In this document: one piece after another, positions 1 to 64,000 of the stretch
How positions within the stretch are numbered: the first letter of the stretch is position 1
Layout of the letters: each line of letters starts with the position of its first letter
DNA from: Bacteroidetes bacterium RIFCSPLOWO2_12_FULL_35_15
GTDB lineage: Bacteria > Bacteroidota > Bacteroidia > 2-12-FULL-35-15
Direction of reading: 5' to 3'
Assembly (NCBI GenBank): GCA_001769385.1
Contig: MEPB01000038.1
Location: 1 to 64,000, forward strand
Length of the DNA: 64,000 nucleotides
The notes under the pieces: generated by a model
Told to the model about the DNA's origin: nothing
The model's database searches: none
The model's input: only the letters and a program-made list of their open reading frames with translations
Translations under genes and position numbers: made by a program

Positions 1-46
1 AAATTAAATAATTGAAATAGAGCCAATTATAAAACACGTCAATGGT

Positions 47-108
47 AGCGGAGTCGAGAAACGAGCGAGGCAATTTAAATTGGACTAGTTTATACTGGTA
101 AATGGTAT
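47..108. repeat. 62-bp repeat, end of family A element
   Basis: These 62 bases recur without a mismatch at 62017-62078, so the two edges of the window carry the same repeat. In the distant copy this is the right half of the 169-bp family A foldback element. Here the left part is diverged or missing. It contains the motif GCGGAGTCGAGAAACGAGCG, which forms hairpins in other copies. Confidence 0.85.
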
Positions 109-120
109 TAAATCAAAAAC

Positions 121-170
121 AAGATTCCGGGAGTTTATACTGAGCAAAGTCGGTGGAGTCGAAATTGACA
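121..170. repeat. REP-like fragment (TTATxCTGAGCAAA core)
   Basis: A short dispersed repeat with the core GGAGTTTATNCTGAGCAAA followed by GGAGTCGAAATTGACA. Related copies lie at 2796-2852, 5640-5688, 19372-19410 and, more diverged, near 16000 and 61820. No protein is encoded. Confidence 0.7.
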
Positions 171-174
171 TTTA

Positions 175-276
175 ATACCATTAGCTTATATAAAACATTT
201 TTTTTCTGACCTCACCCTTAATCCCTCTCCGAAAGAGAGGGAAATAATTGGTATATTTTATATAAGCTAATGGTAT
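175..276. repeat. 102-bp foldback element with 21-bp perfect inverted ends
   Basis: Positions 175-195 and 256-276 are perfect reverse complements of each other (21 of 21). A smaller hairpin (CCCTCTCC / GAGAGGG) sits near the centre at 223-241. The unit has no room for a protein and looks like a miniature foldback element. Its ends begin with ATACCATT, the same sequence found at the ends of the family A repeats. Confidence 0.75.
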
Positions 277-316
277 AATATACTCTGAATGAAATTAAAC
301 AGGGGATTCTGATAAA

Positions 317-1216
317 CTACAATTTGATTTTTTGTCCTAATCGTAATGTGCTTGTAGTTTTTAATTTATTTTTTTGACAAAGCGCTTTTGTAGAGGTTCC
401 ATATTTGCGAGCGATAGCAGATAAAGTATCTCCCTTTTTAACAACATGGATTTTCGATCCTTTTCCACCTTTTGCAGCTACAATTTTTTTTGCAGCAGTC
501 ATATAATCAAATGTTTTTTTACTGAGAGCAAGTGTATCGGAAATTAATTTATGTTCTGTAAATGAAATAACATCTGTTGGGTTAATGGGTTGACCCAAAT
601 AACGAACTTCAAAATGTAAATGACTACCTCTGGAACGACCTGTATTTCCTCCTAATCCAATATTTTCTCCGGCATAAACTTCTTGTCCTACTTCAACATT
701 TATTTTTGATAAATGGGCATAGTATGTTTCCATTCCGTTAGAATGACGGATAACAATTACATTGCCATAGCTTTTACTTTTTTTCGCGATACGAACTTTG
801 CCATCAAAAGCTGCTCCCACGGCATCACCAGTCTCCAGATCCAAATCAATTCCATAATGAAATACTCTTCTTCGAGGGCCAAAACCAGAGGTTACATTTC
901 CAATAAAAGGAGGCATATAGCCACAGCTGTATGCATCAGTTAAAACAATCTCCTTTATACTGTCTTTTAAGGTAGTAATGTCAAATTTCGGAGAATGAAT
1001 ATTTGCTGTATCCCAGCTACAATATAATTCATAAGCCGGAAATGAAGATAATGAATCATTGTAATCCATCATTTCTTCTTCATTTATTACGTAAGGGACC
1101 GTATCAGTGGTAGTTTTTTTCTCTTTTGATGTTTTCACGATTTTATCTCCCACACCGGCAAATAAGGTATGAGCAAACAAAACAATTAAAAGTATAGAAC
1201 TTACTTTTTTCATCAA
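317..1216 (-). CDS. Secreted M23 family endopeptidase with LysM domain
   Basis: A 299-residue exported peptidoglycan hydrolase. An N-terminal signal peptide (about residues 1-21, ending LFAG) directs it to the periplasm. The M23 (lysostaphin-type) zinc peptidase domain spans about 105-215: H120 and D124 in HYGID, H168 in YYAHL, and H199/H201 in SHLHFE are the expected metal and catalytic residues. A LysM peptidoglycan-binding domain closes the protein (256-299, VKKGDTLSAIARKYG). It probably cleaves peptide cross-links during wall growth or division. It stands alone; the near-consensus box CATCTTTG at 1257-1264 is a possible promoter. Whether it is an active enzyme or an activator is not visible, but the complete metal site argues for activity. 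Confidence 0.93.
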   Translation of the reverse strand: MMKKVSSILLIVLFAHTLFAGVGDKIVKTSKEKKTTTDTVPYVINEEEMMDYNDSLSSFPAYELYCSWDTANIHSPKFDITTLKDSIKEIVLTDAYSCGYMPPFIGNVTSGFGPRRRVFHYGIDLDLETGDAVGAAFDGKVRIAKKSKSYGNVIVIRHSNGMETYYAHLSKINVEVGQEVYAGENIGLGGNTGRSRGSHLHFEVRYLGQPINPTDVISFTEHKLISDTLALSKKTFDYMTAAKKIVAAKGGKGSKIHVVKKGDTLSAIARKYGTSTKALCQKNKLKTTSTLRLGQKIKL

Positions 1217-1686
1217 TAGGATTAAATTTTACTCGTCCTGTTATTTAGGAACTTTGCAAAGATGTGAAATTATATGAAAAAAACAAGCGTTAATTTATGT
1301 TAATTCCATGTTTTTTTTAACAATTGAGTTGTGTATTAGAGGGTGTATTCTTTAAAAGCCTTTGTGAGGTTGCATAAAGAAAAAAAAATAGAAAAAAATT
1401 CGACTTTAATTTGCGATTTAAATATATTTTAAACGTGCAAATGACTCAATTATTGAAAATGAATAGAAAATAATTGTTATTTAAAATTCGTTCTAAATAA
1501 AACACCGTACGAGCTAAGCAGAAGCCAGGCATTTTGAGATGTTGGGCTTTGGTTGTTATAATAAAATGTAAAGTTTTTCTTAACGATTTTTTTGTAGAAA
1601 TTTTGGATTACCGGGGAATAACTTCTGTTTTATATAAACGGCAGGATGCCGCTTAACTTAATTTTTACAAGCTATGCTTAACGGGG
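1217..1686. other. Intergenic region, no gene seen
   Basis: 470 bases separate the M23 gene from the methyltransferase. It is very AT-rich and holds no credible reading frame. The only structure seen is a small hairpin close to the methyltransferase stop (separate entry) and the probable promoter of the M23 gene around 1257-1264. Confidence 0.6.
1639..1651 (-). terminator. Small hairpin downstream of methyltransferase
   Basis: CGGCA and TGCCG form a 5-bp stem around GGA. Read on the minus strand it is followed by TTTATAT, about 35 bases beyond the stop of the gene ending at 1687. The stem is short and similar mini-hairpins occur in repeats here, so termination is only a possibility. Confidence 0.35.
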
Positions 1687-2370
1687 TTATTTTACAGCAA
1701 TCCCATAACTGATATATTTCCAATTGTCAGGACAGACTTTATTTAAAATTAACTCGTCAAAAGTTGAGAGCAAATTTCTTTGACTTTCATTTCTACCAAA
1801 TGTTCCAAGTACACCAGTTGAATTAATATCGTATGATGAAAAATCTTTTAGAAATATTTTCATTTCCTTTATAGAAACATATCGCCATGTACCTCCCCAA
1901 TTGACAAATTTCTTTCTTAGCTGCTGATGAAAAGGAGAGGCGATTAGATTTTCAGCAAATAATAATTTACCTCCAGGTTTTAAGGCTTTGTGTATTTCTT
2001 TAAAAACCTTTTCTTGCTTTTCATAATTGTTGTTACTCCCAATTCCACCTATAATTGATTTAAAAATAATGATGTCAAAATGATTTTCGTAAGGAATATT
2101 TGTCGCATCAATGTCTTGATATTTAATTAACTCATTTACATTATGTCGTATGTGAAGCGGTTCTGCTGTTATTTTAACGTCCTTCAAGTCAGAACAAACA
2201 GTCGGCTTGTTTTTTAACGCAAGCCAGAGTGAAAGTCCGCCTTCTCGTCCACCTAGCTCAAGTCCATTTTGAATTATATTCCAATCAATATTATTGTCCC
2301 AGTATTTAAGAGCCCTGGACCAGGATTTTATATCCCATTGTATAATGTCAGTCGTTAATTTATTAGTCAT
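1687..2370 (-). CDS. Class I SAM-dependent methyltransferase
   Basis: A 227-residue soluble protein with a Rossmann-type methyltransferase core. The nucleotide-binding motif I is LELGGREGGLSLWLA near residue 37, followed by an acidic motif around CSDLKD and the post-core strand KALKPGGKLLFAEN (about 128-141), typical of this fold. The substrate cannot be read from the sequence. The gene stands alone between two long non-coding stretches; upstream it has a small ACGTTTC/GAAACGT hairpin (2398-2417). This isolated position would fit horizontal gain, but codon use is not visibly different. Assignment to the fold is solid, function open. Confidence 0.8.
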   Translation of the reverse strand: MTNKLTTDIIQWDIKSWSRALKYWDNNIDWNIIQNGLELGGREGGLSLWLALKNKPTVCSDLKDVKITAEPLHIRHNVNELIKYQDIDATNIPYENHFDIIIFKSIIGGIGSNNNYEKQEKVFKEIHKALKPGGKLLFAENLIASPFHQQLRKKFVNWGGTWRYVSIKEMKIFLKDFSSYDINSTGVLGTFGRNESQRNLLSTFDELILNKVCPDNWKYISYGIAVK

Positions 2371-2795
2371 TGCTTAGTTCTTTAATATGCTTGCCAAACG
2401 TTTCGTATCTGAAACGTGGTGGGGATTTGGTTGCCATCACTTGTATCCACTACAAGACAGGTTTTAATTAAGGAGTAATAATTATACTTTGGCTAACCTA
2501 GTTCAAGAATTTATGAAAGGCAAATTTATTTTCAAATTTATCCGACATTTTTATCCAACGGTCGGTTTTTTGATCCAATGGTAGTTTTCCATCTTAAAAG
2601 AATGGCAAAATTCATGTTTTTGTTGTTCCCTGTGTGAAGAGATAGCCGCAGATTCGCAGATTTTAAAAAGAGATTTATTACCAAAGGCAATGATTAAAAA
2701 CGTTTAAACAGTTTGTTGAACAAATCTAAAATGAGGTTAGTGAACATTAAATACGAAGGGAGTGTAGATAAATACGAACGATTGAATATTTAACA

Positions 2796-2852
2796 TTATT
2801 GAGATTTCCCGGGAGTTTATCCTGAGCAAATTGGATGGAGTCGAAATTGACA
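2796..2852. repeat. REP-like fragment (TTATCCTGAGCAAA core)
   Basis: This copy reads GGGAGTTTATCCTGAGCAAA followed by GGAGTCGAAATTGACA and matches the repeats at 121-170 and 5640-5688 closely. It lies directly upstream of the cyclophilin promoter and encodes nothing. Confidence 0.7.
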
Positions 2853-2911
2853 AAAAAAATGGTTTGAATAAAATCCACAACAAAAAAATAGTAAACATTT
2901 CAACGAAGCCT

Positions 2912-2919
2912 TATCTTTG
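2912..2919 (+). promoter_or_regulatory. Bacteroidota -7 box TATCTTTG
   Basis: TATCTTTG fits the Bacteroidota primary-sigma -7 consensus TAnnTTTG and lies 22 bases before the cyclophilin ATG. No clear -33 TTG element was recognised at the usual distance. Confidence 0.6.
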
Positions 2920-2940
2920 TAAAAATTTAAATATCTAAAA

Positions 2941-3384
2941 ATGAAAACAGCAGAATTAGTAACATCAAAAGGTACAATGAAATTGGAGTTTTATGAGAAG
3001 GATGCTCCCGGAACAGTTAAGAATTTTTGTGATCTGGCAAGTAAAGGCTTTTACAATGGCTTAACTTTTCATCGTGTGATCCCGGGCTTCGTTTTACAAG
3101 GAGGTTGTCCGCAAGGAACAGGAGTGGGCGGACCGGGCTATAAAATTAAATGTGAATTAGGGGGTGATAATCAGTTTCATGATAAGGGAGTTCTTTCAAT
3201 GGCTCATGCAGGACGTGATACCGGTGGCTCACAATTTTTTATTGTAATCAGCCGTGCCCAAACAGCTCATTTAGACAGACAACATACTTGTTTTGGAAAA
3301 GTGGTGGAAGGCTTATCCATCATTGATGAAATCCGCCAGGGTGATGTGATCGAGAAAATTACAATCTCGGATGACGGAAAATAA
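2941..3384 (+). CDS. Cyclophilin-type peptidyl-prolyl cis-trans isomerase
   Basis: A 147-residue single-domain cyclophilin that speeds cis-trans isomerisation of proline peptide bonds. The hallmark segment FHRVIPGFVLQGG (about 40-52) carries the catalytic Arg and Phe, and GGSQFFI and HLDRQHTCFGKV follow in the right order. There is no signal peptide, so a cytoplasmic place is likely. The length is normal for the small bacterial form. A -7 box is just upstream and a strong terminator follows at 3498-3532, so it is probably a one-gene transcript. General folding role inferred from family. Confidence 0.95.
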   Translation: MKTAELVTSKGTMKLEFYEKDAPGTVKNFCDLASKGFYNGLTFHRVIPGFVLQGGCPQGTGVGGPGYKIKCELGGDNQFHDKGVLSMAHAGRDTGGSQFFIVISRAQTAHLDRQHTCFGKVVEGLSIIDEIRQGDVIEKITISDDGK

Positions 3385-3497
3385 GTTCCGTTTTTGCCGG
3401 ATTTTACCGCTTATGTAATTATTCAAAAAAATGAGTATTGCATTCGTAGATTTGTTCGCCAACGAATTATAAGCAAATTAAATAGTATATTTTTAGT

Positions 3498-3532
3498 AGG
3501 GAATGGATATCGTTGCATCCATTCCCTTTTTT
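3498..3532 (+). terminator. Rho-independent terminator
   Basis: AGGGAATGGA (3498-3507) pairs perfectly with TCCATTCCCT (3518-3527) around a 10-base loop and runs into six T residues. It ends the cyclophilin transcript and separates it from the histidine kinase promoter immediately after it. Confidence 0.85.
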
Positions 3533-3534
3533 AT

Positions 3535-3542
3535 TAATTTTG
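3535..3542 (+). promoter_or_regulatory. Bacteroidota -7 box TAATTTTG
   Basis: TAATTTTG matches TAnnTTTG and lies 18 bases before the ATG of the LytS-type kinase, directly behind the terminator of the previous gene. A transcript from here would have a very short leader. Confidence 0.55.
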
Positions 3543-3560
3543 ATATAACAGTTTAAATTA

Positions 3561-4619
3561 ATGAGTAAAAAAAGTCTTTACTGGATTTGTCAACTTGCAG
3601 GCTGGTTGTTTTATGTATTGCTACAAAGTTTATTTTTTAAACTAAGCAACGCATTTACTGTTGACGTTGCTATCAGTCAATTTCTTTTGTTCGCTTTCGG
3701 AGTTATCATTTCTCATATTTACCGGAATATAATCGTAAGCTTAGGTTGGCTGAAAATAGGTAAACTGCGGGTAATTCCATTGGTAATATTTGCAAGTGTG
3801 TTATTTGCAACGCTGCATGAATATGCACAATATGGTGTTGAATTATTTTTGCAAATCGCCTCAAATAAGCATCAAAGCAATATAGTAATTGTTACTAATA
3901 TTTTGAATCTTGCATTTGTATATTTCTTTTGGTCACTTATTTATTTCTTATTTCATTTTATCGAAAATTATAAAAAAGCGGAGATTGAAAATTTAAAATG
4001 GGAAGCTTCTATCAATGAGATTGAATTGAATAAACTGAAATCGCAGCTCAATCCTCATTTCATGTTTAATGCAATGAATAGTATCAGAGCTCTTGTGGAT
4101 GAGAATCCAAATAAATCAAAGGATGCCATCACGCAGCTTTCTAATATTTTGAGAAACACCTTGCAAATGGGGAAGAATAAGGTTATTCCATTTGATGAAG
4201 AGTTAAATTTAGTTACTGATTATTTGGAACTGGAATCTATTCGTTATGAAGAACGACTGAAATTTACTATTCAAATCCATCCGCAAAGTAAAAGTTTTAA
4301 TGTTCCACCTTTAATGATCCAAACGCTTATTGAAAATGGTATTAAACATGGAATTTCTAAACTGACAAATGGTGGAACAATAGCTTTAATAACGGATGTG
4401 AAAGATGATAAATTGATCATCAGTATAAGCAATAGTGGTCAGCTGAAAGAAGAAATAAAAAGCGAAAGTGGTTTTGGAATAAAAAACACGTTGCAGCGCT
4501 TACAACTTTTATATGGCAACAATGCCTCTTTGAAAATTTCAAATCAGGATCAAACAACTGTTTTAACCAAATTAATAATTCCTAAAAATCTAATCAAACA
4601 TGAAGGCACTAATAATTGA
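3561..4619 (+). CDS. LytS-type sensor histidine kinase
   Basis: A 352-residue membrane sensor kinase. About four transmembrane segments fill residues 10-135, with no separate input domain. A short helical linker leads into the His_kinase domain (PF06580 type): LKSQLNPHFMFNAMNSI puts the phospho-acceptor at H166. The ATP-binding part has the N box LIENGIKHGI near 256-265 and the Gly-rich GFGIKNTLQRLQLLYG near the end. The last 20 bases overlap the start of the LytTR regulator, so the two are translationally coupled and should form one phosphorelay. The stimulus is not readable; comparable bare-membrane LytS proteins are common in Bacteroidota. Confidence 0.93.
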   Translation: MSKKSLYWICQLAGWLFYVLLQSLFFKLSNAFTVDVAISQFLLFAFGVIISHIYRNIIVSLGWLKIGKLRVIPLVIFASVLFATLHEYAQYGVELFLQIASNKHQSNIVIVTNILNLAFVYFFWSLIYFLFHFIENYKKAEIENLKWEASINEIELNKLKSQLNPHFMFNAMNSIRALVDENPNKSKDAITQLSNILRNTLQMGKNKVIPFDEELNLVTDYLELESIRYEERLKFTIQIHPQSKSFNVPPLMIQTLIENGIKHGISKLTNGGTIALITDVKDDKLIISISNSGQLKEEIKSESGFGIKNTLQRLQLLYGNNASLKISNQDQTTVLTKLIIPKNLIKHEGTNN

Positions 4620-5322
4620 CGATGAGCGCTTAGCGCGTCAGGAGTTAAAAAACTTATTAGCTTCTTATCCCGAAATTCAAATTGTTGGTGAAGCAAATAA
4701 TGCGGAGACAGCTAAAGAAAGTATAAAACAATTGCAGCCTGATGTGATTTTTTTAGATATTCAAATGCCCGGGAAAAATGGATTTGAATTGCTTGAGGAA
4801 ATAAGTGGTGTGCCGGAAGTTGTTTTTGTTACTGCGTATGACGAATATGCCATACGTGCATTTGAAATAAATGCCTTGGATTATTTATTAAAACCTGTTC
4901 AACCAAGTCGTTTGGCAGAAACAGTTAAAAAAATCCTGAATAAAGATGTTTCTGAAAAACAGGAACCAAAAGAACAAACACAGGCTTTAAATGACAATGA
5001 CCAGGTTTTTGTGAAAGATGGAGAAAAATGCTGGTTTGTGAAACTAAGTGATATTCGATTATTTGAGTCAGAAGGAAATTATGTTCGTGTACATTTTGAA
5101 AAAAATCGCCCACTTATATTGCGATCCTTAAACAACTTGGATGAGCGCTTAAATAATCGTACTTTTTTTAGAGCTAGTCGTAAACATATTATTAACCTGA
5201 AGTGGGTAGAAGGAATTGAAAACTGGTTCAATGGTGGTTTAATGGTGAAGTTACGTGGAGGTGAACAAGTAGAAATTTCACGCAGACAAGCTGCAAAATT
5301 AAAAGACATGATGAGTCTTTGA
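4600..5322 (+). CDS. LytTR-family response regulator
   Basis: A 240-residue DNA-binding response regulator. The receiver domain (1-120) has the acidic pair D7/D8, phospho-acceptor D53 in FLDIQMPG, the switch Thr in VFVTAYDEYAIRAFE, and the lysine in LLKPVQ. The LytTR DNA-binding domain covers about 138-238, with typical ESEGNYVRVH and RASRKHIINL segments. It overlaps the kinase gene by 20 bases and is surely its partner. Targets are unknown; LytTR proteins bind short direct repeats upstream of promoters. A block of dispersed repeats begins right after the stop. Confidence 0.95.
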   Translation: MKALIIDDERLARQELKNLLASYPEIQIVGEANNAETAKESIKQLQPDVIFLDIQMPGKNGFELLEEISGVPEVVFVTAYDEYAIRAFEINALDYLLKPVQPSRLAETVKKILNKDVSEKQEPKEQTQALNDNDQVFVKDGEKCWFVKLSDIRLFESEGNYVRVHFEKNRPLILRSLNNLDERLNNRTFFRASRKHIINLKWVEGIENWFNGGLMVKLRGGEQVEISRRQAAKLKDMMSL

Positions 5323-5339
5323 TGTAATTAAAAAATTCT

Positions 5340-5560
5340 TAGGCTGTTTAAATTTTATTCAAATTATTTGTTATGGCCTGAACGCAGTCAGTTCGAGTAT
5401 TTTTCTTTTTTTGAAAAACGAATTGAGAACGGTGGAGGAGTTTGATTTTAAGATCTTCCCGCATTCTCGATACGCTCCTTTTAGTCGCACTCGAATTGAC
5501 CGCGCACGGGCGTTTTTTATATCATGAATCTTATTTCTATCAAATTTAAACAGGCTCTTA
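5340..5560. repeat. Family B MITE-like element
   Basis: The left end CTGTTTAAATTTTATTCAAA and right end AAATTTAAACAGGCTCTTA are inverted versions of each other and match the ends of the element at 19228-19470. The inside shares CTCGATACGCTCC and GTCGCACTCGA with that copy. It carries no transposase and probably moves, if at all, with outside help. Confidence 0.65.
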
Positions 5561-5724
5561 GGCTGTTAAAATTTTACAAAAATGTATTATATGTCATTTC
5601 GACCAAAGGGAGAAATCTCATTTTTAGCTTAATTTTATTGAGATCTCCCGGAGTTTATCCTGAGCAAAGTCGAAGGAGTCGAAATGACAGGATGGTTAAA
5701 AATGTCGTAATTAGATTCTTCTAA
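5561..5724. repeat. REP-like repeat next to family B element
   Basis: Contains GTCATTTCGACCAAAGGGAG and, in the opposite sense, the GGAGTTTATCCTGAGCAAAG core ending in GTCGAAATGACA, so the stretch can fold on itself. A 66-codon open frame crosses it (5524-5724), but it only translates repeat sequence and is not a gene. Confidence 0.65.
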
Positions 5725-5743
5725 ACAAATGTTAATTTTACTG

Positions 5744-5815
5744 CGTCATTGCGAGGAACGAAGCAATCTATAAAAAATAATTTACGTGGAGATTGCTTCG
5801 TTCCTCGCAATGACG
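5744..5815. repeat. 26-bp perfect palindrome, REP-like
   Basis: Positions 5744-5769 and 5790-5815 are perfect reverse complements (26 of 26) around a 20-base AT-rich loop. The arm begins CGTCATTGCGAGGAACGAAG. It would form a long cruciform or RNA hairpin between the regulator gene and the PAP2-like gene. Confidence 0.8.
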
Positions 5816-5861
5816 GCAATAATTAATTTAATAAAAGCCGAATTTTTGTATCTGAATGGCA

Positions 5862-5869
5862 TAATTTTG
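5862..5869 (+). promoter_or_regulatory. Bacteroidota -7 box TAATTTTG
   Basis: TAATTTTG fits TAnnTTTG and lies 31 bases before the start of the PAP2-like gene. A TTTG lies upstream at 5845-5848 but too close to be a canonical -33 element. Confidence 0.5.
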
Positions 5870-5900
5870 AAAAAAGAAAGCGGCAACAAATTATCGATAC

Positions 5901-6515
5901 ATGAAAAATAATTGGCAAACTTATTTGTTACAAAAAGACAAACGTATTGTATTGCTTGTTTCTAATTTAGTTTTAGTAATTGTGCTTTATTTATTTTATC
6001 AGTTTCTTGCCTTTAATGAAGTACGAAAAGGTTTTGTTTTTAATGATCCGATTCTAAATCTTTTTTCTCCTATAGATGTTTCCTTTTTTACTTTTTTTAT
6101 TACCTATTCATTAGCCCTGAGCGGAATTTTAATCGCTTTTCGAACTCCTTCTGTATTTGTAACATTGATACAGGCATATGCTATTCTTACTTTACTTCGG
6201 ATATTCTCTTTGTTTGTTTTTCCATTAGAAGCCCCTGTTGAAGTTATTCCTTTAAATGATGTGTTTTTGAATTCAACATTCTATGGAGGCAGAGAAAATC
6301 TAAAAGATCTGTTTTTTTCAGGGCACACGGCTACAATCTTGTTGTTTGCATTTGTGTTTTCAAATAAAATAGTAAAGGGAGTATATTTTTTGGGAGCTTT
6401 TGTAATTGCTATCCTGGTTACACTGCAACATGTTCATTTCAGTATTGATGTTTTAGTTGCACCTGTATTTGCATACATCGCAGTGCTTATTCAAAGAAAA
6501 ATAAATTTTCAATGA
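5901..6515 (+). CDS. PAP2-like (sphingomyelin-synthase type) membrane phosphatase
   Basis: A 204-residue protein with about six membrane segments. Two phosphatase motifs are visible: FFSGHTA with H142, and the last motif HVHFSID with H179 and D183. This arrangement resembles the PAP2_C/sphingomyelin-synthase branch of the type 2 phosphatidic acid phosphatase superfamily, which transfers or removes phospho-headgroups of lipids at the membrane face. The exact substrate is not visible. The KxxxxxxRP motif typical of classical PAP2 enzymes was not found, which supports the PAP2_C branch. The gene ends 7 bases inside the convergent acpH-like gene. Confidence 0.78.
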   Translation: MKNNWQTYLLQKDKRIVLLVSNLVLVIVLYLFYQFLAFNEVRKGFVFNDPILNLFSPIDVSFFTFFITYSLALSGILIAFRTPSVFVTLIQAYAILTLLRIFSLFVFPLEAPVEVIPLNDVFLNSTFYGGRENLKDLFFSGHTATILLFAFVFSNKIVKGVYFLGAFVIAILVTLQHVHFSIDVLVAPVFAYIAVLIQRKINFQ

Positions 6516-7093
6516 CCCTCAATTTCATTCTTCACAAAACTTTGAAGCTCGGGAAAGAACAGTTTAAATTCATTTTCAAATAAGGGATAGTGTTCCACCA
6601 GATCATGTATCGCATGTTCCATATTCGATTCAAAAGTAGTTCTGTTTGCCATTCCTTTTAATACGCGTTCGATTCCTTCAAGTTTTGAATAGGCTTCTAA
6701 AATATTGTATTGAATCATGTATTTTGTAAATCTTGCAGAATTATAGGGAAGTAGTAAATGATTTTCCTGAATCAGTTTATAAAGTCGTTGGGAATAATCA
6801 TTCAGCTTTTCGTCTGAGTAATGATGCCAGTTAGCTGCCAGGTAATGATCGTAATAAATGTCAACAATTACTCCTGCATATTTTTTATACTTGTTTCGTA
6901 AACGTTGTTTGCTTTGCTCCACAATTAAATGGGAATCGGTATAGGTATCGATTTTACGATGTAATAGAATTCCTTGCTGAATTTCGGGAGCATATTTATT
7001 AAAGTCACTCCCTTTTACTGCATCTGCAATAAAATTTCCAATGATAAGACCTTCGGAATCACCTGCTAAAAATAGGTGTGATAAAAAATTCAT
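6509..7093 (-). CDS. acpH: Acyl carrier protein phosphodiesterase (AcpH-like)
   Basis: A 194-residue cytoplasmic protein that fits ACP phosphodiesterase, which removes the 4'-phosphopantetheine arm from acyl carrier protein. The family signature is at the N-terminus: MNFLSHLFLA, then GNFIADAVKG, LLHRKIDTYTDSH and VDIYYDHYLA, giving the His/Asp residues of the HD-like metal site. Full length for the family. It converges on the PAP2-like gene with a 7-base overlap and stands alone otherwise. The family name is a homology call; the physiological role in Bacteroidota is not established here. Confidence 0.88.
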   Translation of the reverse strand: MNFLSHLFLAGDSEGLIIGNFIADAVKGSDFNKYAPEIQQGILLHRKIDTYTDSHLIVEQSKQRLRNKYKKYAGVIVDIYYDHYLAANWHHYSDEKLNDYSQRLYKLIQENHLLLPYNSARFTKYMIQYNILEAYSKLEGIERVLKGMANRTTFESNMEHAIHDLVEHYPLFENEFKLFFPELQSFVKNEIEGH

Positions 7094-7152
7094 TCTGTTT
7101 TGAATTGTTTAGTAAATTTAAAAAATTATAGAACCAATAATTTAAATATTTT

Positions 7153-8487
7153 ATGAAGTTGTTCAATAAACTTATACTATTCATAATTGTTTCAATTGTT
7201 TTGCTTTGTTCTTCAAACATTCAGTGGAGCAAGAATAACTGGAAGAGTATTATTGGAGCAGATGGTAAAGGATATTACGCATATCTTCCGGCAACTTTTA
7301 TTTATCATGATCTGAATTTTTCTTTTTTTGACTCGATTGAAAAAAAATATCCGAATCCAAATACCTATTATGATTACCGGATCAATCAGAATGGAAAAGT
7401 AGCCGACAAATATTTTTCAGGAACAGCATTGGCTATGATGCCTTTCTTTTTTATGGCTCATAGTATTTCAAAGGCATTTGGTTTGGATGCAGATGGTTAT
7501 TCTAAAATTTATTTTATTTTTATAAATCTGTCCGGTATTTTTTACTTATTTATTGGGTTGTTTTATCTGAAAAAGATCTTTATACAATACAAAGCTTCGG
7601 ATGGACTGATCAGCTTTTTGTTAATTGCTATTACATTTGGGACCAATTTGTTTTATTATTCGGTGAAGGAGCCCTCCATGTCGCATGTTTATTCATTTGC
7701 CTTTATAACTCTTTTTATTTATTCCTTGCATAATTATTTTATTTTACCAGGCAAACGAACAGTTTTTGTTTTGGCTGTACTACTTGGTATTATTGTTTTA
7801 ATCAGGCCGGTTAATGGGATCGTGATTTTGATAGCACCGTTTATAGCAGGAGATAAAAACAAATTTTCAGTTGGATTGCAATTTTTAAAACAGCAGTTGA
7901 TCACTACTGTTGGTGCTTCTTTTTTGTTTCTAGCTATTATATCTATTCAGTTGGTTATTTATAAAATTCAGACAGGAAGTTTTTGGATCGATTCCTATGG
8001 TAGCGAAAAGTTTAATTGGTTAGACCCTCATCCGATAGATTTTTTAATAAGTTATAAAAAAGGTTTTTTTCTGTATACACCGCTTGCAATGATTGCTTTA
8101 TTAGGTTTGGTTCAATTGTTCAAGAAGAGCAAATTTCAATTTTATTCCTTGCTAACATTTTTAACTATCCTGCTATATGTTTTATCATCCTGGTGGAACT
8201 GGTGGTATGGTGGAAGCTTCAGCTCAAGAGTGTGTGTGGAGTATTACGCAATTTTAGGGTTGTTGCTCTATTATACGTATGACTTTTTAAGAGCAAAATG
8301 GAGTAAGATCATTTTTTCTTCGGCAATAATTCTTCTCATAGCTGTTTGTCAGATACAGACCTATCAATACAGATATTATTTTATCCATTGGGAAAAAATG
8401 GATAAAGAACATTATTGGAATGTTTTTCTAAGAATTGATCTGTTAAATAAACAAAATCCGAATGCAGATCTGTTGAACGAACTATAA
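7153..8487 (+). CDS. Polytopic membrane protein, possible GT-C glycosyltransferase
   Basis: A 444-residue protein with roughly ten hydrophobic segments. The first extracytoplasmic loop after segment 1 is long and contains the acidic-aromatic stretch GADGKGYYAYLPATFIYHD (about 36-54). Such a loop with an Asp pair is typical of dolichyl-phosphate-mannose-type (GT-C) glycosyltransferases. Other parts (IIVLIRPVNGI, and the aromatic SSWWNWWYGGSFSSR) also recall mannosyltransferase-like proteins. No direct substrate evidence exists. It overlaps the convergent mazG gene by 6 bases. The membrane topology is clear, the catalytic role is an inference. Confidence 0.62.
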   Translation: MKLFNKLILFIIVSIVLLCSSNIQWSKNNWKSIIGADGKGYYAYLPATFIYHDLNFSFFDSIEKKYPNPNTYYDYRINQNGKVADKYFSGTALAMMPFFFMAHSISKAFGLDADGYSKIYFIFINLSGIFYLFIGLFYLKKIFIQYKASDGLISFLLIAITFGTNLFYYSVKEPSMSHVYSFAFITLFIYSLHNYFILPGKRTVFVLAVLLGIIVLIRPVNGIVILIAPFIAGDKNKFSVGLQFLKQQLITTVGASFLFLAIISIQLVIYKIQTGSFWIDSYGSEKFNWLDPHPIDFLISYKKGFFLYTPLAMIALLGLVQLFKKSKFQFYSLLTFLTILLYVLSSWWNWWYGGSFSSRVCVEYYAILGLLLYYTYDFLRAKWSKIIFSSAIILLIAVCQIQTYQYRYYFIHWEKMDKEHYWNVFLRIDLLNKQNPNADLLNEL

Positions 8488-9249
8488 CTCTTTTGCTTTA
8501 TTCCAATACACATCCATTTCAGCTAATGTCATGTCGCTTAATTGTTTCCCCATTTTGTTAGCTTCAACTTCTAAATACTGGAATCGTTTGATGAATTTTT
8601 TATTCGTTTTTTCTAAGGCATCTTCCGGGTTAATTTCTAAAAACCGTGCAAAATTTATGAGGGAAAATAGTACATCCCCGAATTCAGATTCAATTTTTTC
8701 TTTTGAAGAATTTGTTTCGATCTCGTGATTTAGTTCATTAATTTCTTCCTGCACTTTTCCCCATACTTGTCCCTGGTGTTCCCAGTCAAAACCCACAGCA
8801 CGTGCTTTTTCCTGAATACGAGAAGCTTTTACCAAGGAGGGTAAAGAAGCAGGGACACCACCCAAAACTGATTTATTTCCTTCTTTTAATTTTAATTTTT
8901 CCCAATTCTCTTTCACCTGTTGTTCATTTTCCACTTTAACATCTCCATAAATATGCGGGTGGCGATGTATTAATTTTTCACAGAGTGAATTGATCACATC
9001 CGCAATGTTAAAATCATTGGTTTCAGAAGCAATTCGCGCATAAAAAACAATATGCAGGAGAATGTCACCTAACTCTTTTTTAATATTCTGGGTATCTTTT
9101 TCTAGGATAGCATCAGCAAGTTCATAAGTTTCCTCAATGGTCAAATGGCGCAAACTTTCAATCGTTTGCTTTTTATCCCAGGGACATTGTTCTCTTAATT
9201 CGTCCATTATGGTTAATAAGCGTTCAAATGCTTTTAATTTTTCTTCCAT
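8482..9249 (-). CDS. mazG: Nucleoside triphosphate pyrophosphohydrolase MazG
   Basis: A 255-residue cytosolic enzyme that hydrolyses (d)NTPs to NMP and pyrophosphate, a housecleaning and stress function. Two tandem MazG domains are present. The first has CPWDKKQT (22-29), E39/E40/E43 in TIEETYELADAI and the KELGDILLH metal motif. The second has EINELNHEI and ESEFGDVLFSLINFARF. Length is normal. The gene overlaps the end of the membrane protein gene convergently and is probably transcribed alone. Confidence 0.95.
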   Translation of the reverse strand: MEEKLKAFERLLTIMDELREQCPWDKKQTIESLRHLTIEETYELADAILEKDTQNIKKELGDILLHIVFYARIASETNDFNIADVINSLCEKLIHRHPHIYGDVKVENEQQVKENWEKLKLKEGNKSVLGGVPASLPSLVKASRIQEKARAVGFDWEHQGQVWGKVQEEINELNHEIETNSSKEKIESEFGDVLFSLINFARFLEINPEDALEKTNKKFIKRFQYLEVEANKMGKQLSDMTLAEMDVYWNKAKEL

Positions 9250-9370
9250 ATCATCAATTCTATTTTAAATAAAAAATTAAGGGTAAAATCAATTTTTGTT
9301 CTGATAATATTTCAAAACCCATTCTTCACAAATGTAATTTTTCCCATAGAAATATAGCACATAAAGCCAA

Positions 9371-9387
9371 TAATTTTGATAATTTTG
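9371..9387 (+). promoter_or_regulatory. Tandem -7 boxes TAATTTTG
   Basis: Two TAATTTTG boxes, both matching TAnnTTTG, lie at 9371-9378 and 9380-9387. They end 18 bases before the ATG at 9406. An upstream TTG at 9376 lies inside the first box and therefore cannot be the translation start, which supports 9406. Confidence 0.6.
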
Positions 9388-9405
9388 TATACTTTACAGA
9401 TCAGC

Positions 9406-10515
9406 ATGTTCAATCTTAAAAAACATTTTATTTTATCAATCATAGTTTGCCTGTTTTTTCCTTCCATTCAGGAGGCGCAAAACACACCAACCCGTGATTT
9501 TGTGATTTCTGCACAGGGTCATTACGGGTATATTATGAGTCATCGAAATAATATGTCACATCTCATCAAAGGACATATTTATGGTGCAGAGCTAAATTAT
9601 ATTTTCAGAACTGACGGAACCAAACCCTGGCAACAAACTCACAATTATCCCGAAGTGGGTGTTTGTTTATTACACATGTATCTTGCAAATCCGGAGCAAC
9701 TAGGAACATTGGAGGCTATTTATCCTTATACAAATATCCGGTTGAATAAGCAAAACCGTACAATGAGTTTAAATTTACGATTGGCATTAGGTTTGGGATA
9801 TGCGACCAAATCTTTTGATCGAATCACGGATCATAAAAATAATGTACTCGGCTCTCGTTTTAACGCTTTTGTAAATATTCGCTTAAATACCGTTATTAAG
9901 CTTTCAGATTCCTGGAGAGTAGATGCCGGTGTGGGTTTGTCGCACGCCTCAAATGGTGCATTTAAAACACCAAATTTAGGACTGAATATGACAACCGTTA
10001 ATTTGGGTCTGGGATATGTGTTTGGGAATAAAACATTGAATTTGAAAAAGGATACCATTCCTCGCTGTGAAAAAAAGTGGCAACCATCAGTAATTGCTGT
10101 TTTTGGGATGAAAGAGTTGGAAAGTCCCGGTGGTATGGGGTATTTGGCTTACGGTCTGCAATTTAATGTTTATCGTACGTTAAACTATAAAAATAAAATT
10201 GGTGGAGGCCTTGAAGTAGCTTATAATAATGCAACAATCCAGCGATGGGCCGATGATGATGCGAATTATCAACCGGTTTTTGGTGATATTCTTCAGGCGG
10301 GTGCAAAATTTTCTTATTCATTTAATATGCATCGATTGTCTTTACCTATTGATTTTGGTGTTTATTTTTATAAAAAACAACACGTAAACGGAATCTTTTT
10401 TCATCGGATCGGATTAAGATATATGGTAACAAAACATATTATTGCAAATGTTACATTGCTTACACATTGGGCTAAAGCTGATTATTTTGAATGGGGACTT
10501 GGGTATCAATTTTAA
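9406..10515 (+). CDS. PagL-like acyloxyacyl hydrolase family outer-membrane protein
   Basis: A 369-residue exported beta-barrel protein. The ATG at 9406 is preferred because upstream in-frame codons lie inside the promoter; it gives a clean signal peptide (1-25, ending EAQ). The middle carries the lipid A 3-O-deacylase signature GLSHASNGAFKTPNLGLN, with H180 and S182 in the places of the catalytic His and Ser. The position of the third catalytic residue, a Glu in the Pseudomonas enzyme, is N194 here. The protein is much longer than classical PagL and ends with alternating strands and a terminal Phe, typical of outer-membrane insertion. It heads a run of plus-strand envelope genes. Lipid A deacylation is inferred from family only. 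Confidence 0.75.
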   Translation: MFNLKKHFILSIIVCLFFPSIQEAQNTPTRDFVISAQGHYGYIMSHRNNMSHLIKGHIYGAELNYIFRTDGTKPWQQTHNYPEVGVCLLHMYLANPEQLGTLEAIYPYTNIRLNKQNRTMSLNLRLALGLGYATKSFDRITDHKNNVLGSRFNAFVNIRLNTVIKLSDSWRVDAGVGLSHASNGAFKTPNLGLNMTTVNLGLGYVFGNKTLNLKKDTIPRCEKKWQPSVIAVFGMKELESPGGMGYLAYGLQFNVYRTLNYKNKIGGGLEVAYNNATIQRWADDDANYQPVFGDILQAGAKFSYSFNMHRLSLPIDFGVYFYKKQHVNGIFFHRIGLRYMVTKHIIANVTLLTHWAKADYFEWGLGYQF

Positions 10516-10527
10516 AAAATTAAAGCA

Positions 10528-11268
10528 ATGAATAAATTAGAACAACTAAAAATTACGCTTATTGTTTTTGCTGTTTTACTATTAACTTCTTGCAAAAAGG
10601 AAAATAGTTGTGATTGCTTTAAGCGGACCGGAAGCATTGTTAATGTTAATAGAGAGGTCAGTGGTTTTGATAAATTATTTGTGGAAGATAATTTGAATGT
10701 TTTTATCACCCAGGGATCAGTGTTTGAAGTGAAGATTGAATCTGGCGATAATTTAATTTCACTAATTAAAACAGAAGTAGTGGATGGCACTTTGTTTATT
10801 CGGAATAAGAACCGATGTAACTGGACCAGAAGCTATGATAAACCATTTAATGTTTATGTTACAATGCCGGTTTTAAATTTTTTGACTTCTGATGGAACCG
10901 GTAAAATCAGAAGTTTAAATACCATAACTACTCCTGATCTGGATATTCAAATAAAAAACTCAGGGGATATTGAGCTGGTTATAAATAATTCTAAAATCAC
11001 CTCACATATGCATGGCTCGGGTGATTTAACCCTGCATGGACACACCTCAGAACATGCCTGCGATATTGGCGGAACAGCATTTTTGAATTGTAAAGATCTG
11101 GTAACAAATTATACCTACCTTCATACATACACTACCGGGCTTTGTTATGTTACAACCAAAGCAACATTAGATTGCAGGATCGATCGGATTGGTGATGTTT
11201 ATTGTTATGGCGGCCCTGTGGTAGTTCAAAAAATTGAAAATGGAAAAGGTCAGTTGTATTTAAAATAA
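10528..11268 (+). CDS. GIN-domain (DUF2807) lipoprotein
   Basis: A 246-residue lipoprotein. The lipobox LLTSC places the acylated cysteine at residue 22. The rest fits the putative auto-transporter adhesin head GIN domain (DUF2807), a right-handed beta-solenoid: it starts NREVSGFDKLFVEDNLNVFI and has the characteristic TSDGTGKI and KNSGDIEL turns. Function of the family is not established; it is widespread in Bacteroidota envelopes. Only 12 bases separate it from the PagL-like gene, so the two are co-transcribed. Confidence 0.85.
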   Translation: MNKLEQLKITLIVFAVLLLTSCKKENSCDCFKRTGSIVNVNREVSGFDKLFVEDNLNVFITQGSVFEVKIESGDNLISLIKTEVVDGTLFIRNKNRCNWTRSYDKPFNVYVTMPVLNFLTSDGTGKIRSLNTITTPDLDIQIKNSGDIELVINNSKITSHMHGSGDLTLHGHTSEHACDIGGTAFLNCKDLVTNYTYLHTYTTGLCYVTTKATLDCRIDRIGDVYCYGGPVVVQKIENGKGQLYLK

Positions 11269-11332
11269 CTTGGCAGTTTCATCTGTTTTTAAAATATAAT
11301 TGGCTTGAGTTCTAAAAACAAAAAATTAATAA

Positions 11333-13192
11333 ATGATTTATCGAAAAATTAAAATACATTATTTATTAAGGCTTGTTATTTTTTGGATACTATACTTTGC
11401 TGTATTCAGGATACTTTTCATAATGTATCATCATATTAAGATCCCTGATGGAGAACATTCTGAAACCGTTTTGAGTTTGTTTTACGGCTTGCGTCTTGAT
11501 TTATCAGCTGCATGTGCAGCAATTGTGCTCTCCTATTTTTTATGGTCATTTCAACAATTTTTTAAAAGCCGGTTTATTCACCGTGTTAACCTGGTCATCA
11601 ATATTGGATTAATTTCTATTGTCACTGTATTAAGTATTGCTAATATAAAAATGTATGGAGAGTGGGGTACTCAAATAAGTGCACGGGCATTGAGTTATTT
11701 GTTATATCCAAAAGAAGTGCTAACATTTATTTCATTCTGGTCCGTTTTGATTTTTCTTGCTTTTTGCGGACTATTCGTTTATTTCGGGATAAAAACATAT
11801 CGCAGTTATATCACTAATTTTTCTTATCCGATCGAAAATAAAAAAATCAGGGCAGCCCAACTATTTTGTATTCCTTTTTTGTTGGTTATTGGATTAAGAG
11901 GAGGCTTGCAGCTTGCACCTGTTAACGAAAGTGCAGCCTATTATTCCGGATTGCAAATAAATAATCACATTGCCACTAATAACATGTGGTTTTTAGCGCA
12001 CAGTATTCTGGATGCAAACGATACAAAAAATCCATATATTTTTATGGAGGATAAAAATGCAAAGAAAACGACATCAGATCTGTTTGCACCTGCTACTAAA
12101 AAAACTAAATCAATTCTAAAAAATAATAAACCAAATATTGTATTTATTATTCTTGAAAGTTGGACTGCTGATATTATTAAATCTTTAGGTGCTGAAGAAA
12201 ATGTTACACCACATTTTGAAGAATTACGAAAGGATGGCTTATTATTTACACAAATGTATGGCAGCGGGTATCGAACTGAACAAGGCTTGGTATCTATATT
12301 TAGTGGCTTTCCGGCTCAGCCAAATAATTCAATAATTACAACTCCGAGTAAGGCGGAGCAGTTGCCATCCATTAATACGGATCTAGGAAAATTGGGCTAC
12401 CAATCATCTTTTTATTACGGGGGAGAAGTGGAATTTGCCAATATGAAATCGTATTTAATGGATTCTGATTTTGGAAAAATAATTGATAAGAATAATTTTG
12501 AAAAAGAGCAATTGAATAGTAAATGGGGCGCACATGATGAATTTGTATTTAAGAAACAATTGGAGGAATTAAAAAAGGAAAAAGAACCTTTTCTTTCTGT
12601 TGTTTTAACGTTAAGTACACACGAACCATTTGAGGTTCCGATGCAAACTCCTTTTGCCGGTGGCGAGGAGCCGGAGCGCTTTAAAAAAGCGGCTTATTAC
12701 ACCGATTATTGTTTGTTCAATTATTTTAATGAAGCAAAGAAACAACCATGGTATGCAAATACGATTTTTATCCTGGTTGCCGATCATGGTCATCGTTTAC
12801 CTATGAACAGGAATATGAATTTCCCCGAAGGCCGGAGAATCACAGCTCTGATAACAGGTGGAGCACTTGTCGATAGTTTACATGGAAAAACATTTGATAA
12901 GATATGCAACCAGAACGATTTAGCAGCAACTCTTTTATCACAACTTAATTTGCCTGCTGAAAATTATAAATGGAGTAAGGATGTGTTTAACGAAAACACC
13001 AAAGAATTTGCCTATTATTCAAATGAAAACTGTTTAGGTTGGGTTACTCCACAACAAAATATTGTTTATTCATATACTTCACAAACAGTAGAAGAGTTGC
13101 AAGCTAAAACGGAAACAAAATTAAATGAAACGATTTTAATCCAAGCAAAGGCATATCTTCAAACCCTTTATCAACAGTATTTAGATTATTAA
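11333..13192 (+). CDS. LTA-synthase-type sulfatase-fold membrane enzyme (first copy)
   Basis: A 619-residue inner-membrane protein: five membrane segments (about 8-200) followed by a periplasmic alkaline-phosphatase/sulfatase-fold domain. Catalytic elements are visible: E275 in FIILESW (metal), T314 in SGYRTEQGL as likely nucleophile, and VADHGHRLP near the end for metal binding. Family members transfer phospho-groups such as glycerol phosphate or phosphoethanolamine from phospholipids to surface glycans. Since a Gram-negative cell has no lipoteichoic acid, modification of lipid A, glycans or periplasmic glucans is more likely. Its stop is one base from the ATG of the T9SS plug-type gene, so the two are translationally coupled. 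Confidence 0.88.
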   Translation: MIYRKIKIHYLLRLVIFWILYFAVFRILFIMYHHIKIPDGEHSETVLSLFYGLRLDLSAACAAIVLSYFLWSFQQFFKSRFIHRVNLVINIGLISIVTVLSIANIKMYGEWGTQISARALSYLLYPKEVLTFISFWSVLIFLAFCGLFVYFGIKTYRSYITNFSYPIENKKIRAAQLFCIPFLLVIGLRGGLQLAPVNESAAYYSGLQINNHIATNNMWFLAHSILDANDTKNPYIFMEDKNAKKTTSDLFAPATKKTKSILKNNKPNIVFIILESWTADIIKSLGAEENVTPHFEELRKDGLLFTQMYGSGYRTEQGLVSIFSGFPAQPNNSIITTPSKAEQLPSINTDLGKLGYQSSFYYGGEVEFANMKSYLMDSDFGKIIDKNNFEKEQLNSKWGAHDEFVFKKQLEELKKEKEPFLSVVLTLSTHEPFEVPMQTPFAGGEEPERFKKAAYYTDYCLFNYFNEAKKQPWYANTIFILVADHGHRLPMNRNMNFPEGRRITALITGGALVDSLHGKTFDKICNQNDLAATLLSQLNLPAENYKWSKDVFNENTKEFAYYSNENCLGWVTPQQNIVYSYTSQTVEELQAKTETKLNETILIQAKAYLQTLYQQYLDY

Positions 13193-13193
13193 A

Positions 13194-14564
13194 ATGGGTA
13201 ACAAAAAAATTCTTTTTTTGTCGATATTAACGGTCACATTGTTGTTGTTGAATACCAATTGTTTCTCTCAAAAAAAGAAAAATTCCGGAGTATGGAAAGC
13301 TTTGTTAAATGCGACTCCAACAGATACAACTGCCGAAGATTATTATGGAAGTAATTCTATTCGATATGAAGATTATGTTTACAAAAAAAACATTAAAACC
13401 GTTCGGCTGCACGATGAAACTTTTGAATTATCGCAAGCAATTTTAAATCTGGATTCACAGGAAAAATTAAATTTGAGTTTTGATGATCTGGATGCGGATC
13501 TGAAAAATTATTCATATGCTATAATCCATTGCAATTCGAATTGGGAACCATCAGATCTAATGCCTGCAGAATATATAGAGGGTTTTCAGGAAAATACAAT
13601 TAATGATTATCGTTATTCATTTAACACACTTCAAAAGTTTACACATTACTCTGCCATTTTTCCGAATAGCACGATGCGGATAACAAAATCAGGGAACTAT
13701 ATTTTAAAAGTATTTGTTGATGGAAACCCTGAAAATATAGCTATCACAAAACGTTTTATGGTTTACCAGAATAAAATAATTATTCAATCGAAAGTGAGTG
13801 CAGCAAGCATTATAGCTGACCGAAATTATAAACAGGAAATTGATTTTATAATTAATCATAATGGTTATGAAATTAAAAATCCTTATGGAGATCTTAAAGT
13901 TGTGATTACACAAAATAGTCGCTGGGATAATGCGAAAACTAATTTAAAACCATTATTTGTGAAGGATGATGAGTTAGTGTATGATTATGATGAAGACAAT
14001 GTATTTCCGGGAGGAAATGAATTTAGGAATTTTGATATGAAGAGTATTCGTTATCATTCTGAGCGAATCTATAGTGTAAAAACGGATTCATTAGGTAATC
14101 ATGTTGATCTATATACAGATGAGAAACGTTCCTTTAAGCGGTATTACACCAATCCTGATATCAATGGAAATTATCTGATCAAAATTCAGGAAGGTACAAA
14201 TAGTGAAGTAGAAGCAGATTATTGTTTTGTACATTTTTTCTTGCCTTATGATGATGTGCTAACAGAAGGGAATTTATATGTATTTGGTGCTTTTAATGAC
14301 TGGAAGTGTACTCAGGAAAATTTAATGCATTACAATGAAAAACGTTTTGGGTATGAGTGTACCTTGTATTTAAAACAAGGTTATTATAATTATGAATATG
14401 TATTTTTAAAGGATGGCAGCACTGTTGCTGATGAAACTTTAATAGAAGGAACTCACTACGATACTGAAAATGATTATACAATTTATGTGTATCATCGCCA
14501 AAATGGCACATTTTACGAGCAGTTAATTGGCCTAAAACGATTGAATTCAATGAAAGATTATTAA
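13194..14564 (+). CDS. Type IX secretion system plug protein (DUF5103 family)
   Basis: A 456-residue exported protein with a signal peptide (about 1-24). The body matches the DUF5103 family: SYAIIHCNSNWEPSDLMPAE (about 103-122), the FNTLQKFTHYSAIFPN segment, and the FRNFDMKSIRYHSERI segment. A family member was found bound to the SprA translocon in Flavobacterium and named Plug; it closes the T9SS pore at the periplasmic or extracellular side. This fits the two T9SS cargo genes elsewhere in the window. The ATG lies one base after the sulfatase stop. Whether this copy is the functional Plug or a paralogue cannot be decided here. Confidence 0.85.
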   Translation: MGNKKILFLSILTVTLLLLNTNCFSQKKKNSGVWKALLNATPTDTTAEDYYGSNSIRYEDYVYKKNIKTVRLHDETFELSQAILNLDSQEKLNLSFDDLDADLKNYSYAIIHCNSNWEPSDLMPAEYIEGFQENTINDYRYSFNTLQKFTHYSAIFPNSTMRITKSGNYILKVFVDGNPENIAITKRFMVYQNKIIIQSKVSAASIIADRNYKQEIDFIINHNGYEIKNPYGDLKVVITQNSRWDNAKTNLKPLFVKDDELVYDYDEDNVFPGGNEFRNFDMKSIRYHSERIYSVKTDSLGNHVDLYTDEKRSFKRYYTNPDINGNYLIKIQEGTNSEVEADYCFVHFFLPYDDVLTEGNLYVFGAFNDWKCTQENLMHYNEKRFGYECTLYLKQGYYNYEYVFLKDGSTVADETLIEGTHYDTENDYTIYVYHRQNGTFYEQLIGLKRLNSMKDY

Positions 14565-14738
14565 CATTTTTCTGTCGAAATAATTTATTTCAATCCTTAA
14601 CATCGATTTTTAACCTATTAAGCTACTTCTATTGTTTTTTTGATAATTTTTATCATTTTTTTGGCTTAATACTTGTTCAAATAATAAATAAATTGTTTAA
14701 TATTGTAATAATTAAACCTGCATTCATAAAATAATGTC

Positions 14739-15134
14739 ATGGGAATTCAAGCCACTCAAGTAACACATGGAATAAAAATATCGGTTGAAACCAAGTTTCA
14801 AGCCGAACATTCTGTTGCAGATCATGGCCACTTTCTATTTTCTTACTTTATTACCATTGAAAACAACAGTGAATATACTGTTCAGTTGATCTCACGTCAT
14901 TGGGATATTTTTGATTCCAGTGCAGAACATAGTGAAGTGGATGGAGAAGGTGTAGTAGGAGAGAAGCCTGTTTTAGAACCCGGTGAGCGTTTTGAATATG
15001 AATCGGCTTGCAGTTTAACCTCTGATATTGGTAAAATGAAAGGGACCTATTTAATGGAACGTAAAATCGACAAAGCCCGTTTTTATGTTAATATTCCTGA
15101 ATTTGAACTGATTGTTCCTGTCAGATTGAATTAA
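14739..15134 (+). CDS. apaG: ApaG family protein
   Basis: A 131-residue ApaG (DUF525) protein, an immunoglobulin-like beta sandwich. Conserved blocks are visible in order: HGIKISVETKF, FSYFITIEN, LISRHWDIFDS, GEGVVGEKPVLEPGERFEY, and MKGTYLM. The family is linked to cobalt and magnesium resistance in enterobacteria; the biochemical role is unclear. It lies 174 bases after the plug gene and probably has its own promoter, although none was recognised. Full length. Confidence 0.95.
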   Translation: MGIQATQVTHGIKISVETKFQAEHSVADHGHFLFSYFITIENNSEYTVQLISRHWDIFDSSAEHSEVDGEGVVGEKPVLEPGERFEYESACSLTSDIGKMKGTYLMERKIDKARFYVNIPEFELIVPVRLN

Positions 15135-15296
15135 TTTCACACATAAAATTTCCGATAATTTTTTATTAAAAAATCCTCGCAGCCGCTTCGGGATCACTAT
15201 TTTTTGCCGCTGATTAGCAGGTTATGTTTTATATTTGAACTTCTGTTATCCTTGTCTTTGGTAATACATCTCTTTTTTAATCCGAGGCTACTTCTA

Positions 15297-15405
15297 ATGT
15301 TATACCAAAGATATTTATAAAATGGTCCAATGTGTGAAGTCCGTCAGAGTTTGTCGAAGACTGTGTGCAGGAATTTGTTGGACCAAAATATATTTGTAAT
15401 TGGTT
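15297..15405. repeat. Diverged family A foldback fragment
   Basis: TGGTCCAA (15323-15330) and TTGGACCA (15378-15385) face each other, and the 16-base stretch TTATAAAATGGTCCAA (15315-15330) is identical to 43769-43784, the end of a family A copy. The centre differs completely from other copies, so this is a decayed or related foldback unit. Confidence 0.55.
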
Positions 15406-15409
15406 TTCT

Positions 15410-15865
15410 TCAATAAGAATATTTTCGTCTCAACATTTTTGCCACTAATTTGTCAATCGGTAAAGTAAAATGATCTTCATTTAATTCAGTTAGGGATAAC
15501 CAGCGAAATGTTTGCGCATTCTCTTTTCGTTCATCAAAATCAAAAACTTTTTCTTTCGTATGTATTTCAAATTTTGAAACAGATTTTACCAAATAATAAA
15601 TACTAATAATTTGATGTTCCGGAATGTAAGCAGATTGTTGAAAAAAATCGGTAGTGTAAAAGTGTTCTATCACTTCAATTTCATTGTTGGTTTCTTCCAG
15701 GAACTCTCGTTTGATACACGCTATGGTTCCTTCACCAAACTCTAAACCTCCCCCTGGAAATTTAGTTATTTCAGTGCCTTTAATTATTTCATCCGTTATC
15801 AGAACCTGATTGTTTTCGTTAATTAAAATACCATAAACACGTATGTTGAATTGTTTTATTGCCAT
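15410..15865 (-). CDS. NUDIX hydrolase
   Basis: A 151-residue hydrolase of nucleoside-diphosphate-linked substrates. The Nudix box covers residues 39-61 (GGLEFGEGTIAC, then IKREFLEETNNEI), with E45, R53, E54, E57 and E58 in place. The usual Gly near the end of the box is Asn60. The domain fold is complete from KQFNIRVYGILIN to the C-terminal helix. Substrate is not predictable. The gene is alone, flanked by repeat fragments on both sides. Confidence 0.9.
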   Translation of the reverse strand: MAIKQFNIRVYGILINENNQVLITDEIIKGTEITKFPGGGLEFGEGTIACIKREFLEETNNEIEVIEHFYTTDFFQQSAYIPEHQIISIYYLVKSVSKFEIHTKEKVFDFDERKENAQTFRWLSLTELNEDHFTLPIDKLVAKMLRRKYSY

Positions 15866-15930
15866 GCTGCAAAGTTAATTGACATTGTGGAAATATTAAA
15901 ATATCTTTGGGTCTGAATTAAATGATAGTA

Positions 15931-16109
15931 TTAGAGCTGTTTAAATTTCTTAAAATAATTTTACTGTATTAAGGATGTCATTCCGACTACTTCGGCTTTG
16001 CTCAGTATAAACTCCGAGGAGGAATCTTTATATTTATTAGCACAATACCAAACGAGTAAAAAGATTTCTCCCTACAGTCGAAATGACAAAGAGATTTAAA
16101 CAGAGTGTT
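15931..16109. repeat. Family B-like repeat with REP core
   Basis: Ends TTAGAGCTGTTTAAATTT and GATTTAAACAGAGTGTTT are imperfect inverted repeats matching family B. The inside has GATGTCATTCCGAC and TCGAAATGACAAAGAG facing each other and a degenerate TTTGCTCAGTATAAACTCC core. The element at 61747-61905 is a related copy (both contain GAATCTTTATATTTA). Confidence 0.6.
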
Positions 16110-16136
16110 TTACTAAAATATAAATAGTCTCATAAC

Positions 16137-16535
16137 ATGAACAAAAATTTAATTTTCAAACTATCCTTCTTTGGTTTAGCAATGGCTTTTGCCACTGTTT
16201 ATATAATCCCTTCTACTATTGAACCGCTATGTTGGTTGCTCATTTTTATTATATGCGCTTACATTATTGCAAAAAAATGTAACAGCCATTATTTCCTGAA
16301 TGGTTTTATGGTATGTCTGATGAACGCTGTTTGGGTAACATCTGCCCATGTTTTACTATACAATGACTATATGGCAAACCATTTGGATGAGGCAGCATTG
16401 ATGTCTGAAATGCCATTGCCAACCCATCCACGATTAATGATGTTGATTACCGGACCTATAATCGGAATTATATCAGGTTTGGTTTTAGGTTTGTTTTCTT
16501 ATGTAGCAAGTAAGTTGTTCAAAAAAAAGAGTTAA
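16137..16535 (+). CDS. Small four-helix membrane protein, unknown
   Basis: A 132-residue hydrophobic protein with about four transmembrane segments: residues 8-26, 30-46, 50-76 and 98-124. Between the third and fourth lies a short hydrophilic loop (LYNDYMANHLDEAALMSEM), and the C-terminus is basic (KLFKKKS). I do not recognise the family. It stands alone downstream of a repeat and converges on mnmD with a 19-base gap. A transport or sensor role cannot be supported. Confidence 0.7.
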   Translation: MNKNLIFKLSFFGLAMAFATVYIIPSTIEPLCWLLIFIICAYIIAKKCNSHYFLNGFMVCLMNAVWVTSAHVLLYNDYMANHLDEAALMSEMPLPTHPRLMMLITGPIIGIISGLVLGLFSYVASKLFKKKS

Positions 16536-16554
16536 GATTTAACTCAATTTAATT

Positions 16555-17244
16555 TCATTTTTTTATTCCTCTGATCATTTCTCTTTTTCCGGGAGGTCCT
16601 TCTAAGGTTTCGACAATAAATCCAACTTTTTTTAATGTACGTTTTACTTCTCCTTTTGCACAATAAGTAACTAAACAACCGTTTGGTTTTGTTGCTGCAA
16701 ATAGTTTTGCAAATAGTTCTTCAGTCCACATTTCAGGTTGCACAGGTGGTCCGAATGCATCAAAATAAATTAGATCATACGTGTTTTTAAACTCAACTTT
16801 TTGTAAGGTGTTTTTTAGTTTGGAGAAAATTAATTTTTCAGAAATTGTAATTTCTTTTTCCCATTCACAAGTATGTAATCCTTTAAATATGGATGTCAGA
16901 GAGGCCATGCCATTCAACCCGGTATCACAAAGTAATTCAGGATAATTTAGTTCTGTTGCTAAATCTACAGCAAGGGGAAATGCTTCTAATGCCGTGTAAT
17001 TAATGTTTCCGGAAAATTGTTTCGATTCAATAAAAGTAAGCAAGGCATTTAAACCGGTTCCTAAACCGATTTCCAAAATAGAAATTATTGAAGGATTTTG
17101 GAACATAACATGTTTCAATCCTGCATTTATAAAAACATGTTTGCTTTCCTGAATTGCTCCATGAGTGGAATGATAATGTTCATTTAACTCCTTTACATAT
17201 AAGGAATGTGAGCCGTCTTCTGTTTTTATCAATGTGGGTCTCAT
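16555..17244 (-). CDS. mnmD: tRNA U34 aminomethyl methyltransferase MnmD
   Basis: A 229-residue SAM-dependent methyltransferase of the MnmC1/MnmD type, which finishes the wobble modification of tRNA by methylating 5-aminomethyl-2-thiouridine. It has the motif I ILEIGLGTGLNALL (about 55-68), the acidic strand YTALEAFPL and the family signature YFDAFGPPVQPEMWTEELF (about 149-167). No FAD oxidase half is present, as in free-standing MnmD proteins. The ATG directly follows the stop of the upstream sulfatase-type gene on the same strand, with no gap, so translation is coupled. The pairing with an envelope enzyme has no obvious functional logic. Confidence 0.92.
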   Translation of the reverse strand: MRPTLIKTEDGSHSLYVKELNEHYHSTHGAIQESKHVFINAGLKHVMFQNPSIISILEIGLGTGLNALLTFIESKQFSGNINYTALEAFPLAVDLATELNYPELLCDTGLNGMASLTSIFKGLHTCEWEKEITISEKLIFSKLKNTLQKVEFKNTYDLIYFDAFGPPVQPEMWTEELFAKLFAATKPNGCLVTYCAKGEVKRTLKKVGFIVETLEGPPGKREMIRGIKK

Positions 17245-19221
17245 TTAATTTTGTGGCCCCACTTTTTTACTATCAAGTAACCATTGAGCTGTTTGATACA
17301 TACTGTGGGCATATTTTTTTAATGTATCTGCTAATAAAGGGTATTGTTGAAGATATTGCTTCGGATCCTTATCATGATAATGCAATAAATATTCGCTTTC
17401 GGCAGAATAGTTATAATACCAGAAATAAGTATCGTTCACACAACCAATCCGGTCATCGGCACTAAAACAAATGTATTTTCGACCTTCTTTTAAGAGATCA
17501 ACTCCCATTGTATTGTTTATATAAGGGCGATTAAGCAATCCCATGATGGTAGGAAACACATCTATCTGGCCACCCACTTTATCGTTCATTTTAGGATCCT
17601 GTATTATTTTTGGCGAGAAAATTAGTAACGGAACTTTATGATACGATAAATTCATCTCATAAAAATCACGGTACCAACTGCCATGATCAGCAATAAAAAC
17701 AAAAATAGTATTATCATACCAGGTTTGTTTTTTGCAGAGATTTAGAAATTTATTGATGGACCAATCGGCATATTCTACAATTTGTTGTTTTTCTTCCTTG
17801 GTCTTTGGAACAAAACCTTTATTTGTCGGAATATAATTTGGTTTATGGTCGCTGCCGGTTAAGATGCTTGCTAAAAAAGGTTTCGGCTGCTTCGCCATTT
17901 GGTTTAATTCTGTAACGGCATGTTCAAATAATACATCATCAGGAACTCCCATTGTACTTATAATTTCGCTGGAGGGAAAATCTTTTTGTCCGATTATTTT
18001 TTGAAATCCATTAGCTTTTAAAAATCCCGACATGTTATCAAATTCCTCATCGTGGGGACAAATAAAAGTAGATTGATAATTAAATTGATTCAAGGTGCTT
18101 GCAATCCCTGTAAATGGTTGAATAGAGCTTTCTGTGGCCATCATCGGATGTTGATTCATCAGTGCAGGCATCGAAAAAAGTGTTGCATAAATTCCGTTGT
18201 AGGTATGAATGCCTGCTGAAAAAATATTGGTAAATGTGTAGGAAACTTTTGCAAGACTATCTAAATACGGTGTCATATTAATCGGATTATTATCCAACCC
18301 CGTTTTAGATAAACTCATGCTTTCCATCATAACAATTACCACATTAGCATTTATAGGCTCTCCTGTAACAGCTATTTTTCGTGCTATTGGAGAACTGAAT
18401 GAATTGCTTTTTTGTATGCCCAAATAATTTTGAATGTTGTTGATGGCGACAGTATTATCAATGAAATGTATTTTATTGTTCTCTGTGTTTTTACTTGATA
18501 TATAACTTCTGAAAAATGTAAATGCTGGGTTCAGTCCCAATTGATTTACAAAATTATTATTGGAGATAAAGGCTGTTCCCCATTGTATTGGGGCTTTTAT
18601 GGTAATTCGCCCGCGAATTCCAAGAACCAAAACAAGAACAATCAAAACACTATAAATAGAGTTTTTAAAATAGCCGGGTAGAACTATTTCATTTTCTTTT
18701 TTTGACTGAAGAGTAGTTCTACTGATAATTTTTACAGCTTTAATGCTTGAGTAGATCAACACTATAAAAAGTGCAATAAAAAAGTAATTACTCCTGTCCT
18801 GAAAAACAAGTTTGAACATGAACATGGGATTATCCGACCAATTGAGCACCGAATAGGTAACACGCGTAAGGAAATGTTCAAAATAGGGGATGTCAACAGA
18901 GCAAATAAAAAATGCAATACAATACAGTGAAATTACATAGGCATTAGAAAAGTGGAGCAGAAGTTCAGATCTTTTCTTTAGGAATTTCCTGATGATGATG
19001 AGGATTGCAGGAACTGAAAGCAAATAACAACTTACCACGGTATCGAATCGTAAGCCCATCAGAAATCCTTCTGCGAGAAGTCTTTTTGAAACAGAAGCTG
19101 CTTGTTGCCATTGGGTGATAACTAAAATTACTCTGAACAGGGTGAATACAAGAATTCCCGAAAAATAAATTTTTAATAGATAACGAATTTCTAAAGGGAT
19201 ATTCCGAAAAATATTTTTCAA
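17245..19221 (-). CDS. LTA-synthase-type sulfatase-fold membrane enzyme (second copy)
   Basis: A 658-residue inner-membrane protein with about five membrane segments in residues 13-202 and a periplasmic sulfatase-fold domain from about 290. E300 in VIVMMES is the first metal ligand, T340 in AGIHTYNGIYATLFS the likely nucleophile, and FIADHGSWYRDFYE supplies further metal ligands. It shares the LtaS-like layout with the enzyme at 11333-13192 but is clearly divergent. The likely reaction is transfer of a phospholipid headgroup to a surface glycan or lipid. It is the first gene of a two-gene unit with mnmD. A family B repeat lies directly upstream. Confidence 0.88.
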   Translation of the reverse strand: MKNIFRNIPLEIRYLLKIYFSGILVFTLFRVILVITQWQQAASVSKRLLAEGFLMGLRFDTVVSCYLLSVPAILIIIRKFLKKRSELLLHFSNAYVISLYCIAFFICSVDIPYFEHFLTRVTYSVLNWSDNPMFMFKLVFQDRSNYFFIALFIVLIYSSIKAVKIISRTTLQSKKENEIVLPGYFKNSIYSVLIVLVLVLGIRGRITIKAPIQWGTAFISNNNFVNQLGLNPAFTFFRSYISSKNTENNKIHFIDNTVAINNIQNYLGIQKSNSFSSPIARKIAVTGEPINANVVIVMMESMSLSKTGLDNNPINMTPYLDSLAKVSYTFTNIFSAGIHTYNGIYATLFSMPALMNQHPMMATESSIQPFTGIASTLNQFNYQSTFICPHDEEFDNMSGFLKANGFQKIIGQKDFPSSEIISTMGVPDDVLFEHAVTELNQMAKQPKPFLASILTGSDHKPNYIPTNKGFVPKTKEEKQQIVEYADWSINKFLNLCKKQTWYDNTIFVFIADHGSWYRDFYEMNLSYHKVPLLIFSPKIIQDPKMNDKVGGQIDVFPTIMGLLNRPYINNTMGVDLLKEGRKYICFSADDRIGCVNDTYFWYYNYSAESEYLLHYHDKDPKQYLQQYPLLADTLKKYAHSMYQTAQWLLDSKKVGPQN

Positions 19222-19227
19222 GTGCTT

Positions 19228-19470
19228 AGAGCCTGTTTAAATTTTGTTCAAATTATTTGTTATCGCAATGTGGGTTGTCATTTCGAGTAGCCTTCCTTTT
19301 TCAGGAAGGTGTATCGAGAAAGTGTGAGAGCTTATTGTTTCAGAATTCTCCCCGCCTTCTCGATACGCTCCCGGAGTTTATCCTGAGCAAAGTCGAAGGG
19401 GTCGCACTCGATTGACCCCGCAATGTATGCTATACTATATTTTTATTTTAGCGAAATTTAAACAGGCTCT
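19228..19470. repeat. Family B MITE-like element with 17-bp perfect inverted ends
   Basis: Positions 19228-19244 and 19454-19470 are perfect inverted repeats (AGAGCCTGTTTAAATTT). The 243-bp unit holds several internal hairpins (GCCTTCCTTTTTCAGGAAGG; TATCGAGAA with TTCTCGATA) and a GAGTTTATCCTGAGCAAAG core, but no protein. It sits in the 329-base gap between the sulfatase-type gene and the OmpA-type gene. It is the clearest member of its family in the window. Confidence 0.8.
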
Positions 19471-19550
19471 TAGTGTTGTAATTATTTTGTTCATTGCGAT
19501 TGCAAGAAGAGCTCTTTTAAATTTAATTCCAAATTGAAATAAGACTTCAA

Positions 19551-21608
19551 TTATTTACTCAAAATTTTAAACTCTGTTCTTCTGTTCAATTGTCGCCCTT
19601 CATCCGTATCATTTGTAGCAATTGCCTGCTCTTCTCCATAACCTGCAGAAGTCAGTCTGTCAGCCGATATTCCTTTTGTGATCAGGTAATCAACAACAGC
19701 TTTTGCACGGCTGTTTGATAATTTTTTGTTGTAATCATCAGCTCCTTTTGAATCGGTATGACCGGAGATCTCAATTTTTAAAGTGGGCACATCATTTAAT
19801 AATTTTGTCAAACGTTCTAATTCATTTGTTGATTCGGGTCGTAAGGTTGCTTTATCAAAATCAAAGAAAATATTTTTCAAAATAATTTTGCTTCCAACAG
19901 CAATATTTTTTAATGCAACATCTTTAACAACTTCTTGGAAAGCTGCAATTGCAGGAATGTCAAAGTTCTCGGAGTGGAAAAGATAATTTTCTTTTTTTAC
20001 AGCGATACCATAATTTTTACCTGCAGGTAAGGAGACTAAATATTTACCTGTTGAACTATTAGAGGTAAAACTGGCAATCACTTCATTTTTTTGATTGTCG
20101 ATAATATCGATTGTTGCTTCCAGGGGTTTTTTAGTTAAATCATCAGTAATTACTCCTTTTAATATTGTTAATTGGGCTTCTTTTATCAGCATAATTGGAG
20201 CGATTACAGTTTCTTTAACAGGAGCTGCAATACTGGCCAGTAAATTATCTTCATTGTTTAAGGTCATTGGTTTTTCAGGACCTAAAAATGTAACCATATA
20301 AATGTCTTTTTCGCCATATCCTTTTGCATTGAAGGAAGAATAATATCCATGCTTACTGTTTGCAGATACAACAAAAAACACATCGTCATCAGGTGTATTT
20401 ATTGGATATCCAAGGTTTTCAGGCTCTGACCATGTTTTAGTTTTATCATCATATACCGATTTGAAAATATCATAACCTCCCATTGTTTTATGACCTTGCG
20501 AGCTGAAATAAAGTGTTTTACCATCCGGATGGATGAATACGCCTTCTTCGCCATATTTGGTATTGATCGTTGTACCAAGGTTCAGCACTTTCCCCCATCT
20601 TCCTTTTTCATCTTTGTAGGAGATATAAATATCTCTGCTTCCCAAACTGCCATCCGGTTTATCAGAAACAATGTAAACGGCTTTCCCGTCAGGAGTGTAA
20701 CAAGCGGATGATTCGTGGAAATCGGTATTAATATTTTTATTCATTTTTTCGGGCTTTGACCACGAATCACCTTTTAATTCAGACTCCAGCAAATCGCCTT
20801 GGTTTTTCCCGATATAAATTAAAAATTTTTGTCCATCAGCAGATAAACCGGAGTTCGCATCATGGTCTTCTGTATTGATGGGCTTTCCCATGTTAAGAGC
20901 CGGAGACCATTTATCACCTTTTTTCGTAGAAATATAAATATCTTCAAATGGTTCATTAATGTTTTCGTCAATTCCTCCACCGGTAGTATTTGGTCTGCGG
21001 GAAGTAAATAACATTACCGATTCATCAGCAGAAATTACCGGACCATAATCAGGATATTGTGAATTTATTTCAGGACCAACATTATCAATAAATACGCGAA
21101 TCGGATTTTTAATTAGTTCTTTTCCTGTTAAACATTCTTCTTTTTGTTTGGCAATGTCTTCAATTAATTCTTTGAACTCCGAATAATTGGTCAGGGTTTT
21201 TTCAAAAAGTTTAAACTCTTCAATTGATTTATCCCACTGCATATCTAAATGGTAAGCTTTGGCAAGTACCAGATGTACCTGGGGGTCAACGGCAGGATTT
21301 AATTGCAAGGCTTTTTCTAAAAAAGGTATTGATTTCAATTTGTAATTGGAGTACAAATAACTTTTCCCGATCTTATAATTAAGCATTGCATTGTTGGGGT
21401 TAAATTTATTTGCCAGCAAATAAGGATCTAAAGCTTGTCTGTAAAATACAGAGCCTTGTTCAAAGAATTTATCCCCTATTTCAATGTTGCGTTTTGCTTC
21501 TTTTAGTCCGTCTTTATTATCTTTGAAAAATTCTTTCTCAAACTCAACATTCTGTGCGAAAACATTGACAGTAAATAGAAGTACTAAGAGTGTTATTATT
21601 TTTTTCAT
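19551..21608 (-). CDS. OmpA-family protein with TPR, PD40 propeller and CRD (PorE-like)
   Basis: A 685-residue exported protein. Order: signal peptide (1-18, ending VFAQ); TPR region (about 35-150); PD40/WD40-like propeller (about 175-450) with repeated GGIDENI/GKALYFSS-type blades; a carboxypeptidase-regulatory-like beta domain (about 485-565, LKGVITDDLTKKPLEATI); and an OmpA peptidoglycan-binding domain (575-685, FFDFDKATLRPES, SGHTDSKGADDYN). This is the architecture of PorE, the T9SS component that anchors the machine to peptidoglycan. Unlike PorE it lacks a lipobox cysteine, so it may be a soluble periplasmic paralogue. It follows a TPR gene by 45 bases. Confidence 0.88.
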   Translation of the reverse strand: MKKIITLLVLLFTVNVFAQNVEFEKEFFKDNKDGLKEAKRNIEIGDKFFEQGSVFYRQALDPYLLANKFNPNNAMLNYKIGKSYLYSNYKLKSIPFLEKALQLNPAVDPQVHLVLAKAYHLDMQWDKSIEEFKLFEKTLTNYSEFKELIEDIAKQKEECLTGKELIKNPIRVFIDNVGPEINSQYPDYGPVISADESVMLFTSRRPNTTGGGIDENINEPFEDIYISTKKGDKWSPALNMGKPINTEDHDANSGLSADGQKFLIYIGKNQGDLLESELKGDSWSKPEKMNKNINTDFHESSACYTPDGKAVYIVSDKPDGSLGSRDIYISYKDEKGRWGKVLNLGTTINTKYGEEGVFIHPDGKTLYFSSQGHKTMGGYDIFKSVYDDKTKTWSEPENLGYPINTPDDDVFFVVSANSKHGYYSSFNAKGYGEKDIYMVTFLGPEKPMTLNNEDNLLASIAAPVKETVIAPIMLIKEAQLTILKGVITDDLTKKPLEATIDIIDNQKNEVIASFTSNSSTGKYLVSLPAGKNYGIAVKKENYLFHSENFDIPAIAAFQEVVKDVALKNIAVGSKIILKNIFFDFDKATLRPESTNELERLTKLLNDVPTLKIEISGHTDSKGADDYNKKLSNSRAKAVVDYLITKGISADRLTSAGYGEEQAIATNDTDEGRQLNRRTEFKILSK

Positions 21609-21653
21609 ATTAAAATTTTGTTTCGTAGATTCGTATAAATTGGTAATTCCAGA

Positions 21654-22715
21654 TTACTTACAGTCTCCTGTATAATTTTTAGCGGCCTCAATACCAAGTT
21701 CGATTGCTTTTTTCCAATCGCTGCAGGCGCCATCATTATCACGGAGCATCTCTTTTGCGATACCTCGATTTAAATAAGCGTAGCCATAACCCGGATTTAA
21801 CTGAATAGCTTTTGTACAATCTTCAATACAACCTTGAAAATTTTTCAGTTTGTATTTTGCAGCAGCACGATTGTTGAAAGCAAAAGCATAATCTGGTTTT
21901 AGCTGAATAGCACTACTAAAATCTTCAACCGCACCTTTATAATCAGTGTTATCGAATTTTGCCGAACCTCGATTATTATAAGCTATATAATAATCTTTTT
22001 TCTGACGGATAGCTTCTGAATAATCGCTGATAGCTCCTTTAAAATCACCTTTTTTACGTTTTGCGCTTGCAAGATTATTATAGGTAAAGGCCATTTCTGA
22101 ATTGTTGATCAAGGCTTTATTATAATCGCTGATGGCTCCTGAAATATCTTCTAATTGTCGTTTAACGCTTCCTCGGTCATTGTATGCATAGGCATAATCC
22201 GGCTTAAATTTAATAGCTAAATTAAAATCTTCGAGCGCACCTTTATAATCGGCATTTTCAAATTTTAATTCACCACGATAATAGTAGGCTTGCGCATAAT
22301 CAGTTTTTACTTCAATGGTTTTGGAATAATCAGCCACTGCGCCTGTTTTATCTCCTAATGCGAATTTTGTTTGAGCGCGACTGAAATAACTGTCGGGATC
22401 TTGAGAAAGAGTAAGTGATTTGTCGAAATCAGAGATTGCTCCGTTGTAATCTTTTATTTCAAATTTGGTAGCACCCCGGTTGTAATATGCTTTTTGAAAA
22501 TCAGGCTTTAAAGTAATTGCCTGATTAAAATTAGTTATAGCACTTTGAAAATTTTTAGTGGCGAAATCAGAGATTCCGCTATTGTAGAATTTTTCTGCAT
22601 CCTGTGTACCATCGTCCAGAATCTTAGCTTTTACAATGGAATCAGTTTGGGCAATGCAATAATTGTGTATCGCGAAGGCACAAAACAAAATAGAACTTAT
22701 TTTTTTTAACTTCAT
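21654..22715 (-). CDS. Exported TPR-repeat protein
   Basis: A 353-residue protein with a signal peptide (about 1-22, HNYCIAQ) followed by nine consecutive 34-residue TPR units from about residue 39 to 345. Repeats show the usual pattern such as YNRGATKFEIKDYNGAISDF and end in AI.LKPD. TPR arrays bind partner proteins. The gene lies 45 bases upstream of the PorE-like OmpA gene on the same strand, so the product may be a periplasmic partner of that protein. No enzymatic domain is present. Confidence 0.88.
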   Translation of the reverse strand: MKLKKISSILFCAFAIHNYCIAQTDSIVKAKILDDGTQDAEKFYNSGISDFATKNFQSAITNFNQAITLKPDFQKAYYNRGATKFEIKDYNGAISDFDKSLTLSQDPDSYFSRAQTKFALGDKTGAVADYSKTIEVKTDYAQAYYYRGELKFENADYKGALEDFNLAIKFKPDYAYAYNDRGSVKRQLEDISGAISDYNKALINNSEMAFTYNNLASAKRKKGDFKGAISDYSEAIRQKKDYYIAYNNRGSAKFDNTDYKGAVEDFSSAIQLKPDYAFAFNNRAAAKYKLKNFQGCIEDCTKAIQLNPGYGYAYLNRGIAKEMLRDNDGACSDWKKAIELGIEAAKNYTGDCK

Positions 22716-22966
22716 AGATTGATTTTTTAGAAAGCTAAATATATATTTTTTTTTTGTAATTAAGAAATAGCTTTGTTTATTCTAGTATTTATTGAAATTT
22801 AAGTTTTAGAATGTTTTTTTATCAATTAATATTTTTTTTCATTGAATTGAGGGGACTCTAATAAAATTTCAAATTGCTTTTAAGAGTCCTTTCTTTTTTT
22901 TTGTTAAAAATCCATATATCCTGCGAACTATCATTTAAAGTTTTTCAAAAAGCAAAACTAAATCCT

Positions 22967-22974
22967 TAAGTTTG
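22967..22974 (+). promoter_or_regulatory. Bacteroidota -7 box TAAGTTTG
   Basis: TAAGTTTG matches TAnnTTTG and lies 13 bases before the ATG of the MFS gene, implying a very short leader. Confidence 0.5.
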
Positions 22975-22987
22975 TCCTCCTAGAAAA

Positions 22988-24256
22988 ATGCGAATGATTC
23001 AAGAAAAATCGAACAGATCACCCTTACTGACTATTTTTTTAACTGTATTCATAAACCTGTTAGGGGTAGGGATCGTAATACCTGTTATAGCCCCTTTGTT
23101 ACTTGTTCCAACACATGATATGCTACCGGCAGACATGAGTCAGGAAACGCGTTCCATCATTCTTGGATTTTTAATTGCTTCATTTCCTTTAGCTCAGTTT
23201 TTTGGAGCTCCTATATTAGGAGCACTTTCTGACCGGTATGGCAGAAAAAAGTTTTTAGCACTATCTATTTTCGGAACTTTAATCGGGTATTTACTTTTTG
23301 CGTATGCAATTGTGATACATGATATTTATTTGCTGTTCTTCAGCAGGATTTTGGATGGATTTACCGGGGGAAACATTTCTATTGCTTTTTCTGCTATTTC
23401 AGACCTGAGCACTGAGAAAACAAAAGCAAAAAACTTCGGATTGATTGGTGCAGCATTTGGCTTGGGCTTTATTCTTGGTCCATACATGGGAGGGAAATTA
23501 GCTGATCCTCATCTGATTTCGTGGTTTAATGCCGCTACACCATTTTGGTTTGCTGCCGGATTAACTGCTTTAAATTTAGTATTTGTTTTTGTTTCTTTCC
23601 CCGAAACACTAAAAGAAAAAAACAAAACACCGGTGAGTTTGTTTACCGGTATTTATAATATCAATACAGCTTTTCAACTTAAACATTTAAGAATAATATT
23701 TTTAGTTGTGTTCTTATTTACCTTGGGTTGGAATTTTTTCACTCAATTTTTCTCAGTGTTTTTGATCCATAAATTTGAGTATAAAGATTTTTCTCAAATT
23801 GCTAACATCTTCGCATTCATTGGTATCTGGATAGTTGTGGCTCAAGGAGGACTTCAACGCCCTTTGACAAAAAAATATTCTTCCTTAAAAATCATTAAGG
23901 TCACTGCATTACTTATAGGAATTACCCTGCCAATGCTTTTATTTCCTTCGTCAACACAAGTATTTTATATATTTTATATCCTGCCTTTTGTTTCTGTTTT
24001 TCAAGGCCTTACTCAACCAAATCTTACCGCAGTTGTTTCTGATCAGGTTGGAGAAAAGGACCAAGGTCAAATATTAGGAATTAATCAATCTATACAATCA
24101 TTAGGAATGGCGATCCCTCCAATTATTGCAGGATATATCCATACTTTACATCCGAATTTGCCAATTATTGTAGCGTGTGTATGCACCATCATAGGATGGT
24201 TGGTTCTTGTTTTATTTTTCAAAACAAAAAAAGAGAAACATGCTTTTGAAAAATAA
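22988..24256 (+). CDS. MFS transporter, tetracycline-exporter-like
   Basis: A 422-residue major facilitator with 12 predicted membrane segments. Motif A is GALSDRYGRKK (about 77-87), and the LGLILGPYMGG-like stretch GLGFILGPYMGGKLADP after the fifth helix is typical of the drug:proton antiporter group related to TetA. It probably exports a small molecule using the proton gradient; the substrate cannot be told and housekeeping efflux is as likely as drug resistance. It stands alone with its own -7 box. No regulator is adjacent. Confidence 0.9.
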   Translation: MRMIQEKSNRSPLLTIFLTVFINLLGVGIVIPVIAPLLLVPTHDMLPADMSQETRSIILGFLIASFPLAQFFGAPILGALSDRYGRKKFLALSIFGTLIGYLLFAYAIVIHDIYLLFFSRILDGFTGGNISIAFSAISDLSTEKTKAKNFGLIGAAFGLGFILGPYMGGKLADPHLISWFNAATPFWFAAGLTALNLVFVFVSFPETLKEKNKTPVSLFTGIYNINTAFQLKHLRIIFLVVFLFTLGWNFFTQFFSVFLIHKFEYKDFSQIANIFAFIGIWIVVAQGGLQRPLTKKYSSLKIIKVTALLIGITLPMLLFPSSTQVFYIFYILPFVSVFQGLTQPNLTAVVSDQVGEKDQGQILGINQSIQSLGMAIPPIIAGYIHTLHPNLPIIVACVCTIIGWLVLVLFFKTKKEKHAFEK

Positions 24257-24369
24257 TTTCAGAAATCTCCTGAACAGCTTAATTTGCATAAAGTTTTCTT
24301 TGTGTCGGAATTACAAAAAGCATAAAAAAGGTAGTCGGTTTATAGTCCAATTAAACTAAAATTTAATTC

Positions 24370-26217
24370 ATGAAAAAAATAATTTATTCAGCAGTGTCCG
24401 TCTCTATGTTTTTGTTTATAGCTTGTTCGGGCAATAAGGAAAAAGCACAGGAAAAAATAATTTCTTCCGAAGAAGTAAAAGCAGAAAGTAAAAAGGCTAA
24501 TGATTTTTTTGATCGGGTATTTGATGCAGCTGTTGATCGGGATCCTATGCGTCAATCCATATTAGGTATTAAAAAGGATTATGATAAATGGACCGACATT
24601 ACAGATGAGAATGCACAAAAGGAATTGGAAATTGTAAAGATAAATCTGGATTCTCTTCATAGTAATTTTAAGTTGGATGCATTAGATGAACAAACAAAAG
24701 TTTCTTATAAACTGTTTGAAAAAGAGTGCAACAACCGCATTGATAATTTTAAATGGCGCTTTCATGATTATCCAGTAAATCAAATGGGAGGTTTGCAAAC
24801 CGATGTGCCAACTTTTTTGGTAAATGTGCATTTAGTGGCAATTAAACAGGATGCGGAAGCATACATTTCCCGTTTAAATGGTATCAAAACATTGTTTGAT
24901 CAGTTGATCGTTAATTTAAAAATTCGGGAAGAGAAAAACATTATTCCTCCACAGTTTGTTTTCCCATATGTAATCAATGATTGTAAAAATATTATCAGTG
25001 GGGCGCCATTTGAAAAAGGAAAACCAAATTGTGCTTTGTTGGAAGATTTTACAAAAAAGGTGAATGACTTAAAGGATGCAAGCGATGTGGATAAAAAACA
25101 ATTGATTGAAAATGCGAATAATGCCTTATTGAAATCGGTAAAACCAGCTTATGAAAAATTAATGATGTATTGGAATGAATTGGCGAAAAAAGCAACAGCT
25201 GATGATGGTGCATGGAAACTAACTGACGGTAGTGCTTTTTATGATGCTGCATTAAAGCTGACAACTACAACCGATATGACTGCCGATGAAATTCATGAAT
25301 TAGGTTTGAAAGAAGTTGCACGTATTCACACAGAGATGAAAGAGATCATGAAAAAGGTTCATTTCAAAAATGATAATCTCAGCGATTTTTTTGATTTTAT
25401 GCGTACCGATAAACAATTCTATTTTCAAAATACTGCGGAAGGTAAAGAGGCATATCGTGTGAAAGCAGTAAAAATTATTGATGATATGAAAAAAGAACTG
25501 GACAAATTATTTTTAACAAAACCAAAAGCAGATATTGTGGTGTTGCCTGTTGAGTCTTTCCGTGAAAAATCAGCAGGAGGAGCCTTTTATGAAGAACCGG
25601 CAATTGATGGTTCCCGTCCGGGACGATATTATATCAATTTATACAATATGGATGATCAGGCTATTTATCAAATGGAAGCATTGGCTTATCATGAAGGAGT
25701 TCCGGGACATCATATGCAAATTGCAATAGCTCAGGAATTAAAAGGGATCCCGAAATTCAGGATGCATGGTGGAAATACGGCTTATGTGGAAGGATGGGCA
25801 CTGTATTCAGAACTTGTACCCAAAGAAATAGGTTTTTACCAGGATCCTTATTCTGATTTTGGCCGATTAGCAATGGAATTATTCCGTGCAGCACGCTTGG
25901 TTGTAGATACCGGCATTCACCGTAAAAAATGGACGAGGGAACAAGCATTAGCTTATTTCAAAGAAAATACACCGAATCCGGAAGGCGATAATAAAAAAGA
26001 AATTGAGCGTTACATTATCTGGCCATCCCAGGCAACTGGTTATAAGATCGGGATGAATAAAATTTTAGAACTTCGTGAAAACGCAAAAAAGAACTTAGGG
26101 AATAAATTTGACATCCGCGAATTTCATGATGTTGTTTTAACTTCCGGTCCACTTCCTATGGATATTTTAGAAGAAGTTGTAAATTCGTGGGTAGAAAAAA
26201 AAAGTAAAATAATTTGA
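24370..26217 (+). CDS. DUF885 family lipoprotein, putative metallopeptidase
   Basis: A 615-residue lipoprotein with lipobox cysteine C19 (FIACS). The body fits DUF885, helical proteins believed to be zinc peptidases. The signature YHEGVPGHHMQ, with H441, E442, H447 and H448, supplies the expected metal-binding and catalytic residues, and the downstream YVEGWALYSE gives a further Glu. It probably degrades peptides at the periplasmic or outer face. Followed after 97 bases by an M42 aminopeptidase gene on the same strand, so the two may cooperate in peptide use. The substrate is not visible. Confidence 0.9.
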   Translation: MKKIIYSAVSVSMFLFIACSGNKEKAQEKIISSEEVKAESKKANDFFDRVFDAAVDRDPMRQSILGIKKDYDKWTDITDENAQKELEIVKINLDSLHSNFKLDALDEQTKVSYKLFEKECNNRIDNFKWRFHDYPVNQMGGLQTDVPTFLVNVHLVAIKQDAEAYISRLNGIKTLFDQLIVNLKIREEKNIIPPQFVFPYVINDCKNIISGAPFEKGKPNCALLEDFTKKVNDLKDASDVDKKQLIENANNALLKSVKPAYEKLMMYWNELAKKATADDGAWKLTDGSAFYDAALKLTTTTDMTADEIHELGLKEVARIHTEMKEIMKKVHFKNDNLSDFFDFMRTDKQFYFQNTAEGKEAYRVKAVKIIDDMKKELDKLFLTKPKADIVVLPVESFREKSAGGAFYEEPAIDGSRPGRYYINLYNMDDQAIYQMEALAYHEGVPGHHMQIAIAQELKGIPKFRMHGGNTAYVEGWALYSELVPKEIGFYQDPYSDFGRLAMELFRAARLVVDTGIHRKKWTREQALAYFKENTPNPEGDNKKEIERYIIWPSQATGYKIGMNKILELRENAKKNLGNKFDIREFHDVVLTSGPLPMDILEEVVNSWVEKKSKII

Positions 26218-26314
26218 AAACCTGCATGTCGGCAGACAGGTGTGGCAATTTAAAAATTTACTACTGAATATTGACTCATTTACCCAATCAGTGATTAACT
26301 AATAAACTAACGTA

Positions 26315-27418
26315 ATGGCAAAGAAGAAAGAAACAAAATCGATACTTACAAAAAACTCTCATGAGTTTTTGCGCAATTATTTAAATAATGCATCACCAAC
26401 AGGTTTTGAGAGTGAAGGACAAAAAATATGGCTCGAGTATATTAAGCCATATACCGATGATTATTTTTTTGATAATTACGGAACTGCTGTTGCAGTTATC
26501 AATCCGAAGGCTGAATTCAGAGTTGTGATAGAAGCACATGCCGATGAGATCTCCTGGTTTGTACACTACATTACATCTGATGGCTTTATTTATTTACGCA
26601 GAAACGGTGGAAGTGATCACATGATCGCTCCGTCAAAACGTGTAAATATCCATACCGAAAAAGGAATTGTTAAAGCAGTGTTTGGTTGGCCCGCAATTCA
26701 TGTACGTGATGCAGCTAAAGAAGAACCGCCTTCATTGAGAAATATTTTTCTGGATTGCGGATGCAATACAAAAAAAGAAGTGGAAGCATTAGGCGTTCAT
26801 GTAGGATGCGTTATTACCTATGAGGATGAATTCATGGTGTTGAACAATCGTTATTATGTTGGTCGTGCTTTGGACAATCGTGTGGGTGGATTTATGATAG
26901 CCGAAGTGGCGCGTATAATCAAAGAGAGTAAAACAAAAATTCCTTTCGGTTTATATTTTGTGAATTCGGTGCAGGAAGAAGTTGGTTTGCGTGGTGCCGA
27001 AATGATCACACAAACTATAAAACCCAATGTTGCCATCATAACGGATGTTTGCCATGATACACAATCTCCGATGATGAATAAAATTTCAAGTGGCGACCTG
27101 GCTTGTGGAAAAGGACCTGTTCTGACTTACGGCCCTGCTGTTCAAAATAATTTATTGAAATTGATCATTGATGCCGCAAACAAAAGTAAAATTCCATTTC
27201 AGCGTGCTGCGGCATCTCGTGCAACCGGTACAGATACGGATGCTTTTGCATATTCAATGGGTGGTGTGCCGTCAGCATTGATCTCATTGCCTTTACGCTA
27301 TATGCATACAACTGTTGAAAGTGTTCATAAAGAGGATGTTGAAAATGTAATAAAGTTAATTTTCGAATCCTTGAAATCCGTAAAAAATAATCATGATTTT
27401 AAATACATTAAAAAATAA
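26315..27418 (+). CDS. M42 family metallo-aminopeptidase
   Basis: A 367-residue cytoplasmic dinuclear-metal aminopeptidase or glutamyl-aminopeptidase-like protein. All family landmarks are present: the HADE motif with H75 and D77, GRALDNRVGG for the bridging Asp, VQEEVGLRGAE with the catalytic Glu pair, an ITDV Asp, and RYMHTTVE with the last metal His. No signal peptide. M42 enzymes form large tetrahedral complexes that trim peptides. The upstream neighbour is the DUF885 peptidase. A REP-like stretch (CTGCATGTCGGCAGACAGG) lies between them. Confidence 0.94.
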   Translation: MAKKKETKSILTKNSHEFLRNYLNNASPTGFESEGQKIWLEYIKPYTDDYFFDNYGTAVAVINPKAEFRVVIEAHADEISWFVHYITSDGFIYLRRNGGSDHMIAPSKRVNIHTEKGIVKAVFGWPAIHVRDAAKEEPPSLRNIFLDCGCNTKKEVEALGVHVGCVITYEDEFMVLNNRYYVGRALDNRVGGFMIAEVARIIKESKTKIPFGLYFVNSVQEEVGLRGAEMITQTIKPNVAIITDVCHDTQSPMMNKISSGDLACGKGPVLTYGPAVQNNLLKLIIDAANKSKIPFQRAAASRATGTDTDAFAYSMGGVPSALISLPLRYMHTTVESVHKEDVENVIKLIFESLKSVKNNHDFKYIKK

Positions 27419-27468
27419 ATGAAGGTGACGAAAATCATATTTAATTTTTAAATGATAAAACTTTGAAT

Positions 27469-27476
27469 TAGATTTG
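27469..27476 (+). promoter_or_regulatory. Bacteroidota -7 box TAGATTTG
   Basis: TAGATTTG fits TAnnTTTG and ends 23 bases before the ATG of the lipoprotein gene at 27500. Confidence 0.55.
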
Positions 27477-27499
27477 CAATAATAAAAATATAACCTGCT

Positions 27500-28363
27500 A
27501 TGAAAAATAGATTTGTTTTGTATTTATTAGGAATGTCTTTTATGCTCGCTATTGGCGCGTGTAAGAATAATTCAAATCAAAATAAAGATATTACCACACC
27601 TGCCGATACAGTTGCTGTTATTGGAAAGGATACTGTTGATAAATTTACACAGTTTAAGTATGATATGATAATCAGTAATATTCCATTTCCCTTTGAAATG
27701 TTAGATAAATTGTTCGCTTCTAAAATTGTGTATAATCAAAAAATTACGAACCCTATTTCAAACATTTCAAAGTATGGAATAAATAATTCGAAAGCTCTTA
27801 ATTTAGGTATTTATGGTGCTGATTTGGCGTATTCGGTAACATTTGAAAAATTTCAGCAAATTGGCCCTTATGTAAAAAACACTAAAAAACTTGCTGAAGA
27901 TCTCAATATTCCACTTGCCTTTAATCAGGAAACAATGGATAAGTATAATAAATACAAAGACAATAAAGATTCGTTGGCAAAAGTAATTTTTGATTCCTAT
28001 ACTGAAGTTGATAAAACTTTGAAAAACAATGAGCGTATAGGATTAGCAGGGTTAGTGGTTGCCGGAAGTTGGGTAGAAGGATTGTATTTATCTACGAAAT
28101 CATATTCAGAAACTCCCAAAACTCCAGAAAATAAAGAACTTTATAATGTTATCTGGAAACAAAAATTACACCTGGATAATATTATTAAATTATTAATAGA
28201 TTTTAAAAAAGAACCTTACTTTGCAAATCTTTTGAACGAATTAAATGAGATTAAATCACTTTATGATCACCTTGCAATTGGTACGGAGCTGAACGAACAA
28301 GAGCTTATTCTTCTGACGCAGAAAGTTGAGAAATTACGTAATCGGATTATTGAGGGTGTGTAA
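27500..28363 (+). CDS. Lipoprotein of unknown function
   Basis: A 287-residue lipoprotein (lipobox AIGAC, C21). After a Thr/Asp-rich linker the protein appears mostly helical: stretches such as FEKFQQIGPYVKNTKKLAED and the C-terminal QKVEKLRNRI are amphipathic. A short motif GAGLV-like (GLAGLVVAGSWVEGLYLST, about 184-202) is the most conserved-looking part. I do not recognise a named family. It has its own -7 box and no close neighbours on the same strand, so no pathway can be assigned. Confidence 0.8.
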   Translation: MKNRFVLYLLGMSFMLAIGACKNNSNQNKDITTPADTVAVIGKDTVDKFTQFKYDMIISNIPFPFEMLDKLFASKIVYNQKITNPISNISKYGINNSKALNLGIYGADLAYSVTFEKFQQIGPYVKNTKKLAEDLNIPLAFNQETMDKYNKYKDNKDSLAKVIFDSYTEVDKTLKNNERIGLAGLVVAGSWVEGLYLSTKSYSETPKTPENKELYNVIWKQKLHLDNIIKLLIDFKKEPYFANLLNELNEIKSLYDHLAIGTELNEQELILLTQKVEKLRNRIIEGV

Positions 28364-28416
28364 TACTTTTGCCCAAGTTCAACAATTCAGCTTGGAAAAA
28401 TGTTTGTAAACCGCGT

Positions 28417-29232
28417 CTAGTTGGTTTCAGTTTTCCGGCTGATTAAAAAATCATGAAGCTCCTTTAATTTATCTGTATTAATATAATCCACTCCACAGTT
28501 TAATAATTCTTTCCATACATTTTTGTTCTCCGGTGATGCCCACAATCTTATTTTTTTTCCTTGCTGATGCGCCAATGAAACAAATTGCAGGAGTTTTTGT
28601 TTTTCCTGCTCAGGAATTTTTCCTTTCCCGTTCCACTTTAAGAGGTTTGAATACTTGGTACTTGCCATTAAATAAATTTCTGAAGAGTTCTTGTTTTCAA
28701 TGTTTAATAAATTCTCATCAATGAAAGCGAAGCGAATGACTTCTTTTTTCATTTCATCCAATGGTTTATTTCCTGTTATGATAACAGTTACTGAGCGTTG
28801 AATGATCTTTCCATTTTCATAACTTGTTAGTATGGATCTGTATTTTTCCAAAGTTGATTCTAAGAGCAAATACGTTTTTGCTGCATCGGTTTTTATATCA
28901 ACAAGTAAAATTATTGGCAGGTTGTTAGTTGCATAAACAGGTCCCTGATGTTTGATTGTGCTATCTTGTAATGCTTTTAAATAAAGAGTTTCAAGCGTTC
29001 CCTTTTTGAAAAAAGGGTAGATATGAGAAACAATTAATTTATTATTTTTTAAAAACACATCTACTTCAATGCTTGAAAAACCATTGTTTAGAGCATCTGT
29101 TAAAGGATGTTTTTGTTTGTAATCATTATGCGAATGAGCATTTGATAATACTTTTGTTTGGGCAGAAAGAAGCTGAACATTTAATACAAAGAACGATATG
29201 ATAATTATTTTCAGTTGCTTTAAATCGTGCAT
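28417..29232 (-). CDS. PI-PLC/GDPD-fold phosphodiesterase-like exported protein
   Basis: A 271-residue exported protein with a signal peptide (about 1-25, LLSAQ). It fits the TIM-barrel phosphatidylinositol phospholipase C / glycerophosphodiester phosphodiesterase group: HSHNDYKQKHPLTDAL near the start carries the catalytic His, GFSSIEVDVFL the metal Glu/Asp, and VSHIYPFFKKGTL and IILLVDIKTD follow in order, ending in CGVDYINTDKL. It probably splits phosphodiester bonds of glycerophospholipid headgroups in the periplasm. The gene is isolated and divergent from the GH3-family gene. Confidence 0.82.
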   Translation of the reverse strand: MHDLKQLKIIIISFFVLNVQLLSAQTKVLSNAHSHNDYKQKHPLTDALNNGFSSIEVDVFLKNNKLIVSHIYPFFKKGTLETLYLKALQDSTIKHQGPVYATNNLPIILLVDIKTDAAKTYLLLESTLEKYRSILTSYENGKIIQRSVTVIITGNKPLDEMKKEVIRFAFIDENLLNIENKNSSEIYLMASTKYSNLLKWNGKGKIPEQEKQKLLQFVSLAHQQGKKIRLWASPENKNVWKELLNCGVDYINTDKLKELHDFLISRKTETN

Positions 29233-29338
29233 CAGCTAAGTCGTATATTGGAAATGAATAATTCAATAAAAATGACGAAAATTATTCTAAAAATGACTAT
29301 TTTAGTCAAAATTTAATCATTAAATTAATAACTAAGCA

Positions 29339-30874
29339 ATGGCAATTCTAGGTTCAATACTCAAACGTACTTTCGAACTTCGTGAGAAAATGCCAAAAAT
29401 TCGTAAAAGCAGTGCTTACAAACAACAAACTTCGGCACTAAAAAAATTACTTACAAAAGCTGAATTCACTGCTATTGGAACGTATTATAATTTCTCGAAA
29501 ATAGCTAACGGAGAAAATGTTATTGATGCTTTTCAAAATACGATTCCGACACATGATTATAACTCCATGTTTAAAAAATGGTGGTATCGCGCTTTAGAAG
29601 GTGAAGTGGGTGTTTGTTGGCCCAAACGTGTTAAATATTTTGCATTAAGTTCGGGAACCTCCGAAGCATCCAGCAAATACATACCGGTGACAACTGATAT
29701 GTTACGTGCGATAAAAAAAACAAGTTTAAGTCAGGTCATAAAACAAGCCCGGTTTAATTTGCCAAAAGAACATTTTGAAAGAGGTGTTCTGATGATTGGA
29801 GGGAGTACCCAATTAGAATATAACGGAACCTATTATGCAGGTGATCTGAGTGGTATCACCGCTAAAAATATCCCTTTCTTTTTTCAGCGTTTTTATAAAC
29901 CGGGTAAAAAAATATCAAAAGTAAAAGACTGGAACAATAAACTTGAAGAAATTACTAAGAATGCAAAAGACTGGGATATTGGTATAATTGCAGGGGTCCC
30001 GGCTTGGATCCAGATATTACTGGAAAAGATCATTAGGGAATATAACGTAAATAACATTCATGACATCTGGCCGAATTTGCAAATCTATGTGCATGGCGGT
30101 GTTTCTTTTGCTCCTTATAAAAAAGGGTTTGAAAAATTATTAGGCAAACCTATTTTGTATTTTGATACCTATTTAGCATCCGAAGGATTTATAGCGTATC
30201 AGGACAGGCTTGGAACAGAATCCTGCCGGATGGTGCTTGATAATGGGATATTTTTTGAGTTTGTTCCTTTCACCGAAAAGAATTTTGATTCGGAAGGGAC
30301 AATTGTTGAAACTCCCGAAGTGCTTCATATTGGTCAGGTACAGGTAGGTGTTGATTATGCATTATTGCTTACCACCTGTTCAGGTGCATGGCGTTATTTA
30401 ATTGGTGATGTTATTAAATTTACTTCGGTTGAGAACTATGAGATTGTAATTACAGGCCGTACCAAACATTTTTTAAGTCTGTGCGGGGAGCATCTTTCTA
30501 CTGAAAATATGAATCGTGCAATTGAACTAGTTTCCTCAGAATTGAATATCGAAATAAAAGAATTTACGGTTGCCGGAGTTAACTATGATTCACTGTTTGC
30601 ACACCACTGGTATATCGGAACAGATGATGTAGTGGATAAAGTAATTTTACGAAATCGTATTGACGAAGTATTAAAAGAATTAAACGATGATTACCGGGTA
30701 GAACGCATTGCTGCATTAAAGGAAGTGATCATTGATGTGTATCCGAGCCATGTATTTTATGATTTTATGGAATCGAAAGGTAAAATAGGAGCTGCATTCA
30801 AATTTCCGAGAGTATTAAAAAATAAGTCATTGGCTGACTGGCAAAATTTTTTAGAGGAAAATCAAAAAAAATAA
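29339..30874 (+). CDS. GH3 auxin-responsive-promoter family protein (acyl-adenylating enzyme)
   Basis: A 511-residue protein of the GH3 family, a branch of the ANL adenylating enzymes. Plant relatives link hormones such as indole-acetate or jasmonate to amino acids through an acyl-AMP intermediate. Family blocks are visible: the P-loop-like ALSSGTSEASSKYIPVT (about 101-117), YFDTYLASEGFIA (about 276-288) and YLIGDVIKFTS near 351-361. Length is usual for bacterial members. The substrate in bacteria is unknown. A LysE-type exporter gene starts 3 bases after the stop, which suggests that an amino-acid conjugate or amino acid is exported. Confidence 0.9.
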   Translation: MAILGSILKRTFELREKMPKIRKSSAYKQQTSALKKLLTKAEFTAIGTYYNFSKIANGENVIDAFQNTIPTHDYNSMFKKWWYRALEGEVGVCWPKRVKYFALSSGTSEASSKYIPVTTDMLRAIKKTSLSQVIKQARFNLPKEHFERGVLMIGGSTQLEYNGTYYAGDLSGITAKNIPFFFQRFYKPGKKISKVKDWNNKLEEITKNAKDWDIGIIAGVPAWIQILLEKIIREYNVNNIHDIWPNLQIYVHGGVSFAPYKKGFEKLLGKPILYFDTYLASEGFIAYQDRLGTESCRMVLDNGIFFEFVPFTEKNFDSEGTIVETPEVLHIGQVQVGVDYALLLTTCSGAWRYLIGDVIKFTSVENYEIVITGRTKHFLSLCGEHLSTENMNRAIELVSSELNIEIKEFTVAGVNYDSLFAHHWYIGTDDVVDKVILRNRIDEVLKELNDDYRVERIAALKEVIIDVYPSHVFYDFMESKGKIGAAFKFPRVLKNKSLADWQNFLEENQKK

Positions 30875-30877
30875 AAA

Positions 30878-31519
30878 ATGATTTTTAGTCTGATATATCA
30901 AGGCATTGTTATTATCCTGCTTCTGTCCTTTTCATTTGGGCCGGCTTTTTTTTCCTTGATCAATACCGGAATCAAATACGGTTATAAACCCGGTTCATTG
31001 CTTGCTTTTGGTATTGTTTCAAGCGATTTTATTTTGTGTTTGCTGGTCATTTTATTGGTTCACTTTGGTGCAGTAAATTTATTGCAATCAGAAAAGGCAC
31101 AAACTTTTTCAGCAATTATAGGAGGAATTATTTTAATTGTTTTTGGTGCGTTTTATTTTAAAAAACATATTTCACATTCAGAGGAAGCTATTGACGTAGG
31201 TTATCAGGCTCCACATCCTTTTTTGATGGTAGTAAAAGGGTTTCTGTTGAACTTTTTTAATCCTACAGTTTGGTTCTTATGGTTAGCAAATGTTACTGCA
31301 ATAAGTAAAACCTTAGATTTTTCGATGGTGAAAATGATCCTGTTTTTTTCGATTGTATTAACAGGAGTGTTGTTTGTAGAGTTGGCAAAAGTTTCTCTTG
31401 CCGAAAAAATCAAAAAATATCTGACAGATAAACTGATGACCGCAGTAAATTATATTACCGGTACTATCTTAATTATTTTTGGAATAGTATTGATCTATAA
31501 TCACTTTTTTGCGAAGTAA
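30878..31519 (+). CDS. LysE/RhtB family exporter
   Basis: A 213-residue inner-membrane protein with six predicted helices. It has the LysE-type start (FSFGPAFFSLINTGIKYGYKPG, a variant of the usual GP...I...G motif) and the second-half signature GFLLNFFNPTVWFLWLA. LysE/RhtB proteins export amino acids or their derivatives. It starts three bases behind the GH3 gene and is certainly co-transcribed with it. The substrate may be the product or precursor of the GH3 enzyme (inference). Confidence 0.9.
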   Translation: MIFSLIYQGIVIILLLSFSFGPAFFSLINTGIKYGYKPGSLLAFGIVSSDFILCLLVILLVHFGAVNLLQSEKAQTFSAIIGGIILIVFGAFYFKKHISHSEEAIDVGYQAPHPFLMVVKGFLLNFFNPTVWFLWLANVTAISKTLDFSMVKMILFFSIVLTGVLFVELAKVSLAEKIKKYLTDKLMTAVNYITGTILIIFGIVLIYNHFFAK

Positions 31520-31530
31520 TTGTTATAAAC

Positions 31531-32141
31531 TCACCTTCTGCCATCGATATGAAAAATGAGCGGGAAAATTAATTCTGTTGTAAGTCCTCCAACAAAAGGA
31601 ATGGAGAATCCAACGGCTACTAATAGTGCCTGTATTTTTTTTTCGATCTGGGCTCTTTCCTTAAAATAATATAGCCAGAGAAGCACAAGCATTAGTAACC
31701 CTATTCCGCTCATCCATAAAAAAATCGAATTTGTAACGGGTGTAGATTCAGGGTTTGCAATCCAGTTCCATTGCTCAGATTTTACAATGGTATATTTGTC
31801 AAGCCGGGCAATCATGAGGAATTCAAATATTATTGACGGTAAAAATAAAAGCACCAGAATCTTTGAATCCCCAATTTTTTTGTTCCATCCGGTAAATCTA
31901 AGTGTAAACAATAATCCGAAAGATATAGCAAAAACAAAAGGAGCGGTTGACATGCGACACCATATCAAAGCTGTTTCTGCCGAATTGCTCATTCGCATGA
32001 GCCCATCAACAGTTTGTGCTAAACCCAGCAGAAGAACGAAAAGAAAAAAGGCATTGTTAACTTTATTTTGCGGCAAGTAAAAACAGCATATATACATATC
32101 GCAAAATTAATTGATGCCGGAATAATTGAGAGCAAAAACAC
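31531..32141 (-). pseudogene. Frameshifted, truncated 7TM region of a histidine kinase
   Basis: The longest open frame (31531-32097, 188 codons) is a chain of six membrane helices that looks like the N-terminal 7TM sensor region of Bacteroidota histidine kinases (for example TVDGLMRMSNSAETALIWCR). The first helix is found in another frame upstream: from GTG at 32141 it reads MFLLSIIPASINFAICIYAV and then TCRK. The two frames would join as CRK-NKVNNAFF if the A-run at 32066-32069 (T on the plus strand) had one more base. At the other end the protein stops right after HIDGRR, where a kinase domain would be expected, and the lysE stop is 11 bases further. I read it as a decayed, double-damaged gene; a functional short protein is less likely. 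Confidence 0.65.
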
Positions 32142-32323
32142 TCCCCAAGTGGTTAAAATTTAAACTAAAAATATCATGATCCATACTATTTAAAGAAAAG
32201 GATTAAAAAAAACAATTGGAAATATAGCGACATCAATTTTAAGGATTATAAATTCAATTTTATAAATAACCGTACACGGTTATTCAGTTTCTGAAACAAA
32301 ATTTATTTTTTATTGCAAAAATA

Positions 32324-32650
32324 TTAATGAGGCGTTTTTTCTTGCTGATTTCCTTTATTAGTGTCATTGTTTATCACTTCTGTTGCATCCGGACAATCTG
32401 TTATTGTATGATTGTATTGAGCAAGACAACTCTGGATACGCCCGTACGGAGAACCATCCAGTACAGTAATAAAAACTGTACCGGTTTCATCCGTAGTAAC
32501 ATCATAAGTAACATTGTTAAACGATAAACAAGAGATGAGATCATCCATTGCCTGAGTAGCACACTCGCTTCCTTTTCCTCCTGTGGTCATTTGTGCATTG
32601 GCACATTGAAATAAACTTACTAAAATGACCAATAAAAATAATTTTTTCAT
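32324..32650 (-). CDS. Small secreted cysteine-containing protein, unknown
   Basis: A 108-residue protein with a clear signal peptide (1-19, ANAQ). The mature part has four cysteines (in GSECAT, LISCLS, QSCLAQ and TDCPDA), which could form two disulfides outside the cytoplasm, and a hydrophilic tail (NDTNKGNQQEKTPH). I do not recognise the family. It is preceded by an unusually strong Shine-Dalgarno AGGAGG, rare in this genome. It shares the strand with, and lies 58 bases downstream of the end of, no other close gene except the large T9SS protein upstream (gap 57), so co-expression with that protein is possible. Confidence 0.72.
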   Translation of the reverse strand: MKKLFLLVILVSLFQCANAQMTTGGKGSECATQAMDDLISCLSFNNVTYDVTTDETGTVFITVLDGSPYGRIQSCLAQYNHTITDCPDATEVINNDTNKGNQQEKTPH

Positions 32651-32659
32651 AATTTGGTT

Positions 32660-32665
32660 CCTCCT
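32660..32665 (-). promoter_or_regulatory. Strong Shine-Dalgarno AGGAGG
   Basis: On the minus strand AGGAGG ends nine bases before the ATG of the small Cys protein. Most starts in this window have no such site, as is usual in Bacteroidota, so this one suggests high or unusual translation. Confidence 0.6.
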
Positions 32666-32707
32666 GTATGATTAGTTATACTTATTAATATTAATTTTTT
32701 TCATAAA

Positions 32708-35700
32708 TTATTTCATAATAATTTTCCGCTTGATTAATGTTTTCTCATTTTGAAGTGTGATGAGATATGCTCCAAAACAAATTTCTGTGGTATGCAGGTG
32801 TATCTTGTTATTACCTTTTGCTAAATAATGTTCTGAATTTAACACTTTTCGTCCTGTTATCTCATAAATAGTGACTTCATTTTTTTGATCTGCGTTTGAG
32901 TATATGTTTAGTGTTAATACACCTGAATCGGTATAAGCATTAATAATTGCTGTTTCAGTAGCAACACATGCATTTATCGCAATAATATCAGAATGAGTAT
33001 AGCTGCCATTGAAGTCTATTTGTTTTAACCGATAATAAACAGATCCTGTATTAATGTTCATATCATTAAATGAATAGTTTTTCAGTGATGAGCTATTTCC
33101 TGCCCCGGTTATATTTCCCAGAGATTCAAAATCAACTGAATTAGTACTTTTTTCGATTGTGAAATAATCATTATTTGTTTCGCTTGCGGTTACCCATTTA
33201 AGTTCTACATTGTTTTCATTGCAATTGGCATTAAAATCAACAAGTTCAATGGGTAAAGGGATAGAACCTGATTTTGATGCAAAAGTAAAAGGGCTGAATG
33301 ATGAAACTGCAGCAATAGATACAATATTTCCACTTTGGGTGATGGGGCTGATAGGCGCAGCACATGCTCCAAAAGTTGTAGTTACAGTTTCGTTATTATT
33401 TTCCCAACCACCGGCACCGGCATTACAAGATGAGCACCAATGCACTATCCTTAGATCAGAGCAATTTGTTATTTGACTTGTTGAGGCATCCTCTGAAAAT
33501 AATTGAACTGTTGCATTTTCTGATCCACTCCGGCTTAATGTCCAATACTCTAATATACTTATATGGTCAAGGGAGTATGGGGTTGTTAATGAAATTGCAT
33601 AATTTCCATAACCGGTATTAAAATACTGAGCAGTAAACGTTTCAGATGCAGAAGGAATACCTATTGCAATGCGAGCCCATTTAGTTCCATTCCCCGTAGG
33701 AAATGTAAATGCAGTACTACCAACTTTTGCAACCGGTCCATCAATAAAACTAGGTCCTGTATTATTACCCGATGAAGATGTTGCTCCGGCATTCAGGGTT
33801 AACAGGTAAGCAGGAGTAGTTACTATAATTCCATCGGTTAGCGTTAGTGCTCCAACTATTGTTACAGCCTTATTTAAAGTTAAATTATCATTTCCTGTTG
33901 TTCCTGTATTGTTTGTCGTTAAGTTGTAAAATGTGGTTGCTGAAGTACCACCAATTAATTGATTTGCTGTACCATTAAAAGTAACGGTACTACTGGTAAT
34001 ATAAGTAAATGATCCATCATTTATCCAGTCTCCTGCTACACTATGTGTGCGGCTTGTGCCACTTGAAAAAGTGGTAAAAGCATTACTTACAGTTAAATTT
34101 TTCGCAACCGTAAGATTTCCTCCTGCTGTTTTAGTACTGCTCCCGGATCCGGTTTTATTAGTAAGCGTTAAGTTTCCGTAATTTGGCGAAGCAAATAGTG
34201 TTTGATTAACACCATCAGCAGCATTGTATTCAACAGTACTGTTTACATTAAATGCAAACGTAGTAAAATTGGAGGGGAAATTACTTCCTGTTTGTCCACC
34301 CGAACTTGCTGCTAATTTTAAAGTTGATCCGGCAGCCATATTGATAGAACCACCCGATGCGTACCGATTAAGCGTTTTAGTGGAAATGTCGAGAGTGGAA
34401 GTTCCATTTATATTTAAATTACCATATGAAGTGCTGTAAGAACTACCTGATATAATTACTGTCGGATTGTTCTGACTTCCAATTTCAGTGGACAACTTTC
34501 CTAAAAAAACATAATAACCCGTATTGTTACATGTAATTGTTTGCGTTCCAATGGCATCAAAAACAACTGTATTGGGCTGATCAACTGTACCTGCGGCACA
34601 TCCGGCACCAAATGTAACATCGCCTTTAAATTTTACTTTTCCTGTTGTACCTCCAATTCCATCAATCGGAAATGTATTTCCTGCTGCTGCAGAAAAAGTA
34701 GCACTCTTATTATAAATAATTGTCCCTCCGTTTTGTACATTAACCTGTAATTGAGTATTGAAATTGCCGCTCGGAATACTATACGTTGCTGTTTGATTTA
34801 TTACAAATATGCATGCTCCCGTATTCAAACGAAATACATTATTCGCTCCACTTATGGATGCTTTTATGGCACCAATTTCAATAGAGGAACTTAAGGCAAT
34901 TGTAGCTGCGCCAGTTAATGGCATATACAAACTATCTGCACATGTTGGTGAACCCGAAGGACTCCAATTGGCAGCAGCGTTAAAATCAGTTCCTGCCCCT
35001 CCATTACCTGCCCCTACCCATGTTCTGGTGATTACAGAACTTGTACAAACTGATGTTGTCTCATTTCCAATGATGGGATTTATGCTTAAGGCCCCTTCTG
35101 TCACTGCATATACTTTCCAGTAATAAATAGTGCTTGATAACAAGCCTGATTGAACCGAAGATGTTACATTCGCAGTAGTTTGAGTCACTAAATCGTAGGT
35201 ATTACCATTATCATTAGAACGATAAATAACAAAACCAACTTCATTGGAAGAGTTGTCGGTCCAATTTAATGTCATGGAAGAACTTGTAATACTTGTAAAA
35301 TTCAGGCCGCCTGGATCAGCCGGAACGGGAGGAGTAAATCTATACGTTTGCCCGCTGGCGGGTTTAGTGCTTAGATTATTTGTTTCGGAAGTTGAACTAG
35401 CTCCAGGGCTTATTCCTGTTTCATTCAAAGAAAGGTAAGTGCCCGTTGCATTACCCGTAATTCCTATGGAAGCAGTTGGAGTAGAAAGTGTTCCGGATTC
35501 AGGCTTGTAAATAAATTCAATTTTCCCGGTTCCTTCATAAAGTTTTACCTGAAACGAAATACATGCGGAAGTTGCTGCATATTGCCAATCTTCATTTAAA
35601 TATTCAGCTGTAAAAACTCGGCTACCAGCACTACCACTTGTTTGATAAGTAAAACTAGATACTGTTGCGATAGCAAGGTCGTCCCATAAGGGAGCAATGA

Positions 35701-36049
35701 CTGGTCGCAATATGGTAGCATTTGATGTGCCTGTACTTGCTAAACTATTAACATATCCATACGAAGAAATAGTAGACCCAAAAGCCAGCCAACCATTAGT
35801 TGAGGCAGAGATGGTGGTGTATCGGGTGCCCATATACCAGAAATCAAACCCGATAGGATTATTGTTCCAGGCTCCATCATCTATTGAGCCTTGGCCTGAA
35901 TTAGTAGTTCCGGCAACTAAGGCTGTAAATGTTCCGCTGGATGCAGAAAAGGTATAATTAGTTACATTCTGAGCAAAACCATCAGAAATACAATTCGCAA
36001 GTAAAATTATACAAATTCCGATTTTCGATATGTAATTTTTTCTTTTCAT
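32708..36049 (-). CDS. Large T9SS cargo protein with Fn3 domain and sorting domain
   Basis: A 1113-residue secreted protein. The ATG at 36049 is chosen over an upstream TTG (36073) because it gives a clean signal peptide MKRKNYISK...DGFAQ. An N-terminal beta domain (about 30-240, NGWLAFGS, APLWDDLA) is typical of Bacteroidota surface proteins. A fibronectin type III domain follows (about 250-330, GLNFTSITSSSMTLNWTDNS), then a long Ser/Thr/Asn-rich beta-helix-like region. The end holds LKWVTASETNNDYFTIEKS and a T9SS type A sorting domain (about 1040-1113, YEITGRKVL, ending KRKIIMK). It should cross the outer membrane by T9SS and be surface-anchored or released. Ligand unknown. Confidence 0.9.
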   Translation of the reverse strand: MKRKNYISKIGICIILLANCISDGFAQNVTNYTFSASSGTFTALVAGTTNSGQGSIDDGAWNNNPIGFDFWYMGTRYTTISASTNGWLAFGSTISSYGYVNSLASTGTSNATILRPVIAPLWDDLAIATVSSFTYQTSGSAGSRVFTAEYLNEDWQYAATSACISFQVKLYEGTGKIEFIYKPESGTLSTPTASIGITGNATGTYLSLNETGISPGASSTSETNNLSTKPASGQTYRFTPPVPADPGGLNFTSITSSSMTLNWTDNSSNEVGFVIYRSNDNGNTYDLVTQTTANVTSSVQSGLLSSTIYYWKVYAVTEGALSINPIIGNETTSVCTSSVITRTWVGAGNGGAGTDFNAAANWSPSGSPTCADSLYMPLTGAATIALSSSIEIGAIKASISGANNVFRLNTGACIFVINQTATYSIPSGNFNTQLQVNVQNGGTIIYNKSATFSAAAGNTFPIDGIGGTTGKVKFKGDVTFGAGCAAGTVDQPNTVVFDAIGTQTITCNNTGYYVFLGKLSTEIGSQNNPTVIISGSSYSTSYGNLNINGTSTLDISTKTLNRYASGGSINMAAGSTLKLAASSGGQTGSNFPSNFTTFAFNVNSTVEYNAADGVNQTLFASPNYGNLTLTNKTGSGSSTKTAGGNLTVAKNLTVSNAFTTFSSGTSRTHSVAGDWINDGSFTYITSSTVTFNGTANQLIGGTSATTFYNLTTNNTGTTGNDNLTLNKAVTIVGALTLTDGIIVTTPAYLLTLNAGATSSSGNNTGPSFIDGPVAKVGSTAFTFPTGNGTKWARIAIGIPSASETFTAQYFNTGYGNYAISLTTPYSLDHISILEYWTLSRSGSENATVQLFSEDASTSQITNCSDLRIVHWCSSCNAGAGGWENNNETVTTTFGACAAPISPITQSGNIVSIAAVSSFSPFTFASKSGSIPLPIELVDFNANCNENNVELKWVTASETNNDYFTIEKSTNSVDFESLGNITGAGNSSSLKNYSFNDMNINTGSVYYRLKQIDFNGSYTHSDIIAINACVATETAIINAYTDSGVLTLNIYSNADQKNEVTIYEITGRKVLNSEHYLAKGNNKIHLHTTEICFGAYLITLQNEKTLIKRKIIMK

Positions 36050-36473
36050 CTGTTCTTGTAAAAAAAACACCAAAACACAATCAACAATATGTATTTAAAT
36101 AGTTTAACTCCTGAAAAAACTTAATGTTCTTCTTTTTTTTAAGATAAAATTACAGATGTAAGGTTTTTAATCTTTTCGTTGAATTTGAAAGGAAACGGAA
36201 AATTTCAGGGGAATGAAAAATTATTTTGCAATTTTTTTGCACCAAAATATGAAATGTGTGGTATGAATGAAATTAAAAAAGTAGCCACAGGTTCACTGAT
36301 TTAGGGGAGATTTATTACCAACGGCAATGAACAATGTATTTTTATACTAAAAAGACAAGTCTCTAAATCTGAGGTAAAAAAAATACCCCGCATCAGAGGT
36401 GCGAGGAATTTTTTTTGATTAAATTATTGTTTCTAAACTATTTCTTCACGACTGAGCGTCTTTGCAGCAAAAA
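36050..36473. other. Intergenic region with repeat fragment and terminator
   Basis: 424 bases between the T9SS cargo gene and pdhC. It contains the leader of the cargo gene, a 24-base fragment (36307-36330) that recurs with one mismatch at 2670-2693, and the terminator of the pdh transcript. No gene is seen. Confidence 0.6.
36376..36407 (-). terminator. Terminator after pdhC (usable in both directions)
   Basis: On the minus strand CCTCGCA pairs with TGCGGGG (one mismatch) around an 8-base loop and is followed by TATTTTTTTT. It lies 67 bases beyond the pdhC stop. The plus strand also shows a T run after the stem, so it could work both ways. Confidence 0.7.
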
Positions 36474-37751
36474 CTAAATAGAATTTGCTCCCAGCATCAA
36501 TACCGGATTTTCTAAATTCTGTTTTAATGTTTGTAAGAACGCTGCACCGGTTGCACCATCCACCACACGATGATCGCAGGACAAGGTCACTTTCATAACA
36601 TTACCCACAACAATTTCACCATCCTTAACAATAGGTGTTTGTTTAATTCCACCGATTGCTAAGATACAAGCATCAGGAGGATTAATGATCGCTGTAAATT
36701 CATCGATACCAAACATTCCAAGATTTGAAATGGTAAATGTATTTCCTTCCCAATCGCTTGGTTGTAATTTTTTCTGACGTGCTTTCACCGCATAATCACG
36801 CACTTCAATTCCTATTTGAGTTAATGTTTTACCATCGGCAAAACGCACTACAGGAACCAGCAATCCATCTTCAACAGCAATTGCCACTCCAATATGAATG
36901 TGATTGTTATAACGAATTTTATCACCTAACCAGGATGAATTTACTTTCGGGTTTTTCTTCAAACTCATCGCTACCGCTTTAATCACGATATCATTGAAGG
37001 ATATTTTAATTCCTGCAATCATATTAATAGCATCACGGGCTTTAATGGCTTCATCCATTTCAATTTCCATGGTTAAATAGAAATGTGGAGCAGAAAATTT
37101 ACTTTCTGCTAATCTGCGTGCGATGGTTTTACGCATTTGCGAAACCATTTCCTCCGAATAACTTTCCTCTCCAACAAATGGTGTTGCGCCACCCAGCATG
37201 GTTCTGAAATTATCAATGTCGCGTTTTATAATTCGTCCGTTATCTCCAGTTCCTTTCAATGCATTCACGCTGATCCCTTTTTCTTCTGCAATTTTTTTTG
37301 CAAGTGGAGAAACACGTGTTCTGTCGCTATTACTTTTTACCGGTGCCGGTTGGTTTATTGTTTGATGTTGAATTTGACTTGCTTGTTGTTGATTAGATGT
37401 TGATACTTTTGCTTCCACTTTTTGAGAAGGAGCTTCAACTTTCGAACTTTCAACTTTCTTGCTTTCCACATTATTTTTCGCTTCTTCGGCAAGTAATGCA
37501 GTAATATCTTCTCCTTCATTTCCCAAAATAGCAAGTATGGAATCAACAGGTGCTGTTTTTCCTGTTTCAACACCAATATGCAACAACACCCCATTTTGAA
37601 ATGATTCAAATTCCATGGTTGCTTTATCGGTTTCGATATCGGCAAGTAATTCACCCGATTTCACTTTGTCACCAACTTTTTTATGCCATTTTGCGACAAC
37701 ACCATCAGTCATGGTATCACTTAATTTGGGCATTCTAACTATTTCTGCCAT
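36474..37751 (-). CDS. pdhC: Pyruvate dehydrogenase E2, dihydrolipoyl acetyltransferase
   Basis: A 425-residue E2 core enzyme that moves the acetyl group from lipoyl-lysine to CoA. An N-terminal lipoyl domain (1-80) carries K43 in ETDKATMEF. A linker rich in Val/Lys/Ser/Gln follows, then the E3-binding domain (about 145-180, RVSPLAKKIAEEKGI). The catalytic acyltransferase domain (about 200-425) ends with SCDHRVVDG, where H394 and D398 are catalytic. One lipoyl domain only, as usual in Bacteroidota. It lies 74 bases after pdhA on the same strand, but this gap holds its own -7 box and a tandem repeat. The E1 beta gene is not in the window. Confidence 0.96.
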   Translation of the reverse strand: MAEIVRMPKLSDTMTDGVVAKWHKKVGDKVKSGELLADIETDKATMEFESFQNGVLLHIGVETGKTAPVDSILAILGNEGEDITALLAEEAKNNVESKKVESSKVEAPSQKVEAKVSTSNQQQASQIQHQTINQPAPVKSNSDRTRVSPLAKKIAEEKGISVNALKGTGDNGRIIKRDIDNFRTMLGGATPFVGEESYSEEMVSQMRKTIARRLAESKFSAPHFYLTMEIEMDEAIKARDAINMIAGIKISFNDIVIKAVAMSLKKNPKVNSSWLGDKIRYNNHIHIGVAIAVEDGLLVPVVRFADGKTLTQIGIEVRDYAVKARQKKLQPSDWEGNTFTISNLGMFGIDEFTAIINPPDACILAIGGIKQTPIVKDGEIVVGNVMKVTLSCDHRVVDGATGAAFLQTLKQNLENPVLMLGANSI

Positions 37752-37755
37752 ACTG

Positions 37756-37793
37756 TTGATTTAGGATTTCTTGATTTAGGATTTTTTGATTTA
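37756..37793. repeat. 15-bp tandem repeat in the pdhC leader
   Basis: TTGATTTAGGATTT occurs at 37756-37769 and 37771-37784 and partly again at 37786-37793, a strict 15-base period. It lies in the leader of pdhC, between its -7 box and ATG. It could be simple slippage or an RNA or protein binding site. Confidence 0.75.
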
Positions 37794-37806
37794 TATTAAG
37801 ATTCTA

Positions 37807-37814
37807 CAAATCTA
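37807..37814 (-). promoter_or_regulatory. Bacteroidota -7 box TAGATTTG (pdhC)
   Basis: On the minus strand TAGATTTG matches TAnnTTTG and lies in the pdhA-pdhC gap, 55 bases before the pdhC ATG. It would allow pdhC to be transcribed separately from pdhA. Confidence 0.5.
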
Positions 37815-37825
37815 AACTTCCAGAC

Positions 37826-38869
37826 TTACTCTTTTATATACGGATAATCTTCTTGTGTATAAACATCTTTGTAAAGCTCATCTGCGGTAGGATATGGTGA
37901 TTCTTCTGCAAACTTTACAGATTCTGCAACGATATCTTCTACCTTTTTTTCGATTGCTTCAATTTGAGAATCAGTTGCATATTTATTTTTTTTGATGGTT
38001 GCTAAAACCTGTTCAATAGGATCTTGCTTTTTGTGCTCCTCCACTTCTTCTTTGGTACGATAGGTTTGTGCATCGCTCATGGAATGACCTTTGTAACGAT
38101 ACGTTTTCATTTCCAACAAAGTCGGCCCATTTCCTTTACGTGCATTCTCAACCGCTGAAGCTATAGCCTCATGAACTGTTTCACATCTCATTCCATCCAC
38201 TGGGAAGGAAGGCATATCATAAGCTAAGCCTAATTTCCACAGATCATGTACATTGGATGTCCGTTCTACGGAAGTACCCATTGCATAATAATTATTTTCA
38301 ATAATAAAGATCACCGGAAGTTTCCAAAGCATTGCCATATTAAAAGCCTCGTGCAAAGCTCCTTGTCTCACTGCTCCATCACCCATGTAACAAAGAGTTA
38401 CATTATCGTTCCCATTATATTTATCAGCGAAAGCGATACCTGCTCCTAAAGGAATTTGTCCGCCTACAATACCATGTCCGCCAAAAAAATTAAATTCTTT
38501 GGAGAAGATATGCATGGAACCACCTTTGCCTTTGGAGCATCCGGTAATTTTAGCATATAATTCAGCCATAATATATTTAGGATGTAAACCACGACCGATA
38601 GGATGTGCATGATCACGGTATGCAGTGATCATTTTATCTTCTTTGCGGATAGCTGATACCGCACCGGCCACAAGAGCTTCTTGACCGATATACAAATGAC
38701 AGAATCCACGAATTTTTTGTTGAATATATAATTGTCCTGTTTTCTCTTCGAACTTGCGCATCAATAGCATTGATTCAAACCAATGAAGGTAAGTTTCTTT
38801 GCTAAATTTTTCTTTTGACTTATTTTCGCTCATCGCTACTTTATTGCTTTTTTTTGCAATTTTTTCCAT
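37826..38869 (-). CDS. pdhA: Pyruvate dehydrogenase E1 component, alpha subunit
   Basis: A 347-residue thiamine-diphosphate enzyme subunit that, with E1 beta, decarboxylates pyruvate and passes the acetyl unit to E2. The ThDP motif is GDGAVRQGALHEAFNMA followed by PVIFIIENN (about 168-200). The phosphorylation-loop-like stretch KTYRYKGHSMSDAQTYR and the IRGFCHLYIGQEA start are typical of the alpha chain. Length is normal. It is followed by the E2 gene; the partner E1 beta gene must be elsewhere, a split arrangement seen in other Bacteroidota. A -7 box sits 20 bases upstream. Confidence 0.96.
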   Translation of the reverse strand: MEKIAKKSNKVAMSENKSKEKFSKETYLHWFESMLLMRKFEEKTGQLYIQQKIRGFCHLYIGQEALVAGAVSAIRKEDKMITAYRDHAHPIGRGLHPKYIMAELYAKITGCSKGKGGSMHIFSKEFNFFGGHGIVGGQIPLGAGIAFADKYNGNDNVTLCYMGDGAVRQGALHEAFNMAMLWKLPVIFIIENNYYAMGTSVERTSNVHDLWKLGLAYDMPSFPVDGMRCETVHEAIASAVENARKGNGPTLLEMKTYRYKGHSMSDAQTYRTKEEVEEHKKQDPIEQVLATIKKNKYATDSQIEAIEKKVEDIVAESVKFAEESPYPTADELYKDVYTQEDYPYIKE

Positions 38870-38889
38870 TTCGTCATGTTTTAAGATGA

Positions 38890-38897
38890 CAAATTTA
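38890..38897 (-). promoter_or_regulatory. Bacteroidota -7 box TAAATTTG (pdhA)
   Basis: TAAATTTG on the minus strand matches TAnnTTTG and ends 20 bases before the pdhA ATG, inside the 89-base cdd-pdhA gap. pdhA is therefore probably not dependent on the genes upstream. Confidence 0.55.
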
Positions 38898-38958
38898 CGA
38901 TAAAATTCAGATTTGTATTTGAGATTTTACAATTCAAAAATTAAACAATTAAAATTTG

Positions 38959-39453
38959 TTATCTGTTTTTCTTCAACTCCTCTGCTTTAAAGGCAAAAGG
39001 CAATAGATCGGCCATGCTGTCAATTACACGAATTTTACCTGTTTCACCGGCAAGGATCATTTTTATATTTGACTTATAACGCATCTCATACTCTGATATA
39101 GCTTGTCGGCATGCACCACAAGGCGAAAGCGGTTCGGAAACATGAAATTGTGTTGATTTACAAGTTACCGCTATTGCTTTTATTTTTATATCCGGGTAGG
39201 TTGCTCCTGCAGCATATATAGCAACACGTTCGGCACACAAACCACTTGGATAAGCCACATTTTCCTGATTATTCCCACTAACGATCACGCCATTTTCTAA
39301 AAGCAAAGCAGCCCCCACATGAAAATTCGAGTACGGTGCATACGCCAGGTCACTTGCAGCACGTGCTTTTTGAAGCAGCTGTTGTTCTTCTTTACTTAGT
39401 TCATTTTCCGATTCAAATTCGGTAAAGGAAATTGTCAGTTCTTGTTTCTTCAT
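38959..39453 (-). CDS. cdd: Cytidine deaminase
   Basis: A 164-residue zinc enzyme that turns cytidine and deoxycytidine into uridine forms in pyrimidine salvage. The zinc site is complete: C73 and catalytic E75 in GLCAERVAI, then C112 and C115 in PCGACRQ. SNFHVGAALLLENG and GNNQENVAYPSG are typical of the small tetrameric type. It starts 29 bases after the antiporter gene and may be the third gene of the usp-antiporter-cdd transcript. Confidence 0.96.
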   Translation of the reverse strand: MKKQELTISFTEFESENELSKEEQQLLQKARAASDLAYAPYSNFHVGAALLLENGVIVSGNNQENVAYPSGLCAERVAIYAAGATYPDIKIKAIAVTCKSTQFHVSEPLSPCGACRQAISEYEMRYKSNIKMILAGETGKIRVIDSMADLLPFAFKAEELKKNR

Positions 39454-39482
39454 GATATTAGCTGGATATACTTTTTCGAAAT

Positions 39483-40718
39483 TTAATTAATAAATCGTCT
39501 CATCAATGGAGCGCTGGTAATGCTTGTTACAAGAGCCATAATGATCAAGGCTACAAATATTGGTTTTGAAATTAAGCCTGCATTTAATGCCAATGTTCCT
39601 AAAATAATTTCCATTGCCCCTCGTGCATTCATGCCAAAACCCACAGCCAATGAATGATTCCGGCTCATCCCTCCAATACGTGCGCCAATAAATGCACCTA
39701 ATACTTTTCCAACATAAGCAAGAATTAATACGATCAATACGATCTGCAAATCAAAATTTTCAATAAAATTCACTTTCAATCCGATCGAAACAAAAAACAG
39801 GGGAGCAAAAAAATTGGTTACAAACTGGTGAATAATTTCCCGAGCCTGCTCTTTCAACTGAACACTATCTCCAAAAGCTATACCAGCGATAAATGCTCCT
39901 AATATGGCATGAATATTAATACTTTCGGTGAATGCTGCCGATAACAAACAGATGCCTAGTGAAATGGAAAGAACACCACCCGGCCAGGAGAGTTTTGTTT
40001 GCATCCAGGGCAATGTTTTATCAATTATTTTTTTTCCGATAGTGAGCATGAATAAACCAAATCCAACGATGTATAAAATGGTATAGCCAATATTCATGTG
40101 CTCTACCTTACTTCCATTTGTTAAACTTAAAACGAATGAAAATATTAACCATCCAATTAAATCGTTAAACATGGCGGAGGCAATGATAACCATTCCGATA
40201 TTAGTTTTAAATAGATTCATATCCATTAAAATACGTGCAATCACAGGCAATGCCGAAATGGATAATGCGGTACCAAAAAATAATGCAAATAAAAGCTTTG
40301 CATGTGGATCGGTACTTATCGAAAAGATTTCCGGGAAAAACCACGCTACAGCAAAGCCTGTAAAAAAAGGAATAACCATACTGAATAAACTGGTGTATAT
40401 CGCAATTTTACCTTGCTTTAAAACGACAGACAACTGCACTTCCATCCCGGCAACAAAAAGTAACATAATGACCGATAAGCTAAAAATACCATCCATTGCT
40501 ACTGGAACATTACCGGTATGTGGGAATAAAAAATTAAAAAAATCAGGATAAAGCATCCCTAAAATGGTTGGACCAAGAATAATACCCACAATTAATTCGC
40601 CCATCACCACCGGAAGTTTTAATTTTTTTCCTAATTCGGCAACAATGCGGGAAATAATGAGCATCGCACTGATAGAAAGCAACAATACTATTAATTCAGA
40701 ATGTGCAAGTTTTGTCAT
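39483..40718 (-). CDS. CPA2-type cation:proton antiporter
   Basis: A 411-residue membrane protein with 11-12 helices, of the Na+/H+ exchanger (KefB/CPA2) group. It has the GELIVGIILGPTILG-like first signature (about 40-54) and the HAILGAFIAGIAFGD stretch (about 269-283). There is no C-terminal TrkA domain, so it is the bare exchanger. It probably swaps Na+ or K+ for protons to control pH and turgor. The usp gene lies 6 bases upstream on the same strand, a common pairing in which the Usp protein may regulate the exchanger. Confidence 0.92.
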   Translation of the reverse strand: MTKLAHSELIVLLLSISAMLIISRIVAELGKKLKLPVVMGELIVGIILGPTILGMLYPDFFNFLFPHTGNVPVAMDGIFSLSVIMLLFVAGMEVQLSVVLKQGKIAIYTSLFSMVIPFFTGFAVAWFFPEIFSISTDPHAKLLFALFFGTALSISALPVIARILMDMNLFKTNIGMVIIASAMFNDLIGWLIFSFVLSLTNGSKVEHMNIGYTILYIVGFGLFMLTIGKKIIDKTLPWMQTKLSWPGGVLSISLGICLLSAAFTESINIHAILGAFIAGIAFGDSVQLKEQAREIIHQFVTNFFAPLFFVSIGLKVNFIENFDLQIVLIVLILAYVGKVLGAFIGARIGGMSRNHSLAVGFGMNARGAMEIILGTLALNAGLISKPIFVALIIMALVTSITSAPLMRRFIN

Positions 40719-40724
40719 ATACGT

Positions 40725-41600
40725 TTAGAGCCTTGAATGCACAATTAATAAATTACATGGAAGATCGGCCAGAATAAATTCAATATCATGTGTAAAAATC
40801 CTGTCTAATATGCGCAGATGTGTATCCGGAGAATTTATTATAAGCAAGTCTGCTTTTTTATCTCTTGCATATTTGCTGATCGCAAACCCCTGCTTCCCTT
40901 TAATGATCTTGGAAGTAATTTTTACATCCCCCACATCAGCATTTTTTATTATTTCATTAATTTGTTCTTCTGATTCTTCGGTTAAATGTTTTCGTATCTC
41001 TTTTGCTTGAGGAGCCGTACTATCCTCTGCCATTGCCATTGCCATCCCCGGTACATTAATTTCATTTACGATAGTAATATCTTTTGCATTTAATTTTTTT
41101 GCAAGATAGATAGAAGCATTGATTGTGTGAACAGTTTTTGGATTTTCAACACCATTCACTACAAATTTTTTAAATTTAAATTGGTTGGTTGTTGGGTTGG
41201 TCAATAATAATACGGAGCACTTTGCCCTTCGGCTTATATTACGTGCAATTGAACCAATATAAAATTTCAACAAATTTTCTTTTTCAAGCGCTCCGATAAT
41301 TAACAGATCAACAATATTTAATTTACAGAGTTTTAAAATGGTATCAACAGGTTCGCCTTCCATCCAGATTACACGGCTTTTATTGCTATCGATCCCAACA
41401 TTTGCCATCATCTCATCCAGCTCCTGTTCTTTTTCAATGTTTTTTTCACCTATATGCAATAGCAATAATGTTGCACCCAGAATATCTGACAGACGTTTGG
41501 CTTCAGATAATATTAACGGGCAACGTGGAGAAAAAGAAATTGCCACGGCAATCGTTTCGAAAGGAAAAGCAGGTCGCTTTTTTAATTTACTTAGATCCAT
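40725..41600 (-). CDS. Tandem universal stress protein
   Basis: A 291-residue cytoplasmic protein with two Usp domains: about 15-137 and 145-290. The first ends with LLIIGALEKENLLKFYIGSI and the second with LLIINSPDTHLRILDRIF; the nucleotide-binding G-2x-G-9x-G(S/T) motif is only weakly kept, so ATP binding is doubtful. It is the first gene of a unit with the antiporter 6 bases on. Possible roles are sensing energy state or regulating the exchanger (inference). TATCTTTA, close to a -7 box, lies about 30 bases upstream. Confidence 0.88.
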   Translation of the reverse strand: MDLSKLKKRPAFPFETIAVAISFSPRCPLILSEAKRLSDILGATLLLLHIGEKNIEKEQELDEMMANVGIDSNKSRVIWMEGEPVDTILKLCKLNIVDLLIIGALEKENLLKFYIGSIARNISRRAKCSVLLLTNPTTNQFKFKKFVVNGVENPKTVHTINASIYLAKKLNAKDITIVNEINVPGMAMAMAEDSTAPQAKEIRKHLTEESEEQINEIIKNADVGDVKITSKIIKGKQGFAISKYARDKKADLLIINSPDTHLRILDRIFTHDIEFILADLPCNLLIVHSRL

Positions 41601-41721
41601 TTTTATAATAAATCATTGATTAAGACGTAAAGATATGATTTTACTACTGAAAAATGTTCGTACGATATATATTAAAAATTGTAAGTTTAATTTATATTTA
41701 GTACTAAATTCTTTAATTTTC

Positions 41722-41758
41722 AAAAATCGTTTATAGTTAAAAAAATCGTTTATATTTG
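41722..41758 (+). promoter_or_regulatory. Promoter with repeated operator-like site
   Basis: TATATTTG (41751-41758) matches TAnnTTTG. AAAAATCGTTTATA occurs twice, at 41722-41735 and 41741-41754, with a 19-base spacing, the second copy overlapping the -7 box; GAACGAT follows in reverse sense at 41764-41770. The spacing of about two helix turns suggests a regulator binding site. It would serve the SMR-SDR pair about 100 bases downstream. Confidence 0.5.
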
Positions 41759-41858
41759 TAAAAGAACGATAGATCACAAAAAGTATAAAAATTTATAGTT
41801 TTTAATGATAAACAATATACTATTTAAAATCTTTTTACTCCGAAAACAATAAAAACGT

Positions 41859-42173
41859 ATGAAGTGGTGGATACTTGCCTTAGGTATTGTTTTTGAGGTG
41901 CTTGGAACTATTTGCATGAAATACGCTGAAGGATTTACAAAGCTGATTCCTTCCATTTTTGTATTTGTATTTTATGGAATAAGTTTAGCCGCCTTGGTTT
42001 TCGTGCTTGAAAAAATGCAGGTAAGCATTGCATATGCAATTTGGGCAAGTGCCGGCATTGTTTTGATTGCCATTTTAGGAATTGTTTTTTTTCACGAAAC
42101 AATTTCAACCATAAAAATTGTATCACTGGTATTGATAATACTTGGAATACTTGGATTAGAACTTTTTGATTAA
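41859..42173 (+). CDS. Small multidrug resistance (SMR) family transporter
   Basis: A 104-residue four-helix protein of the EmrE/SugE type. E13 in GIVFEVLGT is the essential membrane-embedded glutamate, and YAIWASAGIV (about 59-68) carries the conserved Trp. Such proteins work as dual-topology dimers exchanging protons for cationic compounds or guanidinium. The gene is followed after 20 bases by an NAD-binding reductase-like gene, so its natural substrate may be linked to that enzyme. The leader is about 100 bases with a repeated operator-like site. Confidence 0.92.
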   Translation: MKWWILALGIVFEVLGTICMKYAEGFTKLIPSIFVFVFYGISLAALVFVLEKMQVSIAYAIWASAGIVLIAILGIVFFHETISTIKIVSLVLIILGILGLELFD

Positions 42174-42193
42174 TAAAAAAACAAAGAAATAGA

Positions 42194-43354
42194 ATGAATA
42201 TTTTTTTAACAGGCGCAACCGGATTTGTTGGAGGAGAATTACTTGTAAGTCTTTCAAAGCTTAATGAAGTAAATAAGATTTATTGTTTTATAAGATCTTC
42301 CTCGGAAGAGGAAGTTATTTTACGCTTAGAAAAGATCTTTAATTTACGCAATGATTTTTTCGATAGAAAAAAGATCATCCCGGTGCTTGGCGATCTTTTT
42401 GACGAGAATTTAAGTGCTTCTCTGATTGAAAACAAAACCATAAAAGATGTTGATGTAATTATTCATTCGGCTGCAAACACCTCCTTTTCGGGTATTTATG
42501 ACGATATGGTGGTAAAAGCAAACATGGGTGGCTTGGAAAAAATTCTTCTTTGGGCCAAAACATTGCCTCATCTGAGCACTTTTTTATATATCGGTACGGC
42601 TACCATTTGTGGAAAAGATATTAAGAACAGAATTGTTTTCGAAGATGAATCTCCAAACCTGCAGGCAAATCATTTAGTAAAATACACCTATACAAAAATG
42701 CATGGTGAACTTTTATTACACAAACATTTGCCAAAAGACAAAATTCTTGTTGCACGTCCGTCAATTATTATGGGCGACAGCCGGAAGGTAACACCTCGTT
42801 CACCTGTAATTTTATGGGCCGTAGCTACCATAAATCAATTACGACTTATTCCTGCTAATGAACATGCTTTATTGGATATCATTCCTGTTGATTATGCTAC
42901 CGAAGCAATTGTTAAATTACTTTTTGCAAAAAGAAATCATTCGGTATATCATATTTCATCCGGGGCAGCAGCAGCTACCACCGCATTTAAAGTAACTAAA
43001 AATCTGGAAGCCTATTTCACAGAGTTACCTCCTTTTCATTTTGTACAAAAGCCGATCTTGAACCAGATGAAACACTGGACAAGAAACAGGTTACAACCTG
43101 ATAGCGAATTGTATAACTATCCTGTTTATCTTAATTATTGGGAAAAAGCTTTTACTGATTCCGGAAGTCTGCGGATTTTATTTGCCGGATTAGATCCCTA
43201 CCTTGAATTTATGGAGCTGGGTCAAGTTTTCGATAACACACGGCTCCTGAATGATGTTGCTATCGAACAATCTCCTGCAGCAGATATCTACATTAAAAAC
43301 TGCATGACCTTTTTGGAAAGAATTGATGTGTTAGAAGGAGCATTGGATTTTTAG
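42194..43354 (+). CDS. NAD-binding thioester-reductase-like SDR protein
   Basis: A 386-residue extended short-chain dehydrogenase of the NAD_binding_4 type (male-sterility / thioester reductase group). TGATGFVGG (about 6-14) is the nucleotide-binding glycine motif; the active-site pair is in KYTYTKMHGE (YxxxK, about 161-170), and ARPSIIMGDS follows. Relatives reduce acyl-CoA or carrier-bound acids to aldehydes or alcohols. The C-terminal 120 residues are not a known domain to me. It starts 20 bases after the SMR gene and is co-transcribed. No carrier protein or adenylation domain is fused, so the acyl substrate is unknown. Confidence 0.82.
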   Translation: MNIFLTGATGFVGGELLVSLSKLNEVNKIYCFIRSSSEEEVILRLEKIFNLRNDFFDRKKIIPVLGDLFDENLSASLIENKTIKDVDVIIHSAANTSFSGIYDDMVVKANMGGLEKILLWAKTLPHLSTFLYIGTATICGKDIKNRIVFEDESPNLQANHLVKYTYTKMHGELLLHKHLPKDKILVARPSIIMGDSRKVTPRSPVILWAVATINQLRLIPANEHALLDIIPVDYATEAIVKLLFAKRNHSVYHISSGAAAATTAFKVTKNLEAYFTELPPFHFVQKPILNQMKHWTRNRLQPDSELYNYPVYLNYWEKAFTDSGSLRILFAGLDPYLEFMELGQVFDNTRLLNDVAIEQSPAADIYIKNCMTFLERIDVLEGALDF

Positions 43355-43447
43355 ATTCCTGTTTTTTTCAAGGCAAAAGAAAAATTAATTCTTCAAACTC
43401 TTTAATTGAACTCAGTACCGTAGCGTGTCTAAAAAATATTTGTTGTT

Positions 43448-43495
43448 GGGCGTAGCGTCTCGCTGCGTCCTTCTTAACAGGCGTCCCGCCTTTTT
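43448..43495 (+). terminator. Twin hairpins with T run
   Basis: GGGCGTAGCG pairs with CGCTGCGTCC (43448-43470), then AGGCG-TCC-CGCCT followed by TTTTAT (43479-43495). It lies about 100 bases after the SDR stop and could end that transcript. Similar GGCGTCCCGCC hairpins look repeat-derived. The rest of the 43355-43753 gap shows a degenerate CTTCTCTCCAAAGGA repeat and no gene. Confidence 0.45.
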
Positions 43496-43753
43496 ATAGA
43501 TCATTTTATGGTTATGCATTATAACCACTTCATAGCTGATATTGGGATTTACTATTTTTCAAAAAAGCCCCCCTTGCACTTCTCTCCAAAGGACTCCTTC
43601 GGACAAGAGGGCAAACAATAAGCTGAATAGTATCAACCCTATACACATTGTAAATCCGTTGTCCCCTATAGTTTGTTGAAGGCTGTAATTCGTGGATTTA
43701 ACACACATATTGAAAAAAGTCAATTGAAAATCACAACAAACAATTTTTTAATT

Positions 43754-43907
43754 TTAAACCATTTTCCATTATAAAATGGTCCAATTTGAATTGTCGCGCA
43801 CGTTTCTCGACTCCGCTCGAAATGACTGCGCGCTAGTCATTTCGAGCGGAGTCGAGAAACGTGTGCAGGGAAAAATTTCGGAAATAATATATTTAGAATT
43901 GGTATTA
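43754..43907. repeat. Family A MITE-like element (reverse orientation)
   Basis: The segment 43873-43907 is the reverse complement of 61912-61946 with one mismatch in 35, and 43754-43785 matches the other end of that element (AAATTGGAC...TTTAT.. TGG.AAATGGT pattern). The central part is a perfect long hairpin (separate entry). No protein is encoded. Confidence 0.75.
43799..43863. repeat. 29-bp perfect hairpin inside family A element
   Basis: Arms 43799-43827 and 43835-43863 are perfect reverse complements (29 of 29) with a 7-base loop GCGCGCT. The arm contains TTTCTCGACTCCGCTCGAAA. With one wobble pair the stem extends by three more pairs. It would form a very stable cruciform or RNA stem upstream of the TonB receptor gene. 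Confidence 0.85.
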
Positions 43908-44072
43908 AACGGCTGGAAACTTTCAAATCAAAAAATGTTTCCATAGTTTTGCGCCTTAATTAGTGACGCTCATCAAAAACTTTTTTATTTCTTTTTAATT
44001 ACGTATCATTGATTTTTCATAGCTCAAATCCTGATACAAATCGGGAACATTTTTAAAACTCGGACATTTGTA

Positions 44073-46553
44073 ATGAAACATTTTTTAGCCGGCACAATTT
44101 TTATTTCAATACTATTTTTCTTAGCACCAATTTCTGTTTTAAAATCTCAGGACAAACAAAAATTTACTATCAGCGGCTACGTTAAAGATGCATCAAATGG
44201 AGAATCCAGCATTGGCGCCAATGTATATGTAAAAGAATTATTGAAAGGTGGAAATACAAATCAATATGGATTTTATTCCATAACTGTTGAAAAAGGATCC
44301 TATCACATTGTAGTTTCATATATTGGTTATGCTGATTTTATCAAAGAAATAATACTCGATAAAGACATTCGCTTGAATGTGGATTTAAAACCAAAAATAA
44401 TTAATGTCAAAGAAGTTGAAGTAACTGCCGAAAAAAGTGATAAAAATGTTTCGAGTACCAATGTTGGTTCTGTGAAATTGGATATGGAAGAGATAAAAAA
44501 GATCCCCGCTTTTTTAGGTGAAGTAGATGTTTTAAAAACCATTCAGTTAATTCCGGGAGTAAAATCAGCCGGGGAAGGAAATGCAGGCTTTTATGTTCGT
44601 GGGGGCGGTCCCGACCAAAATCTTATTTTATTGGATGAAGCAGTAGTTTACAATGCATCGCATTTACTTGGCTTCTTTTCGGTATTTAATGGCGATGCCG
44701 TAAAAAGTGTTAACCTGATAAAAGGTGGTATGCCTGCACAATATGGTGGCCGCCTGGCTTCCGTGCTCGACATCTCCATGAAAGAAGGTAACAACAAAGC
44801 CTACCATGCTCAGGGAGGAATTGGGTTGATATCTTCGCGTTTAACGATTGAAGGTCCGATAAAAAAAGACACCGGTTCCTTTGTGCTCTCCGGCAGACGA
44901 ACCTATATTGATGTATTGGCAAAACCCTTTGCAAAACCAGGTTCCTCATTAAGACATTCGGGATACTATTTTTATGATCTGAATGCAAAAGTAAATTATC
45001 GACTTTCGGATAAGGACAGGATCTTCGCCAGTGGATATTTTGGACGCGATGTTATGACATTTAAAGACAAAGATGCCGGGTTTAACATGAATGTTCAATG
45101 GGGGAATTCTACAGGAGTAATCAGATGGAACCACCTTTTCAACGATAAATTATTTGTAAATACATCGGCTATTTTTAGTGATTATAATTTTACATTCGGT
45201 GCCGGACAAAGTGGTTTTGATCTTAAATTATTCACCGGTATCCGTGATTGGAACGGCAAAGTTGATTTCGGGTATTACCCAACTATTCGTCATGAAGTAA
45301 AATTCGGTGTAAATTATGTTTATCACACCTTCACTCCATTCAGTGCTTCTGCAAAACAAGGCGATGTTACCTTTGATATAAAAAATACAAAAAAACAATT
45401 TGCTCATGAAGCAGCAGTTTATCTATCCGATGATTTTGATGTTACTGACAGACTGAAAATTCATGCCGGCTTGCGTTATTCCTATTTTATTCAAGTAGGA
45501 CCATTTGATCGCTATATTAAAGACCCTGTTTCCGGACAAACAACTCAAACCATTCACTATAATAAAAATGAAAAAGTAAAACAATATAATGGCCCGGAAC
45601 CTCGATTTAATATACGTTACGAATTAAATCCAAAATCTTCCATTAAAGCTTCTTACACCTATAACTTACAATATATCCATCTTGCATCTCTGTCGGCTGT
45701 TACACTTCCTATCGATACATGGGTGCCATGCTCTGAACGCGTTCAACCTCAAAAAGGGAACCAGGTTTCCTTAGGATATTTCCGAAATTTCAAAGACAAT
45801 ACCTATGAAACTTCGGTTGAAATTTATTATAAAGACCTTCAAAACCAAATTGAATATAAAGATGGCAGCATACCGGGGAATGATATTGGCGACAATGCCG
45901 ATAATAGTTTTGTTTTTGGAAAAGGACATGCCTACGGTGCCGAATTTTTTATTAAAAAACGGGTCGGGAAATTAAATGGTTGGCTGGGTTATACGTTATC
46001 ATATACCAAACGAACATTTCCTGATCTGAATCGTGGTAAAGAGTTTTATGCAAAATACGACAGGCGACATGATGTTTCGGTAGTATTGAGTTATGACCTA
46101 AGTAAAAAATGGACCTTTTCTGCGATCTGGGTTTATAGCACAGGAAATGCAATTAACGTCCCTATTTCTTATTATGTTATTGATGGAAATATTACTTACG
46201 AATATGGTGATAGAAATAGTTTTAGAATGCCGGCTTACCACCGTTTGGACATATCAGCAACCTTCACTCCGGATAGAAAAAAACATATCGAACGCAGAAA
46301 ACAAAGAGTATTAAAACGTTTTGGTTTAGCTGATAAAGTAACTGTGGAGGATATAAAAATCCCTACCAAATATTTTAAAGATTATGAGTCCAGCTGGAAC
46401 TTCAGTGTATTCAATGTTTATAACCGGCACAATCCATATATTATTTATTTTGCCAATGAAGGAAGTTTAAATGAAGGGAATTTACATATCAAAGCAAAGA
46501 GTGTTTATCTCTTTCCTATTCTTCCTTCAGTTACCTGGAATTTTAAATTTTAA
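44073..46553 (+). CDS. TonB-dependent outer-membrane receptor
   Basis: An 826-residue outer-membrane transporter. After the signal peptide (about 1-26) comes a carboxypeptidase-regulatory-like domain (about 30-115, ISGYVKDASNGESSIGANV), then the plug (about 120-225, AGFYVRGGGPDQNLILLDEA), then a 22-strand-type barrel ending with the aromatic TWNFKF. It imports a substrate too large for porins, driven by TonB. It is not followed by SusD; instead a DUF4249 lipoprotein gene lies downstream, a pairing common in Bacteroidota. Substrate unknown. Confidence 0.94.
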   Translation: MKHFLAGTIFISILFFLAPISVLKSQDKQKFTISGYVKDASNGESSIGANVYVKELLKGGNTNQYGFYSITVEKGSYHIVVSYIGYADFIKEIILDKDIRLNVDLKPKIINVKEVEVTAEKSDKNVSSTNVGSVKLDMEEIKKIPAFLGEVDVLKTIQLIPGVKSAGEGNAGFYVRGGGPDQNLILLDEAVVYNASHLLGFFSVFNGDAVKSVNLIKGGMPAQYGGRLASVLDISMKEGNNKAYHAQGGIGLISSRLTIEGPIKKDTGSFVLSGRRTYIDVLAKPFAKPGSSLRHSGYYFYDLNAKVNYRLSDKDRIFASGYFGRDVMTFKDKDAGFNMNVQWGNSTGVIRWNHLFNDKLFVNTSAIFSDYNFTFGAGQSGFDLKLFTGIRDWNGKVDFGYYPTIRHEVKFGVNYVYHTFTPFSASAKQGDVTFDIKNTKKQFAHEAAVYLSDDFDVTDRLKIHAGLRYSYFIQVGPFDRYIKDPVSGQTTQTIHYNKNEKVKQYNGPEPRFNIRYELNPKSSIKASYTYNLQYIHLASLSAVTLPIDTWVPCSERVQPQKGNQVSLGYFRNFKDNTYETSVEIYYKDLQNQIEYKDGSIPGNDIGDNADNSFVFGKGHAYGAEFFIKKRVGKLNGWLGYTLSYTKRTFPDLNRGKEFYAKYDRRHDVSVVLSYDLSKKWTFSAIWVYSTGNAINVPISYYVIDGNITYEYGDRNSFRMPAYHRLDISATFTPDRKKHIERRKQRVLKRFGLADKVTVEDIKIPTKYFKDYESSWNFSVFNVYNRHNPYIIYFANEGSLNEGNLHIKAKSVYLFPILPSVTWNFKF

Positions 46554-46585
46554 TATACTATGTTTTCTTTTTGTTGGGATACAAT

Positions 46586-46888
46586 TTAACCACATAGATG
46601 CATAGAAATAAGATAAAACAAAGAAAATGAATTTTATACATAGGTTTCTATGTTTGAAAGAAGTGTAAAACAAAAAAATGTTAAGAGTCTGTTTAAATTT
46701 GTTTCAAAATTTATTAGATGTCGTCCCATACGGGAAATATCTTAATACGAATTGATTTTCCCAATATCTCGTCCCTTTGGGACTATTTTTGCTCCGTCAG
46801 GAGCTATATATTGGTAGGATATAAATTATTAGAAATTAAATTTAAACAACTTCTAAGTAAAATAAAAACTATGTATCTATGTGGTTAA
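46586..46888. repeat. Nested repeat: family B element inside a second inverted repeat
   Basis: The outer arms TTAACCACATAGATGCATAG (46586-46605) and its reverse complement at 46869-46888 differ at one base. Between them sits a family B unit, 46681-46856, with ends TTAAGAGTCTGTTTAAATTT and AAATTTAAACAACTTCTAA. Inside that are hairpins such as GTCCCTTTGGGAC. The stretch fills the TonB receptor - DUF4249 gap and encodes nothing. Confidence 0.7.
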
Positions 46889-46899
46889 TTTTTTTTTAA

Positions 46900-47781
46900 A
46901 TGAAGAACTATTTAATAATCGGAATTGCTTTAATTACAATACTTTCGAGCTGTCAGGAAGACATCAAAGTAAATCTTCCATCAGCAGGAAAGAAAATAGT
47001 GATCGAAGGAAATATTGAAAACGGGAAATTTGCTGAACTGATCATTACACGCAATAAGCCTTTGTTTTCAAGTATTAGCAGCACAACTTTATCTGATTAT
47101 ATGGTGTTAGATGCAAAAGTATATGTTACAAATGGAATCATCACCGATACCTTATCATTATCCATCGACTCTGCAGCCTCATTACCTGTTGTTTACCAAG
47201 GTCATTCAATTATCGGCATTCCCGGGCAATCTTATGGATTGACCGTAATAGCAGATGGGAAAACATACACTTCCATTACTACTATTCCAACTCCGGTTCC
47301 TTTGGATTCAGTATGGTTCATGCTTCAACCTCCAAATGATAGTTTAGGGTTTGCCTGGGCGCGAATGACTGAACCAGCAGGTTTTGGTAATGGTTATAAA
47401 TGGTCAGCCAAGCGTGCAACAAAAGACAGAAGATTTATCGCCCCTTATGGTGCAACTACGGATGATAAATGGGTAGATGGAAAAACATTCGATTTTTATT
47501 ATTACAGGGGAAATGACCCTACGGCTCCTGCCACAACAGATTCACAATCGGACCATGAACGGGGGTACTATAAAATCGGGGACACCATTTATGTGAAATT
47601 TTGTTCCATCGATCATGCTACCACTAGTTTTTACGAAACCTTCGAACAATCAGTCGGAACAAACGGAAATCCATTTGCATCACCGGTAACCATCTTAGGT
47701 AATATATTTTCTGATGGCGAAGAACAATTAGGAATATGGGCAGGATATGGAGCAACCTACGATACCATTTATGCCCGTTAG
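46900..47781 (+). CDS. DUF4249 lipoprotein
   Basis: A 293-residue lipoprotein (lipobox LSSC, C18). The sequence fits DUF4249: KIVIEGNIENGKFAELIITR near the start, an SYGLTVIADGKTYTS strand, and a mostly beta body. The family often sits next to TonB-dependent receptors with carboxypeptidase-like domains and is thought to be a surface-exposed partner in uptake, comparable to SusD in position. Here it follows the receptor gene across a repeat of about 340 bases, so the two may now be transcribed apart. Confidence 0.88.
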   Translation: MKNYLIIGIALITILSSCQEDIKVNLPSAGKKIVIEGNIENGKFAELIITRNKPLFSSISSTTLSDYMVLDAKVYVTNGIITDTLSLSIDSAASLPVVYQGHSIIGIPGQSYGLTVIADGKTYTSITTIPTPVPLDSVWFMLQPPNDSLGFAWARMTEPAGFGNGYKWSAKRATKDRRFIAPYGATTDDKWVDGKTFDFYYYRGNDPTAPATTDSQSDHERGYYKIGDTIYVKFCSIDHATTSFYETFEQSVGTNGNPFASPVTILGNIFSDGEEQLGIWAGYGATYDTIYAR

Positions 47782-47853
47782 AATAAAATATCAAAATTTG
47801 ATCCCGCTAGTTGTAACAAATAGTAATTTTACAAAAAATAAAAAAACAAATTT

Positions 47854-48795
47854 ATGACTGAAAAACCTGAACATATAAAATGCCTGATCATAGGCAGCGG
47901 ACCAGCCGGATATACTGCAGCAATTTATGCAGCCAGAGCAGATATGAAACCTGTGATGTATCAAGGATTGCAACCAGGCGGACAATTAACTACAACTACC
48001 GAAGTTGAAAATTTCCCGGGTTATCCAAAAGGAACCCATGGTCCGCAAATGATGGAAGACTTTAAAGCCCAGGCAGAAAGGTTTGGTACAGACATTCGTT
48101 GGGGATTAGCAACATCAGTAGATTTCATAGGACCAATTCACAAAGTGGTAATTGACGAAAAAACTACCGTTACAGCCGATACCGTGATCATTGCAACAGG
48201 AGCCTCCGCTAAATGGTTGGGGCTGGAATCAGAACAACGTTTAAATGGCTATGGTGTTTCTGCCTGTGCTGTTTGCGATGGATTCTTTTTTAAGGGACAA
48301 GATGTGGCCATAGTTGGTGCCGGTGATACTGCCGCTGAAGAAGCTTGTTACTTAGCAAAACTTTGCAATAAAGTGTATATGATCGTTCGTAAAGGAGAGA
48401 TGCGTGCTTCAAAAACAATGCAACACCGGGTAGAGAAAACTGCAAATATTGAACTGATCTACAATTCAAGTACAAAAGAAATAATCGGAGATAAAGGAGT
48501 AGAAGCTGCTTTAATTATAAACAACAAAGGAGAAGAACGTAAATTAATTATTACCGGATTTTTTGTAGCGATCGGACATAAACCGAATACAGATATTTTT
48601 AAAGGATGGTTAGATCTGGATGATACAGGTTACATACAAACTATTCCCGGAACAAGCAAAACAAATATTCCGGGTATTTTTGCCACAGGTGATGCACAGG
48701 ACAGGCATTACCGTCAGGCTGTAACTGCTGCCGGAAGTGGCTGTATGGGCGCATTGGATGCTGAACGATATCTTTCAGAACTAGGCATCCATTAA
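47854..48795 (+). CDS. trxB: Thioredoxin-disulfide reductase
   Basis: A 313-residue FAD/NADPH enzyme that keeps thioredoxin reduced. The FAD motif GSGPAGYTAA (about 15-24), redox pair C138/C141 in ACAVCDG, NADPH motif VGAGDTAAEEA (about 154-164), and the C-terminal ATGDAQD FAD motif are all in place. Length is standard. It starts 72 bases after the DUF4249 gene on the same strand but is functionally unrelated. Confidence 0.97.
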   Translation: MTEKPEHIKCLIIGSGPAGYTAAIYAARADMKPVMYQGLQPGGQLTTTTEVENFPGYPKGTHGPQMMEDFKAQAERFGTDIRWGLATSVDFIGPIHKVVIDEKTTVTADTVIIATGASAKWLGLESEQRLNGYGVSACAVCDGFFFKGQDVAIVGAGDTAAEEACYLAKLCNKVYMIVRKGEMRASKTMQHRVEKTANIELIYNSSTKEIIGDKGVEAALIINNKGEERKLIITGFFVAIGHKPNTDIFKGWLDLDDTGYIQTIPGTSKTNIPGIFATGDAQDRHYRQAVTAAGSGCMGALDAERYLSELGIH

Positions 48796-48821
48796 TTAAA
48801 TTTTCAAAAAAAACTCCAACT

Positions 48822-48838
48822 GTTCCAAAGAGTGGAAC
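48822..48838 (+). terminator. Weak hairpin after trxB
   Basis: GTTCCA and TGGAAC form a 6-bp stem around AAGAG, 27 bases after the trxB stop. The T run follows only after about ten bases, so termination is uncertain. Confidence 0.4.
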
Positions 48839-48892
48839 TATTGCATTATTTTTTTTATATTCACCTTTTATTACAAAAACTTTTATTATTTA

Positions 48893-49627
48893 ATGAAAAA
48901 GATTTTTTTACTTCTTATTATTTTAATTGTTTCAATTAAACTTTCGTACGCACAATTTTCGGGTCAATTATCAGACGCCACAAAATATAATGCTGCAAAA
49001 GTTGTTGATCCTGATTATGGTATTACGATGTATGAAAAATTAAATTTTCAGACAGGCGGGGATTCCATTCGAAATGATAAAAAAGGATATGCTTGCCAGG
49101 GTTGGGTTCAGGATATTTATGAAAGCGGTAAAATAATTCATAAAGGATATTACGAAGATGGGCATTTAAAGATCTATAAAAACTTTTTTGAGAACGGTAA
49201 TGTTGAGCGGGAATTCAAAGTAAGCGATCTAAAAAGATGTCGCATGCTGATCTATTATCCGGATGGGAAAACCAAATCTGACATTACCTACTATGAAGGG
49301 AATCCACAAATCTGGACGGACTATTATCCGAACGGACAAATTGAATATACCGAGGAAAGCACAAAAAACATGGAATATATAATTCAACGAAAGTCCTATC
49401 TGGAAGATGGAAAACCTCAGGAATTATTTGAACTTATTGATCCTAAAAGAAAAATTTACAGCAAAAAAGAATATTACGAAAATGGGAACATAAAGGCTGA
49501 AGGCACCATGAAATATAGTAAAACGATGATAGATTATCAAAAAGACGGAGAATGGACAATTTATGATGAAAAAGGAAAAATCTCCAAAGAAAAATGGGTA
49601 AATGGCGAGCAACAAAAAGTTGATTAA
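48893..49627 (+). CDS. Exported YwqK/MORN-like repeat protein
   Basis: A 244-residue exported protein with a signal peptide (about 1-20, KLSYAQ). The body consists of short tandem motifs of the YwqK/MORN type with the pattern Y.NG.I: IYESGKIIHKGYYEDGHLK, FFENGNVEREF, YYPDGKTKSDI, YYPNGQIEYTEE, YYENGNIKAEG, IYDEKGKISKE. Such repeats form extended beta-hairpins. Databases often name these antitoxins after B. subtilis YwqK, but nothing here suggests a toxin partner. Role unknown. Confidence 0.82.
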   Translation: MKKIFLLLIILIVSIKLSYAQFSGQLSDATKYNAAKVVDPDYGITMYEKLNFQTGGDSIRNDKKGYACQGWVQDIYESGKIIHKGYYEDGHLKIYKNFFENGNVEREFKVSDLKRCRMLIYYPDGKTKSDITYYEGNPQIWTDYYPNGQIEYTEESTKNMEYIIQRKSYLEDGKPQELFELIDPKRKIYSKKEYYENGNIKAEGTMKYSKTMIDYQKDGEWTIYDEKGKISKEKWVNGEQQKVD

Positions 49628-49666
49628 AAATCCAATACCAGATTATTAATAGCTCAAACAATCTAA

Positions 49667-52303
49667 TTACTTTACTACCATTACCTTTCTGAAAGCGGTT
49701 TTATTATTATTTTTAATATTTATCTGATAAATACCGGCTGCATATCTCGAAACATCAAAGCTCTCTGTATTAGTTCCATTTAAAAAATATTTTTTTTCTG
49801 ACTCTAAAAGATTTCCATATGCATCGTATATTTTTATCAAATGCATCCCTTGGAACGAAGTAGAAAAATTAAAAAAAAGAAGCGTTGAATTGAGAGAAGC
49901 GTCAGTAATTTCCAGCTCATCAACGGTTTCTTCATCACATGTTACAGAAACAACGTCAAACGTTTTTGAAGTTCCATCAAAATCAGTTTGACTTAAACGA
50001 TAATAAGAGTTCCCATTCAAGGGCATTTCATCGATCCATAAATAATTATTTATTTGAGCACTGGTTCCTGCCCCATCAACAATTCCGTCAGATTCAAAAT
50101 TTATTCCATCTGTTGATCTATGAATCGTAAAAAAATCATTGTTAATTTCTGATGCTGTTGTCCAGGATACATTTACTTTTTCATTTAAACAATTTGCTAC
50201 AAAAGTTATCAATTCTATTGGTAATGGCGCTGTATTTTTATTTACAGAACCGATTGTAAAATAGTACACTCCATTTGCAGGCAGATCACTAAAAGATATT
50301 TTAAATTTGATGAGGTTACCGGAAACACCGGAGTTTGAATATGCCCGTTCATTCCCACCACCCTGACCAAACGTTGTATTGTCATCTAATAATAATCTTA
50401 GGTCAGCAGGAGCATTTGAGGTTCCTAAACCAAAACCACCTATGCCGGGAACTTTACTCATATCAAATTCAATTTCCAATTCATTCACGGCCTTACCACC
50501 GGGAACATTAAGAGTTTGCATACGCCAGATTCTTGCTAAGCGGACTTGAATCGGGGTTGTCCCATGCGTATAACCCACCGATAAATTAGTAGTGATACTG
50601 GCGTTATTATGTCCTGTTATAATATAAGTTCCATTTGCAATATTTGAGGGTGCAGCTATTGTATTATGTGCAATTGTTATCGGCAAATCGTTCGCACTAA
50701 GAACTGCAGGATAATTAATGCTTCTTGATTTATTTTGTTGCAACCCTTCACTTGATTCAGCTCCAATCCCTGTTATATCATAATGGTATCCTGTATTTGC
50801 CGACCAAATAGTAGAGCCTGTTGTGCTGGTATAGGAAACTGTTGCAGATCCATTTCCACCCATGGTGATCCCATATTTTACAGCGAGATAGGATTCAATT
50901 TTTATAGCCTGCGAAGTAGTAATTGTACCAGAATATGAAATTATTTCAGCAACCGGCCCATTCCAATCTCTTAATCTGCCATCAAAAAAACCAGGATTAT
51001 CAACTTGTCCGCCCATTATCCGATTAACGGAAGCACTTCCTGTTCCAAGTGATGAAATGATATCAAAACTCCCTGAATGACTTGTATTGTATGCTATTCC
51101 GCTTGGGTCTCCATTCTTACGCCAAACACCCGAAGCCTGAAAATTGGCATTTCCATAACCCAATTCACCATATTGTGCGACTGATCCACCATTCTCCCCG
51201 CCATGAAGGGCACATCCGGTGCATGGTCCTGCATACGTAACCTGATCATAGGTCCATATGTGTGTGGATTTCCTATTTATATCATTTAATTTTGAAACAA
51301 CAAAAAAAGACTGAACATTCATATCCGGAGTTGCTAAAAAATCTCCCCCGTCTCCGGCTACATTACTTAAAGTGAAATTAATATATGGATTAAAATTATA
51401 ACCGGAACTTACAAGATCAGGACTTCCATTCACAGTTATTGCCGTAGCAGCAGGACTTTGATCTGTCCATCCGGTTACATTCACACCTGAAGTTGTTACT
51501 CCTACCCCAGGTTTTAACCAAACCACCAAACCACTTGTTATTCCACCGGGGCCAACAGGGCAACCGCTGGTTGTTAGTGTAACTTGTAAAGAAGTTGAGG
51601 CTGTAACACTAGAATTAGCGGCACAAGTAACATTACAACGATAATAGGTTGCCAACGTTTGTGTGGTTGAATAAGTTGGATTTGTAGCTCCTCCTATACT
51701 TACCCATGTTGAATTATCAGGTGATGATTGCCATTGATAACTAACACATGATCCGGCTGTATTATTTTGCATAGACAGCAGGAAAGCAACATTTGAACAA
51801 ACAGGATTTAATGACGAAATAGTAATACCCGGTGCCGGAGTTGTGCAAGGAGAAGCCGGAGAAGTATATTTATATGCAATAGTTGCTGAATTGCCTGAGC
51901 CGCAAGAATAAGTGCTTAGCAATAAACGAAATGTTCCTGCTGAAGGAGGCGTCCAGGTTACATGAGATTGTAACCCGCAATAATCATCACTGTAAGCACC
52001 GGCATAATTTCCTGTATTATCTAATATGGTGATCTGACTATCAAAACTTGCATTGCTACCATCAGCAGCACAATATGAAAAATCATATGTTGGAATACAA
52101 CCTGCAGCAACGATGAATGTATAATAATTACCGGTTGTAACATTCATAGTTTGATACGAGGAGGATGGTATGGGCGAAAGCGCACCACTTGCAGTACCAC
52201 CGGAACATTGCGCACCGGCATCAAAGCAAACAAAAAATAAAAAAATAAAAAGAACTGATTTAATTAAGATCTTACAAAGTGTTTGGTATATATGTTTCAG
52301 CAT
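49667..52303 (-). CDS. T9SS cargo protein with Ig-like and LamG-type regions
   Basis: An 878-residue secreted protein. Signal peptide about 1-32 (FDAGAQ). A first beta domain (about 35-150) is followed by an Ig-like region (about 155-245, SCVSYQWQSSPDNSTW) and a concanavalin-like region starting GLVVWLKPGVGVTTSG (about 255-480). A region with IESYLAVKYGITMGG and DITGIGAESSEGLQQNKSR is common in Bacteroidota adhesins. The end has VSWTTASEINNDFFTIHRS and a T9SS type A sorting domain (about 800-878, YDAYGNLLESE, ending FRKVMVVK). Surface binding or debris-attachment function is likely but not proven. It converges on the YwqK-like gene. Confidence 0.9.
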   Translation of the reverse strand: MLKHIYQTLCKILIKSVLFIFLFFVCFDAGAQCSGGTASGALSPIPSSSYQTMNVTTGNYYTFIVAAGCIPTYDFSYCAADGSNASFDSQITILDNTGNYAGAYSDDYCGLQSHVTWTPPSAGTFRLLLSTYSCGSGNSATIAYKYTSPASPCTTPAPGITISSLNPVCSNVAFLLSMQNNTAGSCVSYQWQSSPDNSTWVSIGGATNPTYSTTQTLATYYRCNVTCAANSSVTASTSLQVTLTTSGCPVGPGGITSGLVVWLKPGVGVTTSGVNVTGWTDQSPAATAITVNGSPDLVSSGYNFNPYINFTLSNVAGDGGDFLATPDMNVQSFFVVSKLNDINRKSTHIWTYDQVTYAGPCTGCALHGGENGGSVAQYGELGYGNANFQASGVWRKNGDPSGIAYNTSHSGSFDIISSLGTGSASVNRIMGGQVDNPGFFDGRLRDWNGPVAEIISYSGTITTSQAIKIESYLAVKYGITMGGNGSATVSYTSTTGSTIWSANTGYHYDITGIGAESSEGLQQNKSRSINYPAVLSANDLPITIAHNTIAAPSNIANGTYIITGHNNASITTNLSVGYTHGTTPIQVRLARIWRMQTLNVPGGKAVNELEIEFDMSKVPGIGGFGLGTSNAPADLRLLLDDNTTFGQGGGNERAYSNSGVSGNLIKFKISFSDLPANGVYYFTIGSVNKNTAPLPIELITFVANCLNEKVNVSWTTASEINNDFFTIHRSTDGINFESDGIVDGAGTSAQINNYLWIDEMPLNGNSYYRLSQTDFDGTSKTFDVVSVTCDEETVDELEITDASLNSTLLFFNFSTSFQGMHLIKIYDAYGNLLESEKKYFLNGTNTESFDVSRYAAGIYQINIKNNNKTAFRKVMVVK

Positions 52304-52543
52304 TAGATTTTAAAATTAAAGTTTAGACAAAAAAAATTGGATGACTATTTTTATTCAAATTTAGTACGACCTAAAACCAGAACAACTTCAAAGTTTATAA
52401 GTGGAATTTATTGGGAATAAGTGGAGTGATTTTTACAAAAAGCGGGAGTTATTTAAACTATAAAATATCTGAGGATCAATAAATATTATTGAGGATACTA
52501 AAAGACTTATTAACTTAGCCTATCCTATTACTGTTTGAGGGAA

Positions 52544-55516
52544 ATGTATATTCTGAAAAAAATTATTCTTTTCTTTTTTATTCTGCAGAGCATTTATGGT
52601 GATGCACAAATCACTCCTGTTTTTTCAGAAAAAAGTTTGGCAACTACTGAAAAATATACGGTGCAAATTTGGAATACCGAAAACGGCTTACCACAAAATT
52701 CAATTAATGATATCACACAAACGAACGATGGATATATCTGGTTGGCTACCTTTGATGGATTAGTTCGTTTTGACGGGTTAAAATTTCAGATCTATAACAC
52801 ATCTACCACATCGGAATTAAAATCAAATTCGATAAAAAAATTATTTTCCGATAATCAAAATGGATTATGGATAATCACCACAGAAGGAGCATTGATCAGT
52901 TATTCCAATACTGTTTTTAAAACATACGACTTACCCGCAAAAGTAAAATACAATAGTAATACACTAGCAGAATGGGCTCAAAACTCAGTACTTGTTGTGT
53001 GCGATAACAATAAAATTTATAAGGTAAGCCAACATGATATTCAGGAATTTAAGATTCCAGAGAACATACAAACGATTAATTCCATTCAAACAAAATATGG
53101 GGATCAACTATATATTGCAAGTAACAATGGTTTACACGCCTATTTAAATAAAACATGGAACACCTATTTTCTTTTAAAAGGAAAAAATATTTTCTCTTTA
53201 TATAAGACTCCCAATGCAGATATATTGGCAAATGCACAAAATCAACTGTATTTAATACAAACTCAAAATTGCGAATCCTACGAGATCCCTATTTTATTGG
53301 ATGTCCTAACGGAATACACACTTGGATTCAATGAAAAAAAACAACTCTGTGTATTAACAAACAATGGTATTCTTACTGCTGAAAATGACCAAATAAAAAC
53401 TACTACTATCCAGAATGGATTATCATCAAATGATATTACTTCCGTTTTTGTTGATAAACAAAATAATTTTTGGGTAGGAACAAGCAATGGAGGGTTAAAT
53501 AAATTAAAAACAAAATTATTTAAAGTTCTTTCGAAAGAAGATGGAATGCAGGGTGATGGCATTACCAGCATTATTGAAACAAAAAACAAAGGAATTATTA
53601 TTGGAAATAGCTGTGCAGGGATAAGCCAATATGTCCATTCAAAATTTATTAAACAATCCTGGATTCCTGATGGATTTTGCATTTGGTCCTTGTTAGAAGA
53701 TGATACTGAAAATGAATGGCTTGGAATTTATGGTAGCGGAGTTTTTGTTTACAGTAAGAATGGGATCCTGAAAAATTATGACAAATCTGATGGATTGATT
53801 GATGGCGTTGTGTTTTCAATTTTTCAAGATTCAAAAAAAATTGTTTGGATAGGAACAAATACCGGTTTATGTTATTATAAAAATAATCGTTTTACAGCCT
53901 TTGATACAACATTTAAATATAGCATCACTCAAATTTTTGAGGATCGAAACAAACAAATTTTTTTAGCAACTAATAAAGGTCTGGCAACCATTAATAATGA
54001 TAAAATAGTATTGATTGAAACCGGAGATCTGAAAAATGTGAATGTTCGTTATATTTATGAAGATGCTGACGGGGTCTTATGGATAGGAACACATGGTAAA
54101 GGACTTATCCGTCTGAAAAACGGGGAAACATATTCTTATTCCTCTTTAACAACATCTTTAGATAATAATGTTTGGAGCATAACAGAAGATTTACAAGGAA
54201 AATTCTGGATTCCTTCTAATTCAGGAATGTATGTTATAAGCAAAAATGAACTGAATGATTTTGCAGATAATAATAATCCAAACTTAAATCCAATTTATCT
54301 TTCTAAAGAAGATGGTTTAAAAAGCATTGAATTCAATGGAGGATTTCAGGCATCGGTATTGAAAAGGGCAAATGGAGAACTTTGGTTCCCAACTGTAAAA
54401 GGGGTCGCAATTGTCAATCCTTCTGACCTGCCAAAGGTTAGTTACATGCCTCAAATTATCATTGAACAAATTAAAATAAACAATGAGATAATAAGCATTT
54501 CTGATACACTGAACCTTTCGTTATCAAGCAATGAATTATTCCTTTCATTTACCTCTCCCTCATTTAATAATGCCAACAAATTACGCTTTCAATACAAATT
54601 AGAAGGAGAAAATAATGCCTGGATCAATATCGGAACCTCACGTGAAATTAAAATACAGGAAGTACCAACGGGCACTCATCTTCTTCGTGTCAGAGTGAGC
54701 AATGGGAACAGCAATAAAGAAAAAATAATTACCCTTATCAAACCCATTCCATTTTGGGAACAAACAAAATTTATTTTTGTTGCCGTACTTATTTTTATTG
54801 CGATGATCTTATTGATCACCTACATAATAATAAATACTATCCGCAAAAGGGAAGAAGAAAAAACGCTATTACATGAAAAGTACACCTCTATCGAATTAAA
54901 GGCTTTACAAGCACAAATGAATCCTCATTTTATTTTTAATTGTTTAAATTCGATCCAGCATTTTATAATGATAAATGATGAATTATCAGCGAGTAAATAC
55001 CTTACCAAATTTTCGATGTTAATGCGGAAATATTTAGAACATTCCAAATCCAACCAGATTACCTTGCAGGAAGAATTCGATCTCTTGCGGCTATATATTG
55101 AACTAGAACTGCTACGAAGTAAATATGGATTTAAATTTCAATTAACAATTGATCCAAAAATCGATATCTTCAACCTTGAAATCCCAAGCATGTTATTTCA
55201 ACCTTTCGTTGAAAATGCTATCCATCACGGGCTTTTTAATCTTGAAAGAAAAGGGAATTTAATAATTACTTTTAAACTCGAAGAAAACCTGATCATCGGT
55301 ATGATCGAAGATGATGGTGTTGGGAGAAAAAAAGCAAATGAGCAAAATCAACAAATCAGAAAAGAACATGTATCGCGAGGCTTGGAAATTATCAAGGAGC
55401 GCATCCAGGTTTTAAATTCAATGGAAGGATTAAAAATTGATGTACAGATCATTGACAAAATGAATATAAACAAGGAGGCAGAGGGCACACTGGTTATTAT
55501 TAAAATCCCAATTTAA
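52544..55516 (+). CDS. Propeller-sensor LytS-type histidine kinase
   Basis: A 990-residue one-piece sensor. The ATG at 52544 is preferred to an upstream TTG at 52535; it gives a signal peptide MYILKK...YGDAQ. The periplasmic part has about 14 Reg_prop blades (motifs such as YIWLATFDGLVRF, FWVGTSNGGLNKL, LWIGTHGKGLIRL), enough for two seven-blade propellers. A Y_Y_Y domain follows (about 650-725), then a single membrane helix (about 742-767) and a His_kinase domain of LytS type, with LQAQMNPHFIFNCLNSIQ placing the His near 795 and the N box PFVENAIHHG near 891. It senses an unknown extracytoplasmic ligand. The LytTR partner follows after 11 bases. Confidence 0.93.
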   Translation: MYILKKIILFFFILQSIYGDAQITPVFSEKSLATTEKYTVQIWNTENGLPQNSINDITQTNDGYIWLATFDGLVRFDGLKFQIYNTSTTSELKSNSIKKLFSDNQNGLWIITTEGALISYSNTVFKTYDLPAKVKYNSNTLAEWAQNSVLVVCDNNKIYKVSQHDIQEFKIPENIQTINSIQTKYGDQLYIASNNGLHAYLNKTWNTYFLLKGKNIFSLYKTPNADILANAQNQLYLIQTQNCESYEIPILLDVLTEYTLGFNEKKQLCVLTNNGILTAENDQIKTTTIQNGLSSNDITSVFVDKQNNFWVGTSNGGLNKLKTKLFKVLSKEDGMQGDGITSIIETKNKGIIIGNSCAGISQYVHSKFIKQSWIPDGFCIWSLLEDDTENEWLGIYGSGVFVYSKNGILKNYDKSDGLIDGVVFSIFQDSKKIVWIGTNTGLCYYKNNRFTAFDTTFKYSITQIFEDRNKQIFLATNKGLATINNDKIVLIETGDLKNVNVRYIYEDADGVLWIGTHGKGLIRLKNGETYSYSSLTTSLDNNVWSITEDLQGKFWIPSNSGMYVISKNELNDFADNNNPNLNPIYLSKEDGLKSIEFNGGFQASVLKRANGELWFPTVKGVAIVNPSDLPKVSYMPQIIIEQIKINNEIISISDTLNLSLSSNELFLSFTSPSFNNANKLRFQYKLEGENNAWINIGTSREIKIQEVPTGTHLLRVRVSNGNSNKEKIITLIKPIPFWEQTKFIFVAVLIFIAMILLITYIIINTIRKREEEKTLLHEKYTSIELKALQAQMNPHFIFNCLNSIQHFIMINDELSASKYLTKFSMLMRKYLEHSKSNQITLQEEFDLLRLYIELELLRSKYGFKFQLTIDPKIDIFNLEIPSMLFQPFVENAIHHGLFNLERKGNLIITFKLEENLIIGMIEDDGVGRKKANEQNQQIRKEHVSRGLEIIKERIQVLNSMEGLKIDVQIIDKMNINKEAEGTLVIIKIPI

Positions 55517-55527
55517 AACAGTTAATT

Positions 55528-56277
55528 ATGATAAATGCAGTGATTATTGATGACGAGGAGCTGGGGCGCACCATGCTCTATAATATGCTAAATAAATATT
55601 GTAAAAATGTGAATGTTGCAGGACAAGCATCATCCGCCAACGAAGGTTTTGAATTAATCAACAAAGTATTTCCTGATCTGGTTTTTCTCGACATTGAGAT
55701 GCCGGGTGGATCGGGTTTTGACCTGTTAGAAAAAATAGCAGATAAAAATCTGGGAATTATTTTTACAACAGCATATAACCAATATGCAGTAAAAGCCTTC
55801 AAGTTTAATGCAATTGATTATTTACTAAAACCGATCAATATTGAAGAATTAATCTCTTCAGTAAATAAAGTTACCGACAAAACCTCAACTACAAATTTTA
55901 AGAGCTCTATAAAAAATCTGATTGAAAATTATAATTCACCAACCAATAAAACAAACAAAATAGCTTTGCCAACACAAGGTGGATTAGAGTTTGTTGAAAT
56001 AAAAGATATTATTCGTTGTGAAGCTGACGGGAAATATACGTTCTGCTTTTTAAGCTCTGGAAAAAGACTCCACTCTACAAGGGGACTGAAAGACTTTGAA
56101 GAACAATTAAGTTCCTATAATTTTTGCAGAATTCATCACGCCCATCTGGTTAATCTCGATCATATCAAAAATTATTTCAAAGGAGAAGGAGGATATGTGT
56201 TAATGAGCAATGGCGATAATGTAACGGTTTCGAAAAGAAAAAAAGAGGTCTTCCTAAAACAATTGAATAAAATATAA
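55528..56277 (+). CDS. LytTR-family response regulator
   Basis: A 249-residue regulator: receiver domain (1-120) with D8/D9, phospho-acceptor D55 in FLDIEMPGGSG, FTTAYNQYAVKAFK and YLLKPIN; LytTR DNA-binding domain (about 145-249) with RCEADGKYTFCFL and RIHHAHLVNLDHIKNYFKGEG. It is the partner of the propeller kinase directly upstream. It ends 66 bases from the convergent SiaC-like gene, separated by a two-way terminator. Its targets could include the SiaABC-like genes, but no site was recognised. Confidence 0.95.
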   Translation: MINAVIIDDEELGRTMLYNMLNKYCKNVNVAGQASSANEGFELINKVFPDLVFLDIEMPGGSGFDLLEKIADKNLGIIFTTAYNQYAVKAFKFNAIDYLLKPINIEELISSVNKVTDKTSTTNFKSSIKNLIENYNSPTNKTNKIALPTQGGLEFVEIKDIIRCEADGKYTFCFLSSGKRLHSTRGLKDFEEQLSSYNFCRIHHAHLVNLDHIKNYFKGEGGYVLMSNGDNVTVSKRKKEVFLKQLNKI

Positions 56278-56280
56278 AAA

Positions 56281-56326
56281 AAAAGAAAAGATGCCAATCC
56301 ATTTCCGGAAAGGCATCTTCTCTTTT
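56281..56326. terminator. Bidirectional terminator
   Basis: AAAAGAAAAGATGCC (56281-56295) pairs with GGCATCTTCTCTTTT (56312-56326), one mismatch. The stem is flanked by A residues on one side and T on the other, so it stops both the LytTR transcript and the siaBC-like transcript coming from the other side. Confidence 0.8.
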
Positions 56327-56343
56327 ATTAAGTAAACAAATTT

Positions 56344-56724
56344 TTATTCAGCTACCTGAACCATTTTAAACGGCACATTGATAATTGCCTGGTAATCTTC
56401 ACCGGCTTCCAACATATCTTCGTCATCTTCTTCGTAATACCAATTTATTGTAACCTGACTTCCGCCTTTATTAATTGCTTCTAATTTCTTAAACACATCT
56501 AAAATACATTTAGAAGAACTTGTGTTAAAATATTCAAGTTGAATATTAACATTTGTTGCAGACTGTGGTTTGCCTGCATATTTTTCTAACCAATCTACCA
56601 ACGGTTTATAAAACTCGATTGAGTTTTCAGGAATCGAACGTCCTTTAATTTCTAAAAATCCTTTACCTGTATCAAAAGTGATGGTTGGAGTTTTTGGTGT
56701 TCCTTCAATTGAAATTGTTTCCAT
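56344..56724 (-). CDS. siaC: SiaC-like (DUF1987) phospho-switch protein
   Basis: A 126-residue protein of the DUF1987 family, which includes SiaC of Pseudomonas aeruginosa. That protein is phosphorylated on Thr68 by SiaB, dephosphorylated by SiaA, and in its unphosphorylated form activates the diguanylate cyclase SiaD. Here the central stretch IQLEYFNTSSSKCILDVF carries Thr at residue 68, exactly the same number. The acidic YYEEDDEDMLEAGEDY near 101-116 is also family-like. The SiaB-like gene lies 10 bases upstream on the same strand. No GGDEF protein is in the window, so the output partner is unknown. Confidence 0.9.
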   Translation of the reverse strand: METISIEGTPKTPTITFDTGKGFLEIKGRSIPENSIEFYKPLVDWLEKYAGKPQSATNVNIQLEYFNTSSSKCILDVFKKLEAINKGGSQVTINWYYEEDDEDMLEAGEDYQAIINVPFKMVQVAE

Positions 56725-56734
56725 ATGCTTTTTG

Positions 56735-57280
56735 TTATTGAGAAATTTTAATATTTAAACTAAAAAATGAATGCTTGTCATCTACCGGAAAAAAACTGAA
56801 ATTTAATTTTTCACCTGTCTTGCGTGCAATGTCTATCATTCCTAATCCTCCTCCACCTTTCAGGGACATTTCACCATTATTTAAAACTAATTTATAATAC
56901 TCTTTCAATTCTTCTTTAGAAAGTAAATTAATATCTTCCAAACGTTTTCTTAATCCCTCTACACCTGAGTTATTAATATAATTTCCAGTAATAATATTAT
57001 ATTGATTATCAATTTTCCCGATCATAAAAATTGCAGAACGTATTTTATCACTTTGATTAGGAGCTATTTCATCCATATGATGATAAAGGTTTTGAAGACA
57101 CTCCACCAATACGTTATAAACTTTCTTTTTTATTTTTGGTTCTTCCTGCAAATTATCCAACTTCGATTCCATTATTTGCAAAATGGATGTAAGTAATTCA
57201 GAGGTAATATCGCCTTTAAAAGAGAGCATAATATTATTACGCTCCATTTTATCGTAGAAATCATATATGTCTAACATCAT
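56735..57280 (-). CDS. siaB: SiaB-like protein kinase (GHKL-type ATPase fold)
   Basis: A 181-residue protein like SiaB, the kinase that phosphorylates SiaC. The GHKL-type ATP site can be read: N box VYNVLVECLQNLYHH with E60 and N64, and the Gly-rich box LKGGGGLGMIDIARKTG (about 140-156). It resembles anti-sigma-factor kinases but without a sigma partner nearby. It lies 10 bases upstream of the SiaC-like gene and has a -7 box (57330-57337) of its own. Kinase activity on the neighbouring protein is inferred from the family and from the conserved Thr68 there. Confidence 0.87.
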   Translation of the reverse strand: MMLDIYDFYDKMERNNIMLSFKGDITSELLTSILQIMESKLDNLQEEPKIKKKVYNVLVECLQNLYHHMDEIAPNQSDKIRSAIFMIGKIDNQYNIITGNYINNSGVEGLRKRLEDINLLSKEELKEYYKLVLNNGEMSLKGGGGLGMIDIARKTGEKLNFSFFPVDDKHSFFSLNIKISQ

Positions 57281-57329
57281 AAGATCTTTATTTTATCGAT
57301 ATTATTATTTGTCCTGAATTAAAATTAAG

Positions 57330-57337
57330 CAAATATA
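57330..57337 (-). promoter_or_regulatory. Bacteroidota -7 box TATATTTG (siaBC)
   Basis: TATATTTG on the minus strand matches TAnnTTTG and ends 49 bases before the siaB-like ATG. It means siaB and siaC can be made without the upstream lipoprotein and phosphatase genes. Confidence 0.55.
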
Positions 57338-57419
57338 GAAATAAGTTTAAATAATCAAACAGTAGATTTTTAATTTTTAATACAATTTATTCAAAAAAAA
57401 TGATTAACAGGTTTTTTTG

Positions 57420-58238
57420 TTAATTCATGGTAAATGTAAAGGTATTCCCATTTATTGTCAATGTTGCCTGATTATCGCAATTTCCACTACCAAAATCAAC
57501 AGTACGTGTTGCGTATCCATCAGGAGTCAAATCAACTCTACCGGACTCGATCCAACTGCAGGAAGTACGTTTAACAATATTTGTTGTAATAACGGAAGTA
57601 TAAGCCAAACCATTACGATTTTTGCCATTCGCACTTCCTGACAAAGAGTAAACATCATCATAAAAATTCAAAGGAGTTGCATTTCCGGCTGTCTGGGTAA
57701 TCGTACGGTTACAGGCCCATTCCATGGTCCAGCTGGAGTTGGTAACAACGCCATGATAAACCTGGGTAGTAAACGCTGATGGGGCACTATGTATGAATTT
57801 AATACTATCTGTACTGTATGAAACCCCATCCACAGAATAATTAGTCAAATTAACTTTAATATAACTTCCAACCAAATGCCAGTAATTTGAAAACACACAG
57901 GTTAATGTACCTTTTCTGGTTTTATGATCAATTGAATCATAACATCCTGTTGTTCCATAATCGATGGTCATAGTTACAGGAAATCCATTTAAAGTATCGG
58001 CAGGATCAATTACTATGGTTGGGCAAGATGAACGCCCATAATCCATTAAACTTTTTACTCCCTGCTCCCTGATGCCAAATCCATTAACGGTATTCATGGT
58101 TCGGGTAAATTCCCCTTCGCAAAAACTATTATCTACAGACGATTGGGTTTCGGTATCGGGCTTTTCCTTTTTACAGGAATTTAGTGTAAACACCAGTCCG
58201 CCAAGGACAACAACTGATAAAAATAATATTCGTTTCAT
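57420..58238 (-). CDS. Lipoprotein of unknown function in the Sia-like cluster
   Basis: A 272-residue lipoprotein (lipobox TLNSC, C22). The mature protein is beta-rich with seven cysteines after the lipid anchor (for example NSFCEGEF, RSSCPTIV, TGCYDSID, RTSCSWIE, GNCDNQAT), which could pair as disulfides. Repeated motifs TMTIDYGTTGC and TRTVDFGSGNC, each with a Gly and Cys, suggest an internal duplication. I do not recognise a named family. It lies between the propeller phosphatase and the siaB-like gene on the same strand, with its own -7 box; whether it belongs to the system is open. Confidence 0.78.
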   Translation of the reverse strand: MKRILFLSVVVLGGLVFTLNSCKKEKPDTETQSSVDNSFCEGEFTRTMNTVNGFGIREQGVKSLMDYGRSSCPTIVIDPADTLNGFPVTMTIDYGTTGCYDSIDHKTRKGTLTCVFSNYWHLVGSYIKVNLTNYSVDGVSYSTDSIKFIHSAPSAFTTQVYHGVVTNSSWTMEWACNRTITQTAGNATPLNFYDDVYSLSGSANGKNRNGLAYTSVITTNIVKRTSCSWIESGRVDLTPDGYATRTVDFGSGNCDNQATLTINGNTFTFTMN

Positions 58239-58276
58239 GTTCGTTTTTTTTTAATACTATAATCTTATCCAAGGAA

Positions 58277-58284
58277 CAAATTTA
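58277..58284 (-). promoter_or_regulatory. Bacteroidota -7 box TAAATTTG (lipoprotein)
   Basis: TAAATTTG on the minus strand fits TAnnTTTG and lies 38 bases before the ATG of the lipoprotein gene at 58238. Confidence 0.5.
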
Positions 58285-58314
58285 GTGAAATTTAAATTAA
58301 TCTCATATCAATTA

Positions 58315-61300
58315 TTAAAACCTGATTCCGATTATTAATATATCATCTACCTGCTGGTAATTTCCTCTCCAATTCTCAATTGTATGTTCTAATTCGATTG
58401 CTTGTTCCTGCATTGTTTTGTTCTGAACTGAAAGTAAAAGTTCATTGTATCGTTTCACCATGAATTTTTTCCCTTTCTCCCCACCAAACTGATCGGCATA
58501 ACCATCAGACGACATATAAATAGTATCCCCTTTATTTAATTTTATGGTATTCGATCTGAATTTGCGTTCGGCCTCTAATTGTGAACCTCCGATTGGATAT
58601 TTATCGGCTTCGATTTTTTCGAGCTTGCCATTATTAATAATAAATAAGGGTCTGAATGCCCCTGCAAATTGTAATTCACTATTTTTTTCATCAATTGTAC
58701 AGAGTGCAAGGTCCATTCCATCACTTGTATCAACAATATTTGTCCCTTGCTTCAATGCATTCTGAACACCTCGGTGAAGTAAATTTAAAATTTGGTCAGG
58801 TTCAGTTATTCCATTCTCAGAAATTATTTGATTCAACAAATTATGTCCGATCATACTCATGAATGCACCGGGAACACCATGACCTGTGCAATCTACAGCT
58901 GCGATGATTTTTTTCCCATTTTTTAAACCAAACCAATAAAAATCCCCGCTTACAATATCCTTCGGTTTATAAAGAATGAATGCCTGAGGGAAATATTTAT
59001 AGATCTGTTCCAATGGGGGTAAAATGGCTAATTGAATACGCTTTGCATATTGAATGCTACTTGTAATATCTTTGTTTTTCTGCGCCAGTTCCTGTGTCCG
59101 CTCCTCCACTTTTTCTTCTAATATTTTATTTTCACGTTTTATTGCATTTGTACGATATTTGAAAAAGCCCCAAAAGCAGCTAATGATAAACACCACACAC
59201 AAAACAAAAAACCATTTTGTTTTCCAAAACGGAGGTTTGATGTGAATAACAAGTGTGGCACCTTCGTTGTTCCAGACTCCATCATTATTTGCAGCTCTTA
59301 CCCGGAAAACATAATCCCCACCGCTTAATTCGGTATAACTGGCATAATGCTGTGTACTTGGAGGAGACCAATCAGCATCAACACCTTCCAGCATATAAGA
59401 GTATTTATTTTTTCCGGGCATCTGATAGTCAAGTGCAGCAAAATCAAAGGAAAAGAAGTTGTCGCGCCAGGAGAGTTCAAGATATTTTTTATCGTAAATT
59501 GCTGTATCTAAATTTACTTCCTTACCAAAACGCTTATATGAAATAATCCGTACCAATGGAATATTAGGATTGTCAGTAATTTTTTCCGGCTTAAACGTGT
59601 TGAATCCATTCACACCACCTAAAAATATTTCTCCCGATTTAGATTGAAAATAGGCTCCCTGGTTATACTCCAATCCCTGCACCCCATCATTTACATCATA
59701 ATTCCGAAATGCGGAACCATTTTCATTTTTTACAAAGGGGTTAAATTTTGAAACCCCTTTATTGGTACTCATCCATAGGTTTCCTTTAGCATCAGCCAAA
59801 ATGCAATAGATATAATCGTTCGGCAAACCATCTTTTTCAAAATAATGATCAAAATGTTCTGTTTTAGGATCCATTTTATTTAACCCATTTGTGGTCCCGA
59901 ACCAAATGTTTCCTTGCCGGTCCTCAAACGTACAATTCACTGCATTGGAACTGATGCTGTTCTTTTTTTCATCGCGGACAAAGGCTTTAAAAATTCCTGT
60001 TGCCGGATCAAATTTATTTACTCCACCACTTTCGGTAGCGATCCAGATATTGTTTTTGCTATCTTCAAATATGTTGAAAATATTATCATCATTCAATCCA
60101 TTTTCTGTGGAATAATTTTTGAATTTTTTAGTGGATTTATCATACACATAAGCTCCTCCGCCATATGTTCCAATCCAGATATTATTTTTCCGATCCTCGA
60201 AAATGCACATCACTGTGGCTGAATTTACAGGATCAAATTCGGGATATGAAATTATTTTCTTTGTTTTCTTATTATAGGATGAAAGGCCGCTACCCCATGA
60301 TCCTACCCAAATGTTGCCTTCTTTATCCTCACAAAGAGATAAGATCGAATTGGTGGTCCCAGTTGATAATTTTGGATACTGTTGATAGGTATTGGTAGCT
60401 CTGTCAAGTGTTGTAAGTCCTCCATTTGCTGTACCGATCCATAACAAACCATCAGCATCTTCTAAAAGGGATAAAACGGTGTTACTTTTTAAACCATTAT
60501 CCGAATCAGAATTTTTTTTATAATATTTAAACTTATTGGATCCACGAAAATGAGCATTTACGCCTCCTCCTTCGGTACCAACCCACATGGTACCAACGTT
60601 ATCATAATAGATGCATTTTATCTGATTGTTATTTAATCCACTTGGATTTTTTTCATTATACCCCAAATGTCTGAAGGAACCTGTTTTTTTACTATATACA
60701 TCGATCCCGTTACCATAGGTTCCAAACCATACTATTCCGTTTGCATTTTCGGCAATGCTCATTACCTGATTATTAGATAAGCCACCCTCCTCTTTTCTTA
60801 AATTTTTTAAAAATTTACCTGATCCGGGGTCAAACACTTGAATTCCTTCTCCATAAGTACCGATCCAAAAAATACCATCTTTATCCTCATAAATACTACG
60901 TATCTTATTACTATTTTCATGTAGTAATTTGCCATGTGTATCCAGCTCGAAATAAGTTTCGAACTTTCCGGTTCTTTTATCAAAAGAATTTAGTCCGCCT
61001 CCATAAGTACCTATCCACAAACGACCATCTTCGCCCTGATGCAAGCACCAGGCATTGTTATTGGAGATCGAATTAGCATTATTTTCATCATTCAGATAAC
61101 GTGTAAATCTGTTTGATTTCCGATCATAGGAATTTAATCCTTCATCTGTACCAAGCCAAATAATACCTTCACTATCTTCTAAAATCGCCCTGATATTATT
61201 ATTACTTAAGCTGTTATTTATTTCAGACTTTGAAGTATGATGTTTAAACTTTCCGGTAATTAAACTGTATTCATCCAACCCGCCACCGCTGGTTCCAATG

Positions 61301-61611
61301 AATAGAATGCCCTTTTTATCTTCGTAAAGTGAGTAGATGAAATTATTTGAGAGCGAATTGGAATCAACCGGATTATGCTTAAAAACGGTGATATTATATC
61401 CATCGTATTTATTCAATCCATCCTGTGTTCCAAACCACATGAATCCGCGGCTGTCTTGCAACACACAATTTACCACGCCCATCGACAATCCCTGATCGGC
61501 AGTGATATGACTAAATTTTAATTCTTGTGCAGAAGCATAATTAAAACTTCCTAAAAGAAGTAAAACAATGAAGAGTAGTTTGAAATAGTTTAATGCTCTT
61601 TTAAAAAACAT
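58315..61611 (-). CDS. Propeller-sensor SpoIIE/PP2C phosphatase (SiaA-like)
   Basis: A 1098-residue transmembrane phosphatase. Signal peptide about 1-28 (NYASAQ). The periplasmic part has about 14 Reg_prop blades (WFGTQDGLNKYDG, LWIGTYGGGLNSFD, IWIGTYGGGAYVYD), enough for two seven-blade propellers, followed by a Y_Y_Y domain (about 715-790). One membrane helix (about 799-818) leads through a coiled coil (KILEEKVEERTQELAQK) to a cytoplasmic SpoIIE-type PP2C domain (about 860-1098). Metal-binding residues are D890 in VSGDFYWF, D907 in DCTGHGVPGAFMS, D1036 in SSDGYADQ and D1089/D1090 near the end. The catalytic half is that of SiaA; the sensor half is Bacteroidota-style. It should dephosphorylate the SiaC-like protein when the ligand signal is present. 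Confidence 0.92.
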   Translation of the reverse strand: MFFKRALNYFKLLFIVLLLLGSFNYASAQELKFSHITADQGLSMGVVNCVLQDSRGFMWFGTQDGLNKYDGYNITVFKHNPVDSNSLSNNFIYSLYEDKKGILFIGTSGGGLDEYSLITGKFKHHTSKSEINNSLSNNNIRAILEDSEGIIWLGTDEGLNSYDRKSNRFTRYLNDENNANSISNNNAWCLHQGEDGRLWIGTYGGGLNSFDKRTGKFETYFELDTHGKLLHENSNKIRSIYEDKDGIFWIGTYGEGIQVFDPGSGKFLKNLRKEEGGLSNNQVMSIAENANGIVWFGTYGNGIDVYSKKTGSFRHLGYNEKNPSGLNNNQIKCIYYDNVGTMWVGTEGGGVNAHFRGSNKFKYYKKNSDSDNGLKSNTVLSLLEDADGLLWIGTANGGLTTLDRATNTYQQYPKLSTGTTNSILSLCEDKEGNIWVGSWGSGLSSYNKKTKKIISYPEFDPVNSATVMCIFEDRKNNIWIGTYGGGAYVYDKSTKKFKNYSTENGLNDDNIFNIFEDSKNNIWIATESGGVNKFDPATGIFKAFVRDEKKNSISSNAVNCTFEDRQGNIWFGTTNGLNKMDPKTEHFDHYFEKDGLPNDYIYCILADAKGNLWMSTNKGVSKFNPFVKNENGSAFRNYDVNDGVQGLEYNQGAYFQSKSGEIFLGGVNGFNTFKPEKITDNPNIPLVRIISYKRFGKEVNLDTAIYDKKYLELSWRDNFFSFDFAALDYQMPGKNKYSYMLEGVDADWSPPSTQHYASYTELSGGDYVFRVRAANNDGVWNNEGATLVIHIKPPFWKTKWFFVLCVVFIISCFWGFFKYRTNAIKRENKILEEKVEERTQELAQKNKDITSSIQYAKRIQLAILPPLEQIYKYFPQAFILYKPKDIVSGDFYWFGLKNGKKIIAAVDCTGHGVPGAFMSMIGHNLLNQIISENGITEPDQILNLLHRGVQNALKQGTNIVDTSDGMDLALCTIDEKNSELQFAGAFRPLFIINNGKLEKIEADKYPIGGSQLEAERKFRSNTIKLNKGDTIYMSSDGYADQFGGEKGKKFMVKRYNELLLSVQNKTMQEQAIELEHTIENWRGNYQQVDDILIIGIRF

Positions 61612-61746
61612 ATATGATATTTAAAAGTAAAGATATAAAATTCAATTTCATCCTATGAAATTATGGGGTTTATTTTGAATATGCGTTATGAATTAATTGA
61701 GATGCGGTTTTGATTTATCAAGGTAATTTAACTGTGTGAAGAGTGT

Positions 61747-61905
61747 CAATTCCGACCATAGCAGTGGAATCTTTATATTTAGTACTCATATATTGCAAGC
61801 GGGTATAAAGATTTTTCCGTGGAGTTTACACTGAGTAAAGTCGAAGTGGTCAGAAATGACAAAGTGATTAAAAAAAATGTTTCAAAAAAATTAAACAGCC
61901 TTTAT
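61747..61905. repeat. Diverged family B-like repeat with REP core
   Basis: It shares GAATCTTTATATTTAGTA and AAAGATTTTTCC with the repeat at 15931-16109, has a degenerate GGAGTTTACACTGAGTAAAG core, and ends AAATTAAACAGCC, a family B end. It lies in the 524-base gap upstream of the SpoIIE gene, next to the family A copy. No gene is seen in this gap. Confidence 0.55.
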
Positions 61906-61911
61906 GTGCTT

Positions 61912-62080
61912 TAATACCCATTCTAAATATATTATTTCCGAAATTTAGCCCAACACAATCTCGATGTATCTGCTTCAACGCAGAATGCTCGAAATGGCAC
62001 CAGCGCTGTCATTTCGAGCGGAGTCGAGAAACGAGCGAGGCAATTTAAATTGGACTAGTTTATACTGGTAAATGGTATAA
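61912..62080. repeat. Family A MITE-like element, full copy
   Basis: A 169-base unit with ends TAATACCCATT and AATGGTATAA. The left 35 bases match the reverse complement of 43873-43907 with one mismatch, and the right 62 bases (62017-62078) are identical to 47-108. The centre folds: GCTCGAAATG and CATTTCGAGC face each other. No protein. It ends 33 bases before the promoter of the next gene. Confidence 0.8.
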
Positions 62081-62112
62081 TTAATAAAAAAACAATCAAC
62101 CTTAATAATTTC

Positions 62113-62120
62113 TATTTTTG
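62113..62120 (+). promoter_or_regulatory. Bacteroidota -7 box TATTTTTG
   Basis: TATTTTTG matches TAnnTTTG and ends 15 bases before the GTG at 62136. An upstream in-frame TTG (62118) is inside the box, which argues that translation starts at 62136. Confidence 0.55.
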
Positions 62121-62135
62121 TACAAATCAAAAAAA

Positions 62136-62882
62136 GTGTCAGAAAGTAAACATGTCAACTGGTTTGAAGATTGGTTCAACTCCGGCTATTATCATATTTT
62201 ATACAAACACCGTAACTGTAATGAAGCGGAATTATTTATCGATAATCTGATGAACTTTTTGCAACCGGAAAAAGAGGCTCGGTTTCTTGATCTGGCTTGT
62301 GGCAAAGGAAGACATGCAATTTATCTGAATCAAAAAGGATTTAATGTAACCGGAACAGATCTGGCCGATGAGAGTATAGCAGAGGCATCGAAATTTGAAA
62401 ATGAAAAACTAAGTTTCTTTGTTCATGATATGCGCAAAGTTTTTCGAATAAACTATTTTGATTATGTGTTGAATTTATTCACCAGCTTCGGATATTTTGA
62501 AAATGAAAAAGATGATTCTGATACAATAAATGCTATATATAAAGCATTAAAACCAAATGGCGTATTTGTTTTTGATTTTTTTAATGTGCAAAAAGTAATT
62601 GCCAATCTGGTTGATACTGAAACAAAAACGATTGATAACATTGAATTTAAGATCACACGACATATTCAAAACAATTTTATTATCAAAAATATTTTAGTTA
62701 CAGATAATGGCAAGCAATTTTCTTTTCAGGAACGAGTAAAAGCGCTTACATTAACCGATTTCGAGAAATACTTTGTCGCTAACAAACTTAAAATAGTACA
62801 TTTGTTCGGCAATTATCAATTGGAAAAATACAATGAATACAGTTCCGACAGATTGATAATCATTGCTAAAAAAGAAGCATAA
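62136..62882 (+). CDS. Class I SAM-dependent methyltransferase
   Basis: A 248-residue cytosolic protein. The GTG at 62136 is preferred to the TTG at 62118, which lies in the promoter; it gives the family-like start SESKHVNWFEDWFNSGYYH. The SAM site is FLDLACGKGRHAIYL (about 52-66) with GTDLADES and the later ALKPNGVFVFDFFN. The YYHILYKHRNCNEA start is shared by a Bacteroidota group of small methyltransferases whose substrate is not known. It is followed after 5 bases by a ZIP transporter gene, so the two are co-transcribed. Confidence 0.87.
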   Translation: MSESKHVNWFEDWFNSGYYHILYKHRNCNEAELFIDNLMNFLQPEKEARFLDLACGKGRHAIYLNQKGFNVTGTDLADESIAEASKFENEKLSFFVHDMRKVFRINYFDYVLNLFTSFGYFENEKDDSDTINAIYKALKPNGVFVFDFFNVQKVIANLVDTETKTIDNIEFKITRHIQNNFIIKNILVTDNGKQFSFQERVKALTLTDFEKYFVANKLKIVHLFGNYQLEKYNEYSSDRLIIIAKKEA

Positions 62883-62887
62883 GAAAT

Positions 62888-63607
62888 ATGAATTTTTTAA
62901 TGTACATAATCCTTTTTTTATCTGTTATCATTAGCGGAATAAGTGTTTTGTTTATTAATATCAGCAGCAGAAATTTAAAACTTATCCTTTCCTTTAGTGG
63001 TGCCTTTTTGTTCGCCATTTGTGTGTTACATCTTATTCCCGAAATTTATATTTCGGGAACTCCTAATATTGGTATATATATTCTGATAGGATTTTTTGCT
63101 CAGATCTTACTGGAGTTTTTTACCGAAGGTATCGAGCATGGTCACATTCATGTGCATAATCATAACGGACACAACCATCAGGCATTTCCATATGCGATGA
63201 TGATCGGACTCTCTATCCATTCTTTTTTAGAAGGGATGCCACTTTCCAATACAGGAACAGATACACACAACTCCTTGCTTACCGGAATAATCATGCACAA
63301 CATTCCTATTGCAATGGCTCTAATGACCATGCTTTTGCAATCGCACATCAGTAAAAAAACTGCCATTTTCTGGTTAATTGTATTTGCATTGATCACACCA
63401 CTAGGCAGCTTTACAAGCTATGCTATAGGTGAAAATATGATAGGGAATATCTCTATTTATTTTGATAGAATAATGGCTGTAGTAGTAGGGATTTTTCTGC
63501 ATATTTCCACTACCATTCTTTTCGAGTCGAGCGAAAATCACCGATTCAACCTCATTAAATTTATTGTGATTTTAATGGGTGCCGGGTTTGCGATTGTTAG
63601 TATGTAA
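62888..63607 (+). CDS. ZIP family metal transporter
   Basis: A 239-residue membrane protein with about eight helices, of the ZIP (zinc/iron permease) family that moves divalent metals into the cytoplasm. Landmark residues: HLIPE in helix 2 (about 48-52), HSFLEGMP in helix 4, and HNIPIAMAL in helix 5, which together form the metal path. A His-rich loop EHGHIHVHNHNGHNHQ (about 82-97) lies between helices 3 and 4, typical of zinc sensing. It starts 5 bases after the methyltransferase stop. Zinc is the most likely substrate. Confidence 0.92.
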   Translation: MNFLMYIILFLSVIISGISVLFINISSRNLKLILSFSGAFLFAICVLHLIPEIYISGTPNIGIYILIGFFAQILLEFFTEGIEHGHIHVHNHNGHNHQAFPYAMMIGLSIHSFLEGMPLSNTGTDTHNSLLTGIIMHNIPIAMALMTMLLQSHISKKTAIFWLIVFALITPLGSFTSYAIGENMIGNISIYFDRIMAVVVGIFLHISTTILFESSENHRFNLIKFIVILMGAGFAIVSM

Positions 63608-63861
63608 AAGGATTTAATTTGCAATCCGAATCAATTAAATCGATCTAATTATTCTTCTTTAATCAGATAGTATATATGTTAAGTTTTTTACTAACGCTAA
63701 TCTGGTAATGATGCGATGTGTATTATGGGAACGCGGATCCTCGCGAGATTGATAAGATTAAAAATGATTGTTATAACGTAAGAAGTTAATATTATCCTTG
63801 TGATGAATATGATTAAATTCCATGAGTAATTTAAGATCATAAAAACTCAGCAAAATATCCA

Positions 63862-64000
63862 TTAATTTTCAAATTTAATTTTGTTACCCAGACCAGGGTG
63901 TTGTTTTAATTCATTGGCAAACACTCGCTTTATTAATTGTGTAGCATAATACAAATGCTGCTCCGGACTTAATGATTTCAACCACAAGTAATTATCATTT
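63862..64000 (-). CDS. C-terminal end of an unrecognised protein (partial)
   Basis: An open frame enters from the right edge on the minus strand and ends with TAA at 63862-63864, giving the last 45 residues. It reads DNYLWLKSLSPEQHLYYATQ early on and ends GNKIKFEN. The composition looks like a real protein rather than chance, but I do not recognise the family from this piece. The start is outside the window. Between it and the ZIP gene lie about 250 bases with nothing recognised. Confidence 0.5.
   Translation of the reverse strand, partial: NDNYLWLKSLSPEQHLYYATQLIKRVFANELKQHPGLGNKIKFEN

Follow-up and report, generated by a model that had tools for sequence, protein, structure and literature searches.

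What does a Sia-type phospho-switch control in a member of the Bacteroidota? The question is raised by genes on the minus strand at positions 56344-61611 of the window (the whole stretch of DNA analysed here, 64,000 nucleotides in length). In Pseudomonas, the Sia switch controls a biofilm signal, and known partner switches act on sigma factors, stressosomes or cyclases. The original prediction described the genes in the window as a Sia module rewired to a propeller receptor, with an unknown output. That reading is right in outline, and the output now has a leading candidate: an ABCG-type exporter, to which a domain fusion, operon linkage and co-occurrence all point.

Gene content of the operon

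The operon consists of four genes, in the order phosphatase, lipoprotein, SiaB and SiaC, separated by gaps of 76, 139 and 10 bp. The coordinates and strand originally predicted are correct, and Pfam and NCBIfam searches confirm the SpoIIE/PP2C phosphatase, the kinase and the DUF1987 protein. Only these three switch genes had been recognized, and the lipoprotein gene within the operon (57420-58238, minus strand) had been missed. It encodes a conserved protein of a family without a name, for which Pfam and NCBIfam searches returned no match.

The sensor phosphatase (58315-61611, minus strand), which would take the role of SiaA, has a signal peptide, Reg_prop propellers, a Y_Y_Y domain, one transmembrane segment (approximately residues 800-817), a coiled coil and a SpoIIE/PP2C domain. 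Pfam detects 13 Reg_prop stretches in addition to Y_Y_Y (E 4.6e-18) and SpoIIE; the 14 blades first proposed are plausible as a by-eye count of the WxGT-type motif, of which a regular expression finds nine. The solved structures closest to the sensor are the Bacteroides two-propeller receptors 4a2l (E 1e-104) and 3v9f, while residues 824-1098 match the SiaA-PP2C structure 6k4e (E 5e-40). The metal-binding aspartate motifs of the phosphatase are conserved.

The SiaB-family kinase (56735-57280, minus strand) matches PF19788/DUF6272 (E 2.8e-42) and the NCBIfam SiaB_fam_kinase model NF038262 (167.8 bits; cut-off 85), as well as structure 6kko_A (E 7e-15). Its N-box is intact, with both E60 and N64 conserved. 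The SiaC-type phosphoprotein (56344-56724, minus strand) matches PF09345 (DUF1987) with an E value of 2.5e-46 and 156.7 bits (cut-off 24.5). Its predicted acceptor, T68, aligns with T68 of Pseudomonas aeruginosa SiaC, a mapped phosphorylation site (PMC7647112), and 135 of 137 homologues carry T or S at this position. For all three switch proteins the nearest solved structures are from P. aeruginosa (SiaC 6kko/6k4f, SiaB 6kko_A, SiaA-PP2C 6k4e). With T68, the N-box of the kinase and the aspartate motifs of the phosphatase all conserved, and Sia proteins as the nearest structures, the switch machinery is present. Judged from sequence, the four genes encode a Sia-type partner switch with predicted kinase and phosphatase activities.

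Like SiaABCD of P. aeruginosa, the operon combines a PP2C phosphatase, SiaB and a SiaC whose T68 occupies the equivalent position, in identical gene order (PMC7647112, PMC8457831); it differs in that a propeller receptor replaces the SiaA sensor, a lipoprotein is added, SiaD is absent and an exporter is the likely effector. It lies outside the strict SiaABCD biofilm system: there is no adjacent SiaD, and the proteins score below the NCBIfam equivalog cut-offs (SiaA 209.8 of 700 bits, SiaB 91.4 of 225, SiaC 105.5 of 150). Periplasmic propellers and Y_Y_Y are shared with the Bacteroides Reg_prop hybrid two-component receptors (4a2l, 3v9f), whose output is a histidine kinase, whereas here it is SpoIIE/PP2C.

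Convergent with the operon are genes for a Reg_prop histidine kinase and a LytTR response regulator (52535-56277, plus strand; Pfam), a pair that is probably outside the switch. Beside the histidine kinase gene lies one for a large protein that carries a T9SS type A sorting domain (49667-52303).

Recurrence in the Bacteroidota

The operon is not a one-off and recurs in many Bacteroidota. Among 80 named loci with the main SiaC, SiaB is found in 78, the lipoprotein in 55 (where its position is unchanged) and the Reg_prop phosphatase in 40; SiaC, SiaB and Reg_prop-PP2C occur together in 40. The linkage of DUF1987 to Reg_prop-SpoIIE on which the first reading depended is borne out in other genomes: where at least 5.2 kb of upstream sequence is available, Reg_prop-PP2C lies within 3 kb in 38 of 59 loci. 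Copies of the main SiaC in the 80 loci share 75-99% identity; as these were picked for similarity, the high identity would fit, with that reservation, a constrained partner.

Of 36 genus genomes, 34 contain SiaC. The window's genome yields 15 matches to SiaC, which correspond to about a dozen genes, and 12 to SiaB, a multiplicity left out of the original prediction of a single module. Many SiaC loci carry phosphatases with other sensors. Fusions within the switch are also seen: SiaB-SiaC, SiaB-SiaB (twice) and SiaC-SiaC (L029:9604-10566, L023:9114-10211, L027:7898-9022 and L027:12427-13248), and, in another genome, PP2C-SiaB (L236:8162-10039). One SiaC match (G000:C70:96194-96541, in locus L189) has eight stop codons and adjoins an intact SiaB gene, and is probably a decayed copy. 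Another paralogue (L026:9267-9656) has isoleucine at the T68 position and is possibly unswitchable at that residue. Genes for CheR and CheB (with a GAF-like membrane protein) precede PP2C-SiaB-SiaC(-transporter) in L211-L213 and L277-L279, and in the window's genome at L022:3222-4670, a possible methylation-adaptation input.

An ABCG-type exporter as candidate output

The candidate effector consists of ABC_tran followed by ABC2_membrane (Pfam), the NBD-TMD architecture of an exporter, and is ABCG-type by its PDB matches. It carries an N-terminal extension of 250 residues, for which the structural model is of good quality (pLDDT 85, pTM 0.80): residues 1-142 match the TerB-like structure 2h5n (Z 9.5), and residues 148-240 match FHA folds with middling scores (Z 6-7.3). 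By sequence, TerB reaches an E value of 6e-4, below Pfam's cut-off; a Pfam search for FHA in the transporter gave no match, and a canonical phosphothreonine-binding pocket is unrecognisable by eye in the FHA-like domain. In most loci a lipoprotein of ~300 aa and an exported protein of ~144 aa adjoin the transporter. The set in the window's genome (C38:75802-80363) comprises the transporter itself (G000:C38:77274-80363), a 298-aa lipoprotein and a 144-aa exported protein. Here the transporter lies outside the window, 20.5 kb beyond SiaC, and its assignment to the window's SiaC is therefore drawn from relatives.

The first line of evidence is a protein in one distant genome (L269:6525-7649) in which the transporter's N-terminal domain is fused to SiaC. 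Its gene is located between a SiaB-SiaC pair and a transporter gene, ending 8 bp ahead of the latter. The N-terminal part matches the transporter profile with an E value of 1.5e-14 (52.4 bits; the best of 5000 shuffles reached 0.053), and a model of the fusion (pLDDT 85.5, pTM 0.66) matches both SiaC (7e6g, Z 19.7) and 2h5n (Z 7.5). The genome of the window encodes a second fusion (L021:8858-9961), likewise with a transporter gene following closely. Here the N-terminal part gives a weak match (E 0.0022, though the best of 5001): the transporter profile misses it with default HMMER filters and gives E 0.012 with the filters off, and the hhalign probability is 4.8%. The fusion argument is consequently carried by L269.

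Operon linkage provides the second line of evidence. PP2C-SiaB-SiaC-transporter operons are found in family f9 (L211-L213) and in L277-L279, and the order SiaB-SiaC-transporter, with further copies, in L276, L281 and L282; in all of these a transporter gene of ~1000-1030 codons comes after SiaC (after a second SiaC in L281). L321 and L323 have an operon of the window's type that converges directly on the transporter set, as does the main SiaC operon on the main transporter set in L346, L109, L161, L163, L165 and L168, and in many genus genomes the transporter is convergent with, or within a few kb of, the main SiaC operon. About a dozen genus genomes have a second SiaC adjoining a second transporter, a pattern of co-duplication. 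When loci were instead chosen by transporter (40 loci hand-picked from the listed class-level matches, mostly one to few per family), SiaC was found within 7 kb in 16, spanning 13 of 26 families, where simple random placement would give fewer than one in 40; in the other 24, SiaC was not in reach within the locus stretch that was searched. The linkage recurs in both orientations in these 13 families.

Thirdly, the two genes tend to occur in the same genomes. In a sample of 247 genomes from across the phylum, the transporter is present in 5 of 14 genomes with SiaC and 0 of 233 without it (Fisher p 3e-7, a value that ignores kinship, three of the five positives being of one family). All five belong to the window's class, and nine SiaC-positive genomes of other classes in this sample have no transporter. 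At class level it is found in 188 of 396 genomes. It is present in 32 of 34 named SiaC-positive genomes, which were picked for the main SiaC, and in 33 of 36 genus genomes; one of the latter (G028, 87% complete) has the transporter and no SiaC match.

The most serious alternative is that the exporter partners only those SiaC paralogues that share its operons, and that the main SiaC of the window acts on another protein. The 20.5 kb that separate the main transporter from SiaC in the window's genome would fit this, as would its lack of linkage in some genomes (in L284 and L285, which come from genomes with genes for fructose-bisphosphate aldolase (FBA) and AccD after SiaC, the 16-kb stretch around the main transporter contains no SiaC), and with about a dozen SiaC genes in the window's genome their targets may have diverged. 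We nevertheless consider it unlikely, given the convergent main operons listed above, the short distances in many genus genomes and the presence of the transporter in nearly all genomes selected by the main SiaC.

Alternatively, the gene order might be conserved without function, with SiaC acting on metabolism or on the LytTR pair. Same-strand genes for FBA and AccD come after SiaC in 30 and 27 of 80 loci, at median distances of about 100 and 75 bp (both genes were named from sequence starts, not by family search), and the LytTR pair adjoins SiaC in the window. These neighbours are confined to some lineages, however, and no SiaC fusion with either was seen, in contrast to the linkage and fusion found for the transporter; we regard this explanation as highly improbable. 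Both candidate outputs were rejected: FBA/AccD on their lineage-limited synteny and lack of fusions, and the histidine kinase/LytTR pair because it is convergent and, within the genus, neighbours SiaC in some members only. Loci with FBA and AccD directly downstream of SiaC include L116, L118, L125 and L145, with others among L089-L168.

A possibly swappable output and a proposed mechanism

The original prediction noted that no GGDEF protein is present, and this holds for the entire 5.39-Mb genome, in which no GGDEF domain was detected by a search that was positive in 8 of 14 control genomes. The idea that the switch still governs c-di-GMP, as it does in P. aeruginosa, by way of a distant or divergent cyclase is largely refuted: within the phylum, a GGDEF gene does follow SiaC in family f29, but the domain is absent from the window's genome and from 34 of 36 genus genomes, though SiaC is found in 34 of 36. 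In f29, the operon is Reg_prop-PP2C - SiaB - SiaC followed by the GGDEF gene (L231, L232). As a propeller phosphatase is here coupled with a GGDEF gene, having a propeller as input does not entail the loss of SiaD. Thus, of the proposed rewiring, the recurring propeller phosphatase without SiaD stands, and the two changes are separable. That the slot after SiaC holds a GGDEF gene or an exporter gene within one phylum suggests that the switch can exchange one output for another.

Taking together the computed gene content, conserved residues, domain fusion, operon linkage and co-occurrence, we think it probable that the propeller phosphatase, SiaB and SiaC form a switch in which SiaC docks on and gates the ABCG-type exporter. 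In this mechanism, the periplasmic double propeller would sense a presumed ligand and set the activity of the cytoplasmic PP2C domain through the single transmembrane segment. The phosphatase would remove phosphate from T68 of SiaC, and SiaB would restore it with ATP. The output would most likely be the exporter with its TerB-like and FHA-like N-terminus, rather than a diguanylate cyclase: SiaC, whose fold is STAS-like, would dock on this N-terminal domain and gate export of a putative substrate, with phosphorylation of T68 switching the docking. As to the presumed direction of control, we lean slightly towards unphosphorylated SiaC as the docking form over recognition of pT68 by the FHA-like domain, because of the analogy to SiaC-SiaD, whose binding is blocked by phosphorylation of T68 (PMC8457831).

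Two known systems resemble this arrangement in part. Rv1747 of Mycobacterium tuberculosis is a putative ABC exporter regulated by the phosphothreonine protein Rv2623, and, as proposed here, has an N-terminal docking site for a threonine-phosphorylated regulator (PMC5549992). Its FHA domains have been shown to take part in binding, and the partner is a universal-stress-protein (PMC5549992); in the present case, the domains are TerB-like and non-canonical FHA-like, the partner is STAS-like and the binding is putative. MlaFB (6xgz), which is among the fold matches of SiaC, likewise has a STAS-fold protein within an ABC transporter. There, MlaB pairs with the ATPase subunit (according to the entry title), whereas it is an accessory N-terminal domain to which SiaC is fused or linked, and SiaC forms part of a kinase/phosphatase switch.

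More tentatively, and with somewhat less than even confidence, the system may be widespread within the class, with extracytoplasmic receptors (propellers, PAS/GAF and chemotaxis-like units) controlling an envelope exporter whose TerB/FHA-like domain reads SiaC phosphorylation directly. If so, this would be a partner switch acting on a transporter, not on a sigma factor or cyclase. We found no earlier report on SiaC, DUF6272 or TerB/FHA-ABC transporters in Bacteroidota (most subscription journals lay outside the search). DUF1987 proteins are widespread and were suggested, in the structural study of SiaC-SiaD, to modulate adjacent proteins (PMC8457831). The fusion, the operons in several families and the near-exclusive co-occurrence single out the ABC exporter as such an adjacent protein, and move SiaC of the Bacteroidota from a protein of unknown output to one with a testable candidate output.
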